A stretch of 51,323 bases of DNA, from positions 1 through 51,323 of IMG/VR virus record IMGVR_UViG_3300022542_000213. One strand, written 5' to 3'. Under the pieces are notes generated by a model. The model worked only from the letters and a program-made list of their open reading frames with translations, made no database searches and was not told the origin of the DNA. This DNA is from a virus. Both the position numbers and the translations under genes were made by a program. This document shows, piece after piece, positions 1 to 51,323 of the stretch (its first letter is position 1; each line of letters begins with the position of its first letter).

Positions 1-192
1 AATGGTACATCAATTATGACAACTAACAAACTAGACTTTGATACTACAGAAAAGACAACTACAACAGCTGCGACACCTCCAGATTTAACAGACACTACAA
101 TCGCAGTAGGAGATATTTTAACAATAGATATAGATTCAATTCATACAACAGCTGCTAAAGGATTAACAGTTTATATTGGTGTAAGAGAATAA
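1..192 (+). CDS. Tail protein, C-terminal fragment (cut by window start)
   Basis: Open reading frame already in progress at base 1 and ending in TAA at 190-192. The 63 visible residues are Thr-rich and end in a pattern (GDILTIDIDSIHTTAAKGL then a short strand) that resembles the C-terminal beta domain of phage tail or fibre proteins. The truncated gene at 50314-51323 stops just where this domain would begin, so the two are probably halves of one gene across the ends of a circular genome. The reading phase does not join exactly, so some bases are missing. The next gene follows by a TAATATG junction. Confidence 0.7.
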   Translation, partial: NGTSIMTTNKLDFDTTEKTTTTAATPPDLTDTTIAVGDILTIDIDSIHTTAAKGLTVYIGVRE

Positions 193-193
193 T

Positions 194-796
194 ATGGCTG
201 ATTTTTACACACAAGATTTTGAAGGATTATCAACTGGCGATTTAAATGGTCAGGATTCTTGGAGTGGTGATCCTTCTTACGATGTTTCAACTTCAAATCC
301 TCAAGAGGGTTCGCAAGGTATTATTCAATCTTCTGGTTCTTTTGTTGAAATTAGTAGAAGTCTAACAGCAGTCACAGGAAATAAAATACAAAGTTTTTGG
401 ATAAGAGGTGCTGATTTAAACGGTAGAGATACAAGAGTTAAATTTTTTACTGGAAGTTCAAGTCTTGTTTTCAGATTAGGTTCAGGTACTGGATTAAATG
501 CCATTATATTTAATGGAGCTAGTCAAGTAACTGTTAAGAGTGGAATAAATGATAACCAATGGTATCAGTGTGAGTTAGAGATAGATACTTCTCTAAATAG
601 TGGTAACGGACAAGGTAGAGCTAGAGTAGATGGCGGTTCTTGGACTTCTTGGCAAAATGGAGGTGCTAACTTCGGTGCAGGAATAAATGAAATTGCATTA
701 GTAGGAAATAATGCATTAGCTCAAAGTCAGTGGGATAATTTTGAAGATACTACTCCAATTGCAGCAACATTCATACCAACAATAACAATATTATAA
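194..796 (+). CDS. Concanavalin-like beta-sandwich virion protein
   Basis: A 200-residue protein with no signal peptide. Its opening DFEG..GDLNGQDSW pattern, alternating beta strands and aromatic or glycine-rich turns resemble the LamG/concanavalin A-like sandwich modules found on phage tails and bacterial surface proteins. A role in virion surface binding is inferred from fold type and position after the tail protein gene. The start follows the previous stop by one base (TAATATG) and no Shine-Dalgarno sequence is present. The stop overlaps the next ATG (TAATG). Exact function is unknown. Confidence 0.5.
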   Translation: MADFYTQDFEGLSTGDLNGQDSWSGDPSYDVSTSNPQEGSQGIIQSSGSFVEISRSLTAVTGNKIQSFWIRGADLNGRDTRVKFFTGSSSLVFRLGSGTGLNAIIFNGASQVTVKSGINDNQWYQCELEIDTSLNSGNGQGRARVDGGSWTSWQNGGANFGAGINEIALVGNNALAQSQWDNFEDTTPIAATFIPTITIL

Positions 797-1083
797 TGAA
801 AAACAAAAAACAATCATGTGGTGCAGGTAAATCAGCACTATTCATACCAGACTTTATTTTTACAGCTCAATGCAGTAAGCACGATGAATACTATGCTAAA
901 GGAGGAGGTATTATAGAAAAGGTAAAGGCAGATACTTTCTTCTATGCTTATATGCTTGACGATATTAGTAAAGGAAATTATAGTTTCTTTAGAAGATTCT
1001 TTTATTTCGATATGGCAACAACCTATTTCATATGTGTAAGTACATTTGGATGCTTTGCTTTTAATTGGCACACAAAGAAATAA
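796..1083 (+). CDS. PLA2-like small protein
   Basis: A 95-residue protein containing CGAGKS near residue 8 and AQCSKHDEYYAKGG at about residues 24-37, followed by KADTFFYAYM. The C..HD...Y..GG...D..F arrangement resembles the catalytic helix of phospholipase A2-like domains, in which His and Asp form the active dyad. Small proteins of this kind occur in phage tail and lysis regions. Two hydrophobic aromatic stretches follow. It overlaps the upstream stop (TAATG) and precedes a holin-like gene, so a role in membrane attack at entry or exit is an inference. Confidence 0.45.
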   Translation: MKNKKQSCGAGKSALFIPDFIFTAQCSKHDEYYAKGGGIIEKVKADTFFYAYMLDDISKGNYSFFRRFFYFDMATTYFICVSTFGCFAFNWHTKK

Positions 1084-1107
1084 AAGGGAAATTTGAAACA
1101 AATTTAT

Positions 1108-1341
1108 ATGAAAGAAGAACCAACAAATGGAGAATTAAAAATAGCACTTGACAATATCATAGATAAGTTGAGTGATTTAGCTGTATCTAATGATGAAGGT
1201 CATAAAGGTATTATGGATAGACAAGATTTAACTAATGGTAATGTATTAAAGAATACAAAGTTTAGATGGGCTACATCTGCTATCATAGGATTTGTAACAA
1301 TAGTAGGTATAGGTAACGTAATAGCAATATTTATAATATAA
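1108..1341 (+). CDS. Holin-like coiled-coil membrane protein
   Basis: About 77 residues: a charged amphipathic N-terminal half and one hydrophobic C-terminal segment (ATSAIIGFVTIVGIGNVIAI). This layout resembles XhlA-type holin or holin-associated proteins, which act in the inner membrane. An upstream TTG at 1093 could also start it and has an AGGGA sequence before it. The ATG at 1108, in an A/T-rich TATATG context, matches the usual start style here. The next gene follows by TAATATG. The lysis role is inferred from layout only. Confidence 0.45.
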   Translation: MKEEPTNGELKIALDNIIDKLSDLAVSNDEGHKGIMDRQDLTNGNVLKNTKFRWATSAIIGFVTIVGIGNVIAIFII

Positions 1342-1342
1342 T

Positions 1343-2119
1343 ATGGAACAAGAATTACAAAATCAAATAGATGAATTAAAACAGACTACTGAAGATTTGT
1401 CAAATCAATTAGAAATATCTAATCAAAGATTACAAGATATTGACCCTGTAAATCTTTTAAGTCTTAATTTAGATGTAGCTTCTCAAAGAACTATAACAAG
1501 TGTAATTGAAAAAAGTATTGATGATATTGTATGGAATAAATACTTTTATTATTCTACATTTATAGAATCAATAGCAAGATATTTCCAAGAAACAGGAGTA
1601 GGTGGAGCTATAGGTTTAAATGCAAATGGTCTAAGTTTAGCTGTTTCAAATACAACAGATGATTATGCCTCTGTATCATTAGATATCCTTGATTTAGTTG
1701 CTGATTCAGATATATTAAGATTTGATAAGGAAACAAAATTTAGAACACAATTAAAGATTGATGTTGTAGATGGTGCAGATTTGTCAATAGGTGGTGTTGG
1801 TACGTTACTACATAATATTCAATTTTTAATAGAAGATGGAACAATTAAAGCTTTCACATCTAATAATTCAAGTTCAACAACAGTAAATATTGGCTCAGTC
1901 GCAGATGATACTTATGTTAAATTAGAATATAGATATTATCCGAAGAGTCGTGCTGATTTTTATATAAATGATATACTTGTTAAATCAATATCAACTACAC
2001 TACCACTAACTACTGTTGGGACAGATAATGTATTTAATGCAAGTTTAGTCAAAAACTCAGGTACAGCAGGAGAGAAGGAAGCTTTTATAATGTTTTACGA
2101 TATAATACAAAGAAAATAA
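1343..2119 (+). CDS. Tail or receptor-binding protein with N-terminal coiled coil
   Basis: A 258-residue protein. Residues 1-33 form a heptad-type coiled coil rich in Gln, Leu and Glu, likely a trimerisation stalk. The remainder is beta-rich with a LamG/concanavalin-like flavour (strands around FRTQLKIDV, KLEYRYYPKSRADFYINDILV). Such a stalk-plus-sandwich design is common for receptor-binding or fibre proteins. It sits in the tail block between a holin-like gene and a large virion protein, with TAATATG junctions on both sides. No catalytic motif is visible. Confidence 0.5.
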   Translation: MEQELQNQIDELKQTTEDLSNQLEISNQRLQDIDPVNLLSLNLDVASQRTITSVIEKSIDDIVWNKYFYYSTFIESIARYFQETGVGGAIGLNANGLSLAVSNTTDDYASVSLDILDLVADSDILRFDKETKFRTQLKIDVVDGADLSIGGVGTLLHNIQFLIEDGTIKAFTSNNSSSTTVNIGSVADDTYVKLEYRYYPKSRADFYINDILVKSISTTLPLTTVGTDNVFNASLVKNSGTAGEKEAFIMFYDIIQRK

Positions 2120-2120
2120 T

Positions 2121-3668
2121 ATGCAATTAATTATAGATTTATCAGGAAGAGAAGGATTAGCACCACGTTTTTTTGGAGATGTGGGTAGTTCTTCTAGTTC
2201 ACCAAACCTTAGATATTTAGGAGCAAAAGGTCAAGTGGCTGAGGGTGTTTATAATCCTCTAAGAAAATATGGTTACATGTGTGCTTCAGAAGCGACCTTT
2301 AGTGATGTAACTGTGGCTAGTGGAGCACCAGGAGAAACATTTACAACCTCTATTTATGATCCAGTAAATGATGATTTTTATGTTTCAGGTGGACAAAAGG
2401 TATATAAAGGAACAGATCTAACTGTAAGTGATGTAGCTTCTGTATTAGATCTTGGGTCAACTGGTACACCAACAATGTTAGACTTTGAAATTTATATGAT
2501 AAATGATGTTCAAAGACTATTCTATCTATACGAAAAAGGTGGAAATATGCTTTGTGGAGAAGCAGTATTGCCATTTGCTTCTGCTAATAGTGATTGGTTA
2601 GATACAGACGTTTCTGGAGCATTTACAAATGGTCTAACTAACGCATCAGCATTTATGAGAGTAGCTGATAATGGATTTATGTACATCTTCCAAGATAATA
2701 ATATACATGTAGTTGATGGTACAGGAGAAGGAGGAGCAACAGGAACTGTTACAGCTAATGTTATTCAATTCCCAATTACATTCTCAATAATTGATGCTAT
2801 TGATTATAAAGGATATATAATGGTTCTTATTAAACAAACAACTAAACTTACAGCTACAAAAGCTAATGTTAGTTATGGTGTATATGTATGGGATAGACAA
2901 TCAACTGTGGTTAATTCAAGAGACTATATACCTCTTACTGGAATTGATCGTGCACATAAAATATATGTAGCTCCAAATGGTAATGTAAGACTAATGGTAA
3001 CTAAACCAAATGAAATTACTGAAATTAGAGAATATACTGGAGCAACATTTAAACCAATACAAGAAGTAGGTATTAATGCACAACCAGAATCACTTGATGG
3101 TTTAACACAGATGGGAGAACTAACTGTGTGGTTATCAAATGATAAATACGTGCTTGCACATGGAAGTATTCTACCAGGAGAGAAAGAAGGTTTATTTAGA
3201 TTAGGAAAAATAGTAGATGCTTCTTCTATTACAGCAGGTGCAATTATATATGGTAATAATGGTTTATATTTATCTTATCTTGGTCAAGCTTTTGAATTTG
3301 TTCATTGGAATATCAATGGGACTACAACAGCAGCACAGGGTGATATATATACCTTAGTACAATATTTACCTCAAATGTCAACAGTAAAGAACGTAGAAAT
3401 ATATTGTTCTCCAATAACAAATACAGGAACAACAAAAGTAGCTGATATTAAAACCTACTTTAATCAATCTACAACAGCATTTAAGACACATAATGCAGAT
3501 AGAGACCAAGTATCAAGAGGATATGTAGATTTTGAGTTAAATAAACCGTTTGTTAACTCAATTCAGTTAGAGATAGAACACAGTACTAACGGAACTAATG
3601 AATTTTGTCCTTCATTTGCTGTAGTTGAATACGAACCAACCAAAACAAAAGGCTCAAAAGCTAGTTAA
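2121..3668 (+). CDS. Large beta-rich virion protein
   Basis: A 515-residue protein without a recognisable catalytic motif. The N-terminal part (LRYLGAKGQVAEGVYNPLRKYGY) is followed by many short beta strands with repeated Asn, Gly and Thr turns, consistent with a propeller-like or other all-beta virion component. It lies between a receptor-binding candidate and a protein with a head-tail adaptor-like start. Tail hub or baseplate is a reasonable guess but is not shown. It ends just before a strong promoter serving the next gene. Confidence 0.45.
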   Translation: MQLIIDLSGREGLAPRFFGDVGSSSSSPNLRYLGAKGQVAEGVYNPLRKYGYMCASEATFSDVTVASGAPGETFTTSIYDPVNDDFYVSGGQKVYKGTDLTVSDVASVLDLGSTGTPTMLDFEIYMINDVQRLFYLYEKGGNMLCGEAVLPFASANSDWLDTDVSGAFTNGLTNASAFMRVADNGFMYIFQDNNIHVVDGTGEGGATGTVTANVIQFPITFSIIDAIDYKGYIMVLIKQTTKLTATKANVSYGVYVWDRQSTVVNSRDYIPLTGIDRAHKIYVAPNGNVRLMVTKPNEITEIREYTGATFKPIQEVGINAQPESLDGLTQMGELTVWLSNDKYVLAHGSILPGEKEGLFRLGKIVDASSITAGAIIYGNNGLYLSYLGQAFEFVHWNINGTTTAAQGDIYTLVQYLPQMSTVKNVEIYCSPITNTGTTKVADIKTYFNQSTTAFKTHNADRDQVSRGYVDFELNKPFVNSIQLEIEHSTNGTNEFCPSFAVVEYEPTKTKGSKAS

Positions 3669-3671
3669 TAC

Positions 3672-3700
3672 TTTACAAATAACAAAATAAATGCTATAAT
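3672..3700 (+). promoter_or_regulatory. Sigma70-type promoter, near-leaderless
   Basis: TTTACA at 3672-3677, a 17-bp spacer, and an extended -10 TGCTATAAT ending at 3700. The expected start at about 3707 lies only two bases before the ATG at 3709, so the transcript should be nearly leaderless. Confidence 0.75.
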
Positions 3701-3708
3701 ACACAAAT

Positions 3709-4956
3709 ATGTCACTAACAACAGCTAATATTATCACACAAGTTGATACTTATATAGGAGATTCATCAACAGATAGAGTTTCCGCAGCCCAAAGATTACA
3801 ATCTATAACAGAGGCTTGTATTTGGGTTCAAGAAGAACTAGGTAATGACTTACAAAATTATACCGAAACTATATTATACTATGATACAGTAAATTACTAT
3901 AAAGTAACTACTGATATAGCTGATTTATTACAAGGAGCTGACTTAAGAAGAGAAAAAGACGACCAATATTTCTCATTTACACCAGTATCTGCAAGAGAAT
4001 TAGCTGAAATGGTAGGTCAAAAACAATCGGAATCTGCTTGGACAATAGAAAGAAGAGATACAGATGCTTATGTAGGTATTAATCATAATTCTAAACATAC
4101 AGCTAAGATAGTATCAGACTTTGATTCGACTACTTCTGGTGGTGGAACATGGGCTGTGGATGCAACCAATTCAGATGCTACTAACTTAACTGTAGATACA
4201 AATGAATTTAAACAAGGTACTGCATCACTTAATTTTGATATTGATGTATCTCAATCAGGTAATAATAGAGCTACTCTTGTAAATAGTACATTCACAACAT
4301 CTGATTTATCAGACTTTGAAGATTTAGCAGCTTGGTTGATGTGGGTTTATGTACCAGATGTAACTGAATTTACTTCAGTAACTATGTTCTGGGGTTCAGA
4401 TTCATCTAATTACTGGTCTGTAACAGCTACAACTGATATGGATGGAGCTTCATTTGCAGATGGTTGGAATAGAGTTAAAGTAGATTGGTCAGATGCTACT
4501 AAAACAAGCTCTCCTGACGTAGAGAATATTGATTACTTGAGAATAGACTTGAATTATGGAGCTGGACAAGGAGATGATACAGATTACAGAGTTGATTATT
4601 TAATATTAGCAAGACCAGAGAAACTAACTTACCATTATATTTCATGGAAGGTAGGGGTAGATAATTCTGGAGATGATATACTAAAGTTTGGTGCAACTAC
4701 AGATGTACCTTATTTCTCAGGTATGTATGACCAGTTACTATATCCAGTCGCACATAAAGCCGCTTCATTGTTGTTTAATCCAACATTAAGATTACCACAA
4801 GAAGCACAATTAGAGGAAGTAGAAGCATTAAAAGCATTAAGAAGAGTTAGAAGACTAATCCCTTCATCACGTGTTAAAGAAGTAAAGAGTTTCAAAGTTA
4901 AAGGAGTAAGCTTTGCTAGACGTAACAGAGGAAGAAGAGGTAATATAATAAGATAA
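3709..4956 (+). CDS. Virion protein, adaptor-like N-terminus with embedded beta domain
   Basis: A 415-residue protein. The helical N-terminus (residues 1-40, with DRVSAAQRLQSITEACIWVQEE) resembles the helical starts of phage head-tail or tail-tube-associated proteins. Residues about 130-300 form a beta-sandwich-like insertion with many Trp, Asp and Ser residues. The C-terminus is strongly basic (ARRNRGRRGNIIR), suggesting contact with DNA or an acidic virion surface. It has its own promoter, whose predicted start nearly coincides with the ATG. A connector or neck role is inferred. Confidence 0.45.
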   Translation: MSLTTANIITQVDTYIGDSSTDRVSAAQRLQSITEACIWVQEELGNDLQNYTETILYYDTVNYYKVTTDIADLLQGADLRREKDDQYFSFTPVSARELAEMVGQKQSESAWTIERRDTDAYVGINHNSKHTAKIVSDFDSTTSGGGTWAVDATNSDATNLTVDTNEFKQGTASLNFDIDVSQSGNNRATLVNSTFTTSDLSDFEDLAAWLMWVYVPDVTEFTSVTMFWGSDSSNYWSVTATTDMDGASFADGWNRVKVDWSDATKTSSPDVENIDYLRIDLNYGAGQGDDTDYRVDYLILARPEKLTYHYISWKVGVDNSGDDILKFGATTDVPYFSGMYDQLLYPVAHKAASLLFNPTLRLPQEAQLEEVEALKALRRVRRLIPSSRVKEVKSFKVKGVSFARRNRGRRGNIIR

Positions 4957-4957
4957 T

Positions 4958-6253
4958 ATGGCAGAATCAAAACCAATTTCAGATAAAGAAGTAAACGACT
5001 TGTTAAAACAAGGTTTCCAAGAAGGAGACACAGTACCTGGTAGAGGGAGACTTTCGCCTTCTGGTACTTTTATAACCGAAGACGCACCTACTAATATAGC
5101 AGAGACAGCAGGTCTTACAGGAGGAGGTAGTTCTAAAACTACAACTACTACTAAGACAGGTGGTACAGGCACAACAGATCCTTTCCTAGATCAATTACAA
5201 CAAAAGCTATTAGGACAAGCAGGAATTATATCATCAGGACAAACAGGTCTTGAAGCTAAAATTCAAGAAGCTATTAGTGGTGTATCAAAATCACAGGAAG
5301 CTAGTGCTGCAGGATTAGAAATTGGTGCAGAAAGAGCTATTAGTGGTGTAAGAGAAGCTGGTGCTCAAAAACTAACTTCTGCTAGAGAATCTCAAAGAGG
5401 ATTTGGTGTTAACCGTGCTGCTTTAAAACAGATAACAGATGAAACTCAAAAATCTGTACGTGATTTAGAAGGTAGAAAACAAGAACTCATCTTATCTGGT
5501 GAAGCTGCCGCTGCTTCTAAAATAGCAGAGTTACAATTTAGTGCTTTAGAATTCCAACAACAAGCGATGCAACAAACATTCTCTAATCTATTACAAGTAG
5601 GTGGATTTGCTATAGAGAAATCAAGAGAAAGTAGATTACAAGCAGCTCAAACAAGTCAAGAGAAACAACAAATTGCTTCAATTGCATTAGAGTTTGGATT
5701 ACCTGTAACAGAAGGAGAAACATTAGATACTATTGTAGCTAAGGCTTCACCTTTTGCAACAGAACAACAAAGACTAAAGATGCAGAAGACTCGAGCTGAA
5801 ATAGCTAGGATTCAAGCAGAAACTCAAAAGGCATTAGCTGGACAAGACTTTGCTTTCGATCAACCATTAGCATCATCAATTGCTAATACATTAAACAACT
5901 TGTTAACTTCAACTGATCCTTTTGCAGCTCAATCTATTGAAGCTATATTAGGAAACGTAGTAGATAAACATGGAGCATCTGCACTTGAACAGATAAAAAG
6001 AGAACAAGAATCATTAAGAAATGAACAATTCTCTTCAGATAATTTAAGGTCTGATATTTCAGAAGATATACAATCTGGTGCTTCTCGTAGAGATATAAGC
6101 GATTCAATTGAATCTAATCAACTTATGAACCCAGAACAAAGAGAAGAGGCAACTAATATTCTAAATGAATTGTCACCTAGACAACCATCATTATTAGATA
6201 GAGCATTTACAGATATTGGTGATACATTATTTGGTTCTCAACGTAATAGATAA
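4958..6253 (+). CDS. Helical internal virion protein candidate
   Basis: A 431-residue, mostly alpha-helical protein rich in Gln, Ala, Ser and Glu, with long low-hydrophobicity helices from about residue 80 to 300 and a Thr/Gly-rich linker near residues 50-70. Together with the next, much larger gene it has the look of the internal or ejection proteins of podovirus-like phages, which enter the cell with the DNA. No enzyme motif was seen. It starts in a TAATATG junction. Confidence 0.45.
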   Translation: MAESKPISDKEVNDLLKQGFQEGDTVPGRGRLSPSGTFITEDAPTNIAETAGLTGGGSSKTTTTTKTGGTGTTDPFLDQLQQKLLGQAGIISSGQTGLEAKIQEAISGVSKSQEASAAGLEIGAERAISGVREAGAQKLTSARESQRGFGVNRAALKQITDETQKSVRDLEGRKQELILSGEAAAASKIAELQFSALEFQQQAMQQTFSNLLQVGGFAIEKSRESRLQAAQTSQEKQQIASIALEFGLPVTEGETLDTIVAKASPFATEQQRLKMQKTRAEIARIQAETQKALAGQDFAFDQPLASSIANTLNNLLTSTDPFAAQSIEAILGNVVDKHGASALEQIKREQESLRNEQFSSDNLRSDISEDIQSGASRRDISDSIESNQLMNPEQREEATNILNELSPRQPSLLDRAFTDIGDTLFGSQRNR

Positions 6254-6255
6254 AT

Positions 6256-9200
6256 ATGGGATTAATAAATCAAACAACAGTTAAACCTAGTGGTAGTTCA
6301 GGAGGTTTCGGTGGGTTTGCTGGTAATAAAAGTAGCTTTACTGGTCTTGGGAGTAGAAATAAACTATCTCCTGATGACCTATTACAAAGAGCTTTACAAG
6401 AAGGAGGAAACTTAGGTCAAGTAGCTCAAGAATTAGTACATCCAGAAACTTCAATACTGTCAACTATAGGAGATGGTTTTAAGAAATCATTTAAGAACTT
6501 TGTTGAAGTTATTTCAGTACCAGGACAAGTAGTAGCTGGTACTATTTCTGGTGATGTTACAATTAAGGAAGCTATACAACAAAATATAGATCCTTCTGAT
6601 GTTATATGGGGAGATAGAAATCCTGACGCTACACTATCACAAAAGGTAGGTGGTTTTTTAGTTCGTACTGCAACAGATATTCTATTAGATCCATTGACAT
6701 ATATAACATTTGGTGGTGCTAAAGGAATCTTAGGATTATCATCAGCCCCAAGAGTTACATTAAGAGGAAAAGCTGCTAAAGAAATAGGATTAGATGATTT
6801 TGCAGCAAGAGAACTAAGTGGTAAAGGACTTGATGTGTTTAAATATGTAAAGAATCTAGAACATCAAGCTGATGGTACAGCTAAAATACTTGATCTAACG
6901 AGTAAATCACTTGATACTACACTTGCTACTAAGAATCTTAAACAATTAAAGGAGAGTGCTAAAGCATTTAATGCTACTAAAACAAGTTCACATGAGTTAA
7001 TAGGTGCAGAACTTAAACAATTACTTGATACTACAGTAGATGCTAAGTTAGGATTTGATTATTCTAAGAGAGCTATGTCTAACCTGTTAGCTAAGAATCC
7101 AGGATTAGTTGAAGAACTAATTGATAAAGGAGGTTTTAAGTTTATGGGTAAGTCTTTATTGTCAGGACAAAAAATGAGATCAGTAATGTCTGTAATTCCT
7201 GGTATGACTCATGTAGATAGACTAACACAGCCAGTAAGAGGAGCTTTAGGTGCTATGTTTGACCCAGCAGTAGTTAAAGTTAATAAACAATTTGTTAGAT
7301 TACCAGAAGAGTTTGTTAATATAAGACAAGCAGGACAAGATTTAGCTACATCATTAGGTGATGAAAGACTAATTAAATTAGCTGATGTAGTCCGAGCTAA
7401 TAAACTGAATGTGAATGAATCACGTTTCTTAACTGCATCTATTGAAGCAGGTAAGTTACCAGTAGATAGTAGACTTGCTAATGCTTATAAACAATTACTT
7501 GGTTTCAATGAAGAAGAGTTTGACTTAATGAAAAGTAGTGGTGTAATGATTAGTAGAAGAGATAATCACGTACCCCATATGCTTGTTAAGAATGATATTG
7601 TAAAGATACCATTCGCAACACCACCTAAAGCTGTAGCAGGTGCTTCTTTCCAAAGGAAGTTAGAAGGAGAAATCTTCCAAATTTCAGATGAAGGATTAGA
7701 AGCATTAGAGACTACACTTACAGGTGGAGATAAAAAACTTATTGAAGAGACTTTTAATGATTTAAAAACAAAAGGTTACGAAATATTTGATGATAATGTA
7801 GTTACTGCTTTAGCTAAACGTTCATTAGATAACACAAGAGTATCTGTGTCAAGACAATTCATAACAAGTGTTGCAGAAGCATTTGGTACATCAGCTGGAA
7901 CAGCTTCTAAAGGGTTTGTCAAGATCAATAGTAAAGCCTTTAAGGAAGAAGGTGGTAAGGTAGCTCGTATGCTAGGAACAGATGGAGAAGATATTGTATA
8001 TCACCCAGCTGTAGCTAAAGCTATAGAGGACTTTGTTGGTGCTGTTAATAGTGATGACTCTACTGCAGTTGTATTGAAAGCATTTGATAATATACAAAAC
8101 CTATGGAAAGCTTCAGTAACAACTATATTCCCTGCCTTCCATGGTAGAAATGGAGTATCCAATGTATTCCTGAACTTTAATGATATAGGATTACATTCAT
8201 TAGACCCAAGACTTCATGCTCAATCTGGTTCACTATTACTAGCTGATAGAAAAGCTAATAGTTTAACACGAAAATCAATGAAACCTGGTAAAGCTGGAGA
8301 ACAAGCTATGGAAGAACTTCAAGAGCTTATGGAGAAGAAAGTATTTACAGACAATACAGGACACTCATGGTCATTTGGAGAACTAAGAACAGTAGCTAAG
8401 AATAATAATGTAGCCTTTTCAAGACAACTAACAGGTGCTTTAGATATTTCACAATCACCAGAGACTTTTATTACTACATTATTTAGAAGTGAAGAACCTA
8501 TATTAAAGAAAGTAGTTAGAAAAGGAGTACCAGTAACACAAGAGTTTGCTCCATTTGCCATTGGACGTGGTATTGGTAGAGCAGTAGAAGAACAAGCAAG
8601 ACTGATTAACTTTCTTGCGAACTTAAATGCTACTGGAGATGTGATGCATGCCGCCCAAAGAACCAAACAATTCCTGTTTGATTATCAAAACTTGACAGGA
8701 TTTGAAAGAAATGTTATGAAGAGGATGATTCCTTTCTATACTTTCACCCGTAAGAACTTAGAACTACAAGTTAAAACACTGTTTAAAACACCAGGACGTA
8801 TATCAGCACAGTTTACAGCACTACAGAACGTAGGAGATGCTATGGCTGGTGGTCAGCTTACTGAAGAACAGAGAGAAGCATTGCCAGATTGGATAAAAGA
8901 TGGTATAGCTATTCTTAAATCTAATAAAGATGGTACAGTAGAGATATTAGGTTCATTAGGTACACCTATAGAACAACCATTCCAACAATTCCAACCTAAT
9001 ATTATGCTAGGGTCTGTATCTCCTTTGATTAGAGCACCTGTAGAACATATGTCTGGTTATTCATTCTTCCATGGTAAAGCCATGAGTGATATTACTAATG
9101 CCTCAGCTTTCAAGAATGCCCCTAAAGTTATTAAAGACTTTATAGGGTTTACAGAAGTTAAGTTTGATAAGGATGGAGAAGAACAAACATGGAATGTAGC

Positions 9201-9384
9201 TCTTCGTCCCGAGAGAATGAATTTAATACAGAATTTCCCATTCACATCAAGAGTTTTATCTTCATTAAAACAAATGCAAAATGAAAACATCTCAGGTCAA
9301 TCTAAAATATTACAACAGCTAGTCGGCGTTCGACCGTTACCTTTGATATTGAAGCAGAACAGGCTAAGAGAGAGAAAGAGTTAA
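6256..9384 (+). CDS. Large internal virion (ejection) protein, frame broken near its end
   Basis: A 1042-residue protein. The central and C-terminal parts (AFHGRNGVSNVFLNF; FLFDYQNLTGFERNVMKRM; PFYTFTRKNLELQVK; TPGRISAQF) match a pattern seen in large internal or ejection proteins of many phages. The likely role is in the virion core and DNA delivery. The last 18 or so residues (after VGVR) look out of frame: moving to the -1 frame at 9333 gives a natural charged helix and ends at 9458. Either an indel (sequencing or real) or an unusual frameshift is present. It starts six bases after a TAA in a TAAATATG junction. Confidence 0.6.
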   Translation: MGLINQTTVKPSGSSGGFGGFAGNKSSFTGLGSRNKLSPDDLLQRALQEGGNLGQVAQELVHPETSILSTIGDGFKKSFKNFVEVISVPGQVVAGTISGDVTIKEAIQQNIDPSDVIWGDRNPDATLSQKVGGFLVRTATDILLDPLTYITFGGAKGILGLSSAPRVTLRGKAAKEIGLDDFAARELSGKGLDVFKYVKNLEHQADGTAKILDLTSKSLDTTLATKNLKQLKESAKAFNATKTSSHELIGAELKQLLDTTVDAKLGFDYSKRAMSNLLAKNPGLVEELIDKGGFKFMGKSLLSGQKMRSVMSVIPGMTHVDRLTQPVRGALGAMFDPAVVKVNKQFVRLPEEFVNIRQAGQDLATSLGDERLIKLADVVRANKLNVNESRFLTASIEAGKLPVDSRLANAYKQLLGFNEEEFDLMKSSGVMISRRDNHVPHMLVKNDIVKIPFATPPKAVAGASFQRKLEGEIFQISDEGLEALETTLTGGDKKLIEETFNDLKTKGYEIFDDNVVTALAKRSLDNTRVSVSRQFITSVAEAFGTSAGTASKGFVKINSKAFKEEGGKVARMLGTDGEDIVYHPAVAKAIEDFVGAVNSDDSTAVVLKAFDNIQNLWKASVTTIFPAFHGRNGVSNVFLNFNDIGLHSLDPRLHAQSGSLLLADRKANSLTRKSMKPGKAGEQAMEELQELMEKKVFTDNTGHSWSFGELRTVAKNNNVAFSRQLTGALDISQSPETFITTLFRSEEPILKKVVRKGVPVTQEFAPFAIGRGIGRAVEEQARLINFLANLNATGDVMHAAQRTKQFLFDYQNLTGFERNVMKRMIPFYTFTRKNLELQVKTLFKTPGRISAQFTALQNVGDAMAGGQLTEEQREALPDWIKDGIAILKSNKDGTVEILGSLGTPIEQPFQQFQPNIMLGSVSPLIRAPVEHMSGYSFFHGKAMSDITNASAFKNAPKVIKDFIGFTEVKFDKDGEEQTWNVALRPERMNLIQNFPFTSRVLSSLKQMQNENISGQSKILQQLVGVRPLPLILKQNRLRERKS

Positions 9385-9458
9385 GAAAGAAACTAGAAAA
9401 GACAATGGGAGATGCTGGTTTAGGTTTTACTTTAGATAGATTTATATTAAATAAATAA
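9333..9458 (+). pseudogene. Displaced C-terminal tail of the internal virion protein (-1 frame)
   Basis: The -1 frame opens at 9306 and reads TVTFDIEAEQAKREKELRKK then a short helix ending FILNK and TAA at 9456-9458. This charged helix is a more natural protein end than the sequence in the main frame. No standard slippery heptamer is visible near 9301-9335, so an indel is favoured over programmed frameshifting. Confidence 0.55.
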
Positions 9459-9477
9459 GCCATTCTAATAACAAAAC

Positions 9478-9516
9478 AACCGTAGGAGGTACTTTGATAC
9501 CACTACGGTTATTTTT
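9478..9516. terminator. Bidirectional terminator between converging blocks
   Basis: AACCGTAG (9478-9485) pairs with CTACGGTT (9503-9510), with an inner GGTA/TACC pair. ATTTTTAT follows on the plus strand and TTGTTTTGTT follows on the minus strand. It sits exactly where rightward late genes meet leftward genes. Confidence 0.8.
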
Positions 9517-9521
9517 ATGCC

Positions 9522-9572
9522 TTACAAACGATTCTGTGAAAATCATAGTCTATTATATGGCTCTGTTGAGCC
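9522..9572. repeat. Bipartite repeat element, copy A
   Basis: A 51-base element sharing 35 positions with 30603-30653: TTACA, two purines, CGATTCTGTGAAAA, a 13-base variable spacer, TATGGCTC, a 5-base spacer and AGCC. GGCTC/GAGCC can form a hairpin. It lies just beyond the 3' end of the leftward block. Function unknown. Confidence 0.6.
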
Positions 9573-9586
9573 ACTTAGATTTAGGC

Positions 9587-9778
9587 TTAAATAGTATAGA
9601 GAAACGATAATAACTCTTTTCTACTAGAACCTTTATAATCGTCCCAATCTACTAACTTTAAGTTCTTCTCTATAACATCTGGATGTAATCTCATTCCTTT
9701 GATAGCTCTTACATAACATATAAGACTAGATAAGTTTGGATTATCCTTTTGTATTTGTTGGAATTTTCTTTGTAACAT
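9587..9778 (-). CDS. Small hypothetical protein
   Basis: A 63-residue protein, the last gene of the leftward block. It is helical and mixed-charge with no recognised motif (VIEKNLKLVDWDDYKGSSRKELL). The start lies five bases after the preceding stop in an A/T-rich context. It is retained because it is tightly packed with its upstream neighbour. Function unknown. Confidence 0.5.
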   Translation of the reverse strand: MLQRKFQQIQKDNPNLSSLICYVRAIKGMRLHPDVIEKNLKLVDWDDYKGSSRKELLSFLYTI

Positions 9779-9783
9779 ATTGT

Positions 9784-9981
9784 TTAATCGTTTAATTTCT
9801 CTAATATATCTTCAATTGCTTCATTGAATCCACGTTGTCTCATACAACAATAATCGTCATGGTATTCTGATTCAGGACAGCATATTGGTTTCTTTAAAGA
9901 TTTGATAAAGAATTTCATTCCTACCATAAAATGAGTATCTAATTTTATAGGAATACCATCTGGTGTTGGTTCTATTTTCAT
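9784..9981 (-). CDS. Small Cys-containing hypothetical protein
   Basis: A 65-residue protein with Cys pairs (ICCPES and YCCMRQRG) and a terminal acidic helix. The cysteines might bind a metal, but the spacing does not match a familiar zinc finger. It is linked to the upstream groES-like gene by a TAATATG junction, so it is probably translated by reinitiation. Function unknown. Confidence 0.5.
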   Translation of the reverse strand: MKIEPTPDGIPIKLDTHFMVGMKFFIKSLKKPICCPESEYHDDYCCMRQRGFNEAIEDILEKLND

Positions 9982-9982
9982 A

Positions 9983-10255
9983 TTATCTTATATATCCCAC
10001 GATATCCTCCTCTCTAACCATAAAGAAGTCCATACCATCTAAATTAAACTTAGTAGTAGAATACTTATTAAAGAGAACCTTATCTCCTACATATACTTTT
10101 ACATTTCCTACAGAGATAACTTCCCCTATTTCTGGCTTATCTTCATAAGAATCTGGATTAATAATTCCATCTACCTCCTCCACTTTAATGCCCTTAATAA
10201 GGACATTATCATGTAAGAGAGTATACTTTGTAATATCTTGATATTTATTCACCAT
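9983..10255 (-). CDS. groES: GroES-like co-chaperonin
   Basis: About 90 residues: LLHDNVLIKGIKVEE, then a variable mobile-loop region, IGEVISVGN, VYVGDKVLFNKYS and a closing VREEDIVGYIR strand. These match the beta-barrel of GroES, which caps GroEL. The first-listed TTG nine bases upstream is less likely than the ATG at 10255, which overlaps the preceding small gene by 11 bases. A GroEL gene lies two genes upstream, so the phage has its own folding pair, probably for capsid or other phage proteins. Confidence 0.8.
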   Translation of the reverse strand: MVNKYQDITKYTLLHDNVLIKGIKVEEVDGIINPDSYEDKPEIGEVISVGNVKVYVGDKVLFNKYSTTKFNLDGMDFFMVREEDIVGYIR

Positions 10256-10412
10256 AACTTTCAATTTTATCTTTTAATATAGCTATTGCCATTGTGATTT
10301 CTTTCAATTCACCAACAGATAAATCTTCTCTTTTTAATTCTATTTGAATTTTAAATAGCATTAGCTCGATTAGATTATTTATTTGTTCTTTTTTTGTTAA
10401 TTTTGGTGGCAT
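10245..10412 (-). CDS. Small helical protein
   Basis: A 55-residue charged helical protein (starts MPPKLTKKEQINNLIELM, ends KDKIESYGE). It fills the gap between the phosphoesterase and groES genes and overlaps the groES start by 11 bases, which supports translational coupling. No family recognised. Confidence 0.6.
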   Translation of the reverse strand: MPPKLTKKEQINNLIELMLFKIQIELKREDLSVGELKEITMAIAILKDKIESYGE

Positions 10413-10423
10413 AATTTTATTTA

Positions 10424-11185
10424 TTATCCTTTATATACTTTACCGTTCATATCGGTAAACTTATGTTTAAATATTAATGGTACATAATAAGTAAAGTGTC
10501 CAGTCTTTTCAAAAGAGAATACTCCAAAAGCATGTTGCCATTTAGAAGGTCTCTTTTGCATATAACTTTGCTCATACTTACATAGACAACCTAATGATTG
10601 TCCTACTGTTGTATTATCAGAACCAAAAGTAACTCTTGAATACTGTTGTACATCATGTGTATGTCCATAGAATACACTACCATCATATGCTTCCGCCATT
10701 TTATTAGCATGATACTTAGTAATATATTGTCCGTGATGGAACATAGCCTTACCTAATTTAAAGACATCACCTTTAGTATAGCTTCTTACTATCTTAAATC
10801 CTCTTTCTTTTAGGTTCAATCCTATCTCAAACTCTACCATACCCTCTAACTGAGGATTAGCATCTATATATCTTTCAATTCTATACTCATGGTTTCCTTC
10901 AATATAGATAAACTTAGCTTTAGGATTCTTTTTTTTAATGATTTTCTGATGTCGATCTAGAATAGAATTACCTATTCTGTAATCTTCCCATATTCTTTTA
11001 CCTTCTACTTGTCGGAGGTTGTTTTTGTTATGGCTAGATATACAGTCTAAGTCCATAAAATCTCCAAGTAGAATGTAATAGTCCCACGTATTATCTGTCA
11101 TGTACTTCTCTACTGCCTTCAATGTCTTATCATCTTGATAAGGTACATGTAGATCTGGTAAGACTATTGCTCTACCTTTTTTCAT
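10424..11185 (-). CDS. Calcineurin-like metallophosphoesterase
   Basis: A 253-residue protein with the full metallophosphoesterase signature in order: DLH (residues 11-13), GDFMD (41-45), GNHE (97-100), HH near residue 150 and GHTH (174-177). These residues bind two metal ions and hydrolyse phosphoester bonds. Known relatives act on DNA ends, cyclic nucleotides or proteins; the substrate here cannot be told. It sits between groEL and a small gene upstream of groES, separated from groEL by a TAAATATG junction. Confidence 0.85.
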   Translation of the reverse strand: MKKGRAIVLPDLHVPYQDDKTLKAVEKYMTDNTWDYYILLGDFMDLDCISSHNKNNLRQVEGKRIWEDYRIGNSILDRHQKIIKKKNPKAKFIYIEGNHEYRIERYIDANPQLEGMVEFEIGLNLKERGFKIVRSYTKGDVFKLGKAMFHHGQYITKYHANKMAEAYDGSVFYGHTHDVQQYSRVTFGSDNTTVGQSLGCLCKYEQSYMQKRPSKWQHAFGVFSFEKTGHFTYYVPLIFKHKFTDMNGKVYKG

Positions 11186-11187
11186 AT

Positions 11188-13038
11188 TTATTCTTTTACC
11201 TCTGTGTTTTCAGGTACTCTGACTAGGGCTACCTGTGGTACAATACCAAATTGACTTGAATTCAAGTATGGTTGTAACGCTAAACCTTCTTCTTTCAATA
11301 GTGCATCAATTTTCTCTGATACTTCTTTAACACCTTCATCTACTTTTTGTGGTGCTTCTGCTGTTAGTTCTCCTTCTGGCTTAACAATCTCTTCTGTAGT
11401 AGTTTCTACTACCTCTGCTGTATCTACAGCTACTTCAGTTTCTGTTACTGATCCTACTGTTTTTTTATTATTTGTCATCTTTTCTATTTTATTCATTACG
11501 TAATAATTTGTACTAATAAGTACATTAGCTACTGAAATAGAGTTTTTAATTGCCATCTCAATAACCTTAGTTGGTTCTACAACACCTGCTTTTAACAAAT
11601 CTTCGTACGTATCTGTTAAGGCGTTGTAACCAAAGTTCTCTTCATCTGTTTCTAGAACTTTATCTACCATATATCCTCCATTTTTCTCACAATTCTCTGC
11701 AATCTGTCTAATAACTGCTTCTGAATAACTCCTGAACATGTCATATAGTCTATCATCATCAGCCATCTCATCTCTATATGCTTTCAGTAAGGTAGTTCCA
11801 CCACCTACTACATAACCATCTTTAAGTGATGCCCTAACTGCATTAATTGCATCTTCATAACGATAAATCTTTTCATTAATCTCTAGTGGTGTTGAACCAC
11901 CTACCTTTAGAGTTACAATACCATTAGTTAGTGATGAGATTCTCTGTTTCAGAGTATTATCTTCTGGGTCTTTCTTCAATAACTTCTTTAGTTCTTTAAT
12001 TCTGTCATCTAATTCCTTATTATCTTTCAATACAGGTGTGATAAGTGTCTTATGTGCATCTGAAAATACTCTCTCTGCCATTACAAAGTCCTTTTCAGTT
12101 AGCTTATTAACAATACTACCACTTCTTTCTGATATTACTTTACCTCCTAGATAAACTGCCAAGTCTTTTAATGTAGTATCATCATTCTCTGATACATATG
12201 AGTCCTTTACAAGACATACTTTAATTCCTCCTTCATTGTGGTTAGCTACAAATGTACTAATTGCTTTATCCATAAAGTCTGTTGCAACAATCACTACAGC
12301 ATTATGCCCCATTTCCTTAACAGCTTTAAGTATTGACACTGCTTCTTCTTTATAGTATAGTCTCTTGTCTGTGATTAACACAGGTACATTACTATAAGTT
12401 ACAGAAGGTTTGGAGCTATCCAATAACAATTCCTTATAAATGATACCTCCATTAACTTTAAAGCCATGATCTTCTTCAATCTCTGTCTTATCATTAGCTC
12501 TATTCTCGTGAATAAATACCATACCATCCTCCCCTACTACCTTAATGGTCTTTACAATATCCTTAGCTATCTCTTCATCATTATTAGCAGAGATTTTAGC
12601 AATGTTAAACAAGTCATCATCACCATCAATCTTTGTAGACATCTCTTTAATCGCTGTAATATAATTCTCCCCAAAAGATTCTAACTTCTTAGTTAATTCT
12701 TTAGGATTATAACCATTGTCTAACATCTTTAATCCTTCTTTAGCTAAGAACCTTGACAATAACATAGTAGTTGTTGTACCATCCCCAGCTTCTGTATTAG
12801 TCTTGAATGATGCTGATTTAAGAACTTGTATAATACTATTCTCTAATCTATCTTCTACTTCAATACTCTTTGCAATAGTATATCCATCTTTAGTACTTGA
12901 CAAACTACCACTTTCGTTTTCTATTAGTACTGTGTTCCCTTTAGGTGATAGTGTTTGTACCACAGGATCAGCTACCATATCACAAGCATTGAATATCCTT
13001 GTTACTATATCTTCTCGTTTAAATATCTCTTTATTCAT
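11188..13038 (-). CDS. groEL: GroEL-like chaperonin with long C-terminal extension
   Basis: 616 residues, against about 545 in bacterial GroEL. TLSPKGNTVLIE and AGDGTTTTML (residues 84-93) form the ATP site, with the catalytic Asp86 kept. YEDAINAVRASLKDGYVVGGG carries the second conserved Asp. The apical domain is strongly diverged. The usual Gly-Gly-Met tail is replaced by about 85 residues rich in Glu, Val and Thr that end in a non-repeat segment. The start overlaps the amidase stop (TAATG). Likely folds phage structural proteins; whether the tail is threaded into the cavity is unknown. Confidence 0.9.
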   Translation of the reverse strand: MNKEIFKREDIVTRIFNACDMVADPVVQTLSPKGNTVLIENESGSLSSTKDGYTIAKSIEVEDRLENSIIQVLKSASFKTNTEAGDGTTTTMLLSRFLAKEGLKMLDNGYNPKELTKKLESFGENYITAIKEMSTKIDGDDDLFNIAKISANNDEEIAKDIVKTIKVVGEDGMVFIHENRANDKTEIEEDHGFKVNGGIIYKELLLDSSKPSVTYSNVPVLITDKRLYYKEEAVSILKAVKEMGHNAVVIVATDFMDKAISTFVANHNEGGIKVCLVKDSYVSENDDTTLKDLAVYLGGKVISERSGSIVNKLTEKDFVMAERVFSDAHKTLITPVLKDNKELDDRIKELKKLLKKDPEDNTLKQRISSLTNGIVTLKVGGSTPLEINEKIYRYEDAINAVRASLKDGYVVGGGTTLLKAYRDEMADDDRLYDMFRSYSEAVIRQIAENCEKNGGYMVDKVLETDEENFGYNALTDTYEDLLKAGVVEPTKVIEMAIKNSISVANVLISTNYYVMNKIEKMTNNKKTVGSVTETEVAVDTAEVVETTTEEIVKPEGELTAEAPQKVDEGVKEVSEKIDALLKEEGLALQPYLNSSQFGIVPQVALVRVPENTEVKE

Positions 13039-13595
13039 TACGTCAGTTTACTTACAATAAATGCTAATAATTGTTTAACAAGTTCTCTTGATTCGTCCAA
13101 ACTTCTTTTTAGTCTAGTTATTTCAAGACCTTTCTCTCTATCAGAATCATCATAATCAAATGTAACTCCTCCTAAGATTACTTTCTTAAGATAAGTTTTT
13201 GTGAATAAATTACCAGCACAACTTCTATTAGTATCCAAATCTTTATGAAGTTTAACTTCAATATTTGGATAATCCTCTTTCATTTGATTAATAAATTCAT
13301 ATAATTCATATGCTTGAGTAATAGTCGGTAACTCTATATTAAAGTCTCCAGCCAAACATACATGAATTGTGTCAAAGTTATGTCCTTTTATAGCTACTGT
13401 TTCTTCCCCTACATTCCTAGTCTGTGTAGTAGCTCCGTTAGTACCAATGAAATAATTATATCCTGTGTACCAACCTAATTCTGATTTCATTCCCCATTTC
13501 TCTTTGTGGTATCTATTTACAGCATAGAATTGAGCATTCTGTAATTCTCTACTTACTGCTGTGTGATGTATTGCTAAGTATTTAATCTTTGTCAT
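13038..13595 (-). CDS. N-acetylmuramoyl-L-alanine amidase (endolysin)
   Basis: 185 residues with an Amidase_2/PGRP fold: IHHT (residues 9-12) gives the first zinc His, H117 in KLHKDL the second, and C126 in SCAG the Cys ligand, as in T7 lysozyme. YNYFIGTNG and HVCLAGDF are the core strands. The enzyme cuts the amide between muramic acid and L-alanine in peptidoglycan. The C-terminal 40 residues form a helix. The gene overlaps the NinG-like gene by 14 bases. There is no signal peptide, so a holin would be needed for export. Confidence 0.9.
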   Translation of the reverse strand: MTKIKYLAIHHTAVSRELQNAQFYAVNRYHKEKWGMKSELGWYTGYNYFIGTNGATTQTRNVGEETVAIKGHNFDTIHVCLAGDFNIELPTITQAYELYEFINQMKEDYPNIEVKLHKDLDTNRSCAGNLFTKTYLKKVILGGVTFDYDDSDREKGLEITRLKRSLDESRELVKQLLAFIVSKLT

Positions 13596-14004
13596 TTAAT
13601 TCTTCTATTCTAATCTTATAAATTTCTATTAATTCTTGATATTCTTCTATAGAATACTTCCTATACCCTTGATCTTTAAGTCTTATTATTTCGTCAAATG
13701 TTTCTTGCCCATATTTCTCTATAAACTTAGTAGCATATATTGCTCCATTACCACCTAAGTTAATGTTACAATAATAACATTGTGCATGTACATTTTCCTC
13801 ATGGAAGTATAATGAAAGTCCTCCACATGCTCTAGGTATCATATGTCCAGCATGTAAACCTTTACCCTCTCCTTTCTTTCCACAAGTGAAACATGTAAAG
13901 TCATCTCTAGTTCTTATGTATAGAGAAAATGTTGTCCAGAATTTCTTCTTCCACCAACCCATAGTATGTTTCTTTGCTTCTTTCCTTAATTTAGTCCTTT
14001 TCAT
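13582..14004 (-). CDS. NinG/Rap-like recombination nuclease
   Basis: 140 residues. WWKKKFWTTFSLYIRTRD, CFTCGKK, LHAGHMIPRACGG, ENVHAQCYYCN and NLGGN follow the order of the lambda NinG (Rap) family, a zinc-binding HNH-type protein involved in resolving recombination intermediates. Two Cys pairs and the AGH motif are intact. It overlaps both neighbours by 14 bases. A role in phage DNA recombination or repair is expected. Confidence 0.8.
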   Translation of the reverse strand: MKRTKLRKEAKKHTMGWWKKKFWTTFSLYIRTRDDFTCFTCGKKGEGKGLHAGHMIPRACGGLSLYFHEENVHAQCYYCNINLGGNGAIYATKFIEKYGQETFDEIIRLKDQGYRKYSIEEYQELIEIYKIRIEELNDKD

Positions 14005-14131
14005 TATCTAATATACGTCTAACAAACTCAGACATCTTAATGCCTAAGCTATTTGCTCCCTTTAATAAGCTATCTTTAGTAGTTTTAGTTACTCTTACTA
14101 TTATTGTTTCTGTCTTTCTTTCTTTACTCAT
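13991..14131 (-). CDS. Ribbon-helix-helix-like small DNA-binding protein
   Basis: 46 residues: a beta strand TETIIVRVTKTTKDSLLK, then GIKMSEFVRRIL, matching the strand-helix-helix layout of CopG/Arc-type regulators. Such proteins bind DNA as dimers and often repress their own operon. It overlaps the next gene by 14 bases and lies just downstream of a structured RNA. Confidence 0.65.
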   Translation of the reverse strand: MSKERKTETIIVRVTKTTKDSLLKGANSLGIKMSEFVRRILDNEKD

Positions 14132-14207
14132 CTTGTTTAGGGTATTTTACGTGGTCTGGGTCTACAGTACCAGCTTCTTCGTATAAATCTTCTATATTAT
14201 ATTTCAT
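14124..14207 (-). CDS. 27-residue acidic peptide
   Basis: A short frame (MKYNIEDLYEEAGTVDPDHV then KYPKQDE) between the structured RNA and the ribbon-helix-helix gene, whose ATG it overlaps. The start is in an AAATTATG context. It could be a leader peptide or a small gene; support is only position and overlap. Confidence 0.35.
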   Translation of the reverse strand: MKYNIEDLYEEAGTVDPDHVKYPKQDE

Positions 14208-14216
14208 AATTTTATT

Positions 14217-14377
14217 TTAATAGGCTAACGGGGAATATATCTATTTAGCTACGGCTTTGGGCGATTCCGTTATTTTCAGTAACAAGAGCCAATCAATAGA
14301 TATTTAGTTATAGTTGTACGTTGCCCTTCTGTGTAAATCTAAAATTTACTTATAATTATCCCCCGCTAACCTATTAA
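14217..14377 (-). ncRNA. Structured RNA closed by a 21-bp helix
   Basis: On the minus strand, 14377-14357 pairs with 14237-14217 over 21 continuous base pairs, three of them G-U wobbles. On the plus strand the same three positions would be A-C mismatches, so the RNA is minus-strand. Inside are a 6-bp hairpin (14333-14349), an 8-bp helix (14295-14302 with 14238-14245), GGCT/AGCC and GTTA/TAAC stems, and a possible GGGC/GCCC pseudoknot. It lies between the lysozyme stop and the small regulator genes. It may be a riboswitch, ribozyme or processing element; no known family was recognised. Confidence 0.7.
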
Positions 14378-14388
14378 GGTTAGCTTCT

Positions 14389-14805
14389 CTACCTATTACT
14401 CCAACATGGTCGAGACCATATCCACGGAGCTGAACCTTCTACACTTAGTAACCACATTCCAGCTTCTATATTATCTTCTGTATCGTAAATGTCAAGTCCT
14501 CTTTCTGCCATGTAAGTCTGCCAGTAATGAGTATTGAATTGGAATAAACCAACATCAACCCCAACGACAGCCTTATAATTTCTTGCATCTTCGAGAAACC
14601 TTGATTCACAATAGATAATATTTCTAGCTAGAACTTCATCTACATTATACTTGATAGCATAATTAGATATAAGTTCATCGGTAGTAAAAGTTTCTTCAAT
14701 AGGTACTGGTGCTTCTGCATATGCAGGAACTCCAGCTATATGTAGGAAGGCAATAAGTATCATAATGATAGTTATCGCCATCCGTCTGGGTAATTCTTCA
14801 CCCAT
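14389..14805 (-). CDS. Secreted SLT-type lysozyme
   Basis: 138 residues. Residues 9-30 are a hydrophobic signal or signal-anchor segment ending AYA. NIIYCESRF contains the catalytic Glu67 (the ESRF motif of lytic transglycosylases), followed by VDVGLFQFN and NIEAGMWLL. The enzyme would cleave the glycan strand of peptidoglycan at the envelope. With the amidase it forms a two-enzyme lysis set. A -10 element six bases upstream places the predicted start on the ATG, making the mRNA leaderless. Confidence 0.8.
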   Translation of the reverse strand: MGEELPRRMAITIIMILIAFLHIAGVPAYAEAPVPIEETFTTDELISNYAIKYNVDEVLARNIIYCESRFLEDARNYKAVVGVDVGLFQFNTHYWQTYMAERGLDIYDTEDNIEAGMWLLSVEGSAPWIWSRPCWSNR

Positions 14806-14811
14806 AATGAT

Positions 14812-14839
14812 ATTATAACATATCTGTTAGGTTTGTCTA
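14812..14839 (-). promoter_or_regulatory. Leaderless promoter for the lysozyme
   Basis: Read on the minus strand: TAGACA (14839-14834), a 16-bp spacer, then TGTTATAAT with the hexamer at 14817-14812. Six bases later comes the ATG at 14805, which is the expected transcription start. The -35 is weak but the extended -10 is strong. Confidence 0.6.
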
Positions 14840-14840
14840 T

Positions 14841-15080
14841 CTATTTTATCTTGACACCTAACTTATTTAATGCTTTAGTTAGCTTACTCTTTCTATCTTT
14901 AGCCATCTCATTAGTTAATTCTGTTACAAACTTTCGTAGTTTCTTTGATTCTAAATTCTTAACTAATTCTCTCGGTTTGATTCCTAATGTTAATGCTATA
15001 GCAACAATCAATTTGTATACATTCTTATTGCTTTTAGCTTTTTTATTAGGTACTATTCTTTTTCCTGATCGTTTTATCAT
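14841..15080 (-). CDS. Small basic hypothetical protein
   Basis: 79 residues, very Lys-rich (MIKRSGKRIVPNKKAKSNKN), with a short hydrophobic stretch (YKLIVAIALTLGI) followed by a charged helix. The basic character suggests nucleic acid binding. It follows the nuclease gene by two bases. Function unknown. Confidence 0.5.
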   Translation of the reverse strand: MIKRSGKRIVPNKKAKSNKNVYKLIVAIALTLGIKPRELVKNLESKKLRKFVTELTNEMAKDRKSKLTKALNKLGVKIK

Positions 15081-15082
15081 AA

Positions 15083-15922
15083 TTATTTATTCCACGTAGT
15101 ATATCCAGATGTCTGTTCTAATATATATGACAGTTCATCGTTAGTATACCCTAGTGTTTCTCCTTGTTTTTCAATAATTCTATTCTTATATGGCGAATAA
15201 AGCACCTGCCAATCACCAATAACTTTATGTCCATTCCTTGCTTTACTTATCTCATTCTTAGAGATAGTCTTCCAGTCAATTTCTTTTACATCATACTTAT
15301 ATATAATGTCTGGTTCTGGTTCTATATCCTTAACAATATTTTCATTATATAACTTAGCCAACTTATTATAATGTTTGTCAAGGTCTACTGTTACTGTACC
15401 ACATTGATATAGTCTGTCTTTAATATGCTTACATTCAAGCCAGAATCTATGTAGTCCATCTATACTAGCTACAAATAGATAACCTTTATCTACTCCAAGT
15501 GCATCCATATATGTAGATAATTGACCTACATAACTCTCTCTAGGTGTATTTTCTTCATAGGATCTAATATCAAAGGCATTCTTATTGTTGATAGACTTTA
15601 TCTCAATAGGTAAACCTTCTTTAGTCACAGCATCCATATGATAAGTAATCTTAACACCTTCTCTCTCCATTAAACCACCACCATGTACATTTTGATCGTA
15701 ATCTTCTTGTACAACACCACTATCCTTTAGGACTTGTAGCATTTTATCCTCTACTCCTAAACCTGCCCCCCATTTCAATGTATCATACCATTGTACAGGG
15801 TTGGTAGGTTCTATTTCTTTGAAAGAACAATATATATCATATATTGATTTTCCATAATCAGAAGCATGGAATACTCCATCTCTCCAATTATCATCTAGTT
15901 TTATAGTTAATTTATCTAACAT
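15083..15922 (-). CDS. PD-(D/E)XK nuclease (RecB/Cas4-like)
   Basis: About 279 residues. VKITYHMDAV supplies the acidic residue, LPIEIKSI the E-x-K motif, and ESYVGQLSTYMDALG the Q...Y motif of RecB/Cas4-like exonucleases. Phages use these in DNA recombination and replication, often paired with a single-strand binding protein, and an OB-fold gene lies nearby. The frame opens at a GTG at 15952, but the ATG at 15922 directly after the tiny Cys-rich gene (TAAAATG) fits better. Confidence 0.8.
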   Translation of the reverse strand: MLDKLTIKLDDNWRDGVFHASDYGKSIYDIYCSFKEIEPTNPVQWYDTLKWGAGLGVEDKMLQVLKDSGVVQEDYDQNVHGGGLMEREGVKITYHMDAVTKEGLPIEIKSINNKNAFDIRSYEENTPRESYVGQLSTYMDALGVDKGYLFVASIDGLHRFWLECKHIKDRLYQCGTVTVDLDKHYNKLAKLYNENIVKDIEPEPDIIYKYDVKEIDWKTISKNEISKARNGHKVIGDWQVLYSPYKNRIIEKQGETLGYTNDELSYILEQTSGYTTWNK

Positions 15923-15923
15923 T

Positions 15924-16007
15924 TTATTCGTGCTGATCACATTCTTGATCACAATGACATGGTTCTAATAAACTACAGCCACATTCTAAGCATTCATCAT
16001 CCATCAT
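15924..16007 (-). CDS. 27-residue Cys-rich micro-protein
   Basis: Encodes MMDDECLECGCSLLEPCHCD then QECDQHE: six cysteines and two histidines in 27 residues, enough for one or two zinc sites. It fits tightly between its neighbours, with TAATATG before and TAAAATG after. Likely a small zinc protein; function unknown. Confidence 0.6.
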   Translation of the reverse strand: MMDDECLECGCSLLEPCHCDQECDQHE

Positions 16008-16008
16008 A

Positions 16009-16554
16009 TTATTCTAGTTTAAATGTTTCTTTAATAAGTTCACTCGGTATATCATGTACTTTACTAAGACTACCTGTTTGTATAGACTTCTTCATAATAA
16101 GATATTCATAGGTCTGTTCTTCTTCTGGGTTCTTACTTTCGTATATCTTTTCTCTAAAGTCTTTCTGAGATAACATGGTTGCATCAGCCAACAAATCTGC
16201 TACTTCGTCAACATCATCTGTACCTTTAACAAGAGGTAATAAGTAGTGTAGATTCTTAACTGGTACTTCTGATACAGTCTCTATAGAGAAACCTAATCTT
16301 AATACAAAGTTTTCGTAAATCTGAATTAATCTATTAGCTTCCCCTTTGGACAATCCAATTTCTGGTTGTTGTAAATACTCATTCCAAGTATCTATACCTT
16401 CACCCACTACGTTCTTGAAACTCTCATCTTGATCCAAGTGATAAAGCATACGCCCCATTAATACGAAGTTCTGCTTTGCATTTACCACAAGTTCTAATAA
16501 GAATTTATGGTAATCATAAGGTGTATATTCAACTGTTATACTATTCTCCTCCAT
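16009..16554 (-). CDS. Hypothetical helical phage protein
   Basis: About 181 residues, largely helical. IGLSKGEANRLIQIYENFV and VPVKNLHYLLPLVK resemble segments of phage proteins that look like helix-turn-helix or ParB-type domains, but the match is not firm. A TTG at 16566 also starts the frame; the ATG at 16554 overlaps the previous gene by 14 bases and is preferred. Its place between the nuclease and OB-fold genes suggests a DNA-metabolism role. Confidence 0.5.
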   Translation of the reverse strand: MEENSITVEYTPYDYHKFLLELVVNAKQNFVLMGRMLYHLDQDESFKNVVGEGIDTWNEYLQQPEIGLSKGEANRLIQIYENFVLRLGFSIETVSEVPVKNLHYLLPLVKGTDDVDEVADLLADATMLSQKDFREKIYESKNPEEEQTYEYLIMKKSIQTGSLSKVHDIPSELIKETFKLE

Positions 16555-16882
16555 CAGTCTCTTCAACTTTATTCTCTAGTTGTTTCTTTAGTTCTTCAAT
16601 CTCTGCATCCTTTTCAGCACTTTCAATATCTTCTGGTTTAGGAATTCTAAACTTTAATTGCTCTTGACCTTGCCACTCTTCTGTACTTGTGTCAATAGTA
16701 ATCTCATCTCCAGCTTGAAATGTAGGTTCTTTACTCATAAACCCATTCAACCATTTCTCTCCATGTTGTTCTGTTTGGATTCCTACTCGGTAAAACTTAC
16801 CGTACTTACCAATAAGTTCTGAACCATCTTTCTTTTTGTCTGTTGAGGAAACCCTCAAAATTTTTACTTTCTCAATACTCAT
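16541..16882 (-). CDS. OB-fold-like single-strand DNA-binding candidate
   Basis: 113 residues. A beta-rich core (VKILRVSSTDKKKDGSELIG, YRVGIQTEQHGEKWLNGFM, QAGDEITIDT, LKFRIPKPE) is followed by an acidic, helical tail. This is the general layout of phage single-strand binding proteins, whose acidic tail recruits partners. It lies near the RecB-like nuclease, methyltransferase and helicase. The identification rests on layout, not on a diagnostic motif. Confidence 0.55.
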   Translation of the reverse strand: MSIEKVKILRVSSTDKKKDGSELIGKYGKFYRVGIQTEQHGEKWLNGFMSKEPTFQAGDEITIDTSTEEWQGQEQLKFRIPKPEDIESAEKDAEIEELKKQLENKVEETDGGE

Positions 16883-16896
16883 ATATTTTTAATTTA

Positions 16897-17247
16897 TTAT
16901 CTTCCAACTGTTATCCCAAATTCCATTCCATAGGTGTTTGTTTTTACTGATTTAATTCCTTTCATCAATGTATTTAATTGTTTAATACAATCAACACAAA
17001 TATAATGACTTATAATTCTATTATCATACATTTGGTTACCTCTTTCATCTACTACTTTAGTAGAATTTTTATAATCATAATTCCATTTAGTAAAATTATG
17101 TTTATATCTAGGTATACTAACTGTTTCCGTAAAAGAACTTTTTGCACAATTCTTTTTATTTTCTCTACACATAGAACATTGTGCGTGGACTAATGCAACA
17201 CCAGTGTTCTCTGCTGATTTACTTTTGTCAATAAATAATTTCTTCAT
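16897..17247 (-). CDS. Zinc-ribbon-like hypothetical protein
   Basis: About 116 residues. CSMCRENKKNC and YICVDCIKQL give two Cys clusters around an aromatic, basic middle, consistent with one zinc site. The frame extends upstream to 17310, but those bases contain a clear promoter (17282-17310). The start is therefore moved to the ATG at 17247, which has an A-rich leader. Function unknown. Confidence 0.6.
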   Translation of the reverse strand: MKKLFIDKSKSAENTGVALVHAQCSMCRENKKNCAKSSFTETVSIPRYKHNFTKWNYDYKNSTKVVDERGNQMYDNRIISHYICVDCIKQLNTLMKGIKSVKTNTYGMEFGITVGR

Positions 17248-17281
17248 AAATTTTATTTTGTTAATTTTGCTTTGTAATACA

Positions 17282-17310
17282 AGTCTATCATATTGCTTAT
17301 TAAATGTCAA
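17282..17310 (-). promoter_or_regulatory. Sigma70-type promoter for the zinc-ribbon gene
   Basis: On the minus strand: TTGACA (17310-17305), 17-bp spacer, extended -10 TGATAGACT (hexamer 17287-17282). The predicted leader is about 28 bases before the ATG at 17247. Confidence 0.7.
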
Positions 17311-17335
17311 GGACTTTTATAGTTGTAGTACAATA

Positions 17336-17893
17336 TTATTTACTTGTCAACTCTATATCACTTTCTACTTCATTACCCCATACATCCCAGCCTTCTATCT
17401 TCTCTCTTGCAAATAATTCAATTCTAGGTAAATCACCTAATAACTTAATAATTCGTTCTCTCACTTCGTTTGGTTTTTGTGAGTGTCCTTGTATTTTAGT
17501 ATCAACGACTGAATGTACACCCGCATTAATTCTTTTAGGCTTTCCTTTAGTTGCCATTAAACATAATTCAGCATTAGCTCTTGTCCAGCGACCCATTCCC
17601 CAAAACCAACTAGGTGTTACCTTATTTTTCTTTACCCAAGTAAAAGCTACTGTTTTATAATCAAATCCCCATTTATCAATTAAATCCCAACATTCATTTA
17701 ATTTTGGCATTGTAACCCATAAAAATAATACACAATTTTTATCTGCAATATCTTTAACATTTAAGTTATCAATCCATTCTTTTGATTGTGTTTCATATTT
17801 ACATCCAGCACCTCTATTTCCTGCAAGTGCTTTATCTCTGTAAGACCAAGGTGGATCTGCATATATTATTTGGTATTTTTTTTCTTTATTCAT
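17336..17893 (-). CDS. MT-A70 family adenine methyltransferase
   Basis: 185 residues. DPPW at residues 13-16 is the catalytic motif of MT-A70 N6-adenine methyltransferases. FLWVTMPKL, TRANAELCLMAT and HSQKPNEVRERI fill the other family positions. It would methylate adenine in DNA using S-adenosylmethionine, probably protecting phage DNA from restriction or marking it. No cognate nuclease is adjacent, so it is an orphan methylase. It follows the primase zinc domain gene by a TAATATG junction. Confidence 0.9.
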   Translation of the reverse strand: MNKEKKYQIIYADPPWSYRDKALAGNRGAGCKYETQSKEWIDNLNVKDIADKNCVLFLWVTMPKLNECWDLIDKWGFDYKTVAFTWVKKNKVTPSWFWGMGRWTRANAELCLMATKGKPKRINAGVHSVVDTKIQGHSQKPNEVRERIIKLLGDLPRIELFAREKIEGWDVWGNEVESDIELTSK

Positions 17894-17894
17894 A

Positions 17895-18146
17895 TTATTT
17901 TAAATTATCTAGTTCTTTAATAGCTTCACTAAATGTACACCCACTCTCTAATATAAAGTCAATACTGTTAAATCCATGCCGTGTGCATCCATAACAGTGG
18001 TATGACCCATCAGGGTATAGTACCATAGAAGGATCTGTGTCCCCATGAAAGGGACAGATAACCGACTGTCTTCTACCTGTATGTCGTATACCTAAGATTG
18101 TAGTGATAGGTATATTTCTTATTCGTTCTAAATCTAAATCATTCAT
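17895..18146 (-). CDS. Free-standing primase zinc-binding domain
   Basis: 83 residues with a CHC2-type zinc motif: C31PFH34 and C51YGC54 around DPSMVLYPDGSYHCYGC. In DnaG and T7 gp4 this domain is fused to Toprim and recognises template sequence. Here it is separate and lies just downstream of the Toprim-helicase gene. The two products likely act together at the fork. A 15-base repeat lies between them. Confidence 0.85.
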   Translation of the reverse strand: MNDLDLERIRNIPITTILGIRHTGRRQSVICPFHGDTDPSMVLYPDGSYHCYGCTRHGFNSIDFILESGCTFSEAIKELDNLK

Positions 18147-18153
18147 ATTGCCT

Positions 18154-18168
18154 GTCTGCGTTCGTTAA
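18154..18168. repeat. 15-base exact repeat, copy 1
   Basis: GTCTGCGTTCGTTAA, identical to 30498-30512. This copy lies between the helicase stop and the zinc-domain start in the leftward mRNA, overlapping the helicase stop codon. Confidence 0.6.
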
Positions 18169-20684
18169 AATTGATTTACAATATCCTCTTCTATATCATC
18201 TGCGTTGTTCAGTTCTTGAGTGAAGTCGGTGAAATCAGAATCCCCCATCTTACCTGTTTCGGGACGGAAACTAAACACCTCTGACTTCATTTCCCCCTTA
18301 TTCTTTGCTACATTTACTTCTATACCCTCATCATGCTTGTTTATAAGCACTACACACTCTGGGTCTTGTGATAAGCTAGAACTACCTTTAAGGTCGTCTA
18401 AATTCGGTTTGCGTTCTAAAACAGCACCAGCTTGTTCTATCTTTCTTATATGAGTTACAATGATAATGATAATACCATGCTCCTCACCTATTCTTTTTAA
18501 GTTTTGTAGGGTGTTAGATATTTCGGCTTCTCTCGATCCACCAACATGTCTAACTAAGTAGTCTAAGTGATCTACAATAACAACTTTAGTGTCAAATAGT
18601 CTCTTGGACTTTATAATAGTGTCTATTATCTCGTCTTTCTTTGGTACAGCAAAATACAATGGCTTGTTAATACAATCCTGTATAATTTCATCCCACTCAT
18701 TTTCATTAGTAAATCCAAAGTCTTCGTTAGTCTTATCATACCTAACATTCATAAATCGTTTACCCACAGCATCAATCCCTCTTTCAAAGGGCATTATAAG
18801 AACAGGGGTGTCTTGATCTAATATATCATTAGCTACATTTAAGACATAAGATGTATTGTGTGTAACAGTAAAGCTATCAAGTAAATATAAGCCATCTCCG
18901 TCAAGTGTAAAGCCAAAGTATTCACCAACACCTAATTCTTCTACATCTAATTTGGAAGTAAGCCAATTCTTTTTACAACAAAAATTACTTTTCTTTCTAT
19001 CAAGTCTAGTTGGAATTAATGATATATCACCAGTAATATAAATTCTATTATATTCACCAGTAAAATTAATTGATTTAATACTTTTCTTTGTTTTTGTTAT
19101 TTTAGCTCTAAAACCTAACGATCTAGCTAAGAATACAATATCATTCGATAATTGAGTATTCTTCTGTATAATCTCAAAGTATTCACCTCGTTCAGTTTTA
19201 GATAGTGACCCATCAGTATCAATTAGCCCAGCTAATACTTCTAATCTACTTTGTCTATCATTTATTTTATATTCCTTTGGAATATGTTTGTTATTTAGTA
19301 AATTATAATATCTTAAATTATTAAGAATATAATTACTACCTTTCTTTCTGCTTGGACTAATCATATCCATCGTTATAGAATTATTGTCCTTTTGTTCTCT
19401 TACTGTAACATCTAAGTCACATACACACGCATAATGATATATAAAGTCTTTTATATACTCATCTTCTGTTGTGATCTGTGTCTTGCTAGAAGTACCATCA
19501 CCTAACCACAAACCGACAAAGTATGGATCTAATTTTATATCTTGATAATCAAAATCCACACTTGTTTTCCAACCTCGGTAATGTCTTCTTGTTTCTGGTT
19601 TAATCTTTAAAAAGTCTTCTACAGACATTTCTTTATCAACTATCTTCGTTTTCTTTTTCTTCTTATCCCAGCTATCTTTTTTAAGAGAAAGGATATGACT
19701 TTTATTTACATCATAATATTCATTTCTTTCATGAATACGATACATTTCTTCTTTTCCATTCGCTAAAGATAATACTGTTCGTGGTTTGGATTCTATCCCC
19801 ATTAGCTTATCACCAATAACTATTTCTTCAACATTCTTAATAGAACCATCAGACATTAATAGTTTTGTACCTTTAGCATGGCATTTTCCACTATTAGTTT
19901 TACCAGACACGACAATAAGCCAATCCTTCTCCATAGTAACCTTTGGGAAGAATTTTGTTGTAACTGTATTTTTAGTTGGGGTGCGTAGACTTTCAATAAT
20001 GTCTCCTAACCCCTTGAATTGATAGTTATAGTAAGGTTTTGCGTTTTCCAGCAATTCTCTATAGTCATCTTTAGTATATGACTTAAAGAACTCATTAGCA
20101 TCTTTTATTTCATCTGGGTAACATACTTCAAAAGACTTGTCAATACCTAGTCTATCAGCCATCTTTAAAGCACTAGCTTTTCCACCTTCATCATTATCGT
20201 AAGCTATATATATCTTTGGTATGTTATCTAACTGTTCTATCCATACACCAAAACTATCCTTGCCAAAAGCTGGACTTACGACATTCTTATACCCAACTTG
20301 CCATGCAGAAATGAGATCAAATTCTCCTTCCACGACTAAAACCCCCCCTTTCTTTAAGCCGAGATCTATACCTTCATCATTGAAGATCCATGTCTCTGCT
20401 CCATACTCGGAGGAGTATTTTTGTTTCTTTGGGTTTAAGAACCTATACTTAACATTAATAAGTTCACCTCTTTTGTAAATCGGGATTGATATGGCATCTC
20501 TCTTTTCGTCATAACCTAATTTGAAGTGTTTGATTGATTCATCAGAAAGCCCTCTCTCATTACGTAAGTAATCTTGGGCTATCTCATTATTGTTAAGTTT
20601 TTCAATGTACTCGTCAATCTTCGTCTCATCAGGTCGTTTATAATCAATGCCAACGGTTTCCCGCATTGATTTTATTATATTCAT
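18165..20684 (-). CDS. Toprim-DnaB-type replicative helicase with intein
   Basis: 839 residues before splicing, about 496 after. Residues 1-60 are helical. VVEGEFD (Glu119) and AYDNDEGG (Asp163, Asp165) form a Toprim primase site. The RecA-like helicase starts near 250, and its Walker A (SGKTNSGK, 260-267) is cut by an intein, resuming with T611. KVVIVDHLDYL is Walker B, and IIIIVTHIRK and DLKGSSSLSQDPE follow as later helicase motifs. It unwinds DNA and, with the separate zinc domain, primes the lagging strand. Activity requires protein splicing. Confidence 0.9.
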   Translation of the reverse strand: MNIIKSMRETVGIDYKRPDETKIDEYIEKLNNNEIAQDYLRNERGLSDESIKHFKLGYDEKRDAISIPIYKRGELINVKYRFLNPKKQKYSSEYGAETWIFNDEGIDLGLKKGGVLVVEGEFDLISAWQVGYKNVVSPAFGKDSFGVWIEQLDNIPKIYIAYDNDEGGKASALKMADRLGIDKSFEVCYPDEIKDANEFFKSYTKDDYRELLENAKPYYNYQFKGLGDIIESLRTPTKNTVTTKFFPKVTMEKDWLIVVSGKTNSGKCHAKGTKLLMSDGSIKNVEEIVIGDKLMGIESKPRTVLSLANGKEEMYRIHERNEYYDVNKSHILSLKKDSWDKKKKKTKIVDKEMSVEDFLKIKPETRRHYRGWKTSVDFDYQDIKLDPYFVGLWLGDGTSSKTQITTEDEYIKDFIYHYACVCDLDVTVREQKDNNSITMDMISPSRKKGSNYILNNLRYYNLLNNKHIPKEYKINDRQSRLEVLAGLIDTDGSLSKTERGEYFEIIQKNTQLSNDIVFLARSLGFRAKITKTKKSIKSINFTGEYNRIYITGDISLIPTRLDRKKSNFCCKKNWLTSKLDVEELGVGEYFGFTLDGDGLYLLDSFTVTHNTSYVLNVANDILDQDTPVLIMPFERGIDAVGKRFMNVRYDKTNEDFGFTNENEWDEIIQDCINKPLYFAVPKKDEIIDTIIKSKRLFDTKVVIVDHLDYLVRHVGGSREAEISNTLQNLKRIGEEHGIIIIIVTHIRKIEQAGAVLERKPNLDDLKGSSSLSQDPECVVLINKHDEGIEVNVAKNKGEMKSEVFSFRPETGKMGDSDFTDFTQELNNADDIEEDIVNQF
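18855..19883 (-). mobile_element. Intein with LAGLIDADG homing endonuclease
   Basis: Residues 268-610 of the helicase (343 aa). It begins with Cys268 (CHAKGTKLLMSDGSIKNVEE) and ends VTHN610, followed by extein Thr611. FVGLWLGDG and LAGLIDTDG are the two endonuclease motifs. Insertion after the Lys of the P-loop splits the ATP site, a common intein location. The intein would excise itself and could home into intein-free helicase genes. Confidence 0.93.
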
Positions 20685-20729
20685 TTATTCTCTTTTTCTG
20701 TATTTTATCGGTCTCTAACAGACTTAATT

Positions 20730-20748
20730 GGGGGCGTTTATATCCCCC
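20730..20748. other. GC stem-loop upstream of the helicase gene
   Basis: GGGGG (20730-20734) pairs with CCCCC (20744-20748) across a 9-base loop in an AT-rich gap. There is no T run, so it is a weak terminator candidate or an mRNA processing site. Confidence 0.35.
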
Positions 20749-20758
20749 TATAAATCTA

Positions 20759-20947
20759 CTATTGTACTTTTTCTATTTCATATTTAGACAACGTTAAACT
20801 TGAATATATATTACATCCACGTTGATTATCATAATATGCTTCCTTAATCTTAACTTCTTTTCTATCCGATGTATAACCAATAAATATAAAATATTGTCCC
20901 GTTATGACATGTCTTACTTTTTCACCTCTTTTAATATATTTAAACAT
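20759..20947 (-). CDS. Small beta-rich hypothetical protein
   Basis: 62 residues with alternating strands (VRHVITGQYFIFIGYTSDRK, VKIKEAYYDN), resembling a small SH3-like barrel, with Lys-rich edges. It follows the ATP-grasp gene by one base (TAAAATG). Function unknown. Confidence 0.5.
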   Translation of the reverse strand: MFKYIKRGEKVRHVITGQYFIFIGYTSDRKEVKIKEAYYDNQRGCNIYSSLTLSKYEIEKVQ

Positions 20948-20948
20948 T

Positions 20949-21713
20949 TTAACTTATTTTTAACTCATAATTAAGAATAGCATTTACATAACTATTTTCA
21001 GTTGAGTCCGCCATTCCGCATGCCGTATTACACTCTAATACATAATACTCTCCGTCCTCTCCTCTAATGATGTCTACTGCTCCAAAATCAAGTCCTAAAG
21101 CCTGTATAGACTTAATTGCGATTCTACCTAACTCTGTGTTAAATTTGATACCTCCTCTGGCAAACGTCCATCCATTTTGGTGGCTCTTAACCATCCTGTG
21201 TTCTTCACTAACAAATTCTTCTTCATCAGGGTTAAGTCTTACCTTCTTTGACATATCTATAACATTCCCATCAAAGACATGTACTCTATATTCTGCTCTG
21301 GCAGGTATAAATCGTGTATATAGTGGTGCTACTGGTAAATTATCGCTAGTATTAAATATTTCAATACCTTCACCACTATGTCCATCTAATTTATGTCTAA
21401 CTACTACCTTACCATAAATATCTCCTGCTGATATGGGGTTATCTTTAAAAAGTGGTACAAGGATATTATTCTCTGAAAGAATTTGCAATGCCTTTAATTT
21501 GTTACTAGCATTACCCACAGCACTTGGCTTATTTAACCACTTAATACTATCAGACATCCAATTAGGTACTTTAGAATTTCCCCAATTAATAACTAAATCA
21601 TCAATCTTATTTCTATAGTTTCTATCAGGATAGACTTGTAGCCCTCCTAACCTTTCTTTTAGTTGCTTACTTGAAGCAGAACCGACCTTGTATGGATAAA
21701 GAATTTTTCGCAT
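20949..21713 (-). CDS. ATP-grasp carboxylate-amine ligase (RimK-like)
   Basis: 254 residues. NASNKLKALQILSENNILVP, the glycine-rich loop VVRHKLDGHSGEGIEIF (104-120), EYRVHVFDG, LDFGAVDII and YYVLECNTA (Glu227-x-Asn229) follow the ATP-grasp order of RimK/D-Ala ligase relatives. Such enzymes form amide bonds between a carboxylate and an amine using ATP. No distinct substrate domain is visible. Downstream genes (class II and class I amidotransferase-like enzymes, amidoligase) suggest a shared amide-forming pathway, though an endonuclease gene and others lie between. Confidence 0.8.
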   Translation of the reverse strand: MRKILYPYKVGSASSKQLKERLGGLQVYPDRNYRNKIDDLVINWGNSKVPNWMSDSIKWLNKPSAVGNASNKLKALQILSENNILVPLFKDNPISAGDIYGKVVVRHKLDGHSGEGIEIFNTSDNLPVAPLYTRFIPARAEYRVHVFDGNVIDMSKKVRLNPDEEEFVSEEHRMVKSHQNGWTFARGGIKFNTELGRIAIKSIQALGLDFGAVDIIRGEDGEYYVLECNTACGMADSTENSYVNAILNYELKIS

Positions 21714-21737
21714 ATCTTTATATTAGTTAGTTATTAA

Positions 21738-22187
21738 TTATAGTGATTCCTCTTTTTGTAAATACTCTATAGCAAGTTTCATTATTAGTATGTCATCCTT
21801 GAAATGTCCTAAACCAACATTACATCTATGACATAATAAACCTCTTATAAATCCAGTTTCGTGATTATGATCTACAACTAATCTATTTACAGATTTACAT
21901 ATTTTACATGATCCATTTTGCTCATCATACATATCATTATATGTTTCTTCTGTCAACCCATATCTTCTTAATGTTTTGTTCCTTCTTTTTTCTGTTGTAC
22001 AATATTTTTTTGAAGCAATCCTCCATATACTTTGTAAACGTTTCTTATTTTTAGATTTATATTTTTGGAAATATTCTGCTACACATTTCTTACATTTAGA
22101 ATTAATATAACCTCTTTTTTTATCACTAAAAGAAAATTCGGATAAATCTCTAACTATTAAACATTTCGTACATTGTTTTGTTTTCAT
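21738..22187 (-). CDS. Recombination endonuclease VII-like HNH nuclease
   Basis: 149 residues. YGLTEETYNDMYDEQNGSC, CKICKS, VVDHNHETGFIRGLLCHRCN and GLGHFKDD match the endonuclease VII family. The N-terminal CTKC and CKKC pairs form a further zinc site. Family members are either Holliday-junction resolvases or free-standing homing nucleases. Its own leaderless promoter and flanking inverted repeats, between unrelated genes, favour a mobile homing gene. Confidence 0.85.
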   Translation of the reverse strand: MKTKQCTKCLIVRDLSEFSFSDKKRGYINSKCKKCVAEYFQKYKSKNKKRLQSIWRIASKKYCTTEKRRNKTLRRYGLTEETYNDMYDEQNGSCKICKSVNRLVVDHNHETGFIRGLLCHRCNVGLGHFKDDILIMKLAIEYLQKEESL

Positions 22188-22193
22188 AACCCT

Positions 22194-22222
22194 ATGATAT
22201 CATAACTAGAGTTATTTGTCAA
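22194..22222 (-). promoter_or_regulatory. Leaderless promoter for the endonuclease VII-like gene
   Basis: On the minus strand: TTGACA (22222-22217), 17-bp spacer, extended -10 TGATATCAT (hexamer 22199-22194), then six bases and the ATG at 22187, which is the expected first base of the mRNA. Confidence 0.8.
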
Positions 22223-22250
22223 ACTATATACTATAAATTTCGTAATTATA

Positions 22251-22357
22251 CCCCACAACCATATTGCTGTGGGGTTGACTTCTATGTCAAAAATTTCTTA
22301 CTGAATATTACGTAACAGGATATTTTATAACTTCATCCCTCCTCTAAACTATTCAGT
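22251..22357. other. Gap with two inverted repeats
   Basis: CCCCACA (22251-22257) pairs with TGTGGGG (22268-22274), and ACTGAATA (22300-22307) pairs with TATTCAGT (22350-22357). They lie between the kinase-phosphatase stop and the endonuclease promoter. The first may act as a weak terminator. Confidence 0.45.
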
Positions 22358-22422
22358 GTCTTATATACTATACTATTGTGTTTCAAAAGTCAAGTGTATA
22401 AGTAGTTGTGATACAATCTATC

Positions 22423-23316
22423 TTAAAAGTCAACCCCATCCCCACAGTCTACCGTTGCTATCTTATGTTTCTGGTACATCCTAATCACAGAAGGTCTATC
22501 ATCATAAGCTATTCTAACGTCATCAACTCCAAACATTTTTAACATATCCTCTTTAACCTCTGTATCAGGTCTAAAGTCATTTTTAGCCCTCATAAACATA
22601 CATTTAGCCCTATCTAGTATTTCGGGGCAATGTTTGTTAAACCATTTAATTGTTTCTGCCCTATACTTTTCATTACGTCCAGTTACTAAGAATAGATCAT
22701 AACCACTATTATCAAGTATTTCTTCAATTTCATCCCAAACATCCTCTCTGAAAGTATCTAAGTTACATTCAGCAAAAAAGGATTCCCAATCTTTATGTTC
22801 TCCTTGTACATGCTTAATCCTTTCTCCTATATCAGCTAAAGTACCATCAATATCAACTAGCATTACGCCATTCCATGAAATCCACATATGATTCTTTAAA
22901 GCATCTTTCCAAATTACATGATCCCCGACTGGATTATCTCTTTCTCCATCTCTTTTTACACAATCAGTAACTATAACATGTTTAGTTTCTAAAGTATGAA
23001 AATCAGCACCATTTTTTTGGGCTAATTTAAACCATCTCTGCCTATCTACAGGTTTTAAATTATCATTGTCTACAATACAACTAATACCATGACTTAAACA
23101 TTTATCAATTATACTTTCTTGGGAATTTCTTACTTTAAACTCCTTGAAAGAACCCTTTTTATCAAGAAACAAACTTAATCTTAAATCGTCAAGACTTGTT
23201 CTGAAAATACTATTTTTAGATCTCTTGACTAAATCTTTAGCCATTGTGGTTTTACCACTAGCTGTTAAGCCTTTCATCATATATAATTTAGGCATTGTTT
23301 TTCTAATTGCTATCAT
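22423..23316 (-). CDS. pseT: Polynucleotide kinase-phosphatase (T4 Pnkp-like)
   Basis: 297 residues. The N-terminal kinase has the P-loop GLTASGKTT (16-24) and RTSLDDLR. The C-terminal half is a haloacid dehalogenase phosphatase with DIDGTLAD (155-162), LFLVTGRN and AYDDRPSV. T4 Pnkp adds 5' phosphate and removes 3' phosphate, preparing nicked tRNA or DNA for ligation. No RNA ligase is seen in the window, but a phage tRNA gene lies nearby. It is two genes downstream of the tRNA in the leftward direction. Confidence 0.9.
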   Translation of the reverse strand: MIAIRKTMPKLYMMKGLTASGKTTMAKDLVKRSKNSIFRTSLDDLRLSLFLDKKGSFKEFKVRNSQESIIDKCLSHGISCIVDNDNLKPVDRQRWFKLAQKNGADFHTLETKHVIVTDCVKRDGERDNPVGDHVIWKDALKNHMWISWNGVMLVDIDGTLADIGERIKHVQGEHKDWESFFAECNLDTFREDVWDEIEEILDNSGYDLFLVTGRNEKYRAETIKWFNKHCPEILDRAKCMFMRAKNDFRPDTEVKEDMLKMFGVDDVRIAYDDRPSVIRMYQKHKIATVDCGDGVDF

Positions 23317-23333
23317 TATTATTAAACTATCAA

Positions 23334-23819
23334 TTAAACTTCGTCTTCTGATAAGTTATCCTCATCAACAGGATTATGTATTTCATCTCTTTCACTATTA
23401 TTAAGGTGTGAGCCTATAAATTCATCTCTATCATTTTTATTTATATAAAAATACTCATAAGCTAGTGATATTAGATAAATCTTTTGTGGTACAGGTAAAT
23501 CTTCAAACTCGGTTAAAAGAACCTTAACTACACTTTTAGTGTCTCCTAAATCACCAAAATATAAACCATAAGATTTACCATCTTTCACTAACTCTACAGT
23601 AGTCTCATTTAACTTAATTTTATAGGGGTTAGGTACTTTTTCTTCTTCTGGTACTTCAATAGTATCACCAGTACTAAAACCATACTCTGCAGTGGGCATA
23701 TCCCATCTTATATAATCACCATTCCCTCCAGTTCTTGTAGGTACTGGTAGTTGTGATCTCATTAATGATTCTCTTGCAGTTTCTCTTAATATGTGTCTCT
23801 CTCTTGGTGTTAGTGGCAT
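23334..23819 (-). CDS. Hypothetical acidic protein
   Basis: 161 residues. A basic N-terminal helix (PLTPRERHILRETARESLMR) is followed by a mixed domain with FEDLPVPQKIYLISLAYEYFY and an acidic tail (VDEDNLSEDEV). No family recognised. It joins the upstream gene by a TAATATG junction and lies between the tRNA and kinase-phosphatase. Confidence 0.5.
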   Translation of the reverse strand: MPLTPRERHILRETARESLMRSQLPVPTRTGGNGDYIRWDMPTAEYGFSTGDTIEVPEEEKVPNPYKIKLNETTVELVKDGKSYGLYFGDLGDTKSVVKVLLTEFEDLPVPQKIYLISLAYEYFYINKNDRDEFIGSHLNNSERDEIHNPVDEDNLSEDEV

Positions 23820-23820
23820 A

Positions 23821-24195
23821 TTAGTTATTTATTAAATTATTAACAATAGTCTTAATTCCATCTTCGTTATCAAAATCAACTTTTAATACATTTTGTATAT
23901 AAACTCTCATTGAATTTATTAACTCGTTATTAAATAGGAATATCCCATGTGTCTTACCCTCTAACCACTTTTTTGCAGAATCATCATCACCATTAGCACC
24001 TTTCCATTCAAAGAATACTATCAGTAAATAAGCTATCTGATATTCTGTATAATCATCAATAAGATCTTTAAACATTTTACCTGTTAAGCCGTAATTAATA
24101 CGTGGCTTAATTCCATACTTATTATTATATAGAATAGAGTAAATTGTACTCAATCTTATTACGTAATTATTCCCTAAGTTTTTTGGTAACTCCAT
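23821..24195 (-). CDS. Hypothetical protein directly after tRNA-Phe
   Basis: About 124 residues, helical and aromatic (MFKDLIDDYTEYQIAYLLIV then FFEWKGANGDDDSAKKW). The open frame extends back to 24237, but that stretch is the T arm and acceptor of the tRNA, so the real start is the ATG at 24195. This lies one base after the tRNA discriminator. Cutting at the tRNA 3' end would leave an mRNA with a single-base leader. Function unknown. Confidence 0.6.
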   Translation of the reverse strand: MELPKNLGNNYVIRLSTIYSILYNNKYGIKPRINYGLTGKMFKDLIDDYTEYQIAYLLIVFFEWKGANGDDDSAKKWLEGKTHGIFLFNNELINSMRVYIQNVLKVDFDNEDGIKTIVNNLINN

Positions 24196-24196
24196 G

Positions 24197-24267
24197 CTCT
24201 CTCTGAAGGAATCGAACCTTCGTATTTCGGGCTTCAACCGAACGCTTTACCACTAAGCTAAAAGAGA
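24197..24267 (-). tRNA. tRNA-Phe (anticodon GAA)
   Basis: Full cloverleaf on the minus strand: 7-bp acceptor (24267-24261 with 24204-24198, one G-U), D arm GCTT/AAGC, anticodon stem TTCGG/CCGAA with loop TTGAAGC, and T arm GAAGG/CCTTC with loop TTCGATT. The discriminator is G rather than the usual A, and CCA is not encoded. It is embedded between protein genes of the leftward transcript. Confidence 0.93.
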
Positions 24268-24282
24268 ATGTGCTATTTTCGT

Positions 24283-24600
24283 ACGCACCTAATATATTCT
24301 TTTGAGTTAAGTTCTGTTATATTGGACTATAACAGAAAGAATAAGGCGTAAGGATTAAGATACTTTGTTGCTTGATATGATATACTCTTTTCACGGAGTA
24401 ATGTTTCAGTGATCTGTATTCCGTATCTATAGTTTTTAAATAGCTAACCCCCAGAATATCCTAACCGATTATGAATTGCGGTTGGACGACCCAACGTTAA
24501 TTCACAATTAGACTTTAAGTTAGGGTAATCCCAGCTTGATTTATAAAAAGATTATGTGGCGTTGTTTGGTAATTAACTCAAATCTTGCCTAAGCAATGCC
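24283..24600. ncRNA. Structured RNA region upstream of tRNA-Phe
   Basis: A gene-free 350-base stretch with nested pairings: TTTGAGTTAA (24301-24310) with TTAACTCAAA (24573-24582); a 10-bp hairpin 24312-24321/24328-24337; TATCCTAAC (24457-24465) with GTTAGGGTA (24519-24527); GTTGG/CCAAC around 24481-24495; GGCGTTG (24558-24564) with CAATGCC (24594-24600). Two wobble pairs favour the plus strand, although neighbouring genes are leftward. No known family (group I intron, tmRNA, RNase P) was recognised. Confidence 0.5.
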
Positions 24601-24615
24601 ATTAAGATGCTCCAT

Positions 24616-25836
24616 TTACGCACCACCACCTAATCTAATTTGTAATTGTTTTAGTTCTTGTTCAAATTCTAGTAATTCTTCAATAAACTCCTCTTGATTA
24701 TCCTCCATTTCATCAAGAATTGCTTCGTTGTAAACTTGTGAAGTATTTCCAGCTTCTACAAAATCTTGACAAACCTTAATATCTTTATCAAGATCATTCA
24801 CGAGTTCTCCAATTCTTGCAATTTCATCCTCTACATATTCATATCTTTCATTTTCTTCGTCAAACATACTGTTAGCCATTTCACCAAAATCTTTCTCTAC
24901 ACCACTTTCTAATAGATTTTGAGCATAACCATCATTAGACATACCATTTATGAAATCATTATCAACATGAATCATAGTCATCTTTCCAGTTTCAGCATCT
25001 ACCTCGTAAGGATCTTCATAAGGTCTTCTAGTATCAAATCCAGCAGGTCTCTTATATTCACTTCCACTATTCCAGCTATTGTAAGTAGGTTTATAATAGT
25101 TACCAATATCTACATTATTTTCTGTAGTCTTACCTGTTTTGTAATCAATAGTAACTAATACATCTTCTTCAACTGACTGTCCGTTTCCAACTGATTTAAG
25201 AACAAACATACCTTTATTTTCCTCTAAAATAAGTGGGTTTCTTGAATTGTGTCCGTAGTGGATATTCTTAATAGAACCTCTCTTATCAGTTTCAAAACAA
25301 ATAAATGCTATTGACCCTTTGGATTTAAAGTGTTCTTGCTTACCTTCAAGATATAGGGCGAGATCTATTGAAAATGATTCACTATCATTGTAAAAGTCTT
25401 CTTCGGTAGTAACTTTAGTCTTACCTCCAATCCTATATAACTCTTGCTTTTGCATCTCTGTAGTGTACTTGATACCTAATTCTTCGTGTTCCTTCTTTAA
25501 ATCATCAGAGTTACTAATAATACCATTGTGGATCACATAATAATTACTCTTGAATATCTTATGCTTAACTGTAATAGGATGGTTGACATCCTCAAAGTTA
25601 GGTGTACTTGTTGGTATTCTGTGATGGAAAAGAATCTCATCAGACTTTTCCTGTTTTAAGGCATTAGTAACTTCACTTAATGTCTCAAATCTTTTAACAC
25701 CTCCTATTTTACCATCATAGACTGGTATATATCCAAAACCTTGTACACCTCTACTTTTCTGTTTTTGGAATCTCTTAATAACAGTCTTGTTAGCACGAGA
25801 TTTATTATTTCTTTTAGTGTATATAATTCCACACAT
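24616..25836 (-). CDS. Class II glutamine amidotransferase
   Basis: 406 residues. It begins MCGI, so Met removal exposes the catalytic Cys2. HHRIPTSTPN (71-80), VNHPI and VIHNGIISN (101-109) bind glutamine, as in glutaminase domains of GlmS and asparagine synthetase. No synthetase domain follows; the C-terminal third is an acidic coiled coil, likely for partner binding. It would release ammonia from glutamine for a separate ligase. The next gene upstream is an amidoligase, five bases away, so the two probably form a complex. Confidence 0.85.
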   Translation of the reverse strand: MCGIIYTKRNNKSRANKTVIKRFQKQKSRGVQGFGYIPVYDGKIGGVKRFETLSEVTNALKQEKSDEILFHHRIPTSTPNFEDVNHPITVKHKIFKSNYYVIHNGIISNSDDLKKEHEELGIKYTTEMQKQELYRIGGKTKVTTEEDFYNDSESFSIDLALYLEGKQEHFKSKGSIAFICFETDKRGSIKNIHYGHNSRNPLILEENKGMFVLKSVGNGQSVEEDVLVTIDYKTGKTTENNVDIGNYYKPTYNSWNSGSEYKRPAGFDTRRPYEDPYEVDAETGKMTMIHVDNDFINGMSNDGYAQNLLESGVEKDFGEMANSMFDEENERYEYVEDEIARIGELVNDLDKDIKVCQDFVEAGNTSQVYNEAILDEMEDNQEEFIEELLEFEQELKQLQIRLGGGA

Positions 25837-25841
25837 TACTG

Positions 25842-27428
25842 TTATTTTTTGTTTTTATCTGATAATGTTAAACGTTCAATTCTCTCTCTGTAGAAAACTT
25901 CGGTATCTTTAGGTAGTTTCAGTATGCTAAAGAAAGCATCAATTTTATCCTCTAGTAAATAAATATCACTCATTTTCTTCATTTGGGCGAAAGTTATTTT
26001 ACCATCAGACACTTTGTCTAGTATAGCTTGGTGTAACTTAACCCAATAAAGAATTTTCTTTGCGTTTAGAGTACCAGCATGTAATCTGATCTCTACAGTA
26101 TGTTGCTTATTACTGTTAAACAATGGGTGTAAATTAAAGTGATAATAACGACTACTTACGTACCTATTATTTTTAATTGAATTTAACTTGTTACTGCTTG
26201 TAGCCTTGTACCAATATTTCTCAATATCAGAAGGATCAGAGAAATGGTTAAGGTCGTAAATTCCGAAGGCATTTTTCAATTTTAGACAATATCCATTATT
26301 TTCCCTTCGGCTTTTAGGTTGTGTAGCAAACAAAACATCCTCAAAAGTTAGATAGAAAGCAAACAATGTTGATAACTTCTTTGTACTATCTCCACCTTGA
26401 AGAAGAACTTTATCTGTAGATTTTGGTTTATATTGTTTAGTAAAGTCTCCGTTATCATCTGCTCCAACATATCCATTTATTCTACATACAGAATCTTTAT
26501 GCTCTATAATTATATGATTAAATATCTTTAGACGAGAAGTTTTTTGTTGTATTAGAGTTACAAGTCTATCAATACCATTATAATCATTAACATAATTGTT
26601 ATACAGAGATGTTGGTATAACAATAGGTGTTATATCAGACTTTTTAATATGGGCAATTATCTTTGCCTTCTCTGAAAAGTTGACAACTTTAAGATTCTCT
26701 GGTAAGAAATCTTTACCTCCTAAGTGTACATGTATTCCAGTAGTTTTATTGGTATAGTTACCATATTTTTGTAGTGTTTTACATGTCTCTCTAAGGACAT
26801 CCTCCCCTTTCTTACCTTTAAGTACAGGTGTAACTACCTCTAACCCCTCGTTTCTTTCCATAGAAGAATCTTTACGTCCATCAGGGTGTATAGATCCATC
26901 ACCTGTTAGCCCCATTTCATCAGCTAATTCTTGACTAAGCCCATTGGCTCTACCAACACACTCTATCTCTACACCAAAAGTCCTTTCAGAAGTGATAATC
27001 TTACCTTTGTCTTTACTTTGATACTTTTTAGAAGTAGCATTAAAACTCCTTCTTTGAAAATTACCTTCACCATCACCTCTTAAACAGTTAAGACATATAC
27101 CACTCCTATATTCAGATACATGTTGACTACAATGTGAACATCTAATACAATCATTTCTGTCATAACAATCTTGACAATAATCATCACCATTTCGCATCCT
27201 AGTGGCATTATCCTGATGGTATATATCGCCACAATCATCACAATAAACGTAATTATTCATACACTCACTTTCACACATCATACCCTCTGATGTTCCTTCA
27301 CAGTCATCATATTTTCCACAACCTTCACATTCTTGAAAAGAGGTATTATCAAGACATACTTTACACATGTCTCCTTCTACTGTATCGTACATTACACCCT
27401 CATCTTTTTCACAATTTATACAACTCAT
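25842..27428 (-). CDS. Amidoligase with Cys-rich N-terminal region
   Basis: 528 residues. Residues 1-117 hold about nine Cys pairs (C3xxC6, C22xxC25, C34xxC37, C63xxC66, C85xxC88, C94xxC97, C112xxC115), a multi-zinc-ribbon module. Then FGVEIE (151-156), GLEVVTP (195-201), GIHVHLGG (231-238) and TVEIRLHAGT mark the Amidoligase_2 family, glutamine-synthetase-like enzymes that form amide bonds. The ribbons may bind a protein or nucleic acid target. It is adjacent to class II and class I amidotransferase-like genes. Confidence 0.85.
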   Translation of the reverse strand: MSCINCEKDEGVMYDTVEGDMCKVCLDNTSFQECEGCGKYDDCEGTSEGMMCESECMNNYVYCDDCGDIYHQDNATRMRNGDDYCQDCYDRNDCIRCSHCSQHVSEYRSGICLNCLRGDGEGNFQRRSFNATSKKYQSKDKGKIITSERTFGVEIECVGRANGLSQELADEMGLTGDGSIHPDGRKDSSMERNEGLEVVTPVLKGKKGEDVLRETCKTLQKYGNYTNKTTGIHVHLGGKDFLPENLKVVNFSEKAKIIAHIKKSDITPIVIPTSLYNNYVNDYNGIDRLVTLIQQKTSRLKIFNHIIIEHKDSVCRINGYVGADDNGDFTKQYKPKSTDKVLLQGGDSTKKLSTLFAFYLTFEDVLFATQPKSRRENNGYCLKLKNAFGIYDLNHFSDPSDIEKYWYKATSSNKLNSIKNNRYVSSRYYHFNLHPLFNSNKQHTVEIRLHAGTLNAKKILYWVKLHQAILDKVSDGKITFAQMKKMSDIYLLEDKIDAFFSILKLPKDTEVFYRERIERLTLSDKNKK

Positions 27429-27430
27429 AT

Positions 27431-28150
27431 TTATTCAAAAAAATTAGCTATTAATTTATAATCCTTTAATTCCTCTGGATGCCATTGAATAGCTAACACA
27501 GGAGAACCCCTAAAACTTTTAATGTTAAATGCTTCCACTACTGAATCGTCTACTCCGACCCCGAATCCTGTAGATCCACATATTTTAAAGTTATCATTTC
27601 TTTTGTTAAACTTCTTGACGCTACCCTTTAGAATAACAGACTGATGGTGTATAGAGTTTACAAACATTCTATTATACTTATCTTTATTGTTATACAATAA
27701 TTCTGATATTATGTTTATACCATGTGTTGTAGCATCTCTTTCTGCTTTCAATTCTTTGGGGGCGTTATGTTTCTTAATATCTTGTCTATATTCAAGACTA
27801 TCGGCATTATTCTCATTCATATATTCCCTAAATAAGAGTTGAAATCCTCTACATATCCCAAAAATAGGTTTCTTAACGTCTGTAAATGCTTTTATAACAT
27901 CTCTCTCAAAATCATCTCTATCTTGGTTACAAATATTAGATGCAATATTATTATATCCATAGAAAGTGGGATCAACATCAATACCTCCAGCTAACATTAA
28001 ACCATCACAAGCTTTAGTTATATCTTCATAATCAGAGTTTGGATAAACCAAAACTGGCATCATTCCAGCCCCGAGTACATAATCAACATATACTCTGTTT
28101 ATGTACATCTGTTTTTTATTAAATGGTATTGGTATTGCTATTATTTTCAT
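27431..28150 (-). CDS. Class I glutamine amidotransferase-like gamma-glutamyl hydrolase (peptidase C26)
   Basis: 239 residues. GICRGFQ (98-104) gives nucleophile Cys100; IQWHPEE supplies His224 and Glu226; SIHHQ and LAGGIDVDP are typical of the PuuD/C26 group. These enzymes cut gamma-glutamyl amide bonds. In amidoligase operons such a partner is thought to trim or recycle the product. It is joined to the amidoligase by a TAAATATG junction. Confidence 0.88.
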   Translation of the reverse strand: MKIIAIPIPFNKKQMYINRVYVDYVLGAGMMPVLVYPNSDYEDITKACDGLMLAGGIDVDPTFYGYNNIASNICNQDRDDFERDVIKAFTDVKKPIFGICRGFQLLFREYMNENNADSLEYRQDIKKHNAPKELKAERDATTHGINIISELLYNNKDKYNRMFVNSIHHQSVILKGSVKKFNKRNDNFKICGSTGFGVGVDDSVVEAFNIKSFRGSPVLAIQWHPEELKDYKLIANFFE

Positions 28151-28153
28151 AAG

Positions 28154-28327
28154 CTAAAATTCTATATCTAAATCATCCTCTAAATCCTCAAAAGGATCTG
28201 TACCATTGACAATATTCATATCAATCATAACCTCGTCAACTTTATCCTGTGCTTCACTAACATCCCCATGTTCGTTAGAAAAGTCATTTAAAAGACTCTC
28301 TAGTTGTTTTAATTTTGATAATTCCAT
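28154..28327 (-). CDS. 57-residue acidic protein
   Basis: A short Glu/Asp-rich protein (MELSKLKQLESLLNDFSNEH start; DPFEDLEDDLDIEF end). It is the first gene of the transcript that carries the C26-like, amidoligase and amidotransferase genes. It could be a carrier, substrate or adaptor peptide for them; its many carboxylates make it a conceivable substrate, but this is only an inference. Confidence 0.6.
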   Translation of the reverse strand: MELSKLKQLESLLNDFSNEHGDVSEAQDKVDEVMIDMNIVNGTDPFEDLEDDLDIEF

Positions 28328-28358
28328 GTTTGTTGTATTACTTTATTAATAATTATAT

Positions 28359-28401
28359 ATTATACTATCTAAAATATATGTCAAGTAAATTCTGTGGATA
28401 A
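28359..28401 (-). promoter_or_regulatory. Leftward promoter with upstream TTATCCACA box
   Basis: On the minus strand: TTATCCACA (28401-28393), eight bases, TTGACA (28384-28379), then an AT-rich -10 (TAATAT or TATAAT near 28357-28364). It drives the amidoligase operon. The box is a perfect DnaA-box match, shared with other leftward promoters. Confidence 0.6.
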
Positions 28402-28436
28402 GTCCAAATTTAATCAGTTACAGGGAATTTATCTAA

Positions 28437-28454
28437 GTTTGTCAAGCGACAAAC
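28437..28454. promoter_or_regulatory. 18-base inverted repeat, operator candidate
   Basis: GTTTGTCAAGCGACAAAC is a perfect 7-bp inverted repeat with a 4-base loop, upstream of the amidoligase operon promoter. It contains a TTGACA on the minus strand, so it may be an operator or a second -35. Confidence 0.4.
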
Positions 28455-28511
28455 TCGTCTATCTTTGTCAACCCTCCAACTTGATCCTCTCTATCTTATT
28501 ATTATTTTAGT

Positions 28512-28856
28512 TTATAAAGTCTCCAAGTAGGTTTCTATTGAACCTCCTTCTTGTAGGTGTGGCATTAAGCCGTTCATTTTCTTTTTCCAACCTTGAATAA
28601 TACATTCTTTACAATTTCCTGTATGAGCGAAGCCTTGTTGAAATTTAAAAGAACATTCTTCTACCCATTTTTCTGTTTTTCCAACTGCTTCCCAAGAGTT
28701 TTTGTCTAGGAGGATTGTTTCTATTGGAGTTGTTAATTCGTGCATTCCATTTCTACTAAGAGTTACATGTTGAGATTTCTCACTGTAATATTCCAATTTA
28801 ATTCCTTTTCTCCACCCCCCCTCTATTGCTTTTTCAATATATTCTTTTGGTTTCAT
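28512..28856 (-). CDS. Conserved phage-type small Cys protein
   Basis: 114 residues. CKECIIQGWKKKMNGLMPHL near the C-terminus resembles a segment common in small phage proteins of unknown role; a Cys upstream (EECSF) may join a metal site. The N-terminal helix IEKAIEGGWRKGIK is basic. It follows the next gene by one base. Function unknown. Confidence 0.5.
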   Translation of the reverse strand: MKPKEYIEKAIEGGWRKGIKLEYYSEKSQHVTLSRNGMHELTTPIETILLDKNSWEAVGKTEKWVEECSFKFQQGFAHTGNCKECIIQGWKKKMNGLMPHLQEGGSIETYLETL

Positions 28857-28857
28857 G

Positions 28858-29133
28858 TTATTTGTTTTTTATTTTGGTTATTAAATCGTATAACGCTGTA
28901 TTGTAGATACTTCTCCATTCATCATTTTTCTTGACAGACCCTAAAAGTTTTCTTGTCATTCCTTCAGCCATCTCAACTATTTCCTCCCTCTCTTTATCTT
29001 TGACTTTTTGGAGGGAGGTTTTAATTTGTTTACGATGACAAGTACACCAAATCCTTTTGCCATTTTCACATTGGCAAACTTTACAACATTCCATCTTCAT
29101 TAGCTCCTCAACTATTTTATCTATTGTGTTCAT
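28858..29133 (-). CDS. Cys-rich N-terminus, helical C-terminus, hypothetical
   Basis: 91 residues. CCKVCQCENGKRIWCTCH gives six cysteines and a His, a likely zinc knuckle, followed by a charged helix (QKVKDKEREEIVEMAEGM). No Shine-Dalgarno sequence. A terminator lies just upstream, so it may have its own promoter or depend on readthrough. Confidence 0.55.
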   Translation of the reverse strand: MNTIDKIVEELMKMECCKVCQCENGKRIWCTCHRKQIKTSLQKVKDKEREEIVEMAEGMTRKLLGSVKKNDEWRSIYNTALYDLITKIKNK

Positions 29134-29165
29134 AGTGTTTTATTATTTATAATTTAGTTATAACA

Positions 29166-29188
29166 AAAGGGGATGTTCAGTCCCCTTT
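29166..29188. terminator. Hairpin terminator
   Basis: AAAGGGGA (29166-29173) pairs with TCCCCTTT (29181-29188) over 8 bp with a 7-base loop. On the minus strand TGTTATAACT follows. It closes the Shine-Dalgarno-led gene cluster. Confidence 0.7.
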
Positions 29189-29198
29189 GATTTATAAT

Positions 29199-29396
29199 TC
29201 AACTTTTTTTCCTCCCTCTTGCTTTTTCAAGACAATAATTACAGAGTCCATGAGAAACAAGTAAAAGTTTGTTTGTGCGAATTTTACACTTTTGCCAGAA
29301 AGGTATATCACAAAGATCTCTAAAACAAGTTCTTTGAAAACCATCAGGCTCTGTGCAACCGAGTAACTTACCACAAAGACACTTTCTAAGTAGCAT
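29199..29396 (-). CDS. Cys-rich small protein (SD-led cluster)
   Basis: 65 residues with CLCGKLLGC, CFRDLC and CNYCLEKARGRKK: seven or eight cysteines, probably zinc-bound, and a basic tail. An AGGAGGG site lies seven bases before the ATG, which overlaps the upstream stop (TAATG). An overlapping frame at 29192-29374 is its shadow. Function unknown. Confidence 0.6.
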   Translation of the reverse strand: MLLRKCLCGKLLGCTEPDGFQRTCFRDLCDIPFWQKCKIRTNKLLLVSHGLCNYCLEKARGRKKS

Positions 29397-29578
29397 TAGT
29401 TTACCCTCCTCTCAGACATTTCTATTTCTCTGAGATAAGTTTTAAAACATTCCACAGCATCTGGGCTTGTTGAGAATTTGATAAGAAAGTTCAAACAAAT
29501 CTTTGCTCCCTCTAAATCTTTCCCAAATAAATCAAAACCCATAACCAAACTTAATCCTTCTTGATAATGAATCTGCAT
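29396..29578 (-). CDS. Small helical protein (SD-led cluster)
   Basis: 60 residues, mostly helical (GAKICLNFLIKF, DAVECFKTYLREIEMSERR). An AAGGAG site lies eight bases before the ATG. It shares the strong ribosome-binding style of its three cluster neighbours. Function unknown. Confidence 0.6.
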   Translation of the reverse strand: MQIHYQEGLSLVMGFDLFGKDLEGAKICLNFLIKFSTSPDAVECFKTYLREIEMSERRVN

Positions 29579-29579
29579 T

Positions 29580-29726
29580 TTATCTACTCCTTTTTCTGAT
29601 AGGCTTTTTCCTTCTCCTTGTTTTAAGGTTAGGACAGCCTTGTTTAGAGCAATACCTCCTTATCTTTTGCATTGATGGTTTTTTACCACGAACACAATAA
29701 TAGAATAAACTCCTTTTAATTTCCAT
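29580..29726 (-). CDS. Very basic small protein (SD-led cluster)
   Basis: 48 residues: MEIKRSLFYYCVRGKKPSMQ then a Lys/Arg-rich tail (RRRKKPIRKRSR) with CSKQGC. The frame opens at 29816, but TGGAGGTG four bases before the ATG at 29726 fixes the start. It probably binds nucleic acid, possibly through a Cys-based metal site. Confidence 0.6.
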   Translation of the reverse strand: MEIKRSLFYYCVRGKKPSMQKIRRYCSKQGCPNLKTRRRKKPIRKRSR

Positions 29727-29901
29727 TAGACACCTCCAAAAAACAGCAGAAACAATAAAAAGGATAGGCTTTTTGAGTTTCTTTTCTTTCACAAAGTTTA
29801 TTACAGTCGTCATCACAGAATTGAATCAATCCCATAATTTGACAACCATATCTTATCTTACATTTAATACAATGTTTGATATGATCTCCTTGCTTTCTCA
29901 T
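29716..29901 (-). CDS. Cys-rich small protein (first gene of SD-led cluster)
   Basis: 61 residues with HCIKCKIRYGC, CDDDCNKLC and FYCFCCF: about ten cysteines, likely two zinc sites. AGGAGGTC four bases before the ATG is a near-perfect Shine-Dalgarno sequence, unlike most of this genome. It overlaps the next gene by 11 bases. A leader of about 360 bases precedes it. Function unknown. Confidence 0.6.
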   Translation of the reverse strand: MRKQGDHIKHCIKCKIRYGCQIMGLIQFCDDDCNKLCERKETQKAYPFYCFCCFLEVSNGN

Positions 29902-30262
29902 TAAGACCTCCTATATAGTTGAATTATTAAAGAACATTCTTGCTTAATATTAAAAACAAGATATAATGGGTTCTAGTACAAGAATTGTTAAAGCAATTAC
30001 TGACTGACTACCAGAGCATCTAGTTACCACAACTGGTTTGCTAGAAGGTGTTTTTGAGTAGAGATAAGTACCTCACGCTGATTGTTATAGTCAACTGACA
30101 TCAATCTTGTTTCTCTTTCCCATCACTCTTGACAAACGGATCATAGACTTTGACCATAGTACCGATGCCCACTATATCTTATTTTCAAATGACTTTTTAC
30201 TAATAAACTTGTCGGAGGGTATTTACATCAAAGTAACGTACCCTCAAACAAATCTACTATAC
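29902..30262 (-). other. Long leader of the SD-led cluster, no gene seen
   Basis: Between the promoter at 30267-30305 and the first ATG. It contains a 7-bp hairpin (30215-30245, GAGGGTA/TACCCTC with an inner TTAC/GTAA) and weaker pairings around 29985-30050 (AATTG/CAATT, AGTT/AACT). No convincing reading frame was found. It may be a regulatory leader. Confidence 0.45.
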
Positions 30263-30266
30263 CCCT

Positions 30267-30305
30267 ATATTAATCTATTGTATTACAGTTGTCAAGTGTT
30301 GATAA
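30267..30305 (-). promoter_or_regulatory. Leftward promoter with TTATCAACA box
   Basis: On the minus strand: TTATCAACA (30305-30297), one base, TTGACA (30295-30290), 17-bp spacer, TAATAT (30272-30267). It drives the SD-led cluster. The box is a one-base variant of the one at other leftward promoters and is closer to the -35. Confidence 0.65.
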
Positions 30306-30325
30306 CCCCCATAACATAGATATAG

Positions 30326-30360
30326 AAAAAGAGCAACCCCCGACCATGATTGCCCCTTTT
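30326..30360 (-). terminator. Intrinsic terminator, leftward
   Basis: On the minus strand AAAAGGGGCAA (30360-30350) pairs with TTGCTCTTTTT (30336-30326) over 11 bp including two G-U pairs, and the 3' arm itself ends in a T run. It separates transcripts just upstream of the 30267 promoter. Confidence 0.65.
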
Positions 30361-30497
30361 CCCAATGGTAAACCTTGAGTTCCCCATTCCTTTAAATTAT
30401 TAGTATGTATATATTATATTATTTATATTTAAAGTCAAGTATATATATAGTCATGGTATAAATAATTTGCGTTGTCTAGTTATTGTATAAAAATCCA

Positions 30498-30512
30498 GTC
30501 TGCGTTCGTTAA
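30498..30512. repeat. 15-base exact repeat, copy 2
   Basis: GTCTGCGTTCGTTAA, identical to 18154-18168. A plus-strand RNA from here would be complementary to the helicase/zinc-domain junction of the leftward mRNA. Confidence 0.6.
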
Positions 30513-30602
30513 TATTTAATAAGTATGTTCTCTTATGACTTTGATTTTAAGATATAGTTTTCTTGTAGGGGTATCAAACTACCTGTTTGTTATTTCCATT
30601 CG

Positions 30603-30653
30603 TTACAGGCGATTCTGTGAAAAACTACCCTTAAAATATGGCTCAACATAGCC
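30603..30653. repeat. Bipartite repeat element, copy B
   Basis: Same length and block spacing as 9522-9572: TTACA, CGATTCTGTGAAAA, 13 variable bases, TATGGCTC, five bases, AGCC. It also lies beyond the 3' end of a leftward operon. Confidence 0.6.
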
Positions 30654-30711
30654 CTTTGTAAATGTCTTATTTTCGTATAGACAACAAAAAAAGATTAGTT
30701 TTTTTCACAAC

Positions 30712-30739
30712 AAAAAAACCACACCGTCCGTTAGTGTAG
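30712..30739 (-). terminator. Intrinsic terminator, leftward
   Basis: On the minus strand CTACAC (30739-30734) pairs with GTGTGG (30724-30719), followed by seven T. A competing CACCGTC/GACGGTG pair (30763-30769 with 30722-30728) could form instead. Confidence 0.7.
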
Positions 30740-30792
30740 CTTTTGTTTGCACTTTGTCTTTTGACGGTGCTTTATTATTCGCTTTTATTTTC

Positions 30793-30906
30793 TTAAATAC
30801 ATCTTTTACATTTAGTACATCTATATCCCCAAACTTCTTTTTTAGGGTTTCCGAAGAGTTCCATTTCTAAATGTTCGCATTTCTTCTTTTTTTCTTTTTT
30901 CTTCAT
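30793..30906 (-). CDS. 37-residue zinc-ribbon micro-protein
   Basis: Starts MKKKEKKKKCEHLEMELFGN and ends YRCTKCKRCI. CEH and CTKCKRC would form one zinc site. It lies six bases after the upstream stop. A basic N-terminus suggests nucleic acid contact. Confidence 0.6.
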   Translation of the reverse strand: MKKKEKKKKCEHLEMELFGNPKKEVWGYRCTKCKRCI

Positions 30907-30911
30907 AAGCA

Positions 30912-31199
30912 TTAGTTTAGATTAGCAAGTTCATACTTGCCACTATTAATCTTCTTTTGTGTTTCCTTTTTGTCTTCTCCTAAAAATATATTTCTATATT
31001 TACCAGTAGTAGTAGAATAATCCCATTTATTTTCATCTAGTATTATTGCTTCGGGGTATCCGTCAAGATCATTTTCAATTATGGCAATTATACTATCATA
31101 ACTTTGAAAGTATGTTGTATCACCAACTTTAATAATAAACTGATTGACTACTTCTTTACCACTAGGGCTAGTCATATTCATAACTTTTACTTTTAACAT
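30912..31199 (-). CDS. Hypothetical early protein
   Basis: 95 residues, mixed alpha/beta (VVNQFIIKVGDTTYFQSYDS, YPEAIILDENKWDYSTTTGK). No family recognised. It is the first gene of the leftward transcript from the promoter at 31258-31301. The start ATG has the usual A/T-rich context. Confidence 0.55.
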   Translation of the reverse strand: MLKVKVMNMTSPSGKEVVNQFIIKVGDTTYFQSYDSIIAIIENDLDGYPEAIILDENKWDYSTTTGKYRNIFLGEDKKETQKKINSGKYELANLN

Positions 31200-31257
31200 A
31201 ATATTTAATTATTTAATTTTCAATGTACGGACTAAACAATCGCTTGCTTATACTCTT

Positions 31258-31301
31258 ATTATAGTATACAATGGTTCTATTTCAATGAATATTGGGGATA
31301 A
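31258..31301 (-). promoter_or_regulatory. Leftward promoter with TTATCCCCA box
   Basis: On the minus strand: TTATCCCCA (31301-31293), seven bases, TTGAAA (31285-31280), 16-bp spacer, TATAAT (31263-31258). It is divergent from the rightward promoter at 31372-31400. Confidence 0.7.
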
Positions 31302-31371
31302 GTTATCAACAGTTATGCTTGACAATATTATTTGACATTGTATTATTTATATGTTGTGGCGATATTTTCTA

Positions 31372-31400
31372 TTGACAAATGATATAGAATTTGCTATACT
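31372..31400 (+). promoter_or_regulatory. Strong rightward promoter
   Basis: TTGACA (31372-31377), 17-bp spacer, extended -10 TGCTATACT (hexamer 31395-31400). It serves the lone rightward gene of this region. No TTATCCMCA box. Confidence 0.8.
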
Positions 31401-31406
31401 TGTCAT

Positions 31407-31557
31407 ATCGTTATTTTTAGCGAGGTTATAGGTTCGCTTCGGTGTTCCAGTAACCTCACTAAAGGTAACATATAAATGGATTATGGTAGTTATCACAGGA
31501 AAAATACTGCACTTTCTACTACAATAGTAGTATTTTTTTTGATTAAATAATAAATAA
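31407..31557 (+). promoter_or_regulatory. Structured leader with attenuator-like hairpin
   Basis: GAGGTTA (31422-31428) pairs with TAACCTC (31451-31457), enclosing a C(UUCG)G-capped hairpin with a plus-strand G-U pair. Near the end CTACTA/TAGTAG (31516-31530) is followed by TATTTTTTTT, an intrinsic terminator just 17 bases before the gene. AATACT (31503-31508) can instead pair with AGTATT. This suggests attenuation. Confidence 0.6.
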
Positions 31558-31836
31558 ATGAAAGTAATAACAACAGTAGAATATTACACAAAATCATCTC
31601 CAACTTGCCAAGAGATAGTTAGAATCTTCCCAGAAGGTACAAGCCCGACAGTTAAGGAGATAGAAGATTTATATATAAAACTATCAAAAACTGAATATAA
31701 GGACAAGGGAAAAAGAGAAAATGGATCTTTAAAATTAAAATCTAATCGTTCAACGAAGAAAAGGAGGGGGAGAAGATTTTACAAGAGATTAAGGAAACTA
31801 GGTTTTTGGGTAGCACCATCTTATCTAAATCTTTAA
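31558..31836 (+). CDS. Lone rightward early gene, basic protein
   Basis: 92 residues. The N-terminal half is mixed (VEYYTKSSPTCQEIVRIFPE); the second half is strongly basic (STKKRRGRRFYKRLRKLGF). It is the only rightward gene in the early region and has its own promoter, structured leader and terminators on both sides. An early regulator or host-takeover protein that binds nucleic acid is inferred. No family recognised. Confidence 0.6.
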   Translation: MKVITTVEYYTKSSPTCQEIVRIFPEGTSPTVKEIEDLYIKLSKTEYKDKGKRENGSLKLKSNRSTKKRRGRRFYKRLRKLGFWVAPSYLNL

Positions 31837-31848
31837 AAGATAAATAGA

Positions 31849-31880
31849 GGGTATTTAATGAATACCTTTTATTTTGTTTT
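31849..31880 (+). terminator. Intrinsic terminator after the lone rightward gene
   Basis: GGTATT (31850-31855) pairs with AATACC (31861-31866), loop of five bases, followed by TTTTATTTTGTTTTTT. Confidence 0.8.
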
Positions 31881-32344
31881 TTAACAAACTCGTAGAAGTT
31901 AAATTATATAGGCGAGTAAAAGAACTATATAAGCAGTAGCAACGGCACAGGGATCGGATAGACTACTGAAAGTATAATAAAATAAGGGTGTGATAAATCA
32001 TGGCGACTTAAAACAGAGAATCGGAGGAAGAAACACTAACCTTTCCTTATAGAAGTATAAGGATATAATAGGGTCTATTTAATATTTATAGTTATACTTA
32101 AAATTAAGTTACTTACTTATATATAATAGTGGTATAGTATTAATAGTACTAGTGTATTATTATGTAAGAAGACAACACTAGGCTAGGGATGGATATACCA
32201 CTTATAAAAGTAAACCTAATACTAGAATTATAAACCATGGTAAAGCTACCAATAACTCTATTATCCTATCTTCTTTCCTCGATCTATTCATATTATTTAA
32301 AACTTTCTGTTAAGTACAACGAGGTACTAACAAGAATAAAGCAT
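31881..32344. other. Non-coding region with nested stems
   Basis: No gene found. AGTGGTATA (32128-32136) pairs with TATACCACT (32194-32202), enclosing CTAGTGT (32149-32155) with ACACTAG (32175-32181). An 8-bp hairpin TCCTTATA/TATAAGGA lies near 32045-32065. It may hold a structured RNA of unknown strand. Confidence 0.4.
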
Positions 32345-32620
32345 TTATTTTAATTCTGTTCCATTAAATTTAAGCCATTTTGGGTTTTTATAAATACTTC
32401 CAATTACTATCATATTAGTAAGATTAAAACAACCACAACGATAATTATTTTCTAATGCTAGAAACCAACAATTAACATCTTTTTCCCAAGTTACAACCAT
32501 TTTAATTAGATGACGAGGGTTTTTAATATTCGGTTCATTGAAAATACATACATCACCCTCACGGATTTCAAACCCCCTACTGTCTTTTTTATTTATTTTA
32601 ACTCCTAATTTCTTCCTCAT
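32345..32620 (-). CDS. YopX-like small phage protein
   Basis: 91 residues: FEIREGDVCIFNE, VVTWEKDVNCWFLAL and MIVIGSIYKNPKWL follow the pattern of YopX-family phage proteins (GD..., V..W, IGNIYENP). The family is common in phages and prophages but its role is unknown. It follows the small membrane protein gene by 10 bases. Confidence 0.65.
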   Translation of the reverse strand: MRKKLGVKINKKDSRGFEIREGDVCIFNEPNIKNPRHLIKMVVTWEKDVNCWFLALENNYRCGCFNLTNMIVIGSIYKNPKWLKFNGTELK

Positions 32621-32630
32621 TATAATATAT

Positions 32631-32753
32631 TTAACTTAATAATATAGTCAATGTTATAATTAGCATAGATATAAATATATATACCATAAACATTAACCAC
32701 TTTTTAAAAGCATTTATCCACTCTTCCTTTGTAAACCATAGAAATTTATCCAT
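32631..32753 (-). CDS. 40-residue membrane protein
   Basis: Starts MDKFLWFTKEEWINAFKKWL and continues with a single hydrophobic segment (FMVYIFISMLIITLTILLS). A small inner-membrane protein, possibly an inhibitor or lysis factor. A TATAAT eight bases before the ATG suggests a near-leaderless start, but no -35 was recognised. Confidence 0.55.
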   Translation of the reverse strand: MDKFLWFTKEEWINAFKKWLMFMVYIFISMLIITLTILLS

Positions 32754-32823
32754 AATAATTAATTATATAGGATTATCCAAACTATTGCCTAAATAACCCT
32801 AATATTTAACTATCTATACTTAA

Positions 32824-33315
32824 CTATTTAACATTAAATATAACTTTTAAATCTTTCTCACAGTTATCTATTACTTTTTGTGCGTCTGTTTCTGATTTAA
32901 AGTAGAAATTGCTATCATAATTTGACCAATTCCAAGAAACATAATTAAAACTTTCATCACTCTGATCATAATAGATATTAAATTTCTGCTCTGTATTATT
33001 CCAATCTGGCACAAACTCCAAATCATTCTCCCAAATAAACTTCTTTATTCTTTGTAGAGCAGACCGTCTTTTTTGCTCAATTTTTGCTTCTGTATCACTG
33101 AAGAAAACATTACCACCATTTAGCCGAGTTGTATCTGTTATTGAATCTTCCCATAAATCACTACATCTTAAATTCTCATTATCAAGGTAGTAGTATACAT
33201 CATCATAAGACGGTTGAAACGCCCCCTTAATAAATTTACTCTTAAACTCTTTAACTGTTTCTTCTGATAGGGCAACTTTTTTACCCTCTATCATAATGTA
33301 GTTGTTGTCTTTCAT
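32824..33315 (-). CDS. Hypothetical phage protein
   Basis: About 163 residues. IMIEGKKVALSEETVKEFKS at the start and PSYDDVYYYL are reminiscent of small phage proteins of unknown function. The C-terminus is rich in Trp, Tyr, Asn and Asp. The ATG at 33315 is preferred over 33339 because of its TTTAATTATG context. No catalytic motif. Confidence 0.5.
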   Translation of the reverse strand: MKDNNYIMIEGKKVALSEETVKEFKSKFIKGAFQPSYDDVYYYLDNENLRCSDLWEDSITDTTRLNGGNVFFSDTEAKIEQKRRSALQRIKKFIWENDLEFVPDWNNTEQKFNIYYDQSDESFNYVSWNWSNYDSNFYFKSETDAQKVIDNCEKDLKVIFNVK

Positions 33316-33352
33316 AATTAAACTTGTTAAATGTTGCAACGACTTTAGTCGT

Positions 33353-33721
33353 TTAAATAAACATTATCTTAATAATAGTTAGTGATAGTGTTAGAATTAC
33401 ACCCCAACAAAAACCACCCCATGCACTTGTTTTTGATCCCTCTAAATAGTAACCGATAGGATCTCCAAAATCATTAACTTTAAAATCAATTATTGGATAG
33501 GTTCTATTTCTAATTCCCATACTGTGAACAGAAGTCAACATCTCTCTATATTTAGTTGATATTTTCTTGTGTTTATTACAAAAATACTCGTGCCTAACAA
33601 AATCACCTTTGAAATCAACAATCTCTATTCTTGTACTAGAACTTTTATCTATAATAGAGCAACAGTCTTGACACTTAATTAAATCTAAATGACCTCTTTC
33701 TTTGTATGATATATTCTCCAT
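33353..33721 (-). CDS. Zinc-site and membrane-anchored hypothetical protein
   Basis: 122 residues. CQDCC and CNKHK could bind zinc; the C-terminal GGFCWGVILTLSLTIIKIMF is a membrane segment. It is likely a cytoplasmic domain tethered to the inner membrane. Function unknown. Confidence 0.5.
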   Translation of the reverse strand: MENISYKERGHLDLIKCQDCCSIIDKSSSTRIEIVDFKGDFVRHEYFCNKHKKISTKYREMLTSVHSMGIRNRTYPIIDFKVNDFGDPIGYYLEGSKTSAWGGFCWGVILTLSLTIIKIMFI

Positions 33722-33760
33722 GTTTTTATTTATATTTATCTTTAATAATCTCTCCGACCT

Positions 33761-33919
33761 TTAACGATAATGTTTATAACATTTACAGCAATACAAACCC
33801 GTTTCTTCTTTATTTATTACTAGATGATGTTTACAATAATCAATGTTAGGTATAAAATGGGGGCAATATAAACAAACTCGCCCATTCTTTCTTTCTTTAT
33901 ATATATGGTTACACTTCAT
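33761..33919 (-). CDS. 52-residue zinc-finger-like protein
   Basis: MKCNHIYKERKNGRVCLYCP, YCKHHLV and YCCKCYKHYR provide seven cysteines and several histidines, likely two zinc sites. It overlaps the upstream gene by 11 bases, supporting translation coupling. Confidence 0.6.
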   Translation of the reverse strand: MKCNHIYKERKNGRVCLYCPHFIPNIDYCKHHLVINKEETGLYCCKCYKHYR

Positions 33920-34073
33920 AGCTAGGTTTTTCTAAATACATGGTAACATTCCCATCTCCTTTACATACAATATGTTTTAAACGATAACCTCTTTTTGAGT
34001 ATTTATCTAAATCTTTTTGGATGTCCTTACGGAAAAAATGCCCTATTACTTTGTATTTATATTTAATCATCAT
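33909..34073 (-). CDS. DUF4177-like small protein
   Basis: 54 residues: KYKVIGHFFRKDIQKDLDKY, SKRGYRLKHIVCKGDGN and VTMYLEK match the strand-helix-strand-strand layout of DUF4177-type proteins (function unknown). A promoter lies six bases upstream, so the mRNA should begin at the ATG. Confidence 0.55.
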   Translation of the reverse strand: MMIKYKYKVIGHFFRKDIQKDLDKYSKRGYRLKHIVCKGDGNVTMYLEKPSYEV

Positions 34074-34079
34074 ACCTAT

Positions 34080-34125
34080 ATATTAACAAACCCCTTGACT
34101 TTGTCAAATCAACAACTGGGGATAA
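34080..34125 (-). promoter_or_regulatory. Leaderless leftward promoter with TTATCCCCA box
   Basis: On the minus strand: TTATCCCCA (34125-34117), nine bases, TTGACA (34107-34102), 16-bp spacer, TAATAT (34085-34080), six bases, ATG at 34073. A second box TTATCCACA lies at 34145-34137. Confidence 0.75.
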
Positions 34126-34145
34126 CTCTGTTAGTATGTGGATAA

Positions 34146-34182
34146 CAAAAAGGGGCAGAATAATTAAATTAAACCGCCCCTT
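34146..34182 (-). terminator. Intrinsic terminator, leftward
   Basis: On the minus strand AAGGGGC (34182-34176) pairs with GCCCCTT (34156-34150) and a TTTTTGTT run follows. It ends the transcript of the 34209-34391 gene. Confidence 0.7.
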
Positions 34183-34208
34183 AACTTTGTTACCTAAGTA
34201 ACACCCCT

Positions 34209-34391
34209 TTATACAACAACCTCCATATTTAATGTTTGTGTTAAATGCCTATAAAGGCTAGAATAACAATCACTTTGCAGAACTTTATTACCATTGACAA
34301 CTGGTATAGACCTGCTATCAACTGCGACAAACTTCTTTTGATCATTTAAGCCTTTGATTATCTTAACATTCCCTTGATTATTTAATGTCAT
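34209..34391 (-). CDS. Small hypothetical protein
   Basis: 60 residues with no recognised family (NVKIIKGLNDQKKFVAVDSR). AAAGGGGG about eight bases before the ATG is one of the few Shine-Dalgarno-like sites outside the 29 kb cluster. A 17-codon frame rich in Trp (34406-34459) precedes it and might be a leader peptide. Confidence 0.5.
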   Translation of the reverse strand: MTLNNQGNVKIIKGLNDQKKFVAVDSRSIPVVNGNKVLQSDCYSSLYRHLTQTLNMEVVV

Positions 34392-34501
34392 TGTATTTCC
34401 CCCTTTTAAAGAACTATATAAATTAACCTGTTTAATTTACTCCATGTCGCCCACCTCATTTATCTAGTTACTTCCTAGTTAAGATAAGCGATAGCAATAA
34501 A

Positions 34502-34744
34502 CTATCTAATGTTTGGATCACAATCTGCTATAAACATATTCCAAGCATCTTGACTATATGGGTTACCTTGATAATAATAATCACCTGCAACCTCTACAAT
34601 ACAGTTACTTGTTTCCTCTAACTTATCAATATAATAACTAGATGTTGCAATCTTCCATATTCCAACCCCCATTAAGAATATAATCGCCCCTATACCTAAA
34701 TACATAAATATAAATGTTAGAACCTCCTGTGTTGTTTTTAACAT
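34502..34744 (-). CDS. Small membrane protein, first leftward gene
   Basis: 80 residues. Residues 9-32 (LTFIFMYLGIGAIIFLMGVG) form a membrane segment, followed by a soluble domain with two cysteines. It is the gene nearest the origin-like region and is transcribed first among the leftward genes from the promoter at 34777-34820. Function unknown; early inner-membrane phage proteins often block superinfection or host functions. Confidence 0.55.
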   Translation of the reverse strand: MLKTTQEVLTFIFMYLGIGAIIFLMGVGIWKIATSSYYIDKLEETSNCIVEVAGDYYYQGNPYSQDAWNMFIADCDPNIR

Positions 34745-34776
34745 AACTTTAAATGAACTAAACTTTTAATATCTAT

Positions 34777-34820
34777 ATAATAGCATAAGACTAAATCAAT
34801 GCAATAGCACATGGGGATAA
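34777..34820 (-). promoter_or_regulatory. Leftward early promoter with TTATCCCCA box
   Basis: On the minus strand: TTATCCCCA (34820-34812), seven bases, TTGCAT (34804-34799), 16-bp spacer, extended -10 TGCTATTAT (hexamer 34782-34777). Confidence 0.7.
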
Positions 34821-35390
34821 CTCTTTGGATTATCCAAGAACTAACCCCATAATACAGGTATATTGACCCCTCTAATCATTTAAACACCCTTTAAAAGCTA
34901 ATTTCAAGGCTCACAAATCGCCCCAAACCCACTAAAACACCTATATAGAGGATAAAGGCTAATAACTAGCATATAACTAACTGAATACACCGCCCCCAAC
35001 TAACTAACCCTCTATACTACCACTAACTACTACCTATCACTACATACATAAAAAGAATACACTATAAGCCAGTCAATAAGTCCGCCCCCTACCCTAAGCC
35101 CCTACTATACATAGAGTATAAGACTACTATCACATACACACTAGACACTAGCACCACACACGCTTGATATAGCACACACTGTTAATATAGCCCCATGGTA
35201 TTGATATAGTATCTACCACCCTCCCCCCACATAGAACTAAAAGAAAAAGAAGTGTTGTTATTATAGGCTCTATACTGTATATATGTATATGTATAGGCAT
35301 AACTAAAGGGCGGGGGGTACGGAGGACAATGGGAACCGTAATATATATATACCCATCATCAACTATTCACAATATATTATATAACGTAAT
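34821..35390. other. Origin-like non-coding region between divergent blocks
   Basis: No gene found. From about 34850 to 35240 the plus strand is rich in A, C and T but nearly free of G. A C run (35219-35229) and a G run near 35308-35316 can pair across a TATA-rich middle. From 35340 on it becomes extremely AT-rich. The strand asymmetry, AT-rich unwinding-type tract and position between divergent blocks suggest a replication origin or packaging site. Confidence 0.5.
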
Positions 35391-35391
35391 A

Positions 35392-35440
35392 CAATTATAT
35401 ATATTATACTACTATATGTCTTGCAATTATATATATTATA
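35392..35440. repeat. Two direct 17-base repeats at the terminase promoter
   Basis: CAATTATATATATTATA occurs exactly at 35392-35408 and 35424-35440, 32 bases apart (three helical turns). The second copy covers the -35/spacer of the terminase promoter. Confidence 0.7.
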
Positions 35441-35449
35441 TGTTATAAT
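35421..35449 (+). promoter_or_regulatory. Late promoter for terminase genes
   Basis: TTGCAA (35421-35426), 17-bp spacer, extended -10 TGTTATAAT (hexamer 35444-35449). Expected start near 35456; the ATG at 35476 follows a 20-base leader without Shine-Dalgarno. Confidence 0.75.
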
Positions 35450-35475
35450 GTAAAAAATAACCCGCGATTAGACAT

Positions 35476-36036
35476 ATGAAACTAAGTATTGAACAAAAGA
35501 TAGGATTATTTAGAATGTTAGCATCTAAGCCTCTATATGAGGTTGGTTTAGAATATGGCTTTGATAAGCACTATAAGGATAGTAAAGCTGTTAAAGGGGC
35601 AGTATATCGAATATATGCTGATATGAAGAATAATCCAGAGAAATATCATATTGAACAAGATATGCTTACTTTAGTAGTAGATGCTGTATCTGCACGTAAG
35701 GTAGCACATAGGAAACAAGATATCTCCTTGAAAGAGAAAACAGATGTACCTATGGAGATAAAGGATGTTATCCTATCTAATAGGGATAAGGCTGCGGCTT
35801 TGGTTAGTAAGAAGTTAGATATGATTGGAAAGAGTAGAAAACAGTTAGAATCAATATCTTTACCACAATTAACTACTGCTATGGCTATTCTCTTTGATAA
35901 AGGACAATTAATACAAGGAGAGGCTACTGAGCATATAGCTCATCTTGCTAAGATAGATGAAGGTATGACTCCACAAGAATTACTCGATGCCGTAGTCGGA
36001 CAACGAGAAAAGACTATTATAGATAAGAATAAGTAA
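35476..36036 (+). CDS. Terminase small subunit candidate
   Basis: 186 residues. The N-terminus (KIGLFRMLASKPLYEVGLEY, then SKAVKGAVYRIYADM) has a helix-turn-helix character, followed by a long helical region and a C-terminal basic tail. It is the first late gene and lies two genes before the large terminase, the usual place for the DNA-recognition subunit. The family match itself is weak; the call leans on position and layout. Confidence 0.55.
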   Translation: MKLSIEQKIGLFRMLASKPLYEVGLEYGFDKHYKDSKAVKGAVYRIYADMKNNPEKYHIEQDMLTLVVDAVSARKVAHRKQDISLKEKTDVPMEIKDVILSNRDKAAALVSKKLDMIGKSRKQLESISLPQLTTAMAILFDKGQLIQGEATEHIAHLAKIDEGMTPQELLDAVVGQREKTIIDKNK

Positions 36037-36420
36037 ATGATACTAAAAATCGACCAAAAAGTTTATCCAGTAGATATAATATTTGCATGTGATGAATCAC
36101 CAACTAGAGTTAATAACTGGTTTAAAAAGAATTATGGTATAAATGAATATGACTTTAGCTTACAAGCTACAGGAGAACATATTTTTCTATCATCTGAAAG
36201 AGAAAATAAGAATCTATCTTTTATACAAATAGGTAGTTTTAAAAGAAATAATGTTAGAGATATGCAAATTCTAGTTCATGAGATATATCATTCTGTTATC
36301 TCTGTTGGAGATCATTTAGGATTTCGTGATGAAATAGGAAGCAGTGAAGCTGGTGCATATCTTTATGATTGTATCTTAGGAACTATACTCGAAAAGTTAT
36401 GGATGAAAAAGAAAAAATAG
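36037..36420 (+). CDS. HExxH zinc metallopeptidase-like protein
   Basis: 127 residues. ILVHEIYHSVISVGDHLGF contains HEIYH, the zincin motif, and IGSSEAGAYLYD supplies a possible third ligand Glu downstream. Similar short phage metallopeptidases are seen near packaging genes, but their target is unknown. It starts one base after the upstream stop and overlaps the large terminase by 22 bases. Confidence 0.7.
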   Translation: MILKIDQKVYPVDIIFACDESPTRVNNWFKKNYGINEYDFSLQATGEHIFLSSERENKNLSFIQIGSFKRNNVRDMQILVHEIYHSVISVGDHLGFRDEIGSSEAGAYLYDCILGTILEKLWMKKKK

Positions 36421-38090
36421 ACCAAGAAACTAAATTAAGTCTCTTAAATAGAAAGGAGAACGAAAGAAAGAAGAGAGTACTTGATGAGTATATAAATAGT
36501 GAAGAATATCAATCTAAGCTTCTAATGAGAGCTAAGCTTTTTGATGCTACCAAAACAGGTAGAAAAGACTTTCTTTTGTCTAGAGCCAGACTATATGAGT
36601 TATGTAAAGGTATACAAGAAGATGGTTCTTATGATCCAGCAGCAGGTTGTATATTCTTTATAAATAACTTTGGATGGACATATGCTCCTAAATTAGTTAC
36701 CAGTAGTAGTAAATCTAAACATCTTCCTTTTATATTATTTGGATTCCAAGAAGATGCTATTAGATGGTTTATTGAAAGAATAGAGAGTGGTGAAGATGCC
36801 TTTGCTGAGAAGTCTCGAGATATGGGAGCTTCTTGGATTCTCTTTGCTTATGTATCATTATGGTATTGGTTATTTGTAGAAGGTACAAGTATCCTTATGG
36901 GTTCTTATAAAGAAGTTCTTGTTGATGATGGTACACCAGCTTCTTTGTTTGGTAAGGTTCATTATGCAATAGAATCATTACCAAAATGGTTAATACCTAA
37001 AGGATATAATCCAAAAAAGCATAGAACCAAACTTAAAATAATTAGACCTGATAATGGTAATGTTATTCAAGGAGATACAATGAACCCTAACTTTGGTCGT
37101 GGTGCTAGGCATACAGCTATTTTATTTGATGAATTAGGATTCTGGGATTATGCTAAAGATGCTTGGGAAGGTTGTGCTGACTCTACAAACTGTAGATTAG
37201 CTAACTCAACTCCTAATGGTTATAACTACTATGCTATGCTTAGAGAAATGCCTATTAGTATTCATACTATGCACTGGAAAGAACATCCACTTAAAGATGA
37301 TGATTGGTATGAATATGAAAAGTATACTCGTACTCCAGAGTCTCTTGCTCAAGAAGTGGATATATCCTATTCTAAATCTCTAGAAGGTAAAGTATATCCT
37401 GATTGGAATGAAGTTAATATTGAACAAGGTATCTTTGAATATGACCCATTACTACCATTATATGTAGGATGGGACTTTGGTAAGACTGATGATACAGCTA
37501 TGATATGGTGTCAACCTAACAGAGGTAAATTAAGAATTATTGATACATATAGAAATGCTGCTAAGACTATTGATTTCTATGTTCCTTTTGTAACTGGATA
37601 TGTTTCTTCTGAGAATCATCTCTATACACCAAAAGACTTAGAAAAGATTGATAGACATAAACAATGGAAGAAAGGAACTCACTTTGGTGACCCAGCAGGA
37701 AGATTTCAAAATAATGTTGTAGACCAAACAGTAGTTGACGTATTAAGAGATAATGGTATAATAATTAACTTCCAAGATAAGTGGAAATACTTTAAAGCTA
37801 GAAAGGAAGCTACACGTCATTTAATATTAAACGGTATTGAACTTAATATTAACTCTGATACCAAGTGGTTTAACACATGTATGATGCAAGCAGCTTATCC
37901 AAAAGTAAAAAGAGAAGGAGTTGATTTTACTAATTCAGAGAAACCTAAACATGACTTTACATCTCACTATAGATCAGCATTTGAATATCTTGCTTTAGGA
38001 TTAAGAGATATGGGTAGACGAAGAGTAAAGCCAGTAGATAAGTTTCCAAAAGAAGGTCGTTTTAAAAGAGGTAGAGTAATAGGATATTAA
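36399..38090 (+). CDS. terL: Terminase large subunit
   Basis: About 563 residues. AFAEKSRDMGASWILFAY holds a Walker A-like motif (near residue 135), TAILFDELGFW is Walker B with the catalytic Glu, and YVGWDFGKTDDTAMIW and HFGDPAGR supply acidic residues of the RNase H-like nuclease. It translocates DNA into the prohead and cuts it. The frame opens at a TTG (36369), but the ATG at 36399, overlapping the peptidase gene, is preferred. Confidence 0.92.
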   Translation: MDEKEKIDQETKLSLLNRKENERKKRVLDEYINSEEYQSKLLMRAKLFDATKTGRKDFLLSRARLYELCKGIQEDGSYDPAAGCIFFINNFGWTYAPKLVTSSSKSKHLPFILFGFQEDAIRWFIERIESGEDAFAEKSRDMGASWILFAYVSLWYWLFVEGTSILMGSYKEVLVDDGTPASLFGKVHYAIESLPKWLIPKGYNPKKHRTKLKIIRPDNGNVIQGDTMNPNFGRGARHTAILFDELGFWDYAKDAWEGCADSTNCRLANSTPNGYNYYAMLREMPISIHTMHWKEHPLKDDDWYEYEKYTRTPESLAQEVDISYSKSLEGKVYPDWNEVNIEQGIFEYDPLLPLYVGWDFGKTDDTAMIWCQPNRGKLRIIDTYRNAAKTIDFYVPFVTGYVSSENHLYTPKDLEKIDRHKQWKKGTHFGDPAGRFQNNVVDQTVVDVLRDNGIIINFQDKWKYFKARKEATRHLILNGIELNINSDTKWFNTCMMQAAYPKVKREGVDFTNSEKPKHDFTSHYRSAFEYLALGLRDMGRRRVKPVDKFPKEGRFKRGRVIGY

Positions 38091-38092
38091 AT

Positions 38093-38239
38093 ATGAAATC
38101 ATTTAGAATTACAAAGATTATATATGCAAAAGATATACAAGATGCTTTAAAGAAAGAAGATAAGGCAGAATTGGTCGATATTGAATTAACAGATGAAGTT
38201 GATGAACCAGAAAAAGTAATTGTTGGTTTTGGAAAATAA
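38093..38239 (+). CDS. 48-residue hypothetical protein
   Basis: Starts MKSFRITKIIYAKDIQDALK and ends EKVIVGFGK; one or two strands around an acidic helix. It is packed between the terminase and the next gene with TAATG overlap. Small proteins at this place are common in phages but unnamed. Confidence 0.55.
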   Translation: MKSFRITKIIYAKDIQDALKKEDKAELVDIELTDEVDEPEKVIVGFGK

Positions 38240-38625
38240 TGTTTAGAGAAGCCTATGAAGAGGAAGGGAGTTTGTGGTTTAGAAGATTCCTAAAAGATTG
38301 TAAAAGAATTAGCCCTTATATTAGGGTTAAGAGAATTCGTAATGGATTCTTTAGAGTTTATTATAAACAAGCTTATATACATGAAGTATATAAAGAAATG
38401 CCGCAGAATGGTTATGATCATACAGATAATGATGCTAGATTTGAAAAGAAATCATTTTGGGAAAGTAAAGAAGACAAGGCAGATTTAACAAGACAATTAA
38501 AAAACTTCGTTGAAGGATATTGGGATTCCTTAGACGCAGTACAAACAAGAGTATATATGTTTAGACATGATGATGAAATGTATAAGAATGCAGTTAATGC
38601 TTATAAGACTGTAGTCATACGTTAA
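38239..38625 (+). CDS. Hypothetical protein between terminase and portal
   Basis: 128 residues, helical, with an aromatic and basic middle (FLKDCKRISPYIRVKRIRNGF) and a helix FVEGYWDSLDAVQTRVYMF. No motif recognised. Its start overlaps the previous stop (TAATG). A role in packaging or portal assembly is possible from position only. Confidence 0.5.
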   Translation: MFREAYEEEGSLWFRRFLKDCKRISPYIRVKRIRNGFFRVYYKQAYIHEVYKEMPQNGYDHTDNDARFEKKSFWESKEDKADLTRQLKNFVEGYWDSLDAVQTRVYMFRHDDEMYKNAVNAYKTVVIR

Positions 38626-38628
38626 CAG

Positions 38629-38657
38629 TTGCATTATTTTAATATGTGTGCTATAAT
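38629..38657 (+). promoter_or_regulatory. Late promoter for the portal gene
   Basis: TTGCAT (38629-38634), 17-bp spacer, extended -10 TGCTATAAT (hexamer 38652-38657). Leader of about 22 bases before the ATG at 38686. Confidence 0.75.
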
Positions 38658-38685
38658 ACGAACAAATTAAAAACTATAGTTTAAT

Positions 38686-40725
38686 ATGACAAAAAAAGAT
38701 ACTTTAGAGAAATTTGAACTTACTGAGAAAGAAAAAGAGAATGTTGCTTTATACCAACCTACTGATGAAGAGGTTGCAGTTCTTACTGACATAAGACAAA
38801 AATTTACTGATGCTGAAACTGTTCGTAATAGTAATTATGAATATTTTGATGGTAGAAAATTAAAAGAATATATTGAAGATTCAGTACGTAGATTTACTAC
38901 AAACATTGATGAAAGAGAAGATTTAGAAGATTGGCAGGCTAGAGTCAATGATGGATTTACAAGAAACAAAGTACTTGCTATTTTAGGTAAGGTTGTTTCT
39001 GTATTGCCTATTGCTCAGTTTACTGGTAGAGGAGATGAAGATATTAGGAAAGGTATTATTCTTTCTAACCTTTATGAATACTCAGAAGATGTAGATGATT
39101 ATGAAGAGTTTATGACTAACTATCTTCTAGAAGCTATTGTTAAAGGAACAGCTATTGGATATGAAAATGTAGATATTAAATCACGAGATATTAGAAATGT
39201 CAAGGGATCTAATGATAATATTACTATAACTAAAGATGTAGAAAAGAAGACAAGACTTAAAGCTTCTATTGTACCACTAGAGGATTTCTATCCTTCATCA
39301 CTTGGTATCAGAAGAATTAAAGATATGCCATGGTGTTTCTGGAGAACTGAAATTTCATATTCAGAATTCGTACAGAATTGGGATATGTATGAAAGGTCAA
39401 ATCTAGTTCAACCACATGTTGTTTCGTATGGATCAGAACAAGAAAGACCCTTTTACAGAGACTATGTAACTAATAATACGAAAGAAGGTAATGTTGAAAT
39501 TCTAAGATTTTATGATAGAGAACATGACCAATATACAATTATTGCTAATGGTGTTTGGTTAAATCCATTAAAAAATAAAGATACTATGATTGTTAGTCCA
39601 TTACCATGGAATCATAAAGAACTTCCATTCTTTGATGTAAGATTTGATTTCTTTGGTGCTGATTTCTTTTATGGTAAATCACTACCTGATAGACTAAAAG
39701 CTATGCAGGATGTATTGAATGTGTTGACTAATATGCTATTAGATCAATCATTCTTAACTATTTTCCCACCAATGCTTGTAGCAGGATTCGATGATATAGA
39801 AGAAGACTATATGAGACCTGGTAGGAGAATACCTATTGATACACAAGGACAACCACTATCTCAATCATTTATGAAGTTAGATCCTGGTACTCCATCAGGA
39901 TGGCATCAGTTTATTCTTGGATATACACGTAAGGTTATGGAAGAAGCTTCTATTGACCAAGTGTCTTCTGGGAATGCTGGTGTAGGAGAAAGAACTACTG
40001 CTCAAGAAATTAGGGTTGCTGCAGAAGGTGTAGCATCTACTCTAGGACTATTTGGTAGAATGATTAATTTTGGATTAAAAAGAAAAGCTCTTATGAGAGG
40101 AGCTAATATTTTACAATTTTGGACAGATCCAAAGAATCCTGTTATAACCCAAGTTATGGGAGCAGGTTCTCAAAAAGATGTTAATAAAGCCTTTAATACA
40201 TTTAAGATTGGAAATGCTGTATTAACAAATGGTAAGAGAGGAACTAAGATTATTGAGATGTTTGCTGATAAGAAAGATATTCCAAATAAGAAAGTACAAG
40301 AAGCAAGAAGTCAAATCTTAACAGCAGAACAGAATGCTGATGTAGAACTAGATGCAGTATTACCACAATACTTAAGAGACTTTTCTCATGATATTAAGTT
40401 AGTATTGAATCCAAAGAGTGAAGGTTCTAAAGAAGTGGAAAAAGCTCTACAACTAGAGAAGGTTAGAGTATATCTAAGTTTCTTCCCAGAAATGGTCGAC
40501 AAAACAGAATTACTAGCACAGACTGCAGAAAAGATGGGAGATGACCCAACTAAGATTATGAAACCAGAGATTCTTGAAGAAGCAATCAATCCAGAAAATA
40601 AAGAAGCTGAAACTCCTCTTGGTCAAGATCCAACACAGAATACAGCTAATAATATTGCTAGAAGTGCTAAAGGAGGTGAAGGTGCTGCAGACCTAGGACA
40701 AATGGCAGCTTCATTACAAGGATAA
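38686..40725 (+). CDS. Portal protein
   Basis: 679 residues. Helical N-terminus, then a central mixed region (PWNHKELPFFDVRFDFFGAD, FYGKSLPDRLKAMQDVLNVL) and SGNAGVGERTTAQEIRVAAEG near residue 430, all typical of large portal proteins of podovirus-like phages. The C-terminal 100 residues are acidic and helical. It forms the ring through which DNA enters the head. It follows the large terminase closely and precedes scaffold and capsid. Confidence 0.85.
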   Translation: MTKKDTLEKFELTEKEKENVALYQPTDEEVAVLTDIRQKFTDAETVRNSNYEYFDGRKLKEYIEDSVRRFTTNIDEREDLEDWQARVNDGFTRNKVLAILGKVVSVLPIAQFTGRGDEDIRKGIILSNLYEYSEDVDDYEEFMTNYLLEAIVKGTAIGYENVDIKSRDIRNVKGSNDNITITKDVEKKTRLKASIVPLEDFYPSSLGIRRIKDMPWCFWRTEISYSEFVQNWDMYERSNLVQPHVVSYGSEQERPFYRDYVTNNTKEGNVEILRFYDREHDQYTIIANGVWLNPLKNKDTMIVSPLPWNHKELPFFDVRFDFFGADFFYGKSLPDRLKAMQDVLNVLTNMLLDQSFLTIFPPMLVAGFDDIEEDYMRPGRRIPIDTQGQPLSQSFMKLDPGTPSGWHQFILGYTRKVMEEASIDQVSSGNAGVGERTTAQEIRVAAEGVASTLGLFGRMINFGLKRKALMRGANILQFWTDPKNPVITQVMGAGSQKDVNKAFNTFKIGNAVLTNGKRGTKIIEMFADKKDIPNKKVQEARSQILTAEQNADVELDAVLPQYLRDFSHDIKLVLNPKSEGSKEVEKALQLEKVRVYLSFFPEMVDKTELLAQTAEKMGDDPTKIMKPEILEEAINPENKEAETPLGQDPTQNTANNIARSAKGGEGAADLGQMAASLQG

Positions 40726-40726
40726 T

Positions 40727-41029
40727 ATGGAAAATATAACAACCGAACAATTAGAACAAGAACTATTAATTAGATACAATTCTTTAGAAGAAACTAATAT
40801 AGATAAGAAAGAAGAAGATTTCATCTATAAGAAGTTAAAACAGATTGATGGTTTAAGTCAATACTTGACAAGAGTAGCTAATCAAGATGTAGTAAAATAC
40901 TTCTCAGCTACTACGGATGAACAGAGAGCTTTATTGAAAGGCTCATTTGCTAGAACTTTGTATATTAAAAACAAACTAAAAGATAAGAAGACATCTACTA
41001 AATTAGAAATTGGTAGATATGCAAAGTAA
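40727..41029 (+). CDS. Small helical protein after portal
   Basis: 100 residues, highly charged and helical (LEQELLIRYNSLEETNIDKK, ISPFARTLYIKN-like C-terminal region). TAATATG junction with the portal gene. It may assist head assembly. Function unknown. Confidence 0.5.
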   Translation: MENITTEQLEQELLIRYNSLEETNIDKKEEDFIYKKLKQIDGLSQYLTRVANQDVVKYFSATTDEQRALLKGSFARTLYIKNKLKDKKTSTKLEIGRYAK

Positions 41030-41030
41030 T

Positions 41031-41059
41031 TTGCTTTTTATTAATTAGTATGTTATAAT
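41031..41059 (+). promoter_or_regulatory. Late promoter for scaffold and capsid genes
   Basis: TTGCTT (41031-41036), 17-bp spacer, extended -10 TGTTATAAT (hexamer 41054-41059). Expected start near 41066, giving a leader of about 194 bases. Confidence 0.75.
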
Positions 41060-41065
41060 AGCAAA

Positions 41066-41259
41066 AAGGATTAATTAGATTAGTCCGTGTAGGGTATAGA
41101 GCACTTCGGTGCGAGGTCGGTACTATATCTTACACAGACTACTTTAAGTAGTCCATATAGTGTTGCAACTAGAGGACTCAACCTCACTAAGATCGAGTGG
41201 ACTCAACCACATTAAAAAGGGAGATTTTTATTAAAAAGGGAAGTTAAAAAATAAACATT
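41066..41259 (+). ncRNA. Structured leader RNA of the capsid operon
   Basis: 41081-41099 pairs with 41123-41141 in an 18-bp helix with one mismatch; two G-U pairs fit only the plus strand. It encloses GCAC-TTCG-GTGC, a UUCG tetraloop hairpin (41101-41112). Downstream GAGG-ACTCAA-CCTC (41172-41185) and GTGG-ACTCAA-CCAC (41197-41210) are two hairpins with the same loop and compensating stems. Such a structure may stabilise or regulate the most abundant late mRNA. Confidence 0.75.
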
Positions 41260-41970
41260 ATGACAGATTCAAAACAGAATCCTGAAGTGAATCCAGGCGA
41301 CGAGGGGGAAGTCGTAACTCTTTCAAAGGAAGAGCACAATAAATTAGTCGAAGAAAATGCTAATTTAACCCAAGACAAGAGTAATCTTGTTGGCGAAATT
41401 ACTGAATTGCGTGAAAAAAAGCAACTCACTGAGGACGAAAAAGCAGAGTTAACTACAAAAGTTGAAGAACTTGAGAAAAGCGGAGACGCTGGAACTAAAG
41501 TCGAAACTGATGAAGTTAAGACTGTAGCGGAAGAAGTTGTAAGTAAAATTCTTTCACAGAATGAAGCTAAGATTCGTAAAGAAACTTTGCAGAAAGCTAT
41601 GGATAAATTTGTACAAGAGAACCCGCAATTCTCGAAAGAGAATGATGAAGGTGGACTTAAAAAGTCTGCATTCGATAAGAAGTTAACTATGTTTAACTTA
41701 GACAATTTGAAAACTGAAGATGAATTTCTTATAGCTTTCAAAGATGCTAATAGCTTGTTAGGTGGTAAACCAGTTGAAGAGCAACCAGAGAATAATATTC
41801 CTGCTGCTACAGATACAGGAAATGCCCCTGACCCAATTGATATACATGAATTATCTGCTAAAGAAGTAAAGATCGTAAATGACTTTATGGAAGGTGATAA
41901 GGAAAAGTATATTAAGATAAAAGCTAAGCGTCCTGACTATGTTGCTAGTTTACTTCGTAATATTTATTAA
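41260..41970 (+). CDS. Scaffolding protein candidate
   Basis: 236 residues, acidic, with a long coiled coil (about 20-80: SKEEHNKLVEENANLTQDKS and ITELREKKQLTEDEKAEL) and a helical C-terminal half. Acidic coiled-coil proteins directly before the capsid gene are usually scaffolds that shape the prohead and then leave. GC use is slightly higher at its start than in its neighbours. It is led by the structured RNA. Confidence 0.7.
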   Translation: MTDSKQNPEVNPGDEGEVVTLSKEEHNKLVEENANLTQDKSNLVGEITELREKKQLTEDEKAELTTKVEELEKSGDAGTKVETDEVKTVAEEVVSKILSQNEAKIRKETLQKAMDKFVQENPQFSKENDEGGLKKSAFDKKLTMFNLDNLKTEDEFLIAFKDANSLLGGKPVEEQPENNIPAATDTGNAPDPIDIHELSAKEVKIVNDFMEGDKEKYIKIKAKRPDYVASLLRNIY

Positions 41971-41992
41971 CAATTTTATTTAGATATACATT

Positions 41993-42511
41993 ATGAGCTT
42001 TACAAAAGCAGGTAGTCTAGACTCACAAGGAGCACCAGTAATGAGAAATAGTATTATTACTAACTCAGTTGCCCTAGTTGTTTCAGACTCCGTAAAAAAC
42101 GTAAGTGGTTTCCTAGCTTTAGGAACTGCTGGAGTTGCTGTATTTGGTCATGTGGATTCTATTGTAACATTTAAGGACACAGGTATGGAAACTACAGGTG
42201 TTGCTGGTTCAGAGAGTGGGAGTTATGTAGGTGCTTTTACAGCAGCTTCAGACAACCAAACTGTTGCTAAGGTAAGTGGAAAATGTGATATTTCACAAGA
42301 AACACTTTACTCAGCAGAACTAGACGCTACTATCGGTACTACAACAGGTTCAAACCTATTGAATTACAGATTAGACCTTATTGATGAAGATACTCTTGAT
42401 GAGTCTTCAGCAGTTACAACTACAGCTCAGTATTATAACTGGGGAGTAGATCCACTAAATTCAGCACGAATCATAGTGAGCATATTTGAATCAGAAGTAT
42501 TTAACACATAA
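41993..42511 (+). CDS. Head decoration protein candidate
   Basis: 172 residues, beta-rich, with Gly, Ser and Thr turns (VSGFLALGTAGVAVFGHVDS, SYVGAFTAASDNQTVAKVSG). Its place between scaffold and major capsid genes fits a decoration or stabilising protein. No motif decides this. Confidence 0.5.
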   Translation: MSFTKAGSLDSQGAPVMRNSIITNSVALVVSDSVKNVSGFLALGTAGVAVFGHVDSIVTFKDTGMETTGVAGSESGSYVGAFTAASDNQTVAKVSGKCDISQETLYSAELDATIGTTTGSNLLNYRLDLIDEDTLDESSAVTTTAQYYNWGVDPLNSARIIVSIFESEVFNT

Positions 42512-42517
42512 TAAACT

Positions 42518-43474
42518 ATGGAATCTAGAGGAACATGGACAGACCTTATCCCAGACGTAGGACTTAAAATCTCCGATGTCTTCGATCAAGGTGATGATCT
42601 ATATACACCAGGTATCCTGAGTCTACTTAATGTTAATAGTGGTTCAGGTGCTCAAAAAAACTTCACTGGTAAGACAGGTTTTGGAGAAATCTCAAAATTT
42701 GCTGAAGGTGACAACATTCCAGAAATTACACGTTACAAAACTTATACTACTAAAGTTATTTATAATAACTATGGTGGATCAGTTAAAGTAACTAAGAATA
42801 ATATTGAAGATAGAGACTTCAACACTCAGTTAAATGAGATGAAAGATATGTCTCGATCTACAAATTATGCTGTAGACAAGGCTGGAATGCAATTATTCAA
42901 TGGAGGTTTTGCCACAACTGTTAACGTTAGCGGTTATGACATGACTTGGTACAACGATGGTGTACCACAATTCTCTACTATACATCCAACAGTAGTACCA
43001 GGAGGTAGCACACAATCAAATGCTTCATCTACAAGTATCATTTTGTCTCACGACAATTATGAAACTGCTAGATTAGCACTTGCATTGCAGCAAACTGACA
43101 ATGGTCTAGCTTTGACAATGGCTGGAAAGAACACTTTAGTTCTTCCTATCGCATTGGAAAAGAAAGCTATGGAAACAATAGGATCAGAATTGACTCCAGA
43201 AAGTGCAAATAATGCACTTAACTTCTTCAGAGGTTCAACTGATATTGTTACATCCAAGTTCTTGGATAGTAATTCTTCAGTAGCATGGTATTTGATTTCC
43301 CAAGGAGATCATATGCTATCATATGACACTCGACAAGAGAAGAGACTAGAACAGGATACTGATATCCTTTCTAAGACTGTAACCTTTACAGTTGATGCTC
43401 GATGGGCTAACGCTTCATTGGACTTCAGAGGTACATGGGGGTCTAAGGGAACTAACGCAGATTACTCAAGCTAA
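42518..43474 (+). CDS. Major capsid protein
   Basis: 318 residues. FAEGDNIPEITRYKTYTTKV, MSRSTNYAVDKAGMQLFNGG and DGVPQFSTIHPTVV are typical of HK97/Mu-like capsid proteins, where the FSTIHP segment is common. ISQGDHMLSYDTRQEKRLEQ and VTFTVDARWANASLDFRGTW close the fold. It forms the icosahedral shell. Position after scaffold and decoration genes supports the call. Confidence 0.85.
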   Translation: MESRGTWTDLIPDVGLKISDVFDQGDDLYTPGILSLLNVNSGSGAQKNFTGKTGFGEISKFAEGDNIPEITRYKTYTTKVIYNNYGGSVKVTKNNIEDRDFNTQLNEMKDMSRSTNYAVDKAGMQLFNGGFATTVNVSGYDMTWYNDGVPQFSTIHPTVVPGGSTQSNASSTSIILSHDNYETARLALALQQTDNGLALTMAGKNTLVLPIALEKKAMETIGSELTPESANNALNFFRGSTDIVTSKFLDSNSSVAWYLISQGDHMLSYDTRQEKRLEQDTDILSKTVTFTVDARWANASLDFRGTWGSKGTNADYSS

Positions 43475-43498
43475 GTTAATATCCTATCGTCAACGTTT

Positions 43499-43554
43499 GT
43501 GGAGTACGTTAAACTCCACCTCGCTATTATTAAAAACTCTAATCTCCGAGTTTT
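43499..43554 (+). terminator. Two hairpins after the capsid gene
   Basis: GTGGAGT (43499-43505) pairs with ACTCCAC (43513-43519); AAAACTC (43533-43539) pairs with GAGTTTT (43548-43554). The second resembles a partial terminator or an RNA processing site that would set capsid mRNA level above downstream genes. Confidence 0.55.
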
Positions 43555-43567
43555 AATCTACAGAGGA

Positions 43568-43843
43568 ATGAGATACAATATTTACAAAAAACATTCTACT
43601 CGACATGAAAGATTATTCTATGAAGTGCTTAAAGAGATGAAAATTCCCTTCAAGCACAGATGGATAATCCATGGAAAAGAGATAGACTTTGTTATAGGAG
43701 AATATGCAATAGAAATAGATGGGCACGAACAGGATACTGATAAGAATGAATTTTTAATCAATCATGGATATATCCCTATTCACTTACATAATTCAGAGAT
43801 AACAAAAAAGAATATTATAAAACTAATTAAACAATTATGTTAA
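43568..43843 (+). CDS. Vsr/DUF559-like endonuclease
   Basis: About 91 residues: TRHERLFYEVLKEMKIPFKH, RWIIHGKEIDFVIGEYAIEI and DGHEQDTDKNEFLINHGY match the small PD-(D/E)XK fold of Vsr and DUF559 proteins (Glu, Asp, Glu-x-Asp). These are often free-standing homing nucleases. The upstream ATG at 43568 is preceded by AGAGGA. It interrupts the structural genes, supporting a mobile gene. Confidence 0.7.
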   Translation: MRYNIYKKHSTRHERLFYEVLKEMKIPFKHRWIIHGKEIDFVIGEYAIEIDGHEQDTDKNEFLINHGYIPIHLHNSEITKKNIIKLIKQLC

Positions 43844-44781
43844 CAAAATTAAATTTACCAAATGGAGTTGTAAATGCAGGACTTACTGCAATTGGAGCTA
43901 GTTCACTTTTTACAACAGGTAAAACTTGGTACGTACAAGCAACAACAGGAGCTGACGGAAATGTAGGAGATGATTCTTCTTTACCTAAAGCTTCAATAAA
44001 CGGAGCTATTGCAGCAGCAAGGGCAGACAAAGGAGACGTTATTATCGTAATGCCTGGTCATGCAGAAACTGTAACAGCTACAAGTATAGTACTTAGCAAA
44101 GCAGATATAAAAATCGTTTGTCTAGGAAATGGAAGAAATACTCCAATCTTTACACTTAACGCAGCTACTTCAACTATCACAGTTTCAGCAGCAGATGTTT
44201 CATGGTATGGTGGAATCTTCGAAGCAACTAAATTAGATGTTGCATCAGCATTCACACTTTCAACAGCAAAGAACTTTACACTAGATGGTGGATTATTCAA
44301 TGATACCTCAGCTATCTTGAACTTCCTATCTATTGTAACTACAAATGCTACAGACAATGCAGCAGATGACCTTACTGTAAATGGAAATACATGGTATGGA
44401 TTAAACCTAGTTACGCCTCTTGCGTTCCTATCTATCCTTGCCGCACAAGTACGACCAACATTCACTAACAACAAGATGTTCCACAAGTGTACAGCTGGTG
44501 GAGAAATGATTACACTAGCAGCAAAGGTTGTTACTGGAGCAAACTTTAGTTTCAACAATCAAAATGTTGTTGGAGCAACAGGTACAACTACAGGAATCTT
44601 CCTTACAGGAAGTAGTACAACTAACACAGGTATTGTAGAAGGAAACAGAAGTTCCTCTCTAGATACAACAACTGAGCTTATGTTCACAGCAGGAACAAAA
44701 CTTACTTTCTTCGATAACCTTTATACAGGTGTTGCAGATAAGTCAGGATACATTCTTCCAGCTATTGACTCAGCGGCTTAA
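43837..44781 (+). CDS. Beta-helix virion protein
   Basis: 314 residues. GKTWYVQATTGADGNVGDDS, then AAARADKGDVIIVMPGHAET and repeated short strands (IKIVCLGNGRNTPIFTL, WYGGIF) are typical of right-handed parallel beta-helices, as in pectate-lyase-like head fibres. No catalytic residues are evident. Probably a head-surface or fibre protein. Confidence 0.6.
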   Translation: MLTKLNLPNGVVNAGLTAIGASSLFTTGKTWYVQATTGADGNVGDDSSLPKASINGAIAAARADKGDVIIVMPGHAETVTATSIVLSKADIKIVCLGNGRNTPIFTLNAATSTITVSAADVSWYGGIFEATKLDVASAFTLSTAKNFTLDGGLFNDTSAILNFLSIVTTNATDNAADDLTVNGNTWYGLNLVTPLAFLSILAAQVRPTFTNNKMFHKCTAGGEMITLAAKVVTGANFSFNNQNVVGATGTTTGIFLTGSSTTNTGIVEGNRSSSLDTTTELMFTAGTKLTFFDNLYTGVADKSGYILPAIDSAA

Positions 44782-44847
44782 TCTAATGAGTTTGCCAGTA
44801 CTCTTGAACTGGTTGCCTTCGGGCTATTACAAACTAATCGATAATAT

Positions 44848-45144
44848 ATGAAAGTAACTAACACAACAGAAAATTCAATCACAGTTATGTTAACTGGAAA
44901 AGAATATACTGTAGATGCAGATTCTACAATTTCAGGTGTACCTACAAAGGATGCTAAATATTGGCAAGAATCTCTACATAACTTCATTATTCTTTCAGAA
45001 GAAGATACAGTTTCAGTAGAAGAAACAGTAGAAGAAGTAAATGAGGAAGTTAAAGAAGAAGTAGTAGAAGAGGTTAAAGAAGAAGAGAAAGAAGAACCTA
45101 AGAAAGCTACTAAAAAGACTACTAAAAAAGTAACTAAAAAATAA
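44848..45144 (+). CDS. Small protein with charged repeat tail
   Basis: 98 residues. Residues 1-52 form a beta-rich domain (NSITVMLTGKEYTVDADSTI). The tail is low complexity: Glu/Val repeats then Lys/Thr repeats (KKATKKTTKKVTKK). It may be a head-completion or surface protein with a flexible tail. The gap before it (44782-44847) holds no gene. Confidence 0.5.
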   Translation: MKVTNTTENSITVMLTGKEYTVDADSTISGVPTKDAKYWQESLHNFIILSEEDTVSVEETVEEVNEEVKEEVVEEVKEEEKEEPKKATKKTTKKVTKK

Positions 45145-45146
45145 TT

Positions 45147-45818
45147 ATGGCAGGAGGACTATATTACCCAAATCAATGTGTATCCGATTTAATCGGTAGC
45201 ACAAGTACAACAGGAGCAATTACAGCCGTAGCTCTTACTGATTATTATGATTTAGATGGAGATACAACTAAAGCTATTGAGACAGGTTCAATGTCAAAAA
45301 TGGAACTTGTAGCTCAATATACAGCAGGAGCTGGAGAAACATCTAATTCATTACAAATTGTTGTTGAAGCAAGTGATGATGGAGTTAATTATTACAGACT
45401 CTTAAACGAATCTGTATCAGACGGTACATCAACACTTACTCAAAGAGAATTTACAGTGGCTCAAGTTACAACTTATGGTACACTTGGATATGATGCTGAA
45501 GCAGCACCATTCACAGTTGGACTAAAAGTAACTGGTGCTGGAGGAGCAACAGGATATGTTGAAGTTGATACTGAAATTGTAGCTGGGACATCAGGTACAT
45601 TAACATTATCAAATGTTACAGGAGTTTTCGTTAATGATGAAAACATAACTGATTCAGGCTCAGGAGACGCAACAGTAAACGGAATCTTAACATCAATAAC
45701 TAATATATCACTACCACTAGATATTTCTAATCTATATCATAGAATTTCTGTTAAAGAAACAGGAGTTGCCTCAAACGCAGGTACAATCTATGTAGGTTCA
45801 GTATTAGGAGGTAGATAA
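45147..45818 (+). CDS. Beta-rich virion protein
   Basis: 223 residues, rich in Gly, Thr and Ser with alternating strands (SLQIVVEASDDGVNYYRLLN; LPLDISNLYHRISVKETG). The VEASDDGVNYY segment resembles strand patterns in phage head or tail adhesin-like proteins. It follows the previous gene by two bases. Role unknown. Confidence 0.5.
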   Translation: MAGGLYYPNQCVSDLIGSTSTTGAITAVALTDYYDLDGDTTKAIETGSMSKMELVAQYTAGAGETSNSLQIVVEASDDGVNYYRLLNESVSDGTSTLTQREFTVAQVTTYGTLGYDAEAAPFTVGLKVTGAGGATGYVEVDTEIVAGTSGTLTLSNVTGVFVNDENITDSGSGDATVNGILTSITNISLPLDISNLYHRISVKETGVASNAGTIYVGSVLGGR

Positions 45819-45823
45819 AAACT

Positions 45824-46570
45824 ATGGCACAAAAACCCAAGAAACAAATAAAGCACGATAATCTCGATGCTCAAATTACAGTAATGAAAGAAGAGCTTGG
45901 TGTTGTCAATAAAGAGTTAGGAGAAAAACTAACAGAGAAAGACTCATTAACTAATGAGTGTGTTTCTCGTTTAGAAGAACTTTCTAAAGTAAATACAGAA
46001 TTAGAAGATAAGAAAGCATGGGTTCTAGAACAAAAAAGAAAGTTTCGACAAAAGAATAATGACCTAATTGAAAGAGAAAATAATATAGAAAGAAACGAAC
46101 TTACTTCTAAGAAGAAGATAGGAGTTGAACAGAAGTTACATAAAGAAGAAACTCTTAATTTAAGAATAGAGAAAGACCAATTAGATAACATAATCTTTTT
46201 GAAAGAGGATAACTTAGCTATTTTAACAAGTAAATTAAAAGACTTAAAGGAAATAGAAGATAATTTATCTAAGAATCTAAAAGAAAAGGTTAGAGAAAAT
46301 CTATTACTTGAAAGTGAAATTGCCTTCAATAAAGACAAGATAGGAAAGGATATTATCAATTACGATAAACAACTGGAAAGAAAGGAAAAGAAATTAATTG
46401 AAATAGAAACTAAGATATTAGAGAATCAGCAATTGATTGAAGAACCAACTAGAAACTTAAAAGAATCAAATAGACGACTAAACCTAAAGAAGAAGAACTT
46501 AGATGTTATGATTATGAGATTTAATAAAACATTTAAGAAACATTATCCAAATCAAGAATTAAAACTATAA
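45824..46570 (+). CDS. Coiled-coil protein A
   Basis: 248 residues, almost wholly coiled coil (heptads from residue 12 to 230; VMKEELGVVNKELGEKLTEK). The C-terminus becomes basic and aromatic (MIMRFNKTFKKHYPNQELKL). It is followed at once by a second coiled-coil protein, both ending in similar KxYKKxYPxx-type tails, so they may form a hetero-oligomeric fibre or spacer. TAATG overlap with the next gene. Confidence 0.55.
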   Translation: MAQKPKKQIKHDNLDAQITVMKEELGVVNKELGEKLTEKDSLTNECVSRLEELSKVNTELEDKKAWVLEQKRKFRQKNNDLIERENNIERNELTSKKKIGVEQKLHKEETLNLRIEKDQLDNIIFLKEDNLAILTSKLKDLKEIEDNLSKNLKEKVRENLLLESEIAFNKDKIGKDIINYDKQLERKEKKLIEIETKILENQQLIEEPTRNLKESNRRLNLKKKNLDVMIMRFNKTFKKHYPNQELKL

Positions 46571-47247
46571 TGAAGAATTTAGATCAAATTAAAAAACAAA
46601 TGTCAAGTATTGTCAATACTAATATTGATAATATTATTGATGAAATTTCTAATCTTTCTTCTGACCTAGAATCTGTTAATTTAGAATTAAAAGATAAACA
46701 ATCTCAATTTATTGATTTAAACAATGAATATGATAGAGTATCTAAAGAACTTAAAAATGAGAAGCAAGAAATTGATAGAGACCGTGGAAATCTTAAAGCT
46801 GAAGAAAATCAACTTACAAGTTCTAAAGTTAAGTTAGAAAAAGAAAAGAATGAATTATCATCTACTATTAGCTCTATGGAGACAGTTATCAAATCTTTGG
46901 AATCTAAGAAAAAGAGATTAGAATCAACAAGTAAGACAGTTGATACTTTAACTACTATAAAAGAAAGTCTTGAAAAAGATATTCAAGAATTGAAACTTAA
47001 TTTACAAGAAGATACAGAAGAACATAATAAGATTATTAAACTTCAATCTGAAGAAGTTAAAGAACTAGATAAAGAAGTAACTAAGTTACAAGAGGATAAA
47101 AAGAAAGAATTAGCTAGAGTTATTCCTAAGATGGAAGAACTAGAATTAAAAGAAAAACGACTGAAAGATAAGGAGGATGGATTAGCTATTATTAAAAAAC
47201 GTTATAAGAAATTATACGGAGATAAAGGAGTAGGATTTAAAGTTTAA
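46570..47247 (+). CDS. Coiled-coil protein B
   Basis: 225 residues, coiled coil throughout (KNLDQIKKQMSSIVNTNIDN; LAIIKKRYKKLYGDKGVGFK at the end). It is a likely paralogue or partner of the preceding gene. The overlap TAATG implies coupled translation. Function unknown; tail stalk or internal protein are possible. Confidence 0.55.
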   Translation: MKNLDQIKKQMSSIVNTNIDNIIDEISNLSSDLESVNLELKDKQSQFIDLNNEYDRVSKELKNEKQEIDRDRGNLKAEENQLTSSKVKLEKEKNELSSTISSMETVIKSLESKKKRLESTSKTVDTLTTIKESLEKDIQELKLNLQEDTEEHNKIIKLQSEEVKELDKEVTKLQEDKKKELARVIPKMEELELKEKRLKDKEDGLAIIKKRYKKLYGDKGVGFKV

Positions 47248-47260
47248 TTAAAATAATAAA

Positions 47261-49900
47261 TTGACATTTTTTTCACCACAAAACCCTGGAATAGGTGGTC
47301 TTGATGAATTAACACCAGCAGAGGAAGCTTTTCTTACAAGTCTAGCTGGACTACCTTATTCTGAAGGAGATACATTATATTATACAGGAGGTTTTCTAAC
47401 AAACCTTGGTATTGGAAGTCCTGGAGAAGGGCTTGTTGTTAATTCTGGTGGAACAGCACCTGAATGGTCTACTTCTGTTACAGAAATAGCTATAGGAGAA
47501 ACTATAGGTAGTGCCACAGAAGGTTCTGTTTTATTTGCTGGAGTAGGTGGTATTTTGGCCCAAGACAACGCAAACCTATTTTGGGACGATACTAATGATA
47601 AGTTGGGTCTAGGAACTAATAGCCCAGCAAGTCTTTTACATATTAAAGGAGGTAATGGTGGTTACGACCCAACAACAAGAAACTTAGGTCTATATTTTGA
47701 GAATGGAGGTTCAAGTGATGCTTTCTATATTTTTGAAATGTCTAATGGTTTAGAGAAAATATTTAGTGTTGCTAATTCAGGTAGAACAAGAGTTTCTTCA
47801 AGATTAACATCAATCTTAGATAATCAGTTTGAGATTGGATATAACGATTCAGCCTTCTTAGGTTTCTTTGTTGATGCTTCTTCTAATGTAGATATTACAT
47901 TGAATAACACTACTGATGTAATGTATTTTGACGGAGCTACTGGAGATGTAGGTATTAACCAAACAACTCCTCTTGCTAAACTTCACATCAAAGACCTAAC
48001 TGCGAACACAACCACAGCAATATTTGAAAATGCTAATACAACAATTGCCCCTGCAACTATTGGAGGAGTAGAACTTTATAATGTTACTGACTCAGCTACA
48101 CTTGGAGAGAATGTAATAAAAAGCACATTTTATGACTCCGTAGATGAGGTAGATAGGTTTGGTGGTGCTATTTTCTTTGAACAGTCTGGAGACTGGACTG
48201 GTTCAGGAACATCTGCTAAAGATTCTGTTATGAGATTCACTACTGTAAGAAATGGTGGTATTATTGAGGGTCTAACAATAACTAGTGATGGAGATGTTGG
48301 AATACATAACCCATCTCCTGTTTCAAACCTAGACCTTATTGGAACTATGAGAGTATCGGGTACTGGTAGCTATTTAGCATTTAAAGATGATGCAGGTGCG
48401 TTTCTATCTGCTAACCCAACATTTGCTCTAATTTTATCTTCTACTGTTAATCAAGGACAAGTATCTGCCTATGATGATTTAATTCTTGAATCAGTAGTAG
48501 GTGATGTTTTAATACCCACAGGGAATGTAGGTATAGGAACAACTTTACCAACTGAAAAATTTGAAGTATCTGATTCTGACCCAGTTATTAGATTAACAGA
48601 TACAAGAAATCTTACTTGGACAGGAGGTACACAAATAGGAGCTATTGAATATTATTCTGCTGACCCTTCGTTTGCATCAGTAGTAGCTAAAATTCAAGCA
48701 ATAAGTAGTGAAACTAGCACTGGAGGTTATGCTGATGGAGATTTAGCTTTTATAACAAGAGAAGCTGGTAGTGTATCTGAAAAGATGCGTATTCTTAGTA
48801 CTGGAAATGTAGGTATAGGTACAGATACTCCTGAACAAAAAGTACATTTATATAATGATTTTTTTACTTATATGAAGATTGAATCTAATACAAGTAATGC
48901 TGGTGTTTACCTTGATAGTAGCAACGACAGTGCAATTATATTTCAGAGAGATGGAGTCTCAAAATTCATATCAGGAACAAATGCTGGATTTAATGATTCT
49001 TTTATTATAGGTTCAAGTATAAATGTTCCTTATTTACTAATTGATAGAAGTACAGGTGGAAGAGTTGGTATTGGTACTGGGTCAGATGTTCCATCAGCTA
49101 AACTACATCTTAAACCATTACAAGCGACTGAAATAGTTCAAATAATTGAGGGCGTGGCTTCTCAATCAGCAGATTATTTAAATATAAATACAGTTGGAGC
49201 TACTGGTGGAGATGTATTTACTGTTCAGGCTGATGGAAATGTAGGAATAGGAGTAACTACACCTGCTACCAAACTTCATATTGATGGAGCATTCACAGTT
49301 AATGAGTTATCAGCAGACCCAACAGACCCAGCAGAGGGGAGTGCTGTATTTTGGAAAAGTGATGGAACTGGTACAGGTGATGATGGTGATTTACTTTATA
49401 TGGAGCAATCAGCAAGTACAGTTTCAACAGGTTCTCTTAAGTGGAAAGATTTTGCTCCAACAACTGTAACTGTAAATACTGGTACAATAGTTACTGGAGA
49501 TGTTACAGATACTCAAGTTATGTTTGATGGAAATGAATTAGTTGTAGATGAAGTTACAGGAGTACCAGGTTTTGATATAGAATTTGCTTTTACTAATGTT
49601 GATAGAATACCATCATTTGTTGTAGCTAGATGGAAGTATGATGGTTCAGCAACTCACTGGGTAACAGTAGATATATGGAATTATATTACAACTGCTTGGG
49701 ACGAATTAAGAGTATTTAGTAATTCAAATGCTTTCTTTGATAGTCTTACTATGTATATTCCTAGAGTTAGTAATGGAAATTATGTTGATGGAAGCGGAAA
49801 TTCAAAAGTAAGATTTTATCATATAACATCAGGAAATGCGGCACACGATATACATATTGATTATGTTGGTCTTGCACATTCATTACAAGGAGTAGTTTAA
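47261..49900 (+). CDS. Tail fibre with VGIGT repeats
   Basis: 879 residues. An N-terminal anchor (NPGIGGLDELTPAEEAFLTS) is shared with the gene at 50314. Many repeats of the form NVGIGTxxPxxKLHI (for example near residues 120, 250, 430, 520 and 670) are a hallmark of trimeric tail fibres and intramolecular-chaperone-type proteins. A C-terminal receptor-binding beta domain (VARWKYDGSATHWVTVDI) follows. The only start codon fitting is a TTG at 47261. Confidence 0.75.
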   Translation: MTFFSPQNPGIGGLDELTPAEEAFLTSLAGLPYSEGDTLYYTGGFLTNLGIGSPGEGLVVNSGGTAPEWSTSVTEIAIGETIGSATEGSVLFAGVGGILAQDNANLFWDDTNDKLGLGTNSPASLLHIKGGNGGYDPTTRNLGLYFENGGSSDAFYIFEMSNGLEKIFSVANSGRTRVSSRLTSILDNQFEIGYNDSAFLGFFVDASSNVDITLNNTTDVMYFDGATGDVGINQTTPLAKLHIKDLTANTTTAIFENANTTIAPATIGGVELYNVTDSATLGENVIKSTFYDSVDEVDRFGGAIFFEQSGDWTGSGTSAKDSVMRFTTVRNGGIIEGLTITSDGDVGIHNPSPVSNLDLIGTMRVSGTGSYLAFKDDAGAFLSANPTFALILSSTVNQGQVSAYDDLILESVVGDVLIPTGNVGIGTTLPTEKFEVSDSDPVIRLTDTRNLTWTGGTQIGAIEYYSADPSFASVVAKIQAISSETSTGGYADGDLAFITREAGSVSEKMRILSTGNVGIGTDTPEQKVHLYNDFFTYMKIESNTSNAGVYLDSSNDSAIIFQRDGVSKFISGTNAGFNDSFIIGSSINVPYLLIDRSTGGRVGIGTGSDVPSAKLHLKPLQATEIVQIIEGVASQSADYLNINTVGATGGDVFTVQADGNVGIGVTTPATKLHIDGAFTVNELSADPTDPAEGSAVFWKSDGTGTGDDGDLLYMEQSASTVSTGSLKWKDFAPTTVTVNTGTIVTGDVTDTQVMFDGNELVVDEVTGVPGFDIEFAFTNVDRIPSFVVARWKYDGSATHWVTVDIWNYITTAWDELRVFSNSNAFFDSLTMYIPRVSNGNYVDGSGNSKVRFYHITSGNAAHDIHIDYVGLAHSLQGVV

Positions 49901-49919
49901 TAATTAACAAAATAATAAT

Positions 49920-50183
49920 ATGTTTACAATAGGAACAAAAACAATAATAGCAGGTAAAGTTTCAAAAGGAGCTTGGGCTTGGGGTTACAGAACAGTTATA
50001 GATAACCCTGAATTTAGAGGAGAGGAAGGAACAGAAACAATAACTAACCCTCAAACAGAAGCAGAGTTTCTTGAGGAAATTTTGATTACAGAAACAAAGA
50101 GAAGATACCAGAAAAGAAAATCAAACGAAGGAGCAAACGAAGGTCGTTTAGAAGCAATAGCATCTCCAGATTACACATTTTAA
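49920..50183 (+). CDS. Small hypothetical tail-region protein
   Basis: 87 residues. A strand-rich start (FTIGTKTIIAGKVSKGAWAW) is followed by a charged helix (FLEEILITETKRRYQKRKSN). It lies between the two tail fibre genes. Role unknown; a fibre assembly partner is possible. Confidence 0.5.
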   Translation: MFTIGTKTIIAGKVSKGAWAWGYRTVIDNPEFRGEEGTETITNPQTEAEFLEEILITETKRRYQKRKSNEGANEGRLEAIASPDYTF

Positions 50184-50185
50184 TT

Positions 50186-50245
50186 ATGCCTAAAAACCCC
50201 ACAAATGAAACACTTAAAAGAAGAGATGATAAATTGATGGAGTAA
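50186..50245 (+). CDS. 19-codon peptide frame
   Basis: A very short frame (MPKNPTNETLKRRDDKLME) in the gap before the last promoter. Its ATG has the usual context and it is followed by TAATAA. It may be chance. Confidence 0.2.
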   Translation: MPKNPTNETLKRRDDKLME

Positions 50246-50258
50246 TAACAGAGTAATA

Positions 50259-50301
50259 ACTTACGTAAGTAATTGACAATTAATAGAAAATATGTTAGAA
50301 T
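50259..50301 (+). promoter_or_regulatory. Promoter with upstream palindrome
   Basis: TTGACA (50273-50278), 17-bp spacer, extended -10 TGTTAGAAT (hexamer 50296-50301). The predicted start near 50308 leaves a six-base leader. The 12-base palindrome ACTTACGTAAGT (50259-50270) lies just upstream of the -35 and may be an operator. Confidence 0.65.
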
Positions 50302-50313
50302 ACAAGAAATAAT

Positions 50314-51323
50314 ATGAGTTTTAGAGATGTAAATAACCCAGGCATAGGAGGACTGGATGAAATAACCGATGCAGAAGCACTATTTCTGCAAAACTTAACA
50401 AACTTAGCTTATGCTCAGGGTGATATTTTATATCATGATGGTAGTGATTTAGTAAGATTACCTAAAGGAACTGGGTTACAACAATTTAGAATGAATGCTG
50501 GTGCTACAGCTCCTGAATGGGCAGCAGCCGCAGGAGGAGGAGACTTACTAGCTGACGGTACAGTACCATTAACAGCTAACTGGGATGTTGGAGCGTTCAC
50601 AATAACAGGTACACAATTCATTTCTGACATAGCAATAGGTACAGCACCTTTCGTGGTTACATCCACAACAGTAGTTACAAATCTTAATGCTAGTACATTA
50701 GAAGGAAATGCAGCCGCAGCCTTTGCTACAGCAGCACAAGGTTCTACAGCAGACTCAGCACTACAATCACTTGCAGGAGCAGTTCTTACAGACCAAACAG
50801 TAGGACAAACAATAGGTTTAACAGGAGCAAGGTTAACTAAACTTTGGGCGACAGATATTACGGTAACAAATGCAATAACAGGTTCTATTACAGGAAATGC
50901 GGGCACAGTTACTACAATAACAGGTCTTGCCCCAGACACAGCAACTACACAAGCCACACAGGCTTCTATTACTACATGTGCTAACTTAGTCACAGTAGGT
51001 ACAGTAACAACAGGTAATGTAGATGCAGTAGTTTCAGCTTCGTCTGTAACAACAGCAGGTAAGGTAGAGTTAGCAACAACAGCAGAAATTGATACAGGAA
51101 CTGATAGCACAAGAACTATGCCAGTAGACCAATTCGTAGCATCTAAAAGAAATATAAGATGGTTAGTATTTAATTTAGTTGAAGCAGCTACAGATTGTGC
51201 TACAGCAACTAATATTGCAGGAGACTTTATCTCACCTATCGCTGGTACAATACTACAAAGTGATTCAACACCATTCTATCTATATGCTACTAACTCAACA
51301 GCAGGAACAACAGGAACTATGGT
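50314..51323 (+). CDS. Second tail protein (cut by window end)
   Basis: 336 visible residues. The N-terminus NPGIGGLDEITDAEALFLQN is paralogous to the 47261 fibre. The middle is Ala/Thr-rich repeats (NIGSITGNAGTVTTITGL-type), then FVASKRNIRWLVFNLV starts a beta domain that continues in the fragment at 1-192. It would attach through the shared N-terminal anchor and end in a distinct binding domain. Confidence 0.7.
   Translation, partial: MSFRDVNNPGIGGLDEITDAEALFLQNLTNLAYAQGDILYHDGSDLVRLPKGTGLQQFRMNAGATAPEWAAAAGGGDLLADGTVPLTANWDVGAFTITGTQFISDIAIGTAPFVVTSTTVVTNLNASTLEGNAAAAFATAAQGSTADSALQSLAGAVLTDQTVGQTIGLTGARLTKLWATDITVTNAITGSITGNAGTVTTITGLAPDTATTQATQASITTCANLVTVGTVTTGNVDAVVSASSVTTAGKVELATTAEIDTGTDSTRTMPVDQFVASKRNIRWLVFNLVEAATDCATATNIAGDFISPIAGTILQSDSTPFYLYATNSTAGTTGTM

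Follow-up and report, generated by a model that had tools for sequence, protein, structure and literature searches.

The pRNA of phi29-type phages is an RNA of ~170 nt whose ends are paired in a long helix, and to our knowledge it is known only from small phi29-like podophages. Other phage noncoding RNAs, among them the stable RNAs C and D of T4, ROOL and GOLLD, lie near tRNAs and late genes and are without known function. The two T4 RNAs (rnaC and rnaD, or species 1 and 2; ~140 and 119 nt) are encoded at the end of a tRNA array with 6 nt between them, and late expression of both has been described (PMC9697503). ROOL and GOLLD are carried by phages and prophages, often near tRNA islands, and GOLLD members are often >800 nt in length (PMC12286853).

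We examined a 161-nt RNA element (14217-14377, minus strand) in a 51-kb IMG/VR contig of an uncultivated phage, the whole of which we call the window. The 5' arm of the element (TTAATAGGTTAGCGGGGGATA, 14377-14357) pairs with the 3' arm (TATTCCCCGTTAGCCTATTAA, 14237-14217) at 21/21 contiguous positions, forming a closing helix of 18 Watson-Crick and three G-U pairs (14369/14225, 14366/14228 and 14360/14234). All three G-U positions are A-C mismatches on the plus strand, which confirms the original prediction that the arms are fully complementary on the minus strand only. In a local helix scan the closing helix scored 45.4, while none of 300 order-1, block-shuffled strand-windows of 51 kb reached 45.3 (maximum 43.2; 7 helices ≥40 in total). 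The whole RNA folded at −43.7 kcal/mol (z = −3.97), compared with z = −1.43 for the plus strand of the same stretch. A hairpin (GCTAACC-TTAATA-GGTTAGC; 14366-14385, minus) also takes in part of the 5' arm and would form in competition with the closing helix.

The window RNA resembles phi29-type pRNA in its size and in the long helix that pairs its ends, whereas the terminase large subunit of the phage is of the ordinary kind and the RNA has no Rfam match. ROOL and GOLLD are far more elaborate. The predicted folds of the T4 RNAs, unlike the window RNA, have no long closing helix; rnaC carries a T-arm-like hairpin (GGGTTCGAATCCC) that the window RNA does not, and rnaC and rnaD sit in a tRNA array while the window RNA lies in the gap between a lysozyme gene and a small ORF, although other elements closed by a long helix (hereafter clamped elements) do sit in such arrays. 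We rejected the T4 RNAs as homologues because they have no long closing helix, our searches found no sequence similarity, and the best match to the model of the tRNA-elbow-like family described below (9.4 bits) fell outside rnaC and rnaD.

That the RNA belongs to no recognised class, as first proposed, held up in the database search: at the gathering score, Rfam 15 matched one tRNA only in the whole window (24197-24267, its only tRNA), with neither ROOL nor GOLLD matched, and a lax search of 13990-14600 gave a single chance match outside the RNA. The element occurs as a single copy in the genome. A DNA similarity search of phages with the RNA returned AT-rich chance pieces only, mostly over the downstream ORF, and no DNA similarity to it was found among the relatives described below. 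Neither the exact 5'-arm pattern nor a gapped pseudoknot pattern occurred in IMG/VR, and when 37 whole records and 0.84 Mb of relatives' sequence were searched with a single-sequence covariance model, the matches were confined to the RNA itself, the strand opposite it and hairpins due to chance. Thus no sequence homologue of the RNA or its interior was found by DNA search, patterns or covariance model; a single-sequence search with the lysozyme found no relatives.

The neighbours of the RNA, predicted to be a lysozyme gene and a small DNA-binding gene, proved to be an SLT-type lysozyme (PF01464; 14389..14805, minus), which lies directly upstream and stops 11 nt short of the RNA, and a NikA-like protein of 46 aa (PF21983; 13991-14131). 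Between the RNA and the NikA-like gene is a 27-codon ORF (14124..14207, minus) that starts 9 nt past the RNA. A promoter-like site (TAGACA-16-TATAAT with TG before the second hexamer; 14812..14839, minus; 11/12 consensus bases) precedes the lysozyme gene, with such sites no more numerous in the region than by chance, and no intrinsic terminator-like site was found from there to the RNA; this layout makes co-transcription of the RNA with the lysozyme gene plausible.

No minus-strand ORF of ≥20 aa is present in the 161-nt RNA, including its 119-nt interior (14238..14356), and plus-strand ORF overlap is confined to the 4-nt tail of a 38-aa TTG-start ORF. The interior alone showed no fold excess over shuffles (nested-fold z = +0.74), so the internal helices of the original prediction were not confirmed, and the pseudoknot it had suggested amounts to four complementary bases (GGGC at 14326-14323 with GCCC at 14262-14259). 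A possible hairpin (GUAAAUUUUAGAUUUAC; 14333..14349, minus; MFE and centroid) and a possible 9-bp helix stacked under the closing helix (14303-14295 with 14245-14237, minus; 14237..14303; MFE) are predictions without comparative support. Because proven members of the tRNA-elbow-like family score alike by the same measure (z = −0.36, +0.96 and −1.02), the low interior score is weak evidence against a functional interior.

Related uncultivated phages were recruited via their terminase, GroEL, lysozyme and nuclease genes (~30-65% protein identity; longest contigs 26-53 kb) and scanned for closing helices. About two dozen clamped elements were found, with helices of 15-31 bp and lengths of ~90-240 nt (23 in related phages vs 1 in order-1 shuffles). 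With a symmetric, strand-neutral score of ≥40, there were 19 in 688 kb of the clade, while unrelated phages that carry GroEL had 3 in 422 kb. The window itself holds a second element in a gene gap (29950..30188, minus; 239 nt, 21-bp helix, score 42.4, z = −2.7) and a third, weaker one (22270..22438, minus; 169 nt, 15-bp helix, z = −4.6 with flanks). Elsewhere, a 22-bp helix closes an element between lysozyme and GroEL genes (L035 12448-12626), and further elements lie at L047 7540-7690 and 8866-9055, L148 1517-1690 and L175/L177 13542-13642. Three elements of L038 are inside or abut a tRNA array (6052-6174, which is 5-6 nt from the tRNAs on either side, 6617-6738 and 8136-8293), and a fourth is at 15847-16020; those starting at 6052, 6617 and 15847 have outer helix sequence in common while their interiors differ. 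Two elements of L075 (8859-9053 and 9060-9172) are 6 nt apart between tRNA-Pro and tRNA-Asn, the second ending 5 nt before tRNA-Asn. The arrangement of rnaC and rnaD in T4 resembles that of the L075 and L038 elements.

In one tRNA array, a clamped element (L065 2461-2585) contains an intact T-arm sequence (ATAGGTTCGAATCCTAT) with no normal tRNA around it and is possibly a degenerate or rearranged tRNA. ARAGORN run on doubled elements, with the idea of a circularly permuted tRNA, gave matches that were non-specific at a lax threshold and shifted with trimming. In two related phages, an inverted repeat of 28-30 bp lies within a conserved coding gene (L042 2507-2816 and L060 8449-8752).

Inverted repeats acting as DNA should depart from complementarity by G-T and by A-C equally often. 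We counted wobbles on the gene strand of 18 oriented elements, with strand assigned by hand from the direction of flanking genes or tRNAs and ambiguous elements excluded, and found G-U and A-C at 55:16 (p ~1e-6 against base composition), or 43:13 (p = 4e-5) without the window RNA and the tRNA-elbow-like family. This excess, together with the recurrence of the elements in relatives, indicates that selection acts on RNA pairing across the clade. The window RNA is an orphan member of this recurring class of clamped RNAs in the phage group: a real RNA-level feature of an uncatalogued class, which together with its clade-mates provides a hallmark for searches: a closing helix on the gene strand that is long and tolerates wobbles.

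In the relative G004, the same kind of lysozyme gene is followed directly by an RNA (L034 12403-12615, minus) that carries the motifs GTGGCGGAATAGGTAGACGC and GGTGACTATACGAG. This motif pair was found in 27 IMG/VR contigs and 3 bacterial assemblies, and it led to a family (R1) that includes L034 12403-12615, L180 11737-11945 (plus), L181-L210 and L211-L219. R1 members have in common a closing helix, which has at least 7 bp and mostly more, and a D-arm similar to that of tRNA-Leu. They also share an insert, folded in many cases into an H-type pseudoknot, and a T-arm with a loop insertion (GGUG..CAAAUCC) that is lacking in Leuconostoc phages; some reside in tRNA arrays. Across 27 distinct sequences, 19 pairs were changed on both sides and 91.6% of cells paired, giving a covariation score of 0.588 vs 0.164 for shuffled and ≤0.159 for slid alignments. 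The alignment omits the variable inserts, and its sequences were picked by exact motifs, so that the motif columns could not vary; the covariation resides in the closing helix and T-stem.

The R1 model matched Leuconostoc phage Ln-9, Lactobacillus phage phiJL-1 and Liquorilactobacillus UCMA21115, and further matches were to Weissella WC29P3, Leuconostoc phiLM33_01, Lactobacillus 8014-B2, Enterococcus EFDG1 and Bacillus phi3T. In Bacillus phage SPP1, a 44.8-bit match occupies the gap that separates head genes 9 and 11 (L214 1189-1313, equal to X89721 3416-3540). Members in related phages scored 23-120 bits. No annotated features lay under the matches in isolated phages, Rfam searches of R1-bearing loci returned tRNAs plus one chance match only, and we found no description of the family among open-access papers. 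R1 is a tRNA-elbow-like RNA family of phages, conserved and covarying, with no entry in Rfam 15. Following up the window RNA led to a covarying RNA that two laboratory phages, SPP1 and phi3T, possess, which makes its expression and deletion directly testable. Some members have TGTACTTTGAAAAnTnnATA in the 5' arm (L195/L034; also L211 at about 2500-2526), a sequence that we take to resemble Firmicutes rRNA spacer leaders and that could be an antitermination or processing signal.

With slightly better than even odds (probability of roughly 0.52), we read the window element as the gene of a ~160-nt phage noncoding RNA, part of the minus-strand lysozyme-operon transcript, with the helix serving as a processing stalk and end clamp. 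The RNA would be transcribed as one unit with the lysozyme operon, and the 21-bp helix would bring its two ends together. The stalk, a suitable double-stranded substrate for an RNase III-type enzyme, would then be cut by such an enzyme or be the point to which the ends are trimmed, and the clamp would block exonucleases. The released interior would persist as a stable independent RNA, as for T4 RNAs C and D, and would presumably be the functional part. Consistent with this reading, the helix exceeds chance, the minus strand has no ORF, the element fits tightly between genes and RNA pairing bears a clade-wide mark of selection; in addition, several clamped elements occupy tRNA-array slots and the post-lysozyme slot of G004 holds an RNA with proven covariation. 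Counting against it are the interior z of +0.74 and the lack of an interior homologue in any collection searched. A broader and distinctly more tentative version places the window RNA among the cargos of a modular phage system: a clamp of 15-31 bp with RNA-selected wobbles would excise and protect diverse noncoding RNAs, the new tRNA-elbow mimic included, and would do so from late operons as well as tRNA arrays in many phages.

The main rival, which we regard as possible but doubtful, is an intercistronic processing or insulating stem, in which the helix alone matters and the interior is no more than spacer; the helix would be cut, or would stall decay, at the junction of the lysozyme message with the small genes that follow. 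The interior, being without fold excess or conservation, speaks for such a stem. Moreover, in a distant relative, tandem 25-bp inverted repeats with related arms (L179 5648-5947 and 5951-6250) each enclose a small ORF and not a noncoding RNA, so a clamp can carry different cargo; we take these arms (TTGAAAACTGGATA) to recall the Firmicutes rRNA leader/boxA region. However, in most other clamped elements the enclosed 50-200 nt show no clear ORF, and across the class the interiors have a slightly negative z (mean −0.61, p = 0.009). Several elements also lie in tRNA arrays, where there is no message to insulate, and the element in the same slot of G004 has a conserved interior.

An improbable alternative to the noncoding RNA of its own class is that the element is a highly diverged R1 member whose D-arm and T-arm consensus is no longer recognisable. 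Both are phage-borne, the window RNA shares the post-lysozyme slot of the G004 member, and it has the long closing helix of most members (21 bp). The best alignment of the R1 model within 13900-14700 is, moreover, exactly 14217-14378 on the minus strand. Yet this alignment scored 8.3 bits with filters off, the score coming from the helix, and default filters left nothing there, against the 23-120 bits of members in related phages; by this test the RNA is not a detectable R1 member. The D-arm consensus GUGGCGGAAUAGGUAGACGC is absent next to the closing helix, with D-stem positions unpaired in the alignment, and the T-arm GCAAGGUG..CAAAUCCUUGC is absent next to the 3' arm, from the sequence and the model match alike. 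Whereas R1 members carry GUGGCGGAAUAGGUAGACGC, a pseudoknot-prone insert and the T-arm (GGUG[insert]CAAAUCC), the window RNA is without all three.

It is very improbable that the arms are instead the terminal inverted repeats of a MITE-like small mobile element: the 21-bp inverted repeats with TTAA at both ends would suit one, but the element is single-copy with no similar copy elsewhere, its flanks show no target duplication, and the G-U bias on the gene strand is class-wide. Least probable of all is a chance inverted repeat, with which the unremarkable interior would agree, since none of the 300 shuffled strand-windows gave a helix as good, excluding it to the level of the shuffles, and clamped elements are enriched in relatives.

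Several other features of the window were observed. An exact copy of a 10-mer from the R1 D-loop (AATAGGTAGA; 14388-14397, minus) is found at the lysozyme stop, 10 nt upstream of the RNA, probably by chance. The phage encodes a GroEL homologue (11188-13038, minus), and a 93-aa ORF (9983-10264) lies where a GroES-like partner would sit. The replicative helicase gene (18165-20684, minus) contains an apparent intein, with relatives matching in two pieces that flank an extra middle segment.

Follow-up and report, generated by a model that had tools for sequence, protein, structure and literature searches.

The virus record IMGVR_UViG_3300022542_000213, whose entire 51,323 nucleotides are referred to here as the window, very probably carries a divergent member of a known phage amidoligase cassette, which is not new in kind. 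This gene set has been published as the 'peptidoglycan modification cassette' (PMC5498523, PMC11945000, PMC6256558, PMC3890496), in agreement with the original prediction, which had pointed to amidoligase/amidotransferase neighbourhoods predicted in phages. It is present in phages phiEco32, LUZ24, PaP3, tf, PA11 and CW02, and papers citing the earlier work also place it in RIO-1/HP1 and trace its prediction to Iyer et al. 2009 (PMC5498523, PMC11945000). The Amidoligase_2 protein, the class II GATase, the RimK-like ATP-grasp ligase, the class I amidotransferase (GAT-I) and the neighbouring primase/helicase are common to the published cassette and the window, where four intact enzymes cluster at the genome position usual for the cassette, ahead of the primase/helicase.

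All five ORFs of the module were found on the minus strand, from 28154..28327 down to 20949..21713. An acidic 57-aa ORF (28154..28327, pI 4.05) is followed after 3 nt by a class I GATase/peptidase C26 of the gamma-glutamyl hydrolase type (27431..28150), after 2 nt by a GS-like amidoligase (Amidoligase_2) of 528 aa (25842..27428), and after 5 nt by a stand-alone class II glutamine amidotransferase (Ntn glutaminase) with a Met-Cys2 start (24616..25836). A distance of 2.9 kb separates the end of the glutaminase gene from the start of the RimK-like ATP-grasp ligase gene (20949..21713). These measurements bear out the earlier description of a C26 hydrolase, an amidoligase and a glutaminase separated by 2-5 bases with the ATP-grasp ligase about 3 kb further on, and the presence of four amide-bond enzyme types in one leftward region is agreed upon by ORFs, HMMs and catalytic residues, none of which is missing in the four enzymes. 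The interval 20949-28327 additionally contains endonuclease VII, a PNK/HAD protein, two unknown ORFs and, between the glutaminase and the downstream genes, a tRNA-Phe (GAA; 24196..24267, minus strand) that is probably outside the cassette. A 348-nt gap is present between the glutaminase and the ATP-grasp ligase, in which Rfam detected nothing except the tRNA, and a promoter scan returned promoter-like sites no more often than in shuffled sequences. The primase/helicase, recognised by profile matches and containing an intein (18165..20684, minus strand), is a conserved neighbour that also adjoins the cassette in Zobellviridae, LUZ24-like phages and their kin. The 57-aa ORF, which had been singled out as an acidic lead peptide, does exist; it matched no family in profile searches and had no relative among the loci compared, and its membership in the module, for which its position is the sole argument, is doubtful.

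Among the four enzymes, the amidoligase and the C26 hydrolase exceed their Pfam cutoffs by a wide margin. The former matches PF12224 (E=1.3e-22, 81 bits, cutoff 22) with a catalytic domain at residues about 146-500 in which the invariant ExE (154, 156), D177, E197, HxH (233, 235), R374 and ExR (446, 448) residues are intact; the best PDB matches of its predicted structure (pLDDT 82) are GS-fold enzymes, but they are weak. The latter matches PF07722 (E=9e-34, 118 bits, cutoff 20.5), has a complete Cys-His-Glu triad (C100, H224, E226) and finds its PDB kin in Lin1909 (5.7e-13) and PuuD (1.5e-7). Assignment to the PuuD (gamma-glutamyl-GABA hydrolase) equivalog was rejected, with a score of 42 bits against a cutoff of 266 for NCBIfam PRK11366. 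For the glutaminase, the expected Pfam support failed (GATase_6, 19 bits, cutoff 27), and it is the GlmS models (PRK00331, 6e-9) and the fold that identify it instead: its predicted structure matches the glutaminase domains of GlmS and PurF (Foldseek E about 1e-10), with which it has in common the fold and the catalytic residues, namely the C2 nucleophile, R73 and D151 for glutamine binding, and the N104-G105 oxyanion hole. Unlike GlmS and PurF, it has neither a sugar isomerase nor a PRTase domain and ends in a helical tail; what stands of the proposed coiled coil here is a predicted helical hairpin (residues 314-403). The ATP-grasp ligase belongs to the phage cassette family phrog_2599 (E=1.3e-63), is 35-41% identical to cassette ATP-grasps and retains the metal and ATP motifs. 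Its closest solved relatives are RimK-type alpha-L-glutamate ligases, and RimK PF08443 passes its cutoff (9e-6), whereas the R2K Pfam scores fall below theirs and an R2K-clade identity was rejected. A near-identity search of the window against phages gave no match, nor did tblastn of the glutaminase against phages, and single-sequence scans of IMG/VR gave one partial match with the glutaminase and no relatives of the amidoligase or the C26 hydrolase.

The idea of a single module holds up, and the clustering of these genes is conserved in relatives. Of 58 IMG/VR loci selected by their ATP-grasp gene and having at least 4 kb upstream, 57 also hold the amidoligase and the glutaminase, and the same gene set occurs in Zobellviridae and LUZ24-like phages. 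Clustering of the core genes is thus not due to chance, and the reading in which unrelated metabolic genes are neighbours by accident, to which the seemingly separate acquisition of the C26 hydrolase and the 2.9 kb of other genes before the ATP-grasp ligase might lend some colour, has next to no probability, as this co-occurrence across very divergent phages contradicts it for the amidoligase, glutaminase and ATP-grasp, though it does not cover the C26 hydrolase or the 57-aa ORF. In 116 of 172 cases the gene directly following that of the amidoligase encodes the glutaminase, at a median distance of 4 nt; this pair is therefore likely to form the catalytic core of the cassette, and it is duplicated in two loci (L183 and L193).

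A Cys-rich front end on the amidoligase (residues about 1-115, 8 CxxC pairs) had been considered notable, and it does distinguish the window from the published cassette. It recurs in other amidoligases, however, and is therefore not special to the window. Five zinc-fronted amidoligases from phage and MAG-binned loci (L089, L173, L183, L204 and L091) carry 5-8 CxxC pairs ahead of the catalytic domain and are directly followed by the glutaminase, as in the window. The first four have no GAT-I, unlike the window, while L091 has one, along with a COOH-NH2 ligase and an additional glutaminase. Foldseek relates the window's front end to PINCH1 LIM4-5 weakly (E 0.14-0.32; local pLDDT 56-90).

Further differences from the published cassette are that a tRNA and additional ORFs separate the glutaminase gene from the ATP-grasp gene, that the GAT-I seems to come from another clade, and that the COOH-NH2 ligase (PF14395), the unknown protein of about 190 aa and GGCT are lacking in the window. 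A sensitive HMM search of the window ORFs found neither GGCT nor the ~190-aa protein and no COOH-NH2 ligase type 2 above threshold (best E 0.035); as the record is linear and possibly incomplete, the ligase could lie outside it. The nearest IMG/VR kin (L010, L011, L017, L022 and L025), which share the primase/helicase in all five cases and the terminase in three (43-55%), and whose glutaminases and ATP-grasps compare with those of the window at 35-38% and 37-42%, differ in possessing GGCT and the COOH-NH2 ligase, in lacking GAT-I, and in having a short or Cys-poor amidoligase front end. In the window, a C26 hydrolase of cellular type occupies the place expected for these two proteins, branching with cellular PuuD-like C26 proteins and not with cassette GAT-I, although this placement is not firm because its branch is long. 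The phage looks to have lost one ligase and to have gained a hydrolase resembling the ordinary cellular kind.

The ligase is usual and not universal, being absent from 27 of the 58 ATP-grasp loci, 26 of which have no gamma-glutamyl remover either. Among ATP-grasp-selected loci, GAT-I or GGCT accompanies the ligase in 29/31 cases and is found in 0/35 without it (after dereplication at 70%, 29/31 against 0/7, p=3e-6); such a tie is suggestive of gamma-glutamyl chemistry. A strict rule of constant association, which had held in 31/31 loci at first, was abandoned when the larger sample gave 80/97; in the remaining 17, some of them at contig ends, no GAT-I or GGCT was detected. Of 36 modules without the ligase, the window's alone includes an enzyme that cleaves gamma-glutamyl bonds, making it a natural exception to this pairing.

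We consider that a divergent cassette member with four intact enzymes, performing amide chemistry on a wall peptide or surface polymer, is the best overall explanation, and one that is rather more probable than its negation. The amidoligase and the adjacent glutaminase would probably work as a pair, in which the glutaminase releases ammonia from glutamine and the GS-like amidoligase uses ATP to activate a carboxylate, forming an amide or joining an amine. That same substrate may also receive an amino acid, with glutamate as the likeliest, from the RimK-like ATP-grasp ligase, and cleavage of a gamma-glutamyl bond by the C26 hydrolase may serve for deprotection or editing. The likeliest target would be a host peptidoglycan peptide or other surface polymer, resulting in a superinfection block or re-tuning of the wall. 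Host-wall modification is the published hypothesis for the cassette (PMC5498523, PMC11945000); our literature search found no experiment or biochemical test of the cassette product or of this hypothesis, and none of the module genes points to export or to specificity for lipid II or a sugar. The wall or surface is a target that we put forward tentatively, at slightly less than even chances; the zinc domains joined to the amidoligase could just as well point to a protein or to a nucleic acid.

A less probable reading, with perhaps one chance in a few, treats the amidoligase and glutaminase as a self-sufficient, two-protein, glutamine-dependent amidotransferase that occurs whether or not the rest of the cassette is present, its zinc front ends aiming it at a macromolecule; a captured cellular C26 protein would here have replaced the COOH-NH2 ligase and GGCT, so that the gamma-glutamyl step would have been rebuilt from another source. 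Another improbable reading has the RimK-like ATP-grasp ligase and the amidoligase modify proteins of the host or the phage, such as the ribosome or RNA polymerase, by adding amino acids or amides, with the LIM-like front end binding protein. The RimK-type relatives of the ligase, the recurrence of the zinc front end with its weak PINCH1 match, the position of the cassette among replication genes and a proposal of protein modification for phage R2K ATP-grasps (PMC4431377) are consistent with this, but many cassettes have no zinc domains, the neighbourhoods link no protein target, and the GAT-I and GGCT partners fit small gamma-glutamyl compounds better. In a further unlikely option, ranking just behind, a small amide or gamma-glutamyl metabolite (in amine salvage, or as a peptide linked to a nucleotide or sugar) would serve infection or counter host defence via gamma-glutamyl protection and removal. 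The tie of the COOH-NH2 ligase to GAT-I or GGCT argues for it, as does the presence of gamma-glutamyl-CDP-amidate hydrolase among the weak NCBIfam matches of the C26 protein, and the pairing of ligase and remover recalls E. coli PuuA/PuuD, where GS-fold gamma-glutamyl ligase chemistry is coupled with a C26 hydrolase as in the window. The window amidoligase, however, is of PF12224 and not GlnA/PuuA, the window has no COOH-NH2 ligase, and the 26 of 58 cassettes with neither ligase nor remover do not fit. Hypermodification of phage DNA bases, which the original prediction had also entertained, is the least likely target and highly improbable: the cassette adjoins a primase/helicase and zinc domains can bind DNA, but no base-synthesis gene is recognised in the module, and the DNA of two cassette phages is open to many restriction enzymes: RsaI, HpaI, EcoRV, SmaI and HaeIII cut that of tf (PMC3517423), and 11 of 16 enzymes cut that of U17 (PMC11945000).

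The cassette is widespread, its ATP-grasp being matched in 310 annotated phage records and the COOH-NH2 ligase in 311 with nearly equal host tallies, and its wall-modifying role has been predicted for years. Within this family, the window stands apart in three ways: it is without the COOH-NH2 ligase and GGCT of its nearest kin, it is the sole ligase-less module with a gamma-glutamyl cleaver (n=36), and its C26 protein groups, on a long branch, with cellular proteins. The comparison narrows the cassette to a minimal unit comprising the amidoligase and the glutaminase.

All four enzymes of the module, and the small acidic ORF as well, lie on the minus strand where the original prediction had placed them. 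A 57-aa lead ORF (28154..28327), a C26 gene encoding a class I GATase (GAT-I; 27431..28150), an amidoligase (Amidoligase_2, PF12224; 25842..27428) and a stand-alone class II GATase, here called the glutaminase (24616..25836), are separated, in this order, by 3, 2 and 5 nt, as short as claimed. The ATP-grasp gene (20949..21713), expected about 3 kb further on, was found 2.9 kb away, beyond two unknown ORFs, a PNK/HAD protein, endonuclease VII and a tRNA-Phe. The enzyme families are backed by Pfam, PHROGs and NCBIfam, and the active sites, set beforehand as the test, are intact in all four enzymes. The Pfam match of the glutaminase is weak and under the cutoff; its identity was settled by NCBIfam GlmS models, a PDB profile search and a predicted structure (mean pLDDT 80) matched by Foldseek to the GlmS and PurF glutaminase domains (E about 1e-10). 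Its supposed coiled-coil tail is predicted as a two-helix hairpin. The acidic ORF is present as described and has no relatives among the loci compared.

The tRNA-Phe (24196-24267) overlaps the called TTG start of the ORF at 23821-24237, for which the ATG at 24195 is the more likely start, and the adjoining 348 nt (24268-24615) hold no gene-strand ORF of at least 40 aa and no Rfam match. Genes in 18165-29133 have A-rich leaders without clear Shine-Dalgarno motifs; these and the 33% GC of this 51.3-kb viral record, which lacks a terminal repeat, resemble Bacteroidota and their phages and hint weakly at the host.

Clustering was also borne out in relatives: 80 IMG/VR loci were picked by ATP-grasp, and 57 of the 58 with at least 4 kb upstream encode both amidoligase and glutaminase. 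With loci picked by COOH-NH2 ligase (PF14395) and by glutaminase added, the core three (ATP-grasp, amidoligase and glutaminase) occur on 133 contigs, the window included. In 116 of 172 cases the glutaminase gene is immediately preceded by the amidoligase gene, at a median distance of 4 nt; the pair is present twice, in tandem or nearby, on single phage contigs (comparison loci L183:8173-12601 and L193:3548-10882), and a large COOH-NH2-like ligase fills the amidoligase slot in L184, L189, L191, L205 and L206. Such adjacency, duplication and replacement lead us to infer that the two are probably a working pair of GS-like ligase and ammonia donor. In the five replaced loci, where no amidoligase was detected before the glutaminase, the COOH-NH2-ligase-like protein (about 500-630 aa; L205:7006-11953, L206:871-3698) lies directly 5' of it and is a second kind of ligase-glutaminase pair. 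Cassette glutaminases also occur on contigs assigned to MAGs of Poribacteria, Paceibacterota and Aenigmatarchaeota (L203, L204, L206), in L204 together with an amidoligase; these are possibly misbinned phage contigs.

Among the 133 core-three contigs, GAT-I or GGCT is present in 80 of 97 with a COOH-NH2 ligase versus 1 of 36 without, the single exception being the window. In the ATP-grasp-selected loci the figures are 29/31 versus 0/35, and 29/31 versus 0/7 (Fisher p=3e-6) after clustering at 70% identity, which removes sharing by descent in part only. Judged by shared genes, the relatives nearest to the window (L010, L011, L017, L022 and L025) have GGCT and the COOH-NH2 ligase and lack GAT-I. 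The tree, which carries a long-branch warning, places the window's GAT-I with L091/L092 and cellular C26 proteins of the PuuD-like kind, outside the main cassette GAT-I clade (support 96/93); apart from E. coli PuuD, the "cellular" sequences come from wastewater and faecal contigs that lack annotation and are listed among phage records, and the label is based on PuuD, Lin1909 and the character of these contigs. The scores of the window's GAT-I point the same way, at 52.6 bits for cellular Lin1909 and 37 bits for cassette GAT-I. The simplest reading of these sequences is that the window gained a cellular-type C26 and lost COOH-NH2 ligase and GGCT, provided that the record is complete enough.

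The Cys-rich front end of the amidoligase, singled out as notable, is real (18 Cys and 8 CxxC pairs within the first 150 residues); comparable ones in L089, L173, L183, L204, L091 and others make it a recurring option. In the predicted structure this part gives weak LIM-domain matches (E 0.14-0.32) and the catalytic part weak GS-fold matches to YbdK, glutathione synthetase, Dop, GS and GmaS (all E at least 0.001); against viral models, the same model matches phage amidoligases (E down to 7e-13).

The integrity of the enzymes, their clustering and their genome position are established. The amidoligase-glutaminase pair would carry out glutamine-driven amide formation, the ATP-grasp enzyme, whose PDB kin are alpha-L-glutamate ligases, would add an amino acid, and C26 would remove gamma-glutamyl. 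A wall or surface peptide, the published guess, is our tentative first choice as target, with a protein or a small molecule as serious alternatives. Many enzymes cut the DNA of the cassette phages tf (PMC3517423) and U17 (PMC11945000), which makes DNA bases the least likely target.

In Zobellviridae the same genes form a block adjoining primase/helicase, as reported for LUZ24-like phages (PMC3890496). In the window, an intein carrying a LAGLIDADG homing endonuclease (Hom_end_hint, Hom_end) splits the primase/helicase (18165-20684), which measures 839 aa versus 483-516 aa in the five nearest kin; an MT-A70 type DNA methyltransferase (17336-17893; PF05063, 2.2e-28) lies two genes away. The phage also encodes a GroEL-like chaperonin (11188-13038; Cpn60, 1.6e-45), whose best matches among phage records share only about 31% identity with it. 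The block has been published as a seven-gene peptidoglycan modification cassette (PMC5498523; also PMC11945000, PMC6256558) and listed for phiEco32, 7-11, PA11, tf, LUZ24, PaP3, CW02 and RIO-1 (PMC5498523), the general prediction being credited in this literature to Iyer et al. (2009). This kind of system is therefore already known, and the window contributes one exceptional arrangement of it, no new system; the cassette family merits experimental work.

Follow-up and report, generated by a model that had tools for sequence, protein, structure and literature searches.

A conserved tandem pseudoknot in a phage head-operon leader that may gate translation at the start codon

Results

Head genes and putative promoter

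The stretch of DNA analysed here, termed the window, is a virus record of 51,323 bases whose head genes occur in the order terminase, a gene for a 128-residue protein, portal, a gene for a 100-residue protein, an intervening leader, a scaffold-like gene, a gene for a 172-residue protein and the major capsid gene (Table 1). The scaffold-like product has no Pfam match at E 0.01; given its position and composition, it presumably is a scaffold. The capsid gene is separated from the gene that follows by a small gene (43499-43843) whose product we take, by eye, to resemble a Vsr/DUF559-type nuclease; a homologue is present in 8 of the 22 loci of the terminase scan described below, several loci ending short of the site.

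Ahead of the leader lies a putative sigma-70 promoter, whose TATAAT hexamer (41054-41059) is 17 bp from TTGCTT and from which transcription would be expected to start at about 41066. It is absent from the list of a consensus scanner, its first hexamer falling under the scanner's cut-off. Among the 49 distinct leaders described below, 40 have TATAAT or TATACT at most 260 nt upstream of the first twin hairpin, as opposed to 13.3 expected in shuffled sequences, and a promoter upstream of the leader is what these sequences suggest. Given this predicted promoter, positions 41066-41262 would constitute the 5' leader of an mRNA encoding the scaffold-like and Mu gpT-like capsid proteins. In several window genes the ATG follows a TATAAT-like box at a distance of only some 15-35 nt, which suggests that their leaders are very short.

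Table 1. Positions of the head-operon leader elements and of genes around them in the window
Feature	Position	Strand	Basis
Terminase gene	36399-38090		
Putative sigma-70 promoter, TTGCTT-17-TATAAT	41031-41059	+	Read from sequence
Optional long 5' hairpin: 18-bp core plus outer extension; apex without UUCG cap in the model	41068-41154	+	Fold, pairing probabilities
P0, 5' strand (pairs with 41254-41262)	41156-41164	+	Minimum free energy (MFE) fold; duplex energy permutation
Hairpin 1 (hp1), GAGG ACTCAA CCTC; loop 41176-41181	41172-41185	+	Sequence and comparison
Hairpin 2 (hp2), GTGG ACTCAA CCAC; loop 41201-41206	41197-41210	+	Sequence and comparison
A-rich linker and motif 1 (m1); GGG 41219-41221 pairs with loop 2, 41202-41204	41211-41222	+	Covariation, 49 leaders
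A-rich linker and motif 2 (m2); GGG 41238-41240 pairs with loop 1, 41177-41179	41230-41241	+	Covariation, 49 leaders
P0, 3' strand (includes AUG, 41260-41262)	41254-41262	+	MFE fold; duplex permutation
Scaffold-like gene, 236 residues	41260-41970	+	Open reading frame; kin in relatives by phmmer
172-residue gene between scaffold-like and capsid genes	41993-42511	+	Open reading frame; comparison with relatives' gene
Major capsid protein, Mu gpT-like	42518-43474	+	PF10124, E 1.8e-8; PHROG major head families

Fold of the leader

The leader, folded as 199 nt, has an energy of -56.2 kcal/mol (z -5.35), a stability equalled by none of 200 shuffled sequences. A preliminary description of this region had proposed a highly stable 18-bp helix with a UUCG tetraloop. 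The helix is recovered, as segments of 5 and 13 bp interrupted by a single-base bulge and including G-U pairs, at pairing probabilities near 1, and the stretch 41080-41142 by itself is indeed highly stable (z -5.98); the cap is not predicted (probability 0.001 for the C(UUCG)G pairs), because the apex favours another register. Most relatives likewise have a stable hairpin, of unrelated sequence, between the -10 box and hp1; about 8 of 40 leaders lack it or form it only weakly. Within one head-operon leader (L057:4754-4825) a tRNA-Met (CAT) gene takes the long hairpin's place, its acceptor stem being lengthened by complementary flanking bases.

Occurrence among relatives

A terminase scan identified 22 related contigs, all of which, where long enough, share the window's gene order, and a scan with a capsid alignment identified 80 loci, 60 of which have at least 43% identity. 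(Terminase and the capsid alignment thus succeeded where the window capsid protein alone, scanned against viral contigs, found no relative.) Among these 60, the twin-hairpin element is present at all 56 loci that have the leader region on the contig; contigs that start inside or after the leader (L098, L101, L104 and L108) were not counted. Elements were called by an automated detector, except for three (L094, L112 and L117) called by eye and by model. The 57 parsed rows, which include the window and L038, were reduced to 49 by removing near-identical leaders; L056 and L094 lie outside this set and, by eye, both obey the loop-motif rule given below. L094 (3762-3877) has a third hairpin inserted between hp1 and hp2, with both loop-motif pairings retained.

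Across 83 sources (988,369 bases) a covariance model found 60 leaders, most of which are in the model or are near-copies of its members, together with one chance match (window 16005-16046, E 3.8); the element was never seen twice in these scanned loci, each having one site only. A twin-pattern search returned 13 stretches, corresponding to real leaders on seven contigs and, in six cases, to repeats within coding-like sequence, and the 34 stretches matching the pattern GGACTCAACCNCANTAA were judged to be at about chance level and set aside. A nucleotide search with the leader against 50,697 phage records gave no match, and none of the 4227 Rfam families (including STAXI, preQ1 and pan) matched it credibly at gathering thresholds, the window's only Rfam match being a tRNA at 24197-24267. 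Neither Rfam nor the literature listings that were searched gave a description of this leader. Two of the related contigs are rich in tRNA genes: L040 has, at 1152-5018, 23 of them and a tmRNA gene just before its terminase gene, and L041 has 20.

Twin hairpins

The twin hairpins hp1 and hp2 stand as first described, with a common ACTCAA loop on stems that differ (GAGG/CCTC versus GTGG/CCAC). Alone they are thermodynamically unremarkable (z -1.6); their significance comes from comparison. Stem pairs are retained in 98.5% of cells for hp1 (four pairs) and in 96.3% for hp2 (five pairs), with many two-sided changes among leaders, which strongly supports the proposal of the preliminary description that RNA structure is under selection upstream of the capsid genes; in homologous leaders, where it had suggested looking for lost pairing, pairing is kept. 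The mechanism that it implied, in which a fixed ACTCAA loop is recognised as such, finds no such support: ACTCAA occurs more often than any other loop (19 of 49 at hp1, 16 of 49 at hp2), but others include GCATAA, ACACGA and TCCTAC, and nearly every position of these mostly six-base loops varies. Because loops change together with their downstream partners, it is pairing rather than loop sequence that is conserved.

Crosswise loop-motif pairing

Those partners had been overlooked. Downstream of the hairpins are two identical ATTAAAAAGGGA boxes (41211-41222 and 41230-41241), which pair with the two loops. Across the 49 leaders the pairing with these A-flanked GGGA motifs is crosswise: the hp2 loop pairs with motif 1, and the hp1 loop with motif 2. 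By eye, loop and motif change together as CUC with GGG, CAU or CAC with GUG, UCCU with AGGA, and GCCU with AGGU. This was quantified by comparing the class of loop position 3 (pyrimidine or purine) with that of the motif (GG or GU), using a motif-picking rule that is blind to the loops. Concordance is 48/49 for hp2-m1 (Fisher 1e-11), L081 being the single exception, and 47/47 for hp1-m2 (Fisher 1.6e-8), where two leaders without an hp1 class under the rule were left out. The swapped pairings are at chance (hp1-m1, p 0.21; hp2-m2, p 0.66), which rules out that loops pair with the nearest or wrong motif.

Strict 3-bp pairing likewise occurs in 46 (hp2-m1) and 45 (hp1-m2) of 49 leaders versus 25.4 and 35.7 after permutation, levels reached in none of 3000 permutations; with tails permuted among leaders, the true pairings reach z 5.5 and 3.4, and the swapped combinations stay at -0.2 and 0.4. 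Such permutation tests keep some effect of relatedness, but the swapped and displaced controls, which are equally related, show nothing. On a capsid-protein tree there are 9 changes in loop 2 and as many in motif 1, with 5 each in loop 1 and motif 2. Changes in hp2-m1 are joint in 7-8 of 8 independent pairs (p 0.008-0.016); those in hp1-m2 are joint in all 3 of the independent pairs that well-supported branches provide, a number too small to be significant from the tree alone. U-G pairs are frequent (24 of 49 at one position); since the complementary strand would have A opposite C at such places, it is the mRNA strand that carries the structure. At hp2, 28 of 47 rows leave loop position 1 unpaired, and the linker from hp2 to motif 1 is A-rich and 7 nt long in 31 of 49 leaders (range 6-11), which fits the loop of a compact H-type pseudoknot. 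In the MAFFT alignment motif 2 and some motif 1 rows are out of register, so that the 72% pairing of helix 4 is a lower bound.

An outer stem over the start codon

The window's MFE fold contains a further overlooked helix, termed P0, which ties up the AUG by pairing 41156-41164 with 41254-41262. For each of the 49 leaders, the 30 nt before hp1 were paired as a duplex with the segment that begins at motif 2 and runs through the AUG: the cognate energy is -8.50 kcal/mol versus -5.56 for permuted partners (z -9.9; 0 of 5000 permutations), and there is no such signal in control regions 30-60 nt upstream (z +2.4) or 8-29 nt downstream (z 0.0). The AUG lies inside the best P0 duplex in 39 leaders; P0 is weak in some, such as L127, L112 and L083 (rank 47, 45 and 38 of 49).

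The distance from motif 2 to the AUG is 1-29 nt and that from hp1 to the -10 box is 14-177 nt (14-28 nt in the six whose upstream stretch is shortest); because the latter varies far more, the element appears tied to the AUG rather than to the promoter. Shine-Dalgarno-like sequences precede 50 of 471 genes in these phages versus 42 in shuffles. With no excess of such sequences, the GGGA motifs are not Shine-Dalgarno sequences, and a reading of the AAGGGA boxes as a 'twin Shine-Dalgarno' was ruled out.

Distant leaders and host

Seven more distant leaders (L128, L131, L137, L140, L141, L144 and L147), at about 31-36% capsid identity, each contain a single hairpin with a loop that could base-pair with sequence immediately upstream of the AUG. 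Their summed complementarity is 70 versus 53.1 in shuffles (2 of 2000), two of the seven being individually below 0.05, and by eye four have an outer 4-bp stem whose sequences all differ, each complementary to its own partner. This is suggestive of a candidate single-hairpin pseudoknot in distant phages; in the remaining distant capsid-scan loci that were inspected the element was not found.

As to the host, scanning species genomes with the capsid alignment gave no match. The terminase-alignment scan matched contigs of an 'archaeon' MAG (58%), a Parcubacteria MAG (44%) and Patescibacteria (30%), besides matches of 28-41% in many phyla, which gives only a hint of a Patescibacteria host. Matches of the R1 model in those three MAGs (E 0.14-0.74) were put down to chance once the alignments of the best three had been inspected. 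The contig L150, whose terminase is 58% identical to that of the window phage, was placed in an archaeal MAG, probably through a binning error.

Discussion

A probable gate on head-operon translation

Comparative evidence thus shows two hairpins, crosswise loop-motif pairings, an outer stem P0, a position at the AUG and, within the scanned loci, a single copy. The combination of a conserved structure that buries the AUG, its restriction to one gene and the lack of a Shine-Dalgarno sequence leads us to favour a gate on head-operon translation: we think it rather probable, though well short of certain, that the leader is a tandem pseudoknot that gates translation by sequestering the start codon. 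In other words, a conserved, doubly knotted RNA that ties up the AUG of the first gene is probably a switch or brake on shell synthesis. As in a translational operator, the 5' leader has a conserved pseudoknot and the initiation site is occluded in computed folds, P0 covering the AUG in 39 of 49.

Mechanistically, RNA would be made from the promoter just upstream, and P0 would form, its 3' strand holding or abutting the scaffold start codon and its two strands enclosing the adjacent hairpins; loop 2 would pair with motif 1 and loop 1 with motif 2, yielding a compact, nested double pseudoknot that ends at the AUG. In this closed state the AUG and the stretch on which the 30S subunit lands would be buried, and therefore, we propose, initiation would be limited. 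Output would be set either by the ribosome opening the structure or by a ligand stabilising it, for which free scaffold or capsid protein would be the most natural candidate; the closed state would repress and a head protein would be the signal. A fuller version, in which the double pseudoknot closed by the AUG stem is a two-state initiation switch that senses free head protein, and in which the single-knot form is ancestral or alternative, is tentative and on present evidence doubtful. If it were true, this start-codon module would be unlike known bacterial initiation signals, and scaffold and capsid output would be matched to assembly.

Alternative explanations

In the main rival, the double pseudoknot would take over the role of the Shine-Dalgarno sequence as a landing or standby structure, attracting the 30S subunit, perhaps via S1, for high capsid output; it is the main rival because the tisB pseudoknot helps 30S and S1 to bind and is required for this (PMC7708055). 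The absence of a Shine-Dalgarno excess, the element's position directly at the AUG and its A-rich linkers agree with such a role. We nevertheless consider it unlikely, given that in 39 of 49 leaders the AUG is part of the P0 duplex, that its spacing of 1 to 29 nt is not what a positioning device would show, and that other genes of these phages do without the element. More improbable still is that the 5' hairpin and knotted domain shield head mRNA from decay that depends on the 5' end, as stable structures at the 5' end do for T7 gene 10 and ompA: protection would account for a stable hairpin a few nt past the expected start in many relatives, and for hp1 itself being 14-28 nt from the -10 box in the six leaders of shortest upstream stretch, but it needs neither exact loop-tail nor AUG pairing, and about 8 of 40 leaders lack the 5' hairpin or have a weak one while keeping the AUG knot.

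Very little can be said for recognition of ACTCAA itself as the binding site of a phage protein, as the preliminary description implied, for the loop, though the commonest at both hairpins, varies widely and in step with its downstream partner. Hardly credible, too, is an antitermination RNA read by RNA polymerase, of which the put RNA of HK022 and EAR are examples: a position ahead of the head operon and two hairpins near the 5' end are shared, but this element appears tied to the AUG rather than to the promoter, contains the start codon in P0 and serves one operon only. We give equally slight credence to a small-molecule riboswitch derived from compact preQ1-like pseudoknots. A short stem, a second helix of 3-4 bp and an A-rich third loop do recall class I preQ1, but a six-nt loop is too short for a ligand pocket and nearly all of its positions vary; with mostly six-base loops and no Rfam match, the leader falls outside preQ1-I.

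Relation to known systems

The rpsO operator, which controls S15 and has a Shine-Dalgarno sequence, is a cellular system with one pseudoknot and is not known to be homologous to the phage leader. In both, a pseudoknot sits where translation of the controlled gene begins; in rpsO, S1 is reported to melt this pseudoknot, a step that S15 hinders (PMC3858243). Among phages the closest documented case is the gene 32 mRNA pseudoknot of T4-type phages (T4, T2 and RB69), a translational operator for gp32 that lies 67 nt upstream of the start codon and that a 2010 review calls maybe the only viral pseudoknot in translational autoregulation (PMC3014915). Like the window leader, it is a phage mRNA-leader pseudoknot upstream of an AUG and adjoins an A+U-rich stretch, and translational autoregulation may be common to both (PMC3014915). 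It is, however, a single pseudoknot, belongs to a gene for a single-strand-binding protein and occurs in different phages, whereas the window leader has two nested pseudoknots and a stem over the AUG, and precedes scaffold and capsid genes.

The STAXI motif shares the tandem arrangement, with two or three copies of a pseudoknot (PMC2864571), but these are serial repeats near Ssb, topoisomerase, antirestriction and integrase genes, whereas the knots of the leader are interleaved at the start codon of a capsid operon and give no Rfam STAXI match. The tisB leader pseudoknot also acts on initiation but is activating, with a single-stranded standby site some 100 nt distant from a toxin gene's ribosome binding site (PMC7708055); by analogy, a structure so near the AUG could also aid initiation. 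Intergenic-region (IGR) IRESs are reported to function in E. coli without their pseudoknots, through S1 (PMC9458429). In sum, the leader would be a variant within the pseudoknotted translational operators.

In P22, free scaffold represses its own synthesis, by post-transcriptional control. We know of no RNA element common to that system and the window leader, for which P22 is a functional lead only.

Conclusions

It has long been asked how tailed phages keep scaffold and capsid synthesis in step with assembly, and few answers exist at the level of RNA. The leader is compact and portable, and because its pairings are known and natural compensatory variants exist, the idea of a start-codon gate is directly testable; the covariance model, moreover, can be used to find more such leaders. 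As far as the sequence comparisons go, this would be a clear instance of control at the start codon in genomes that do without Shine-Dalgarno sequences.
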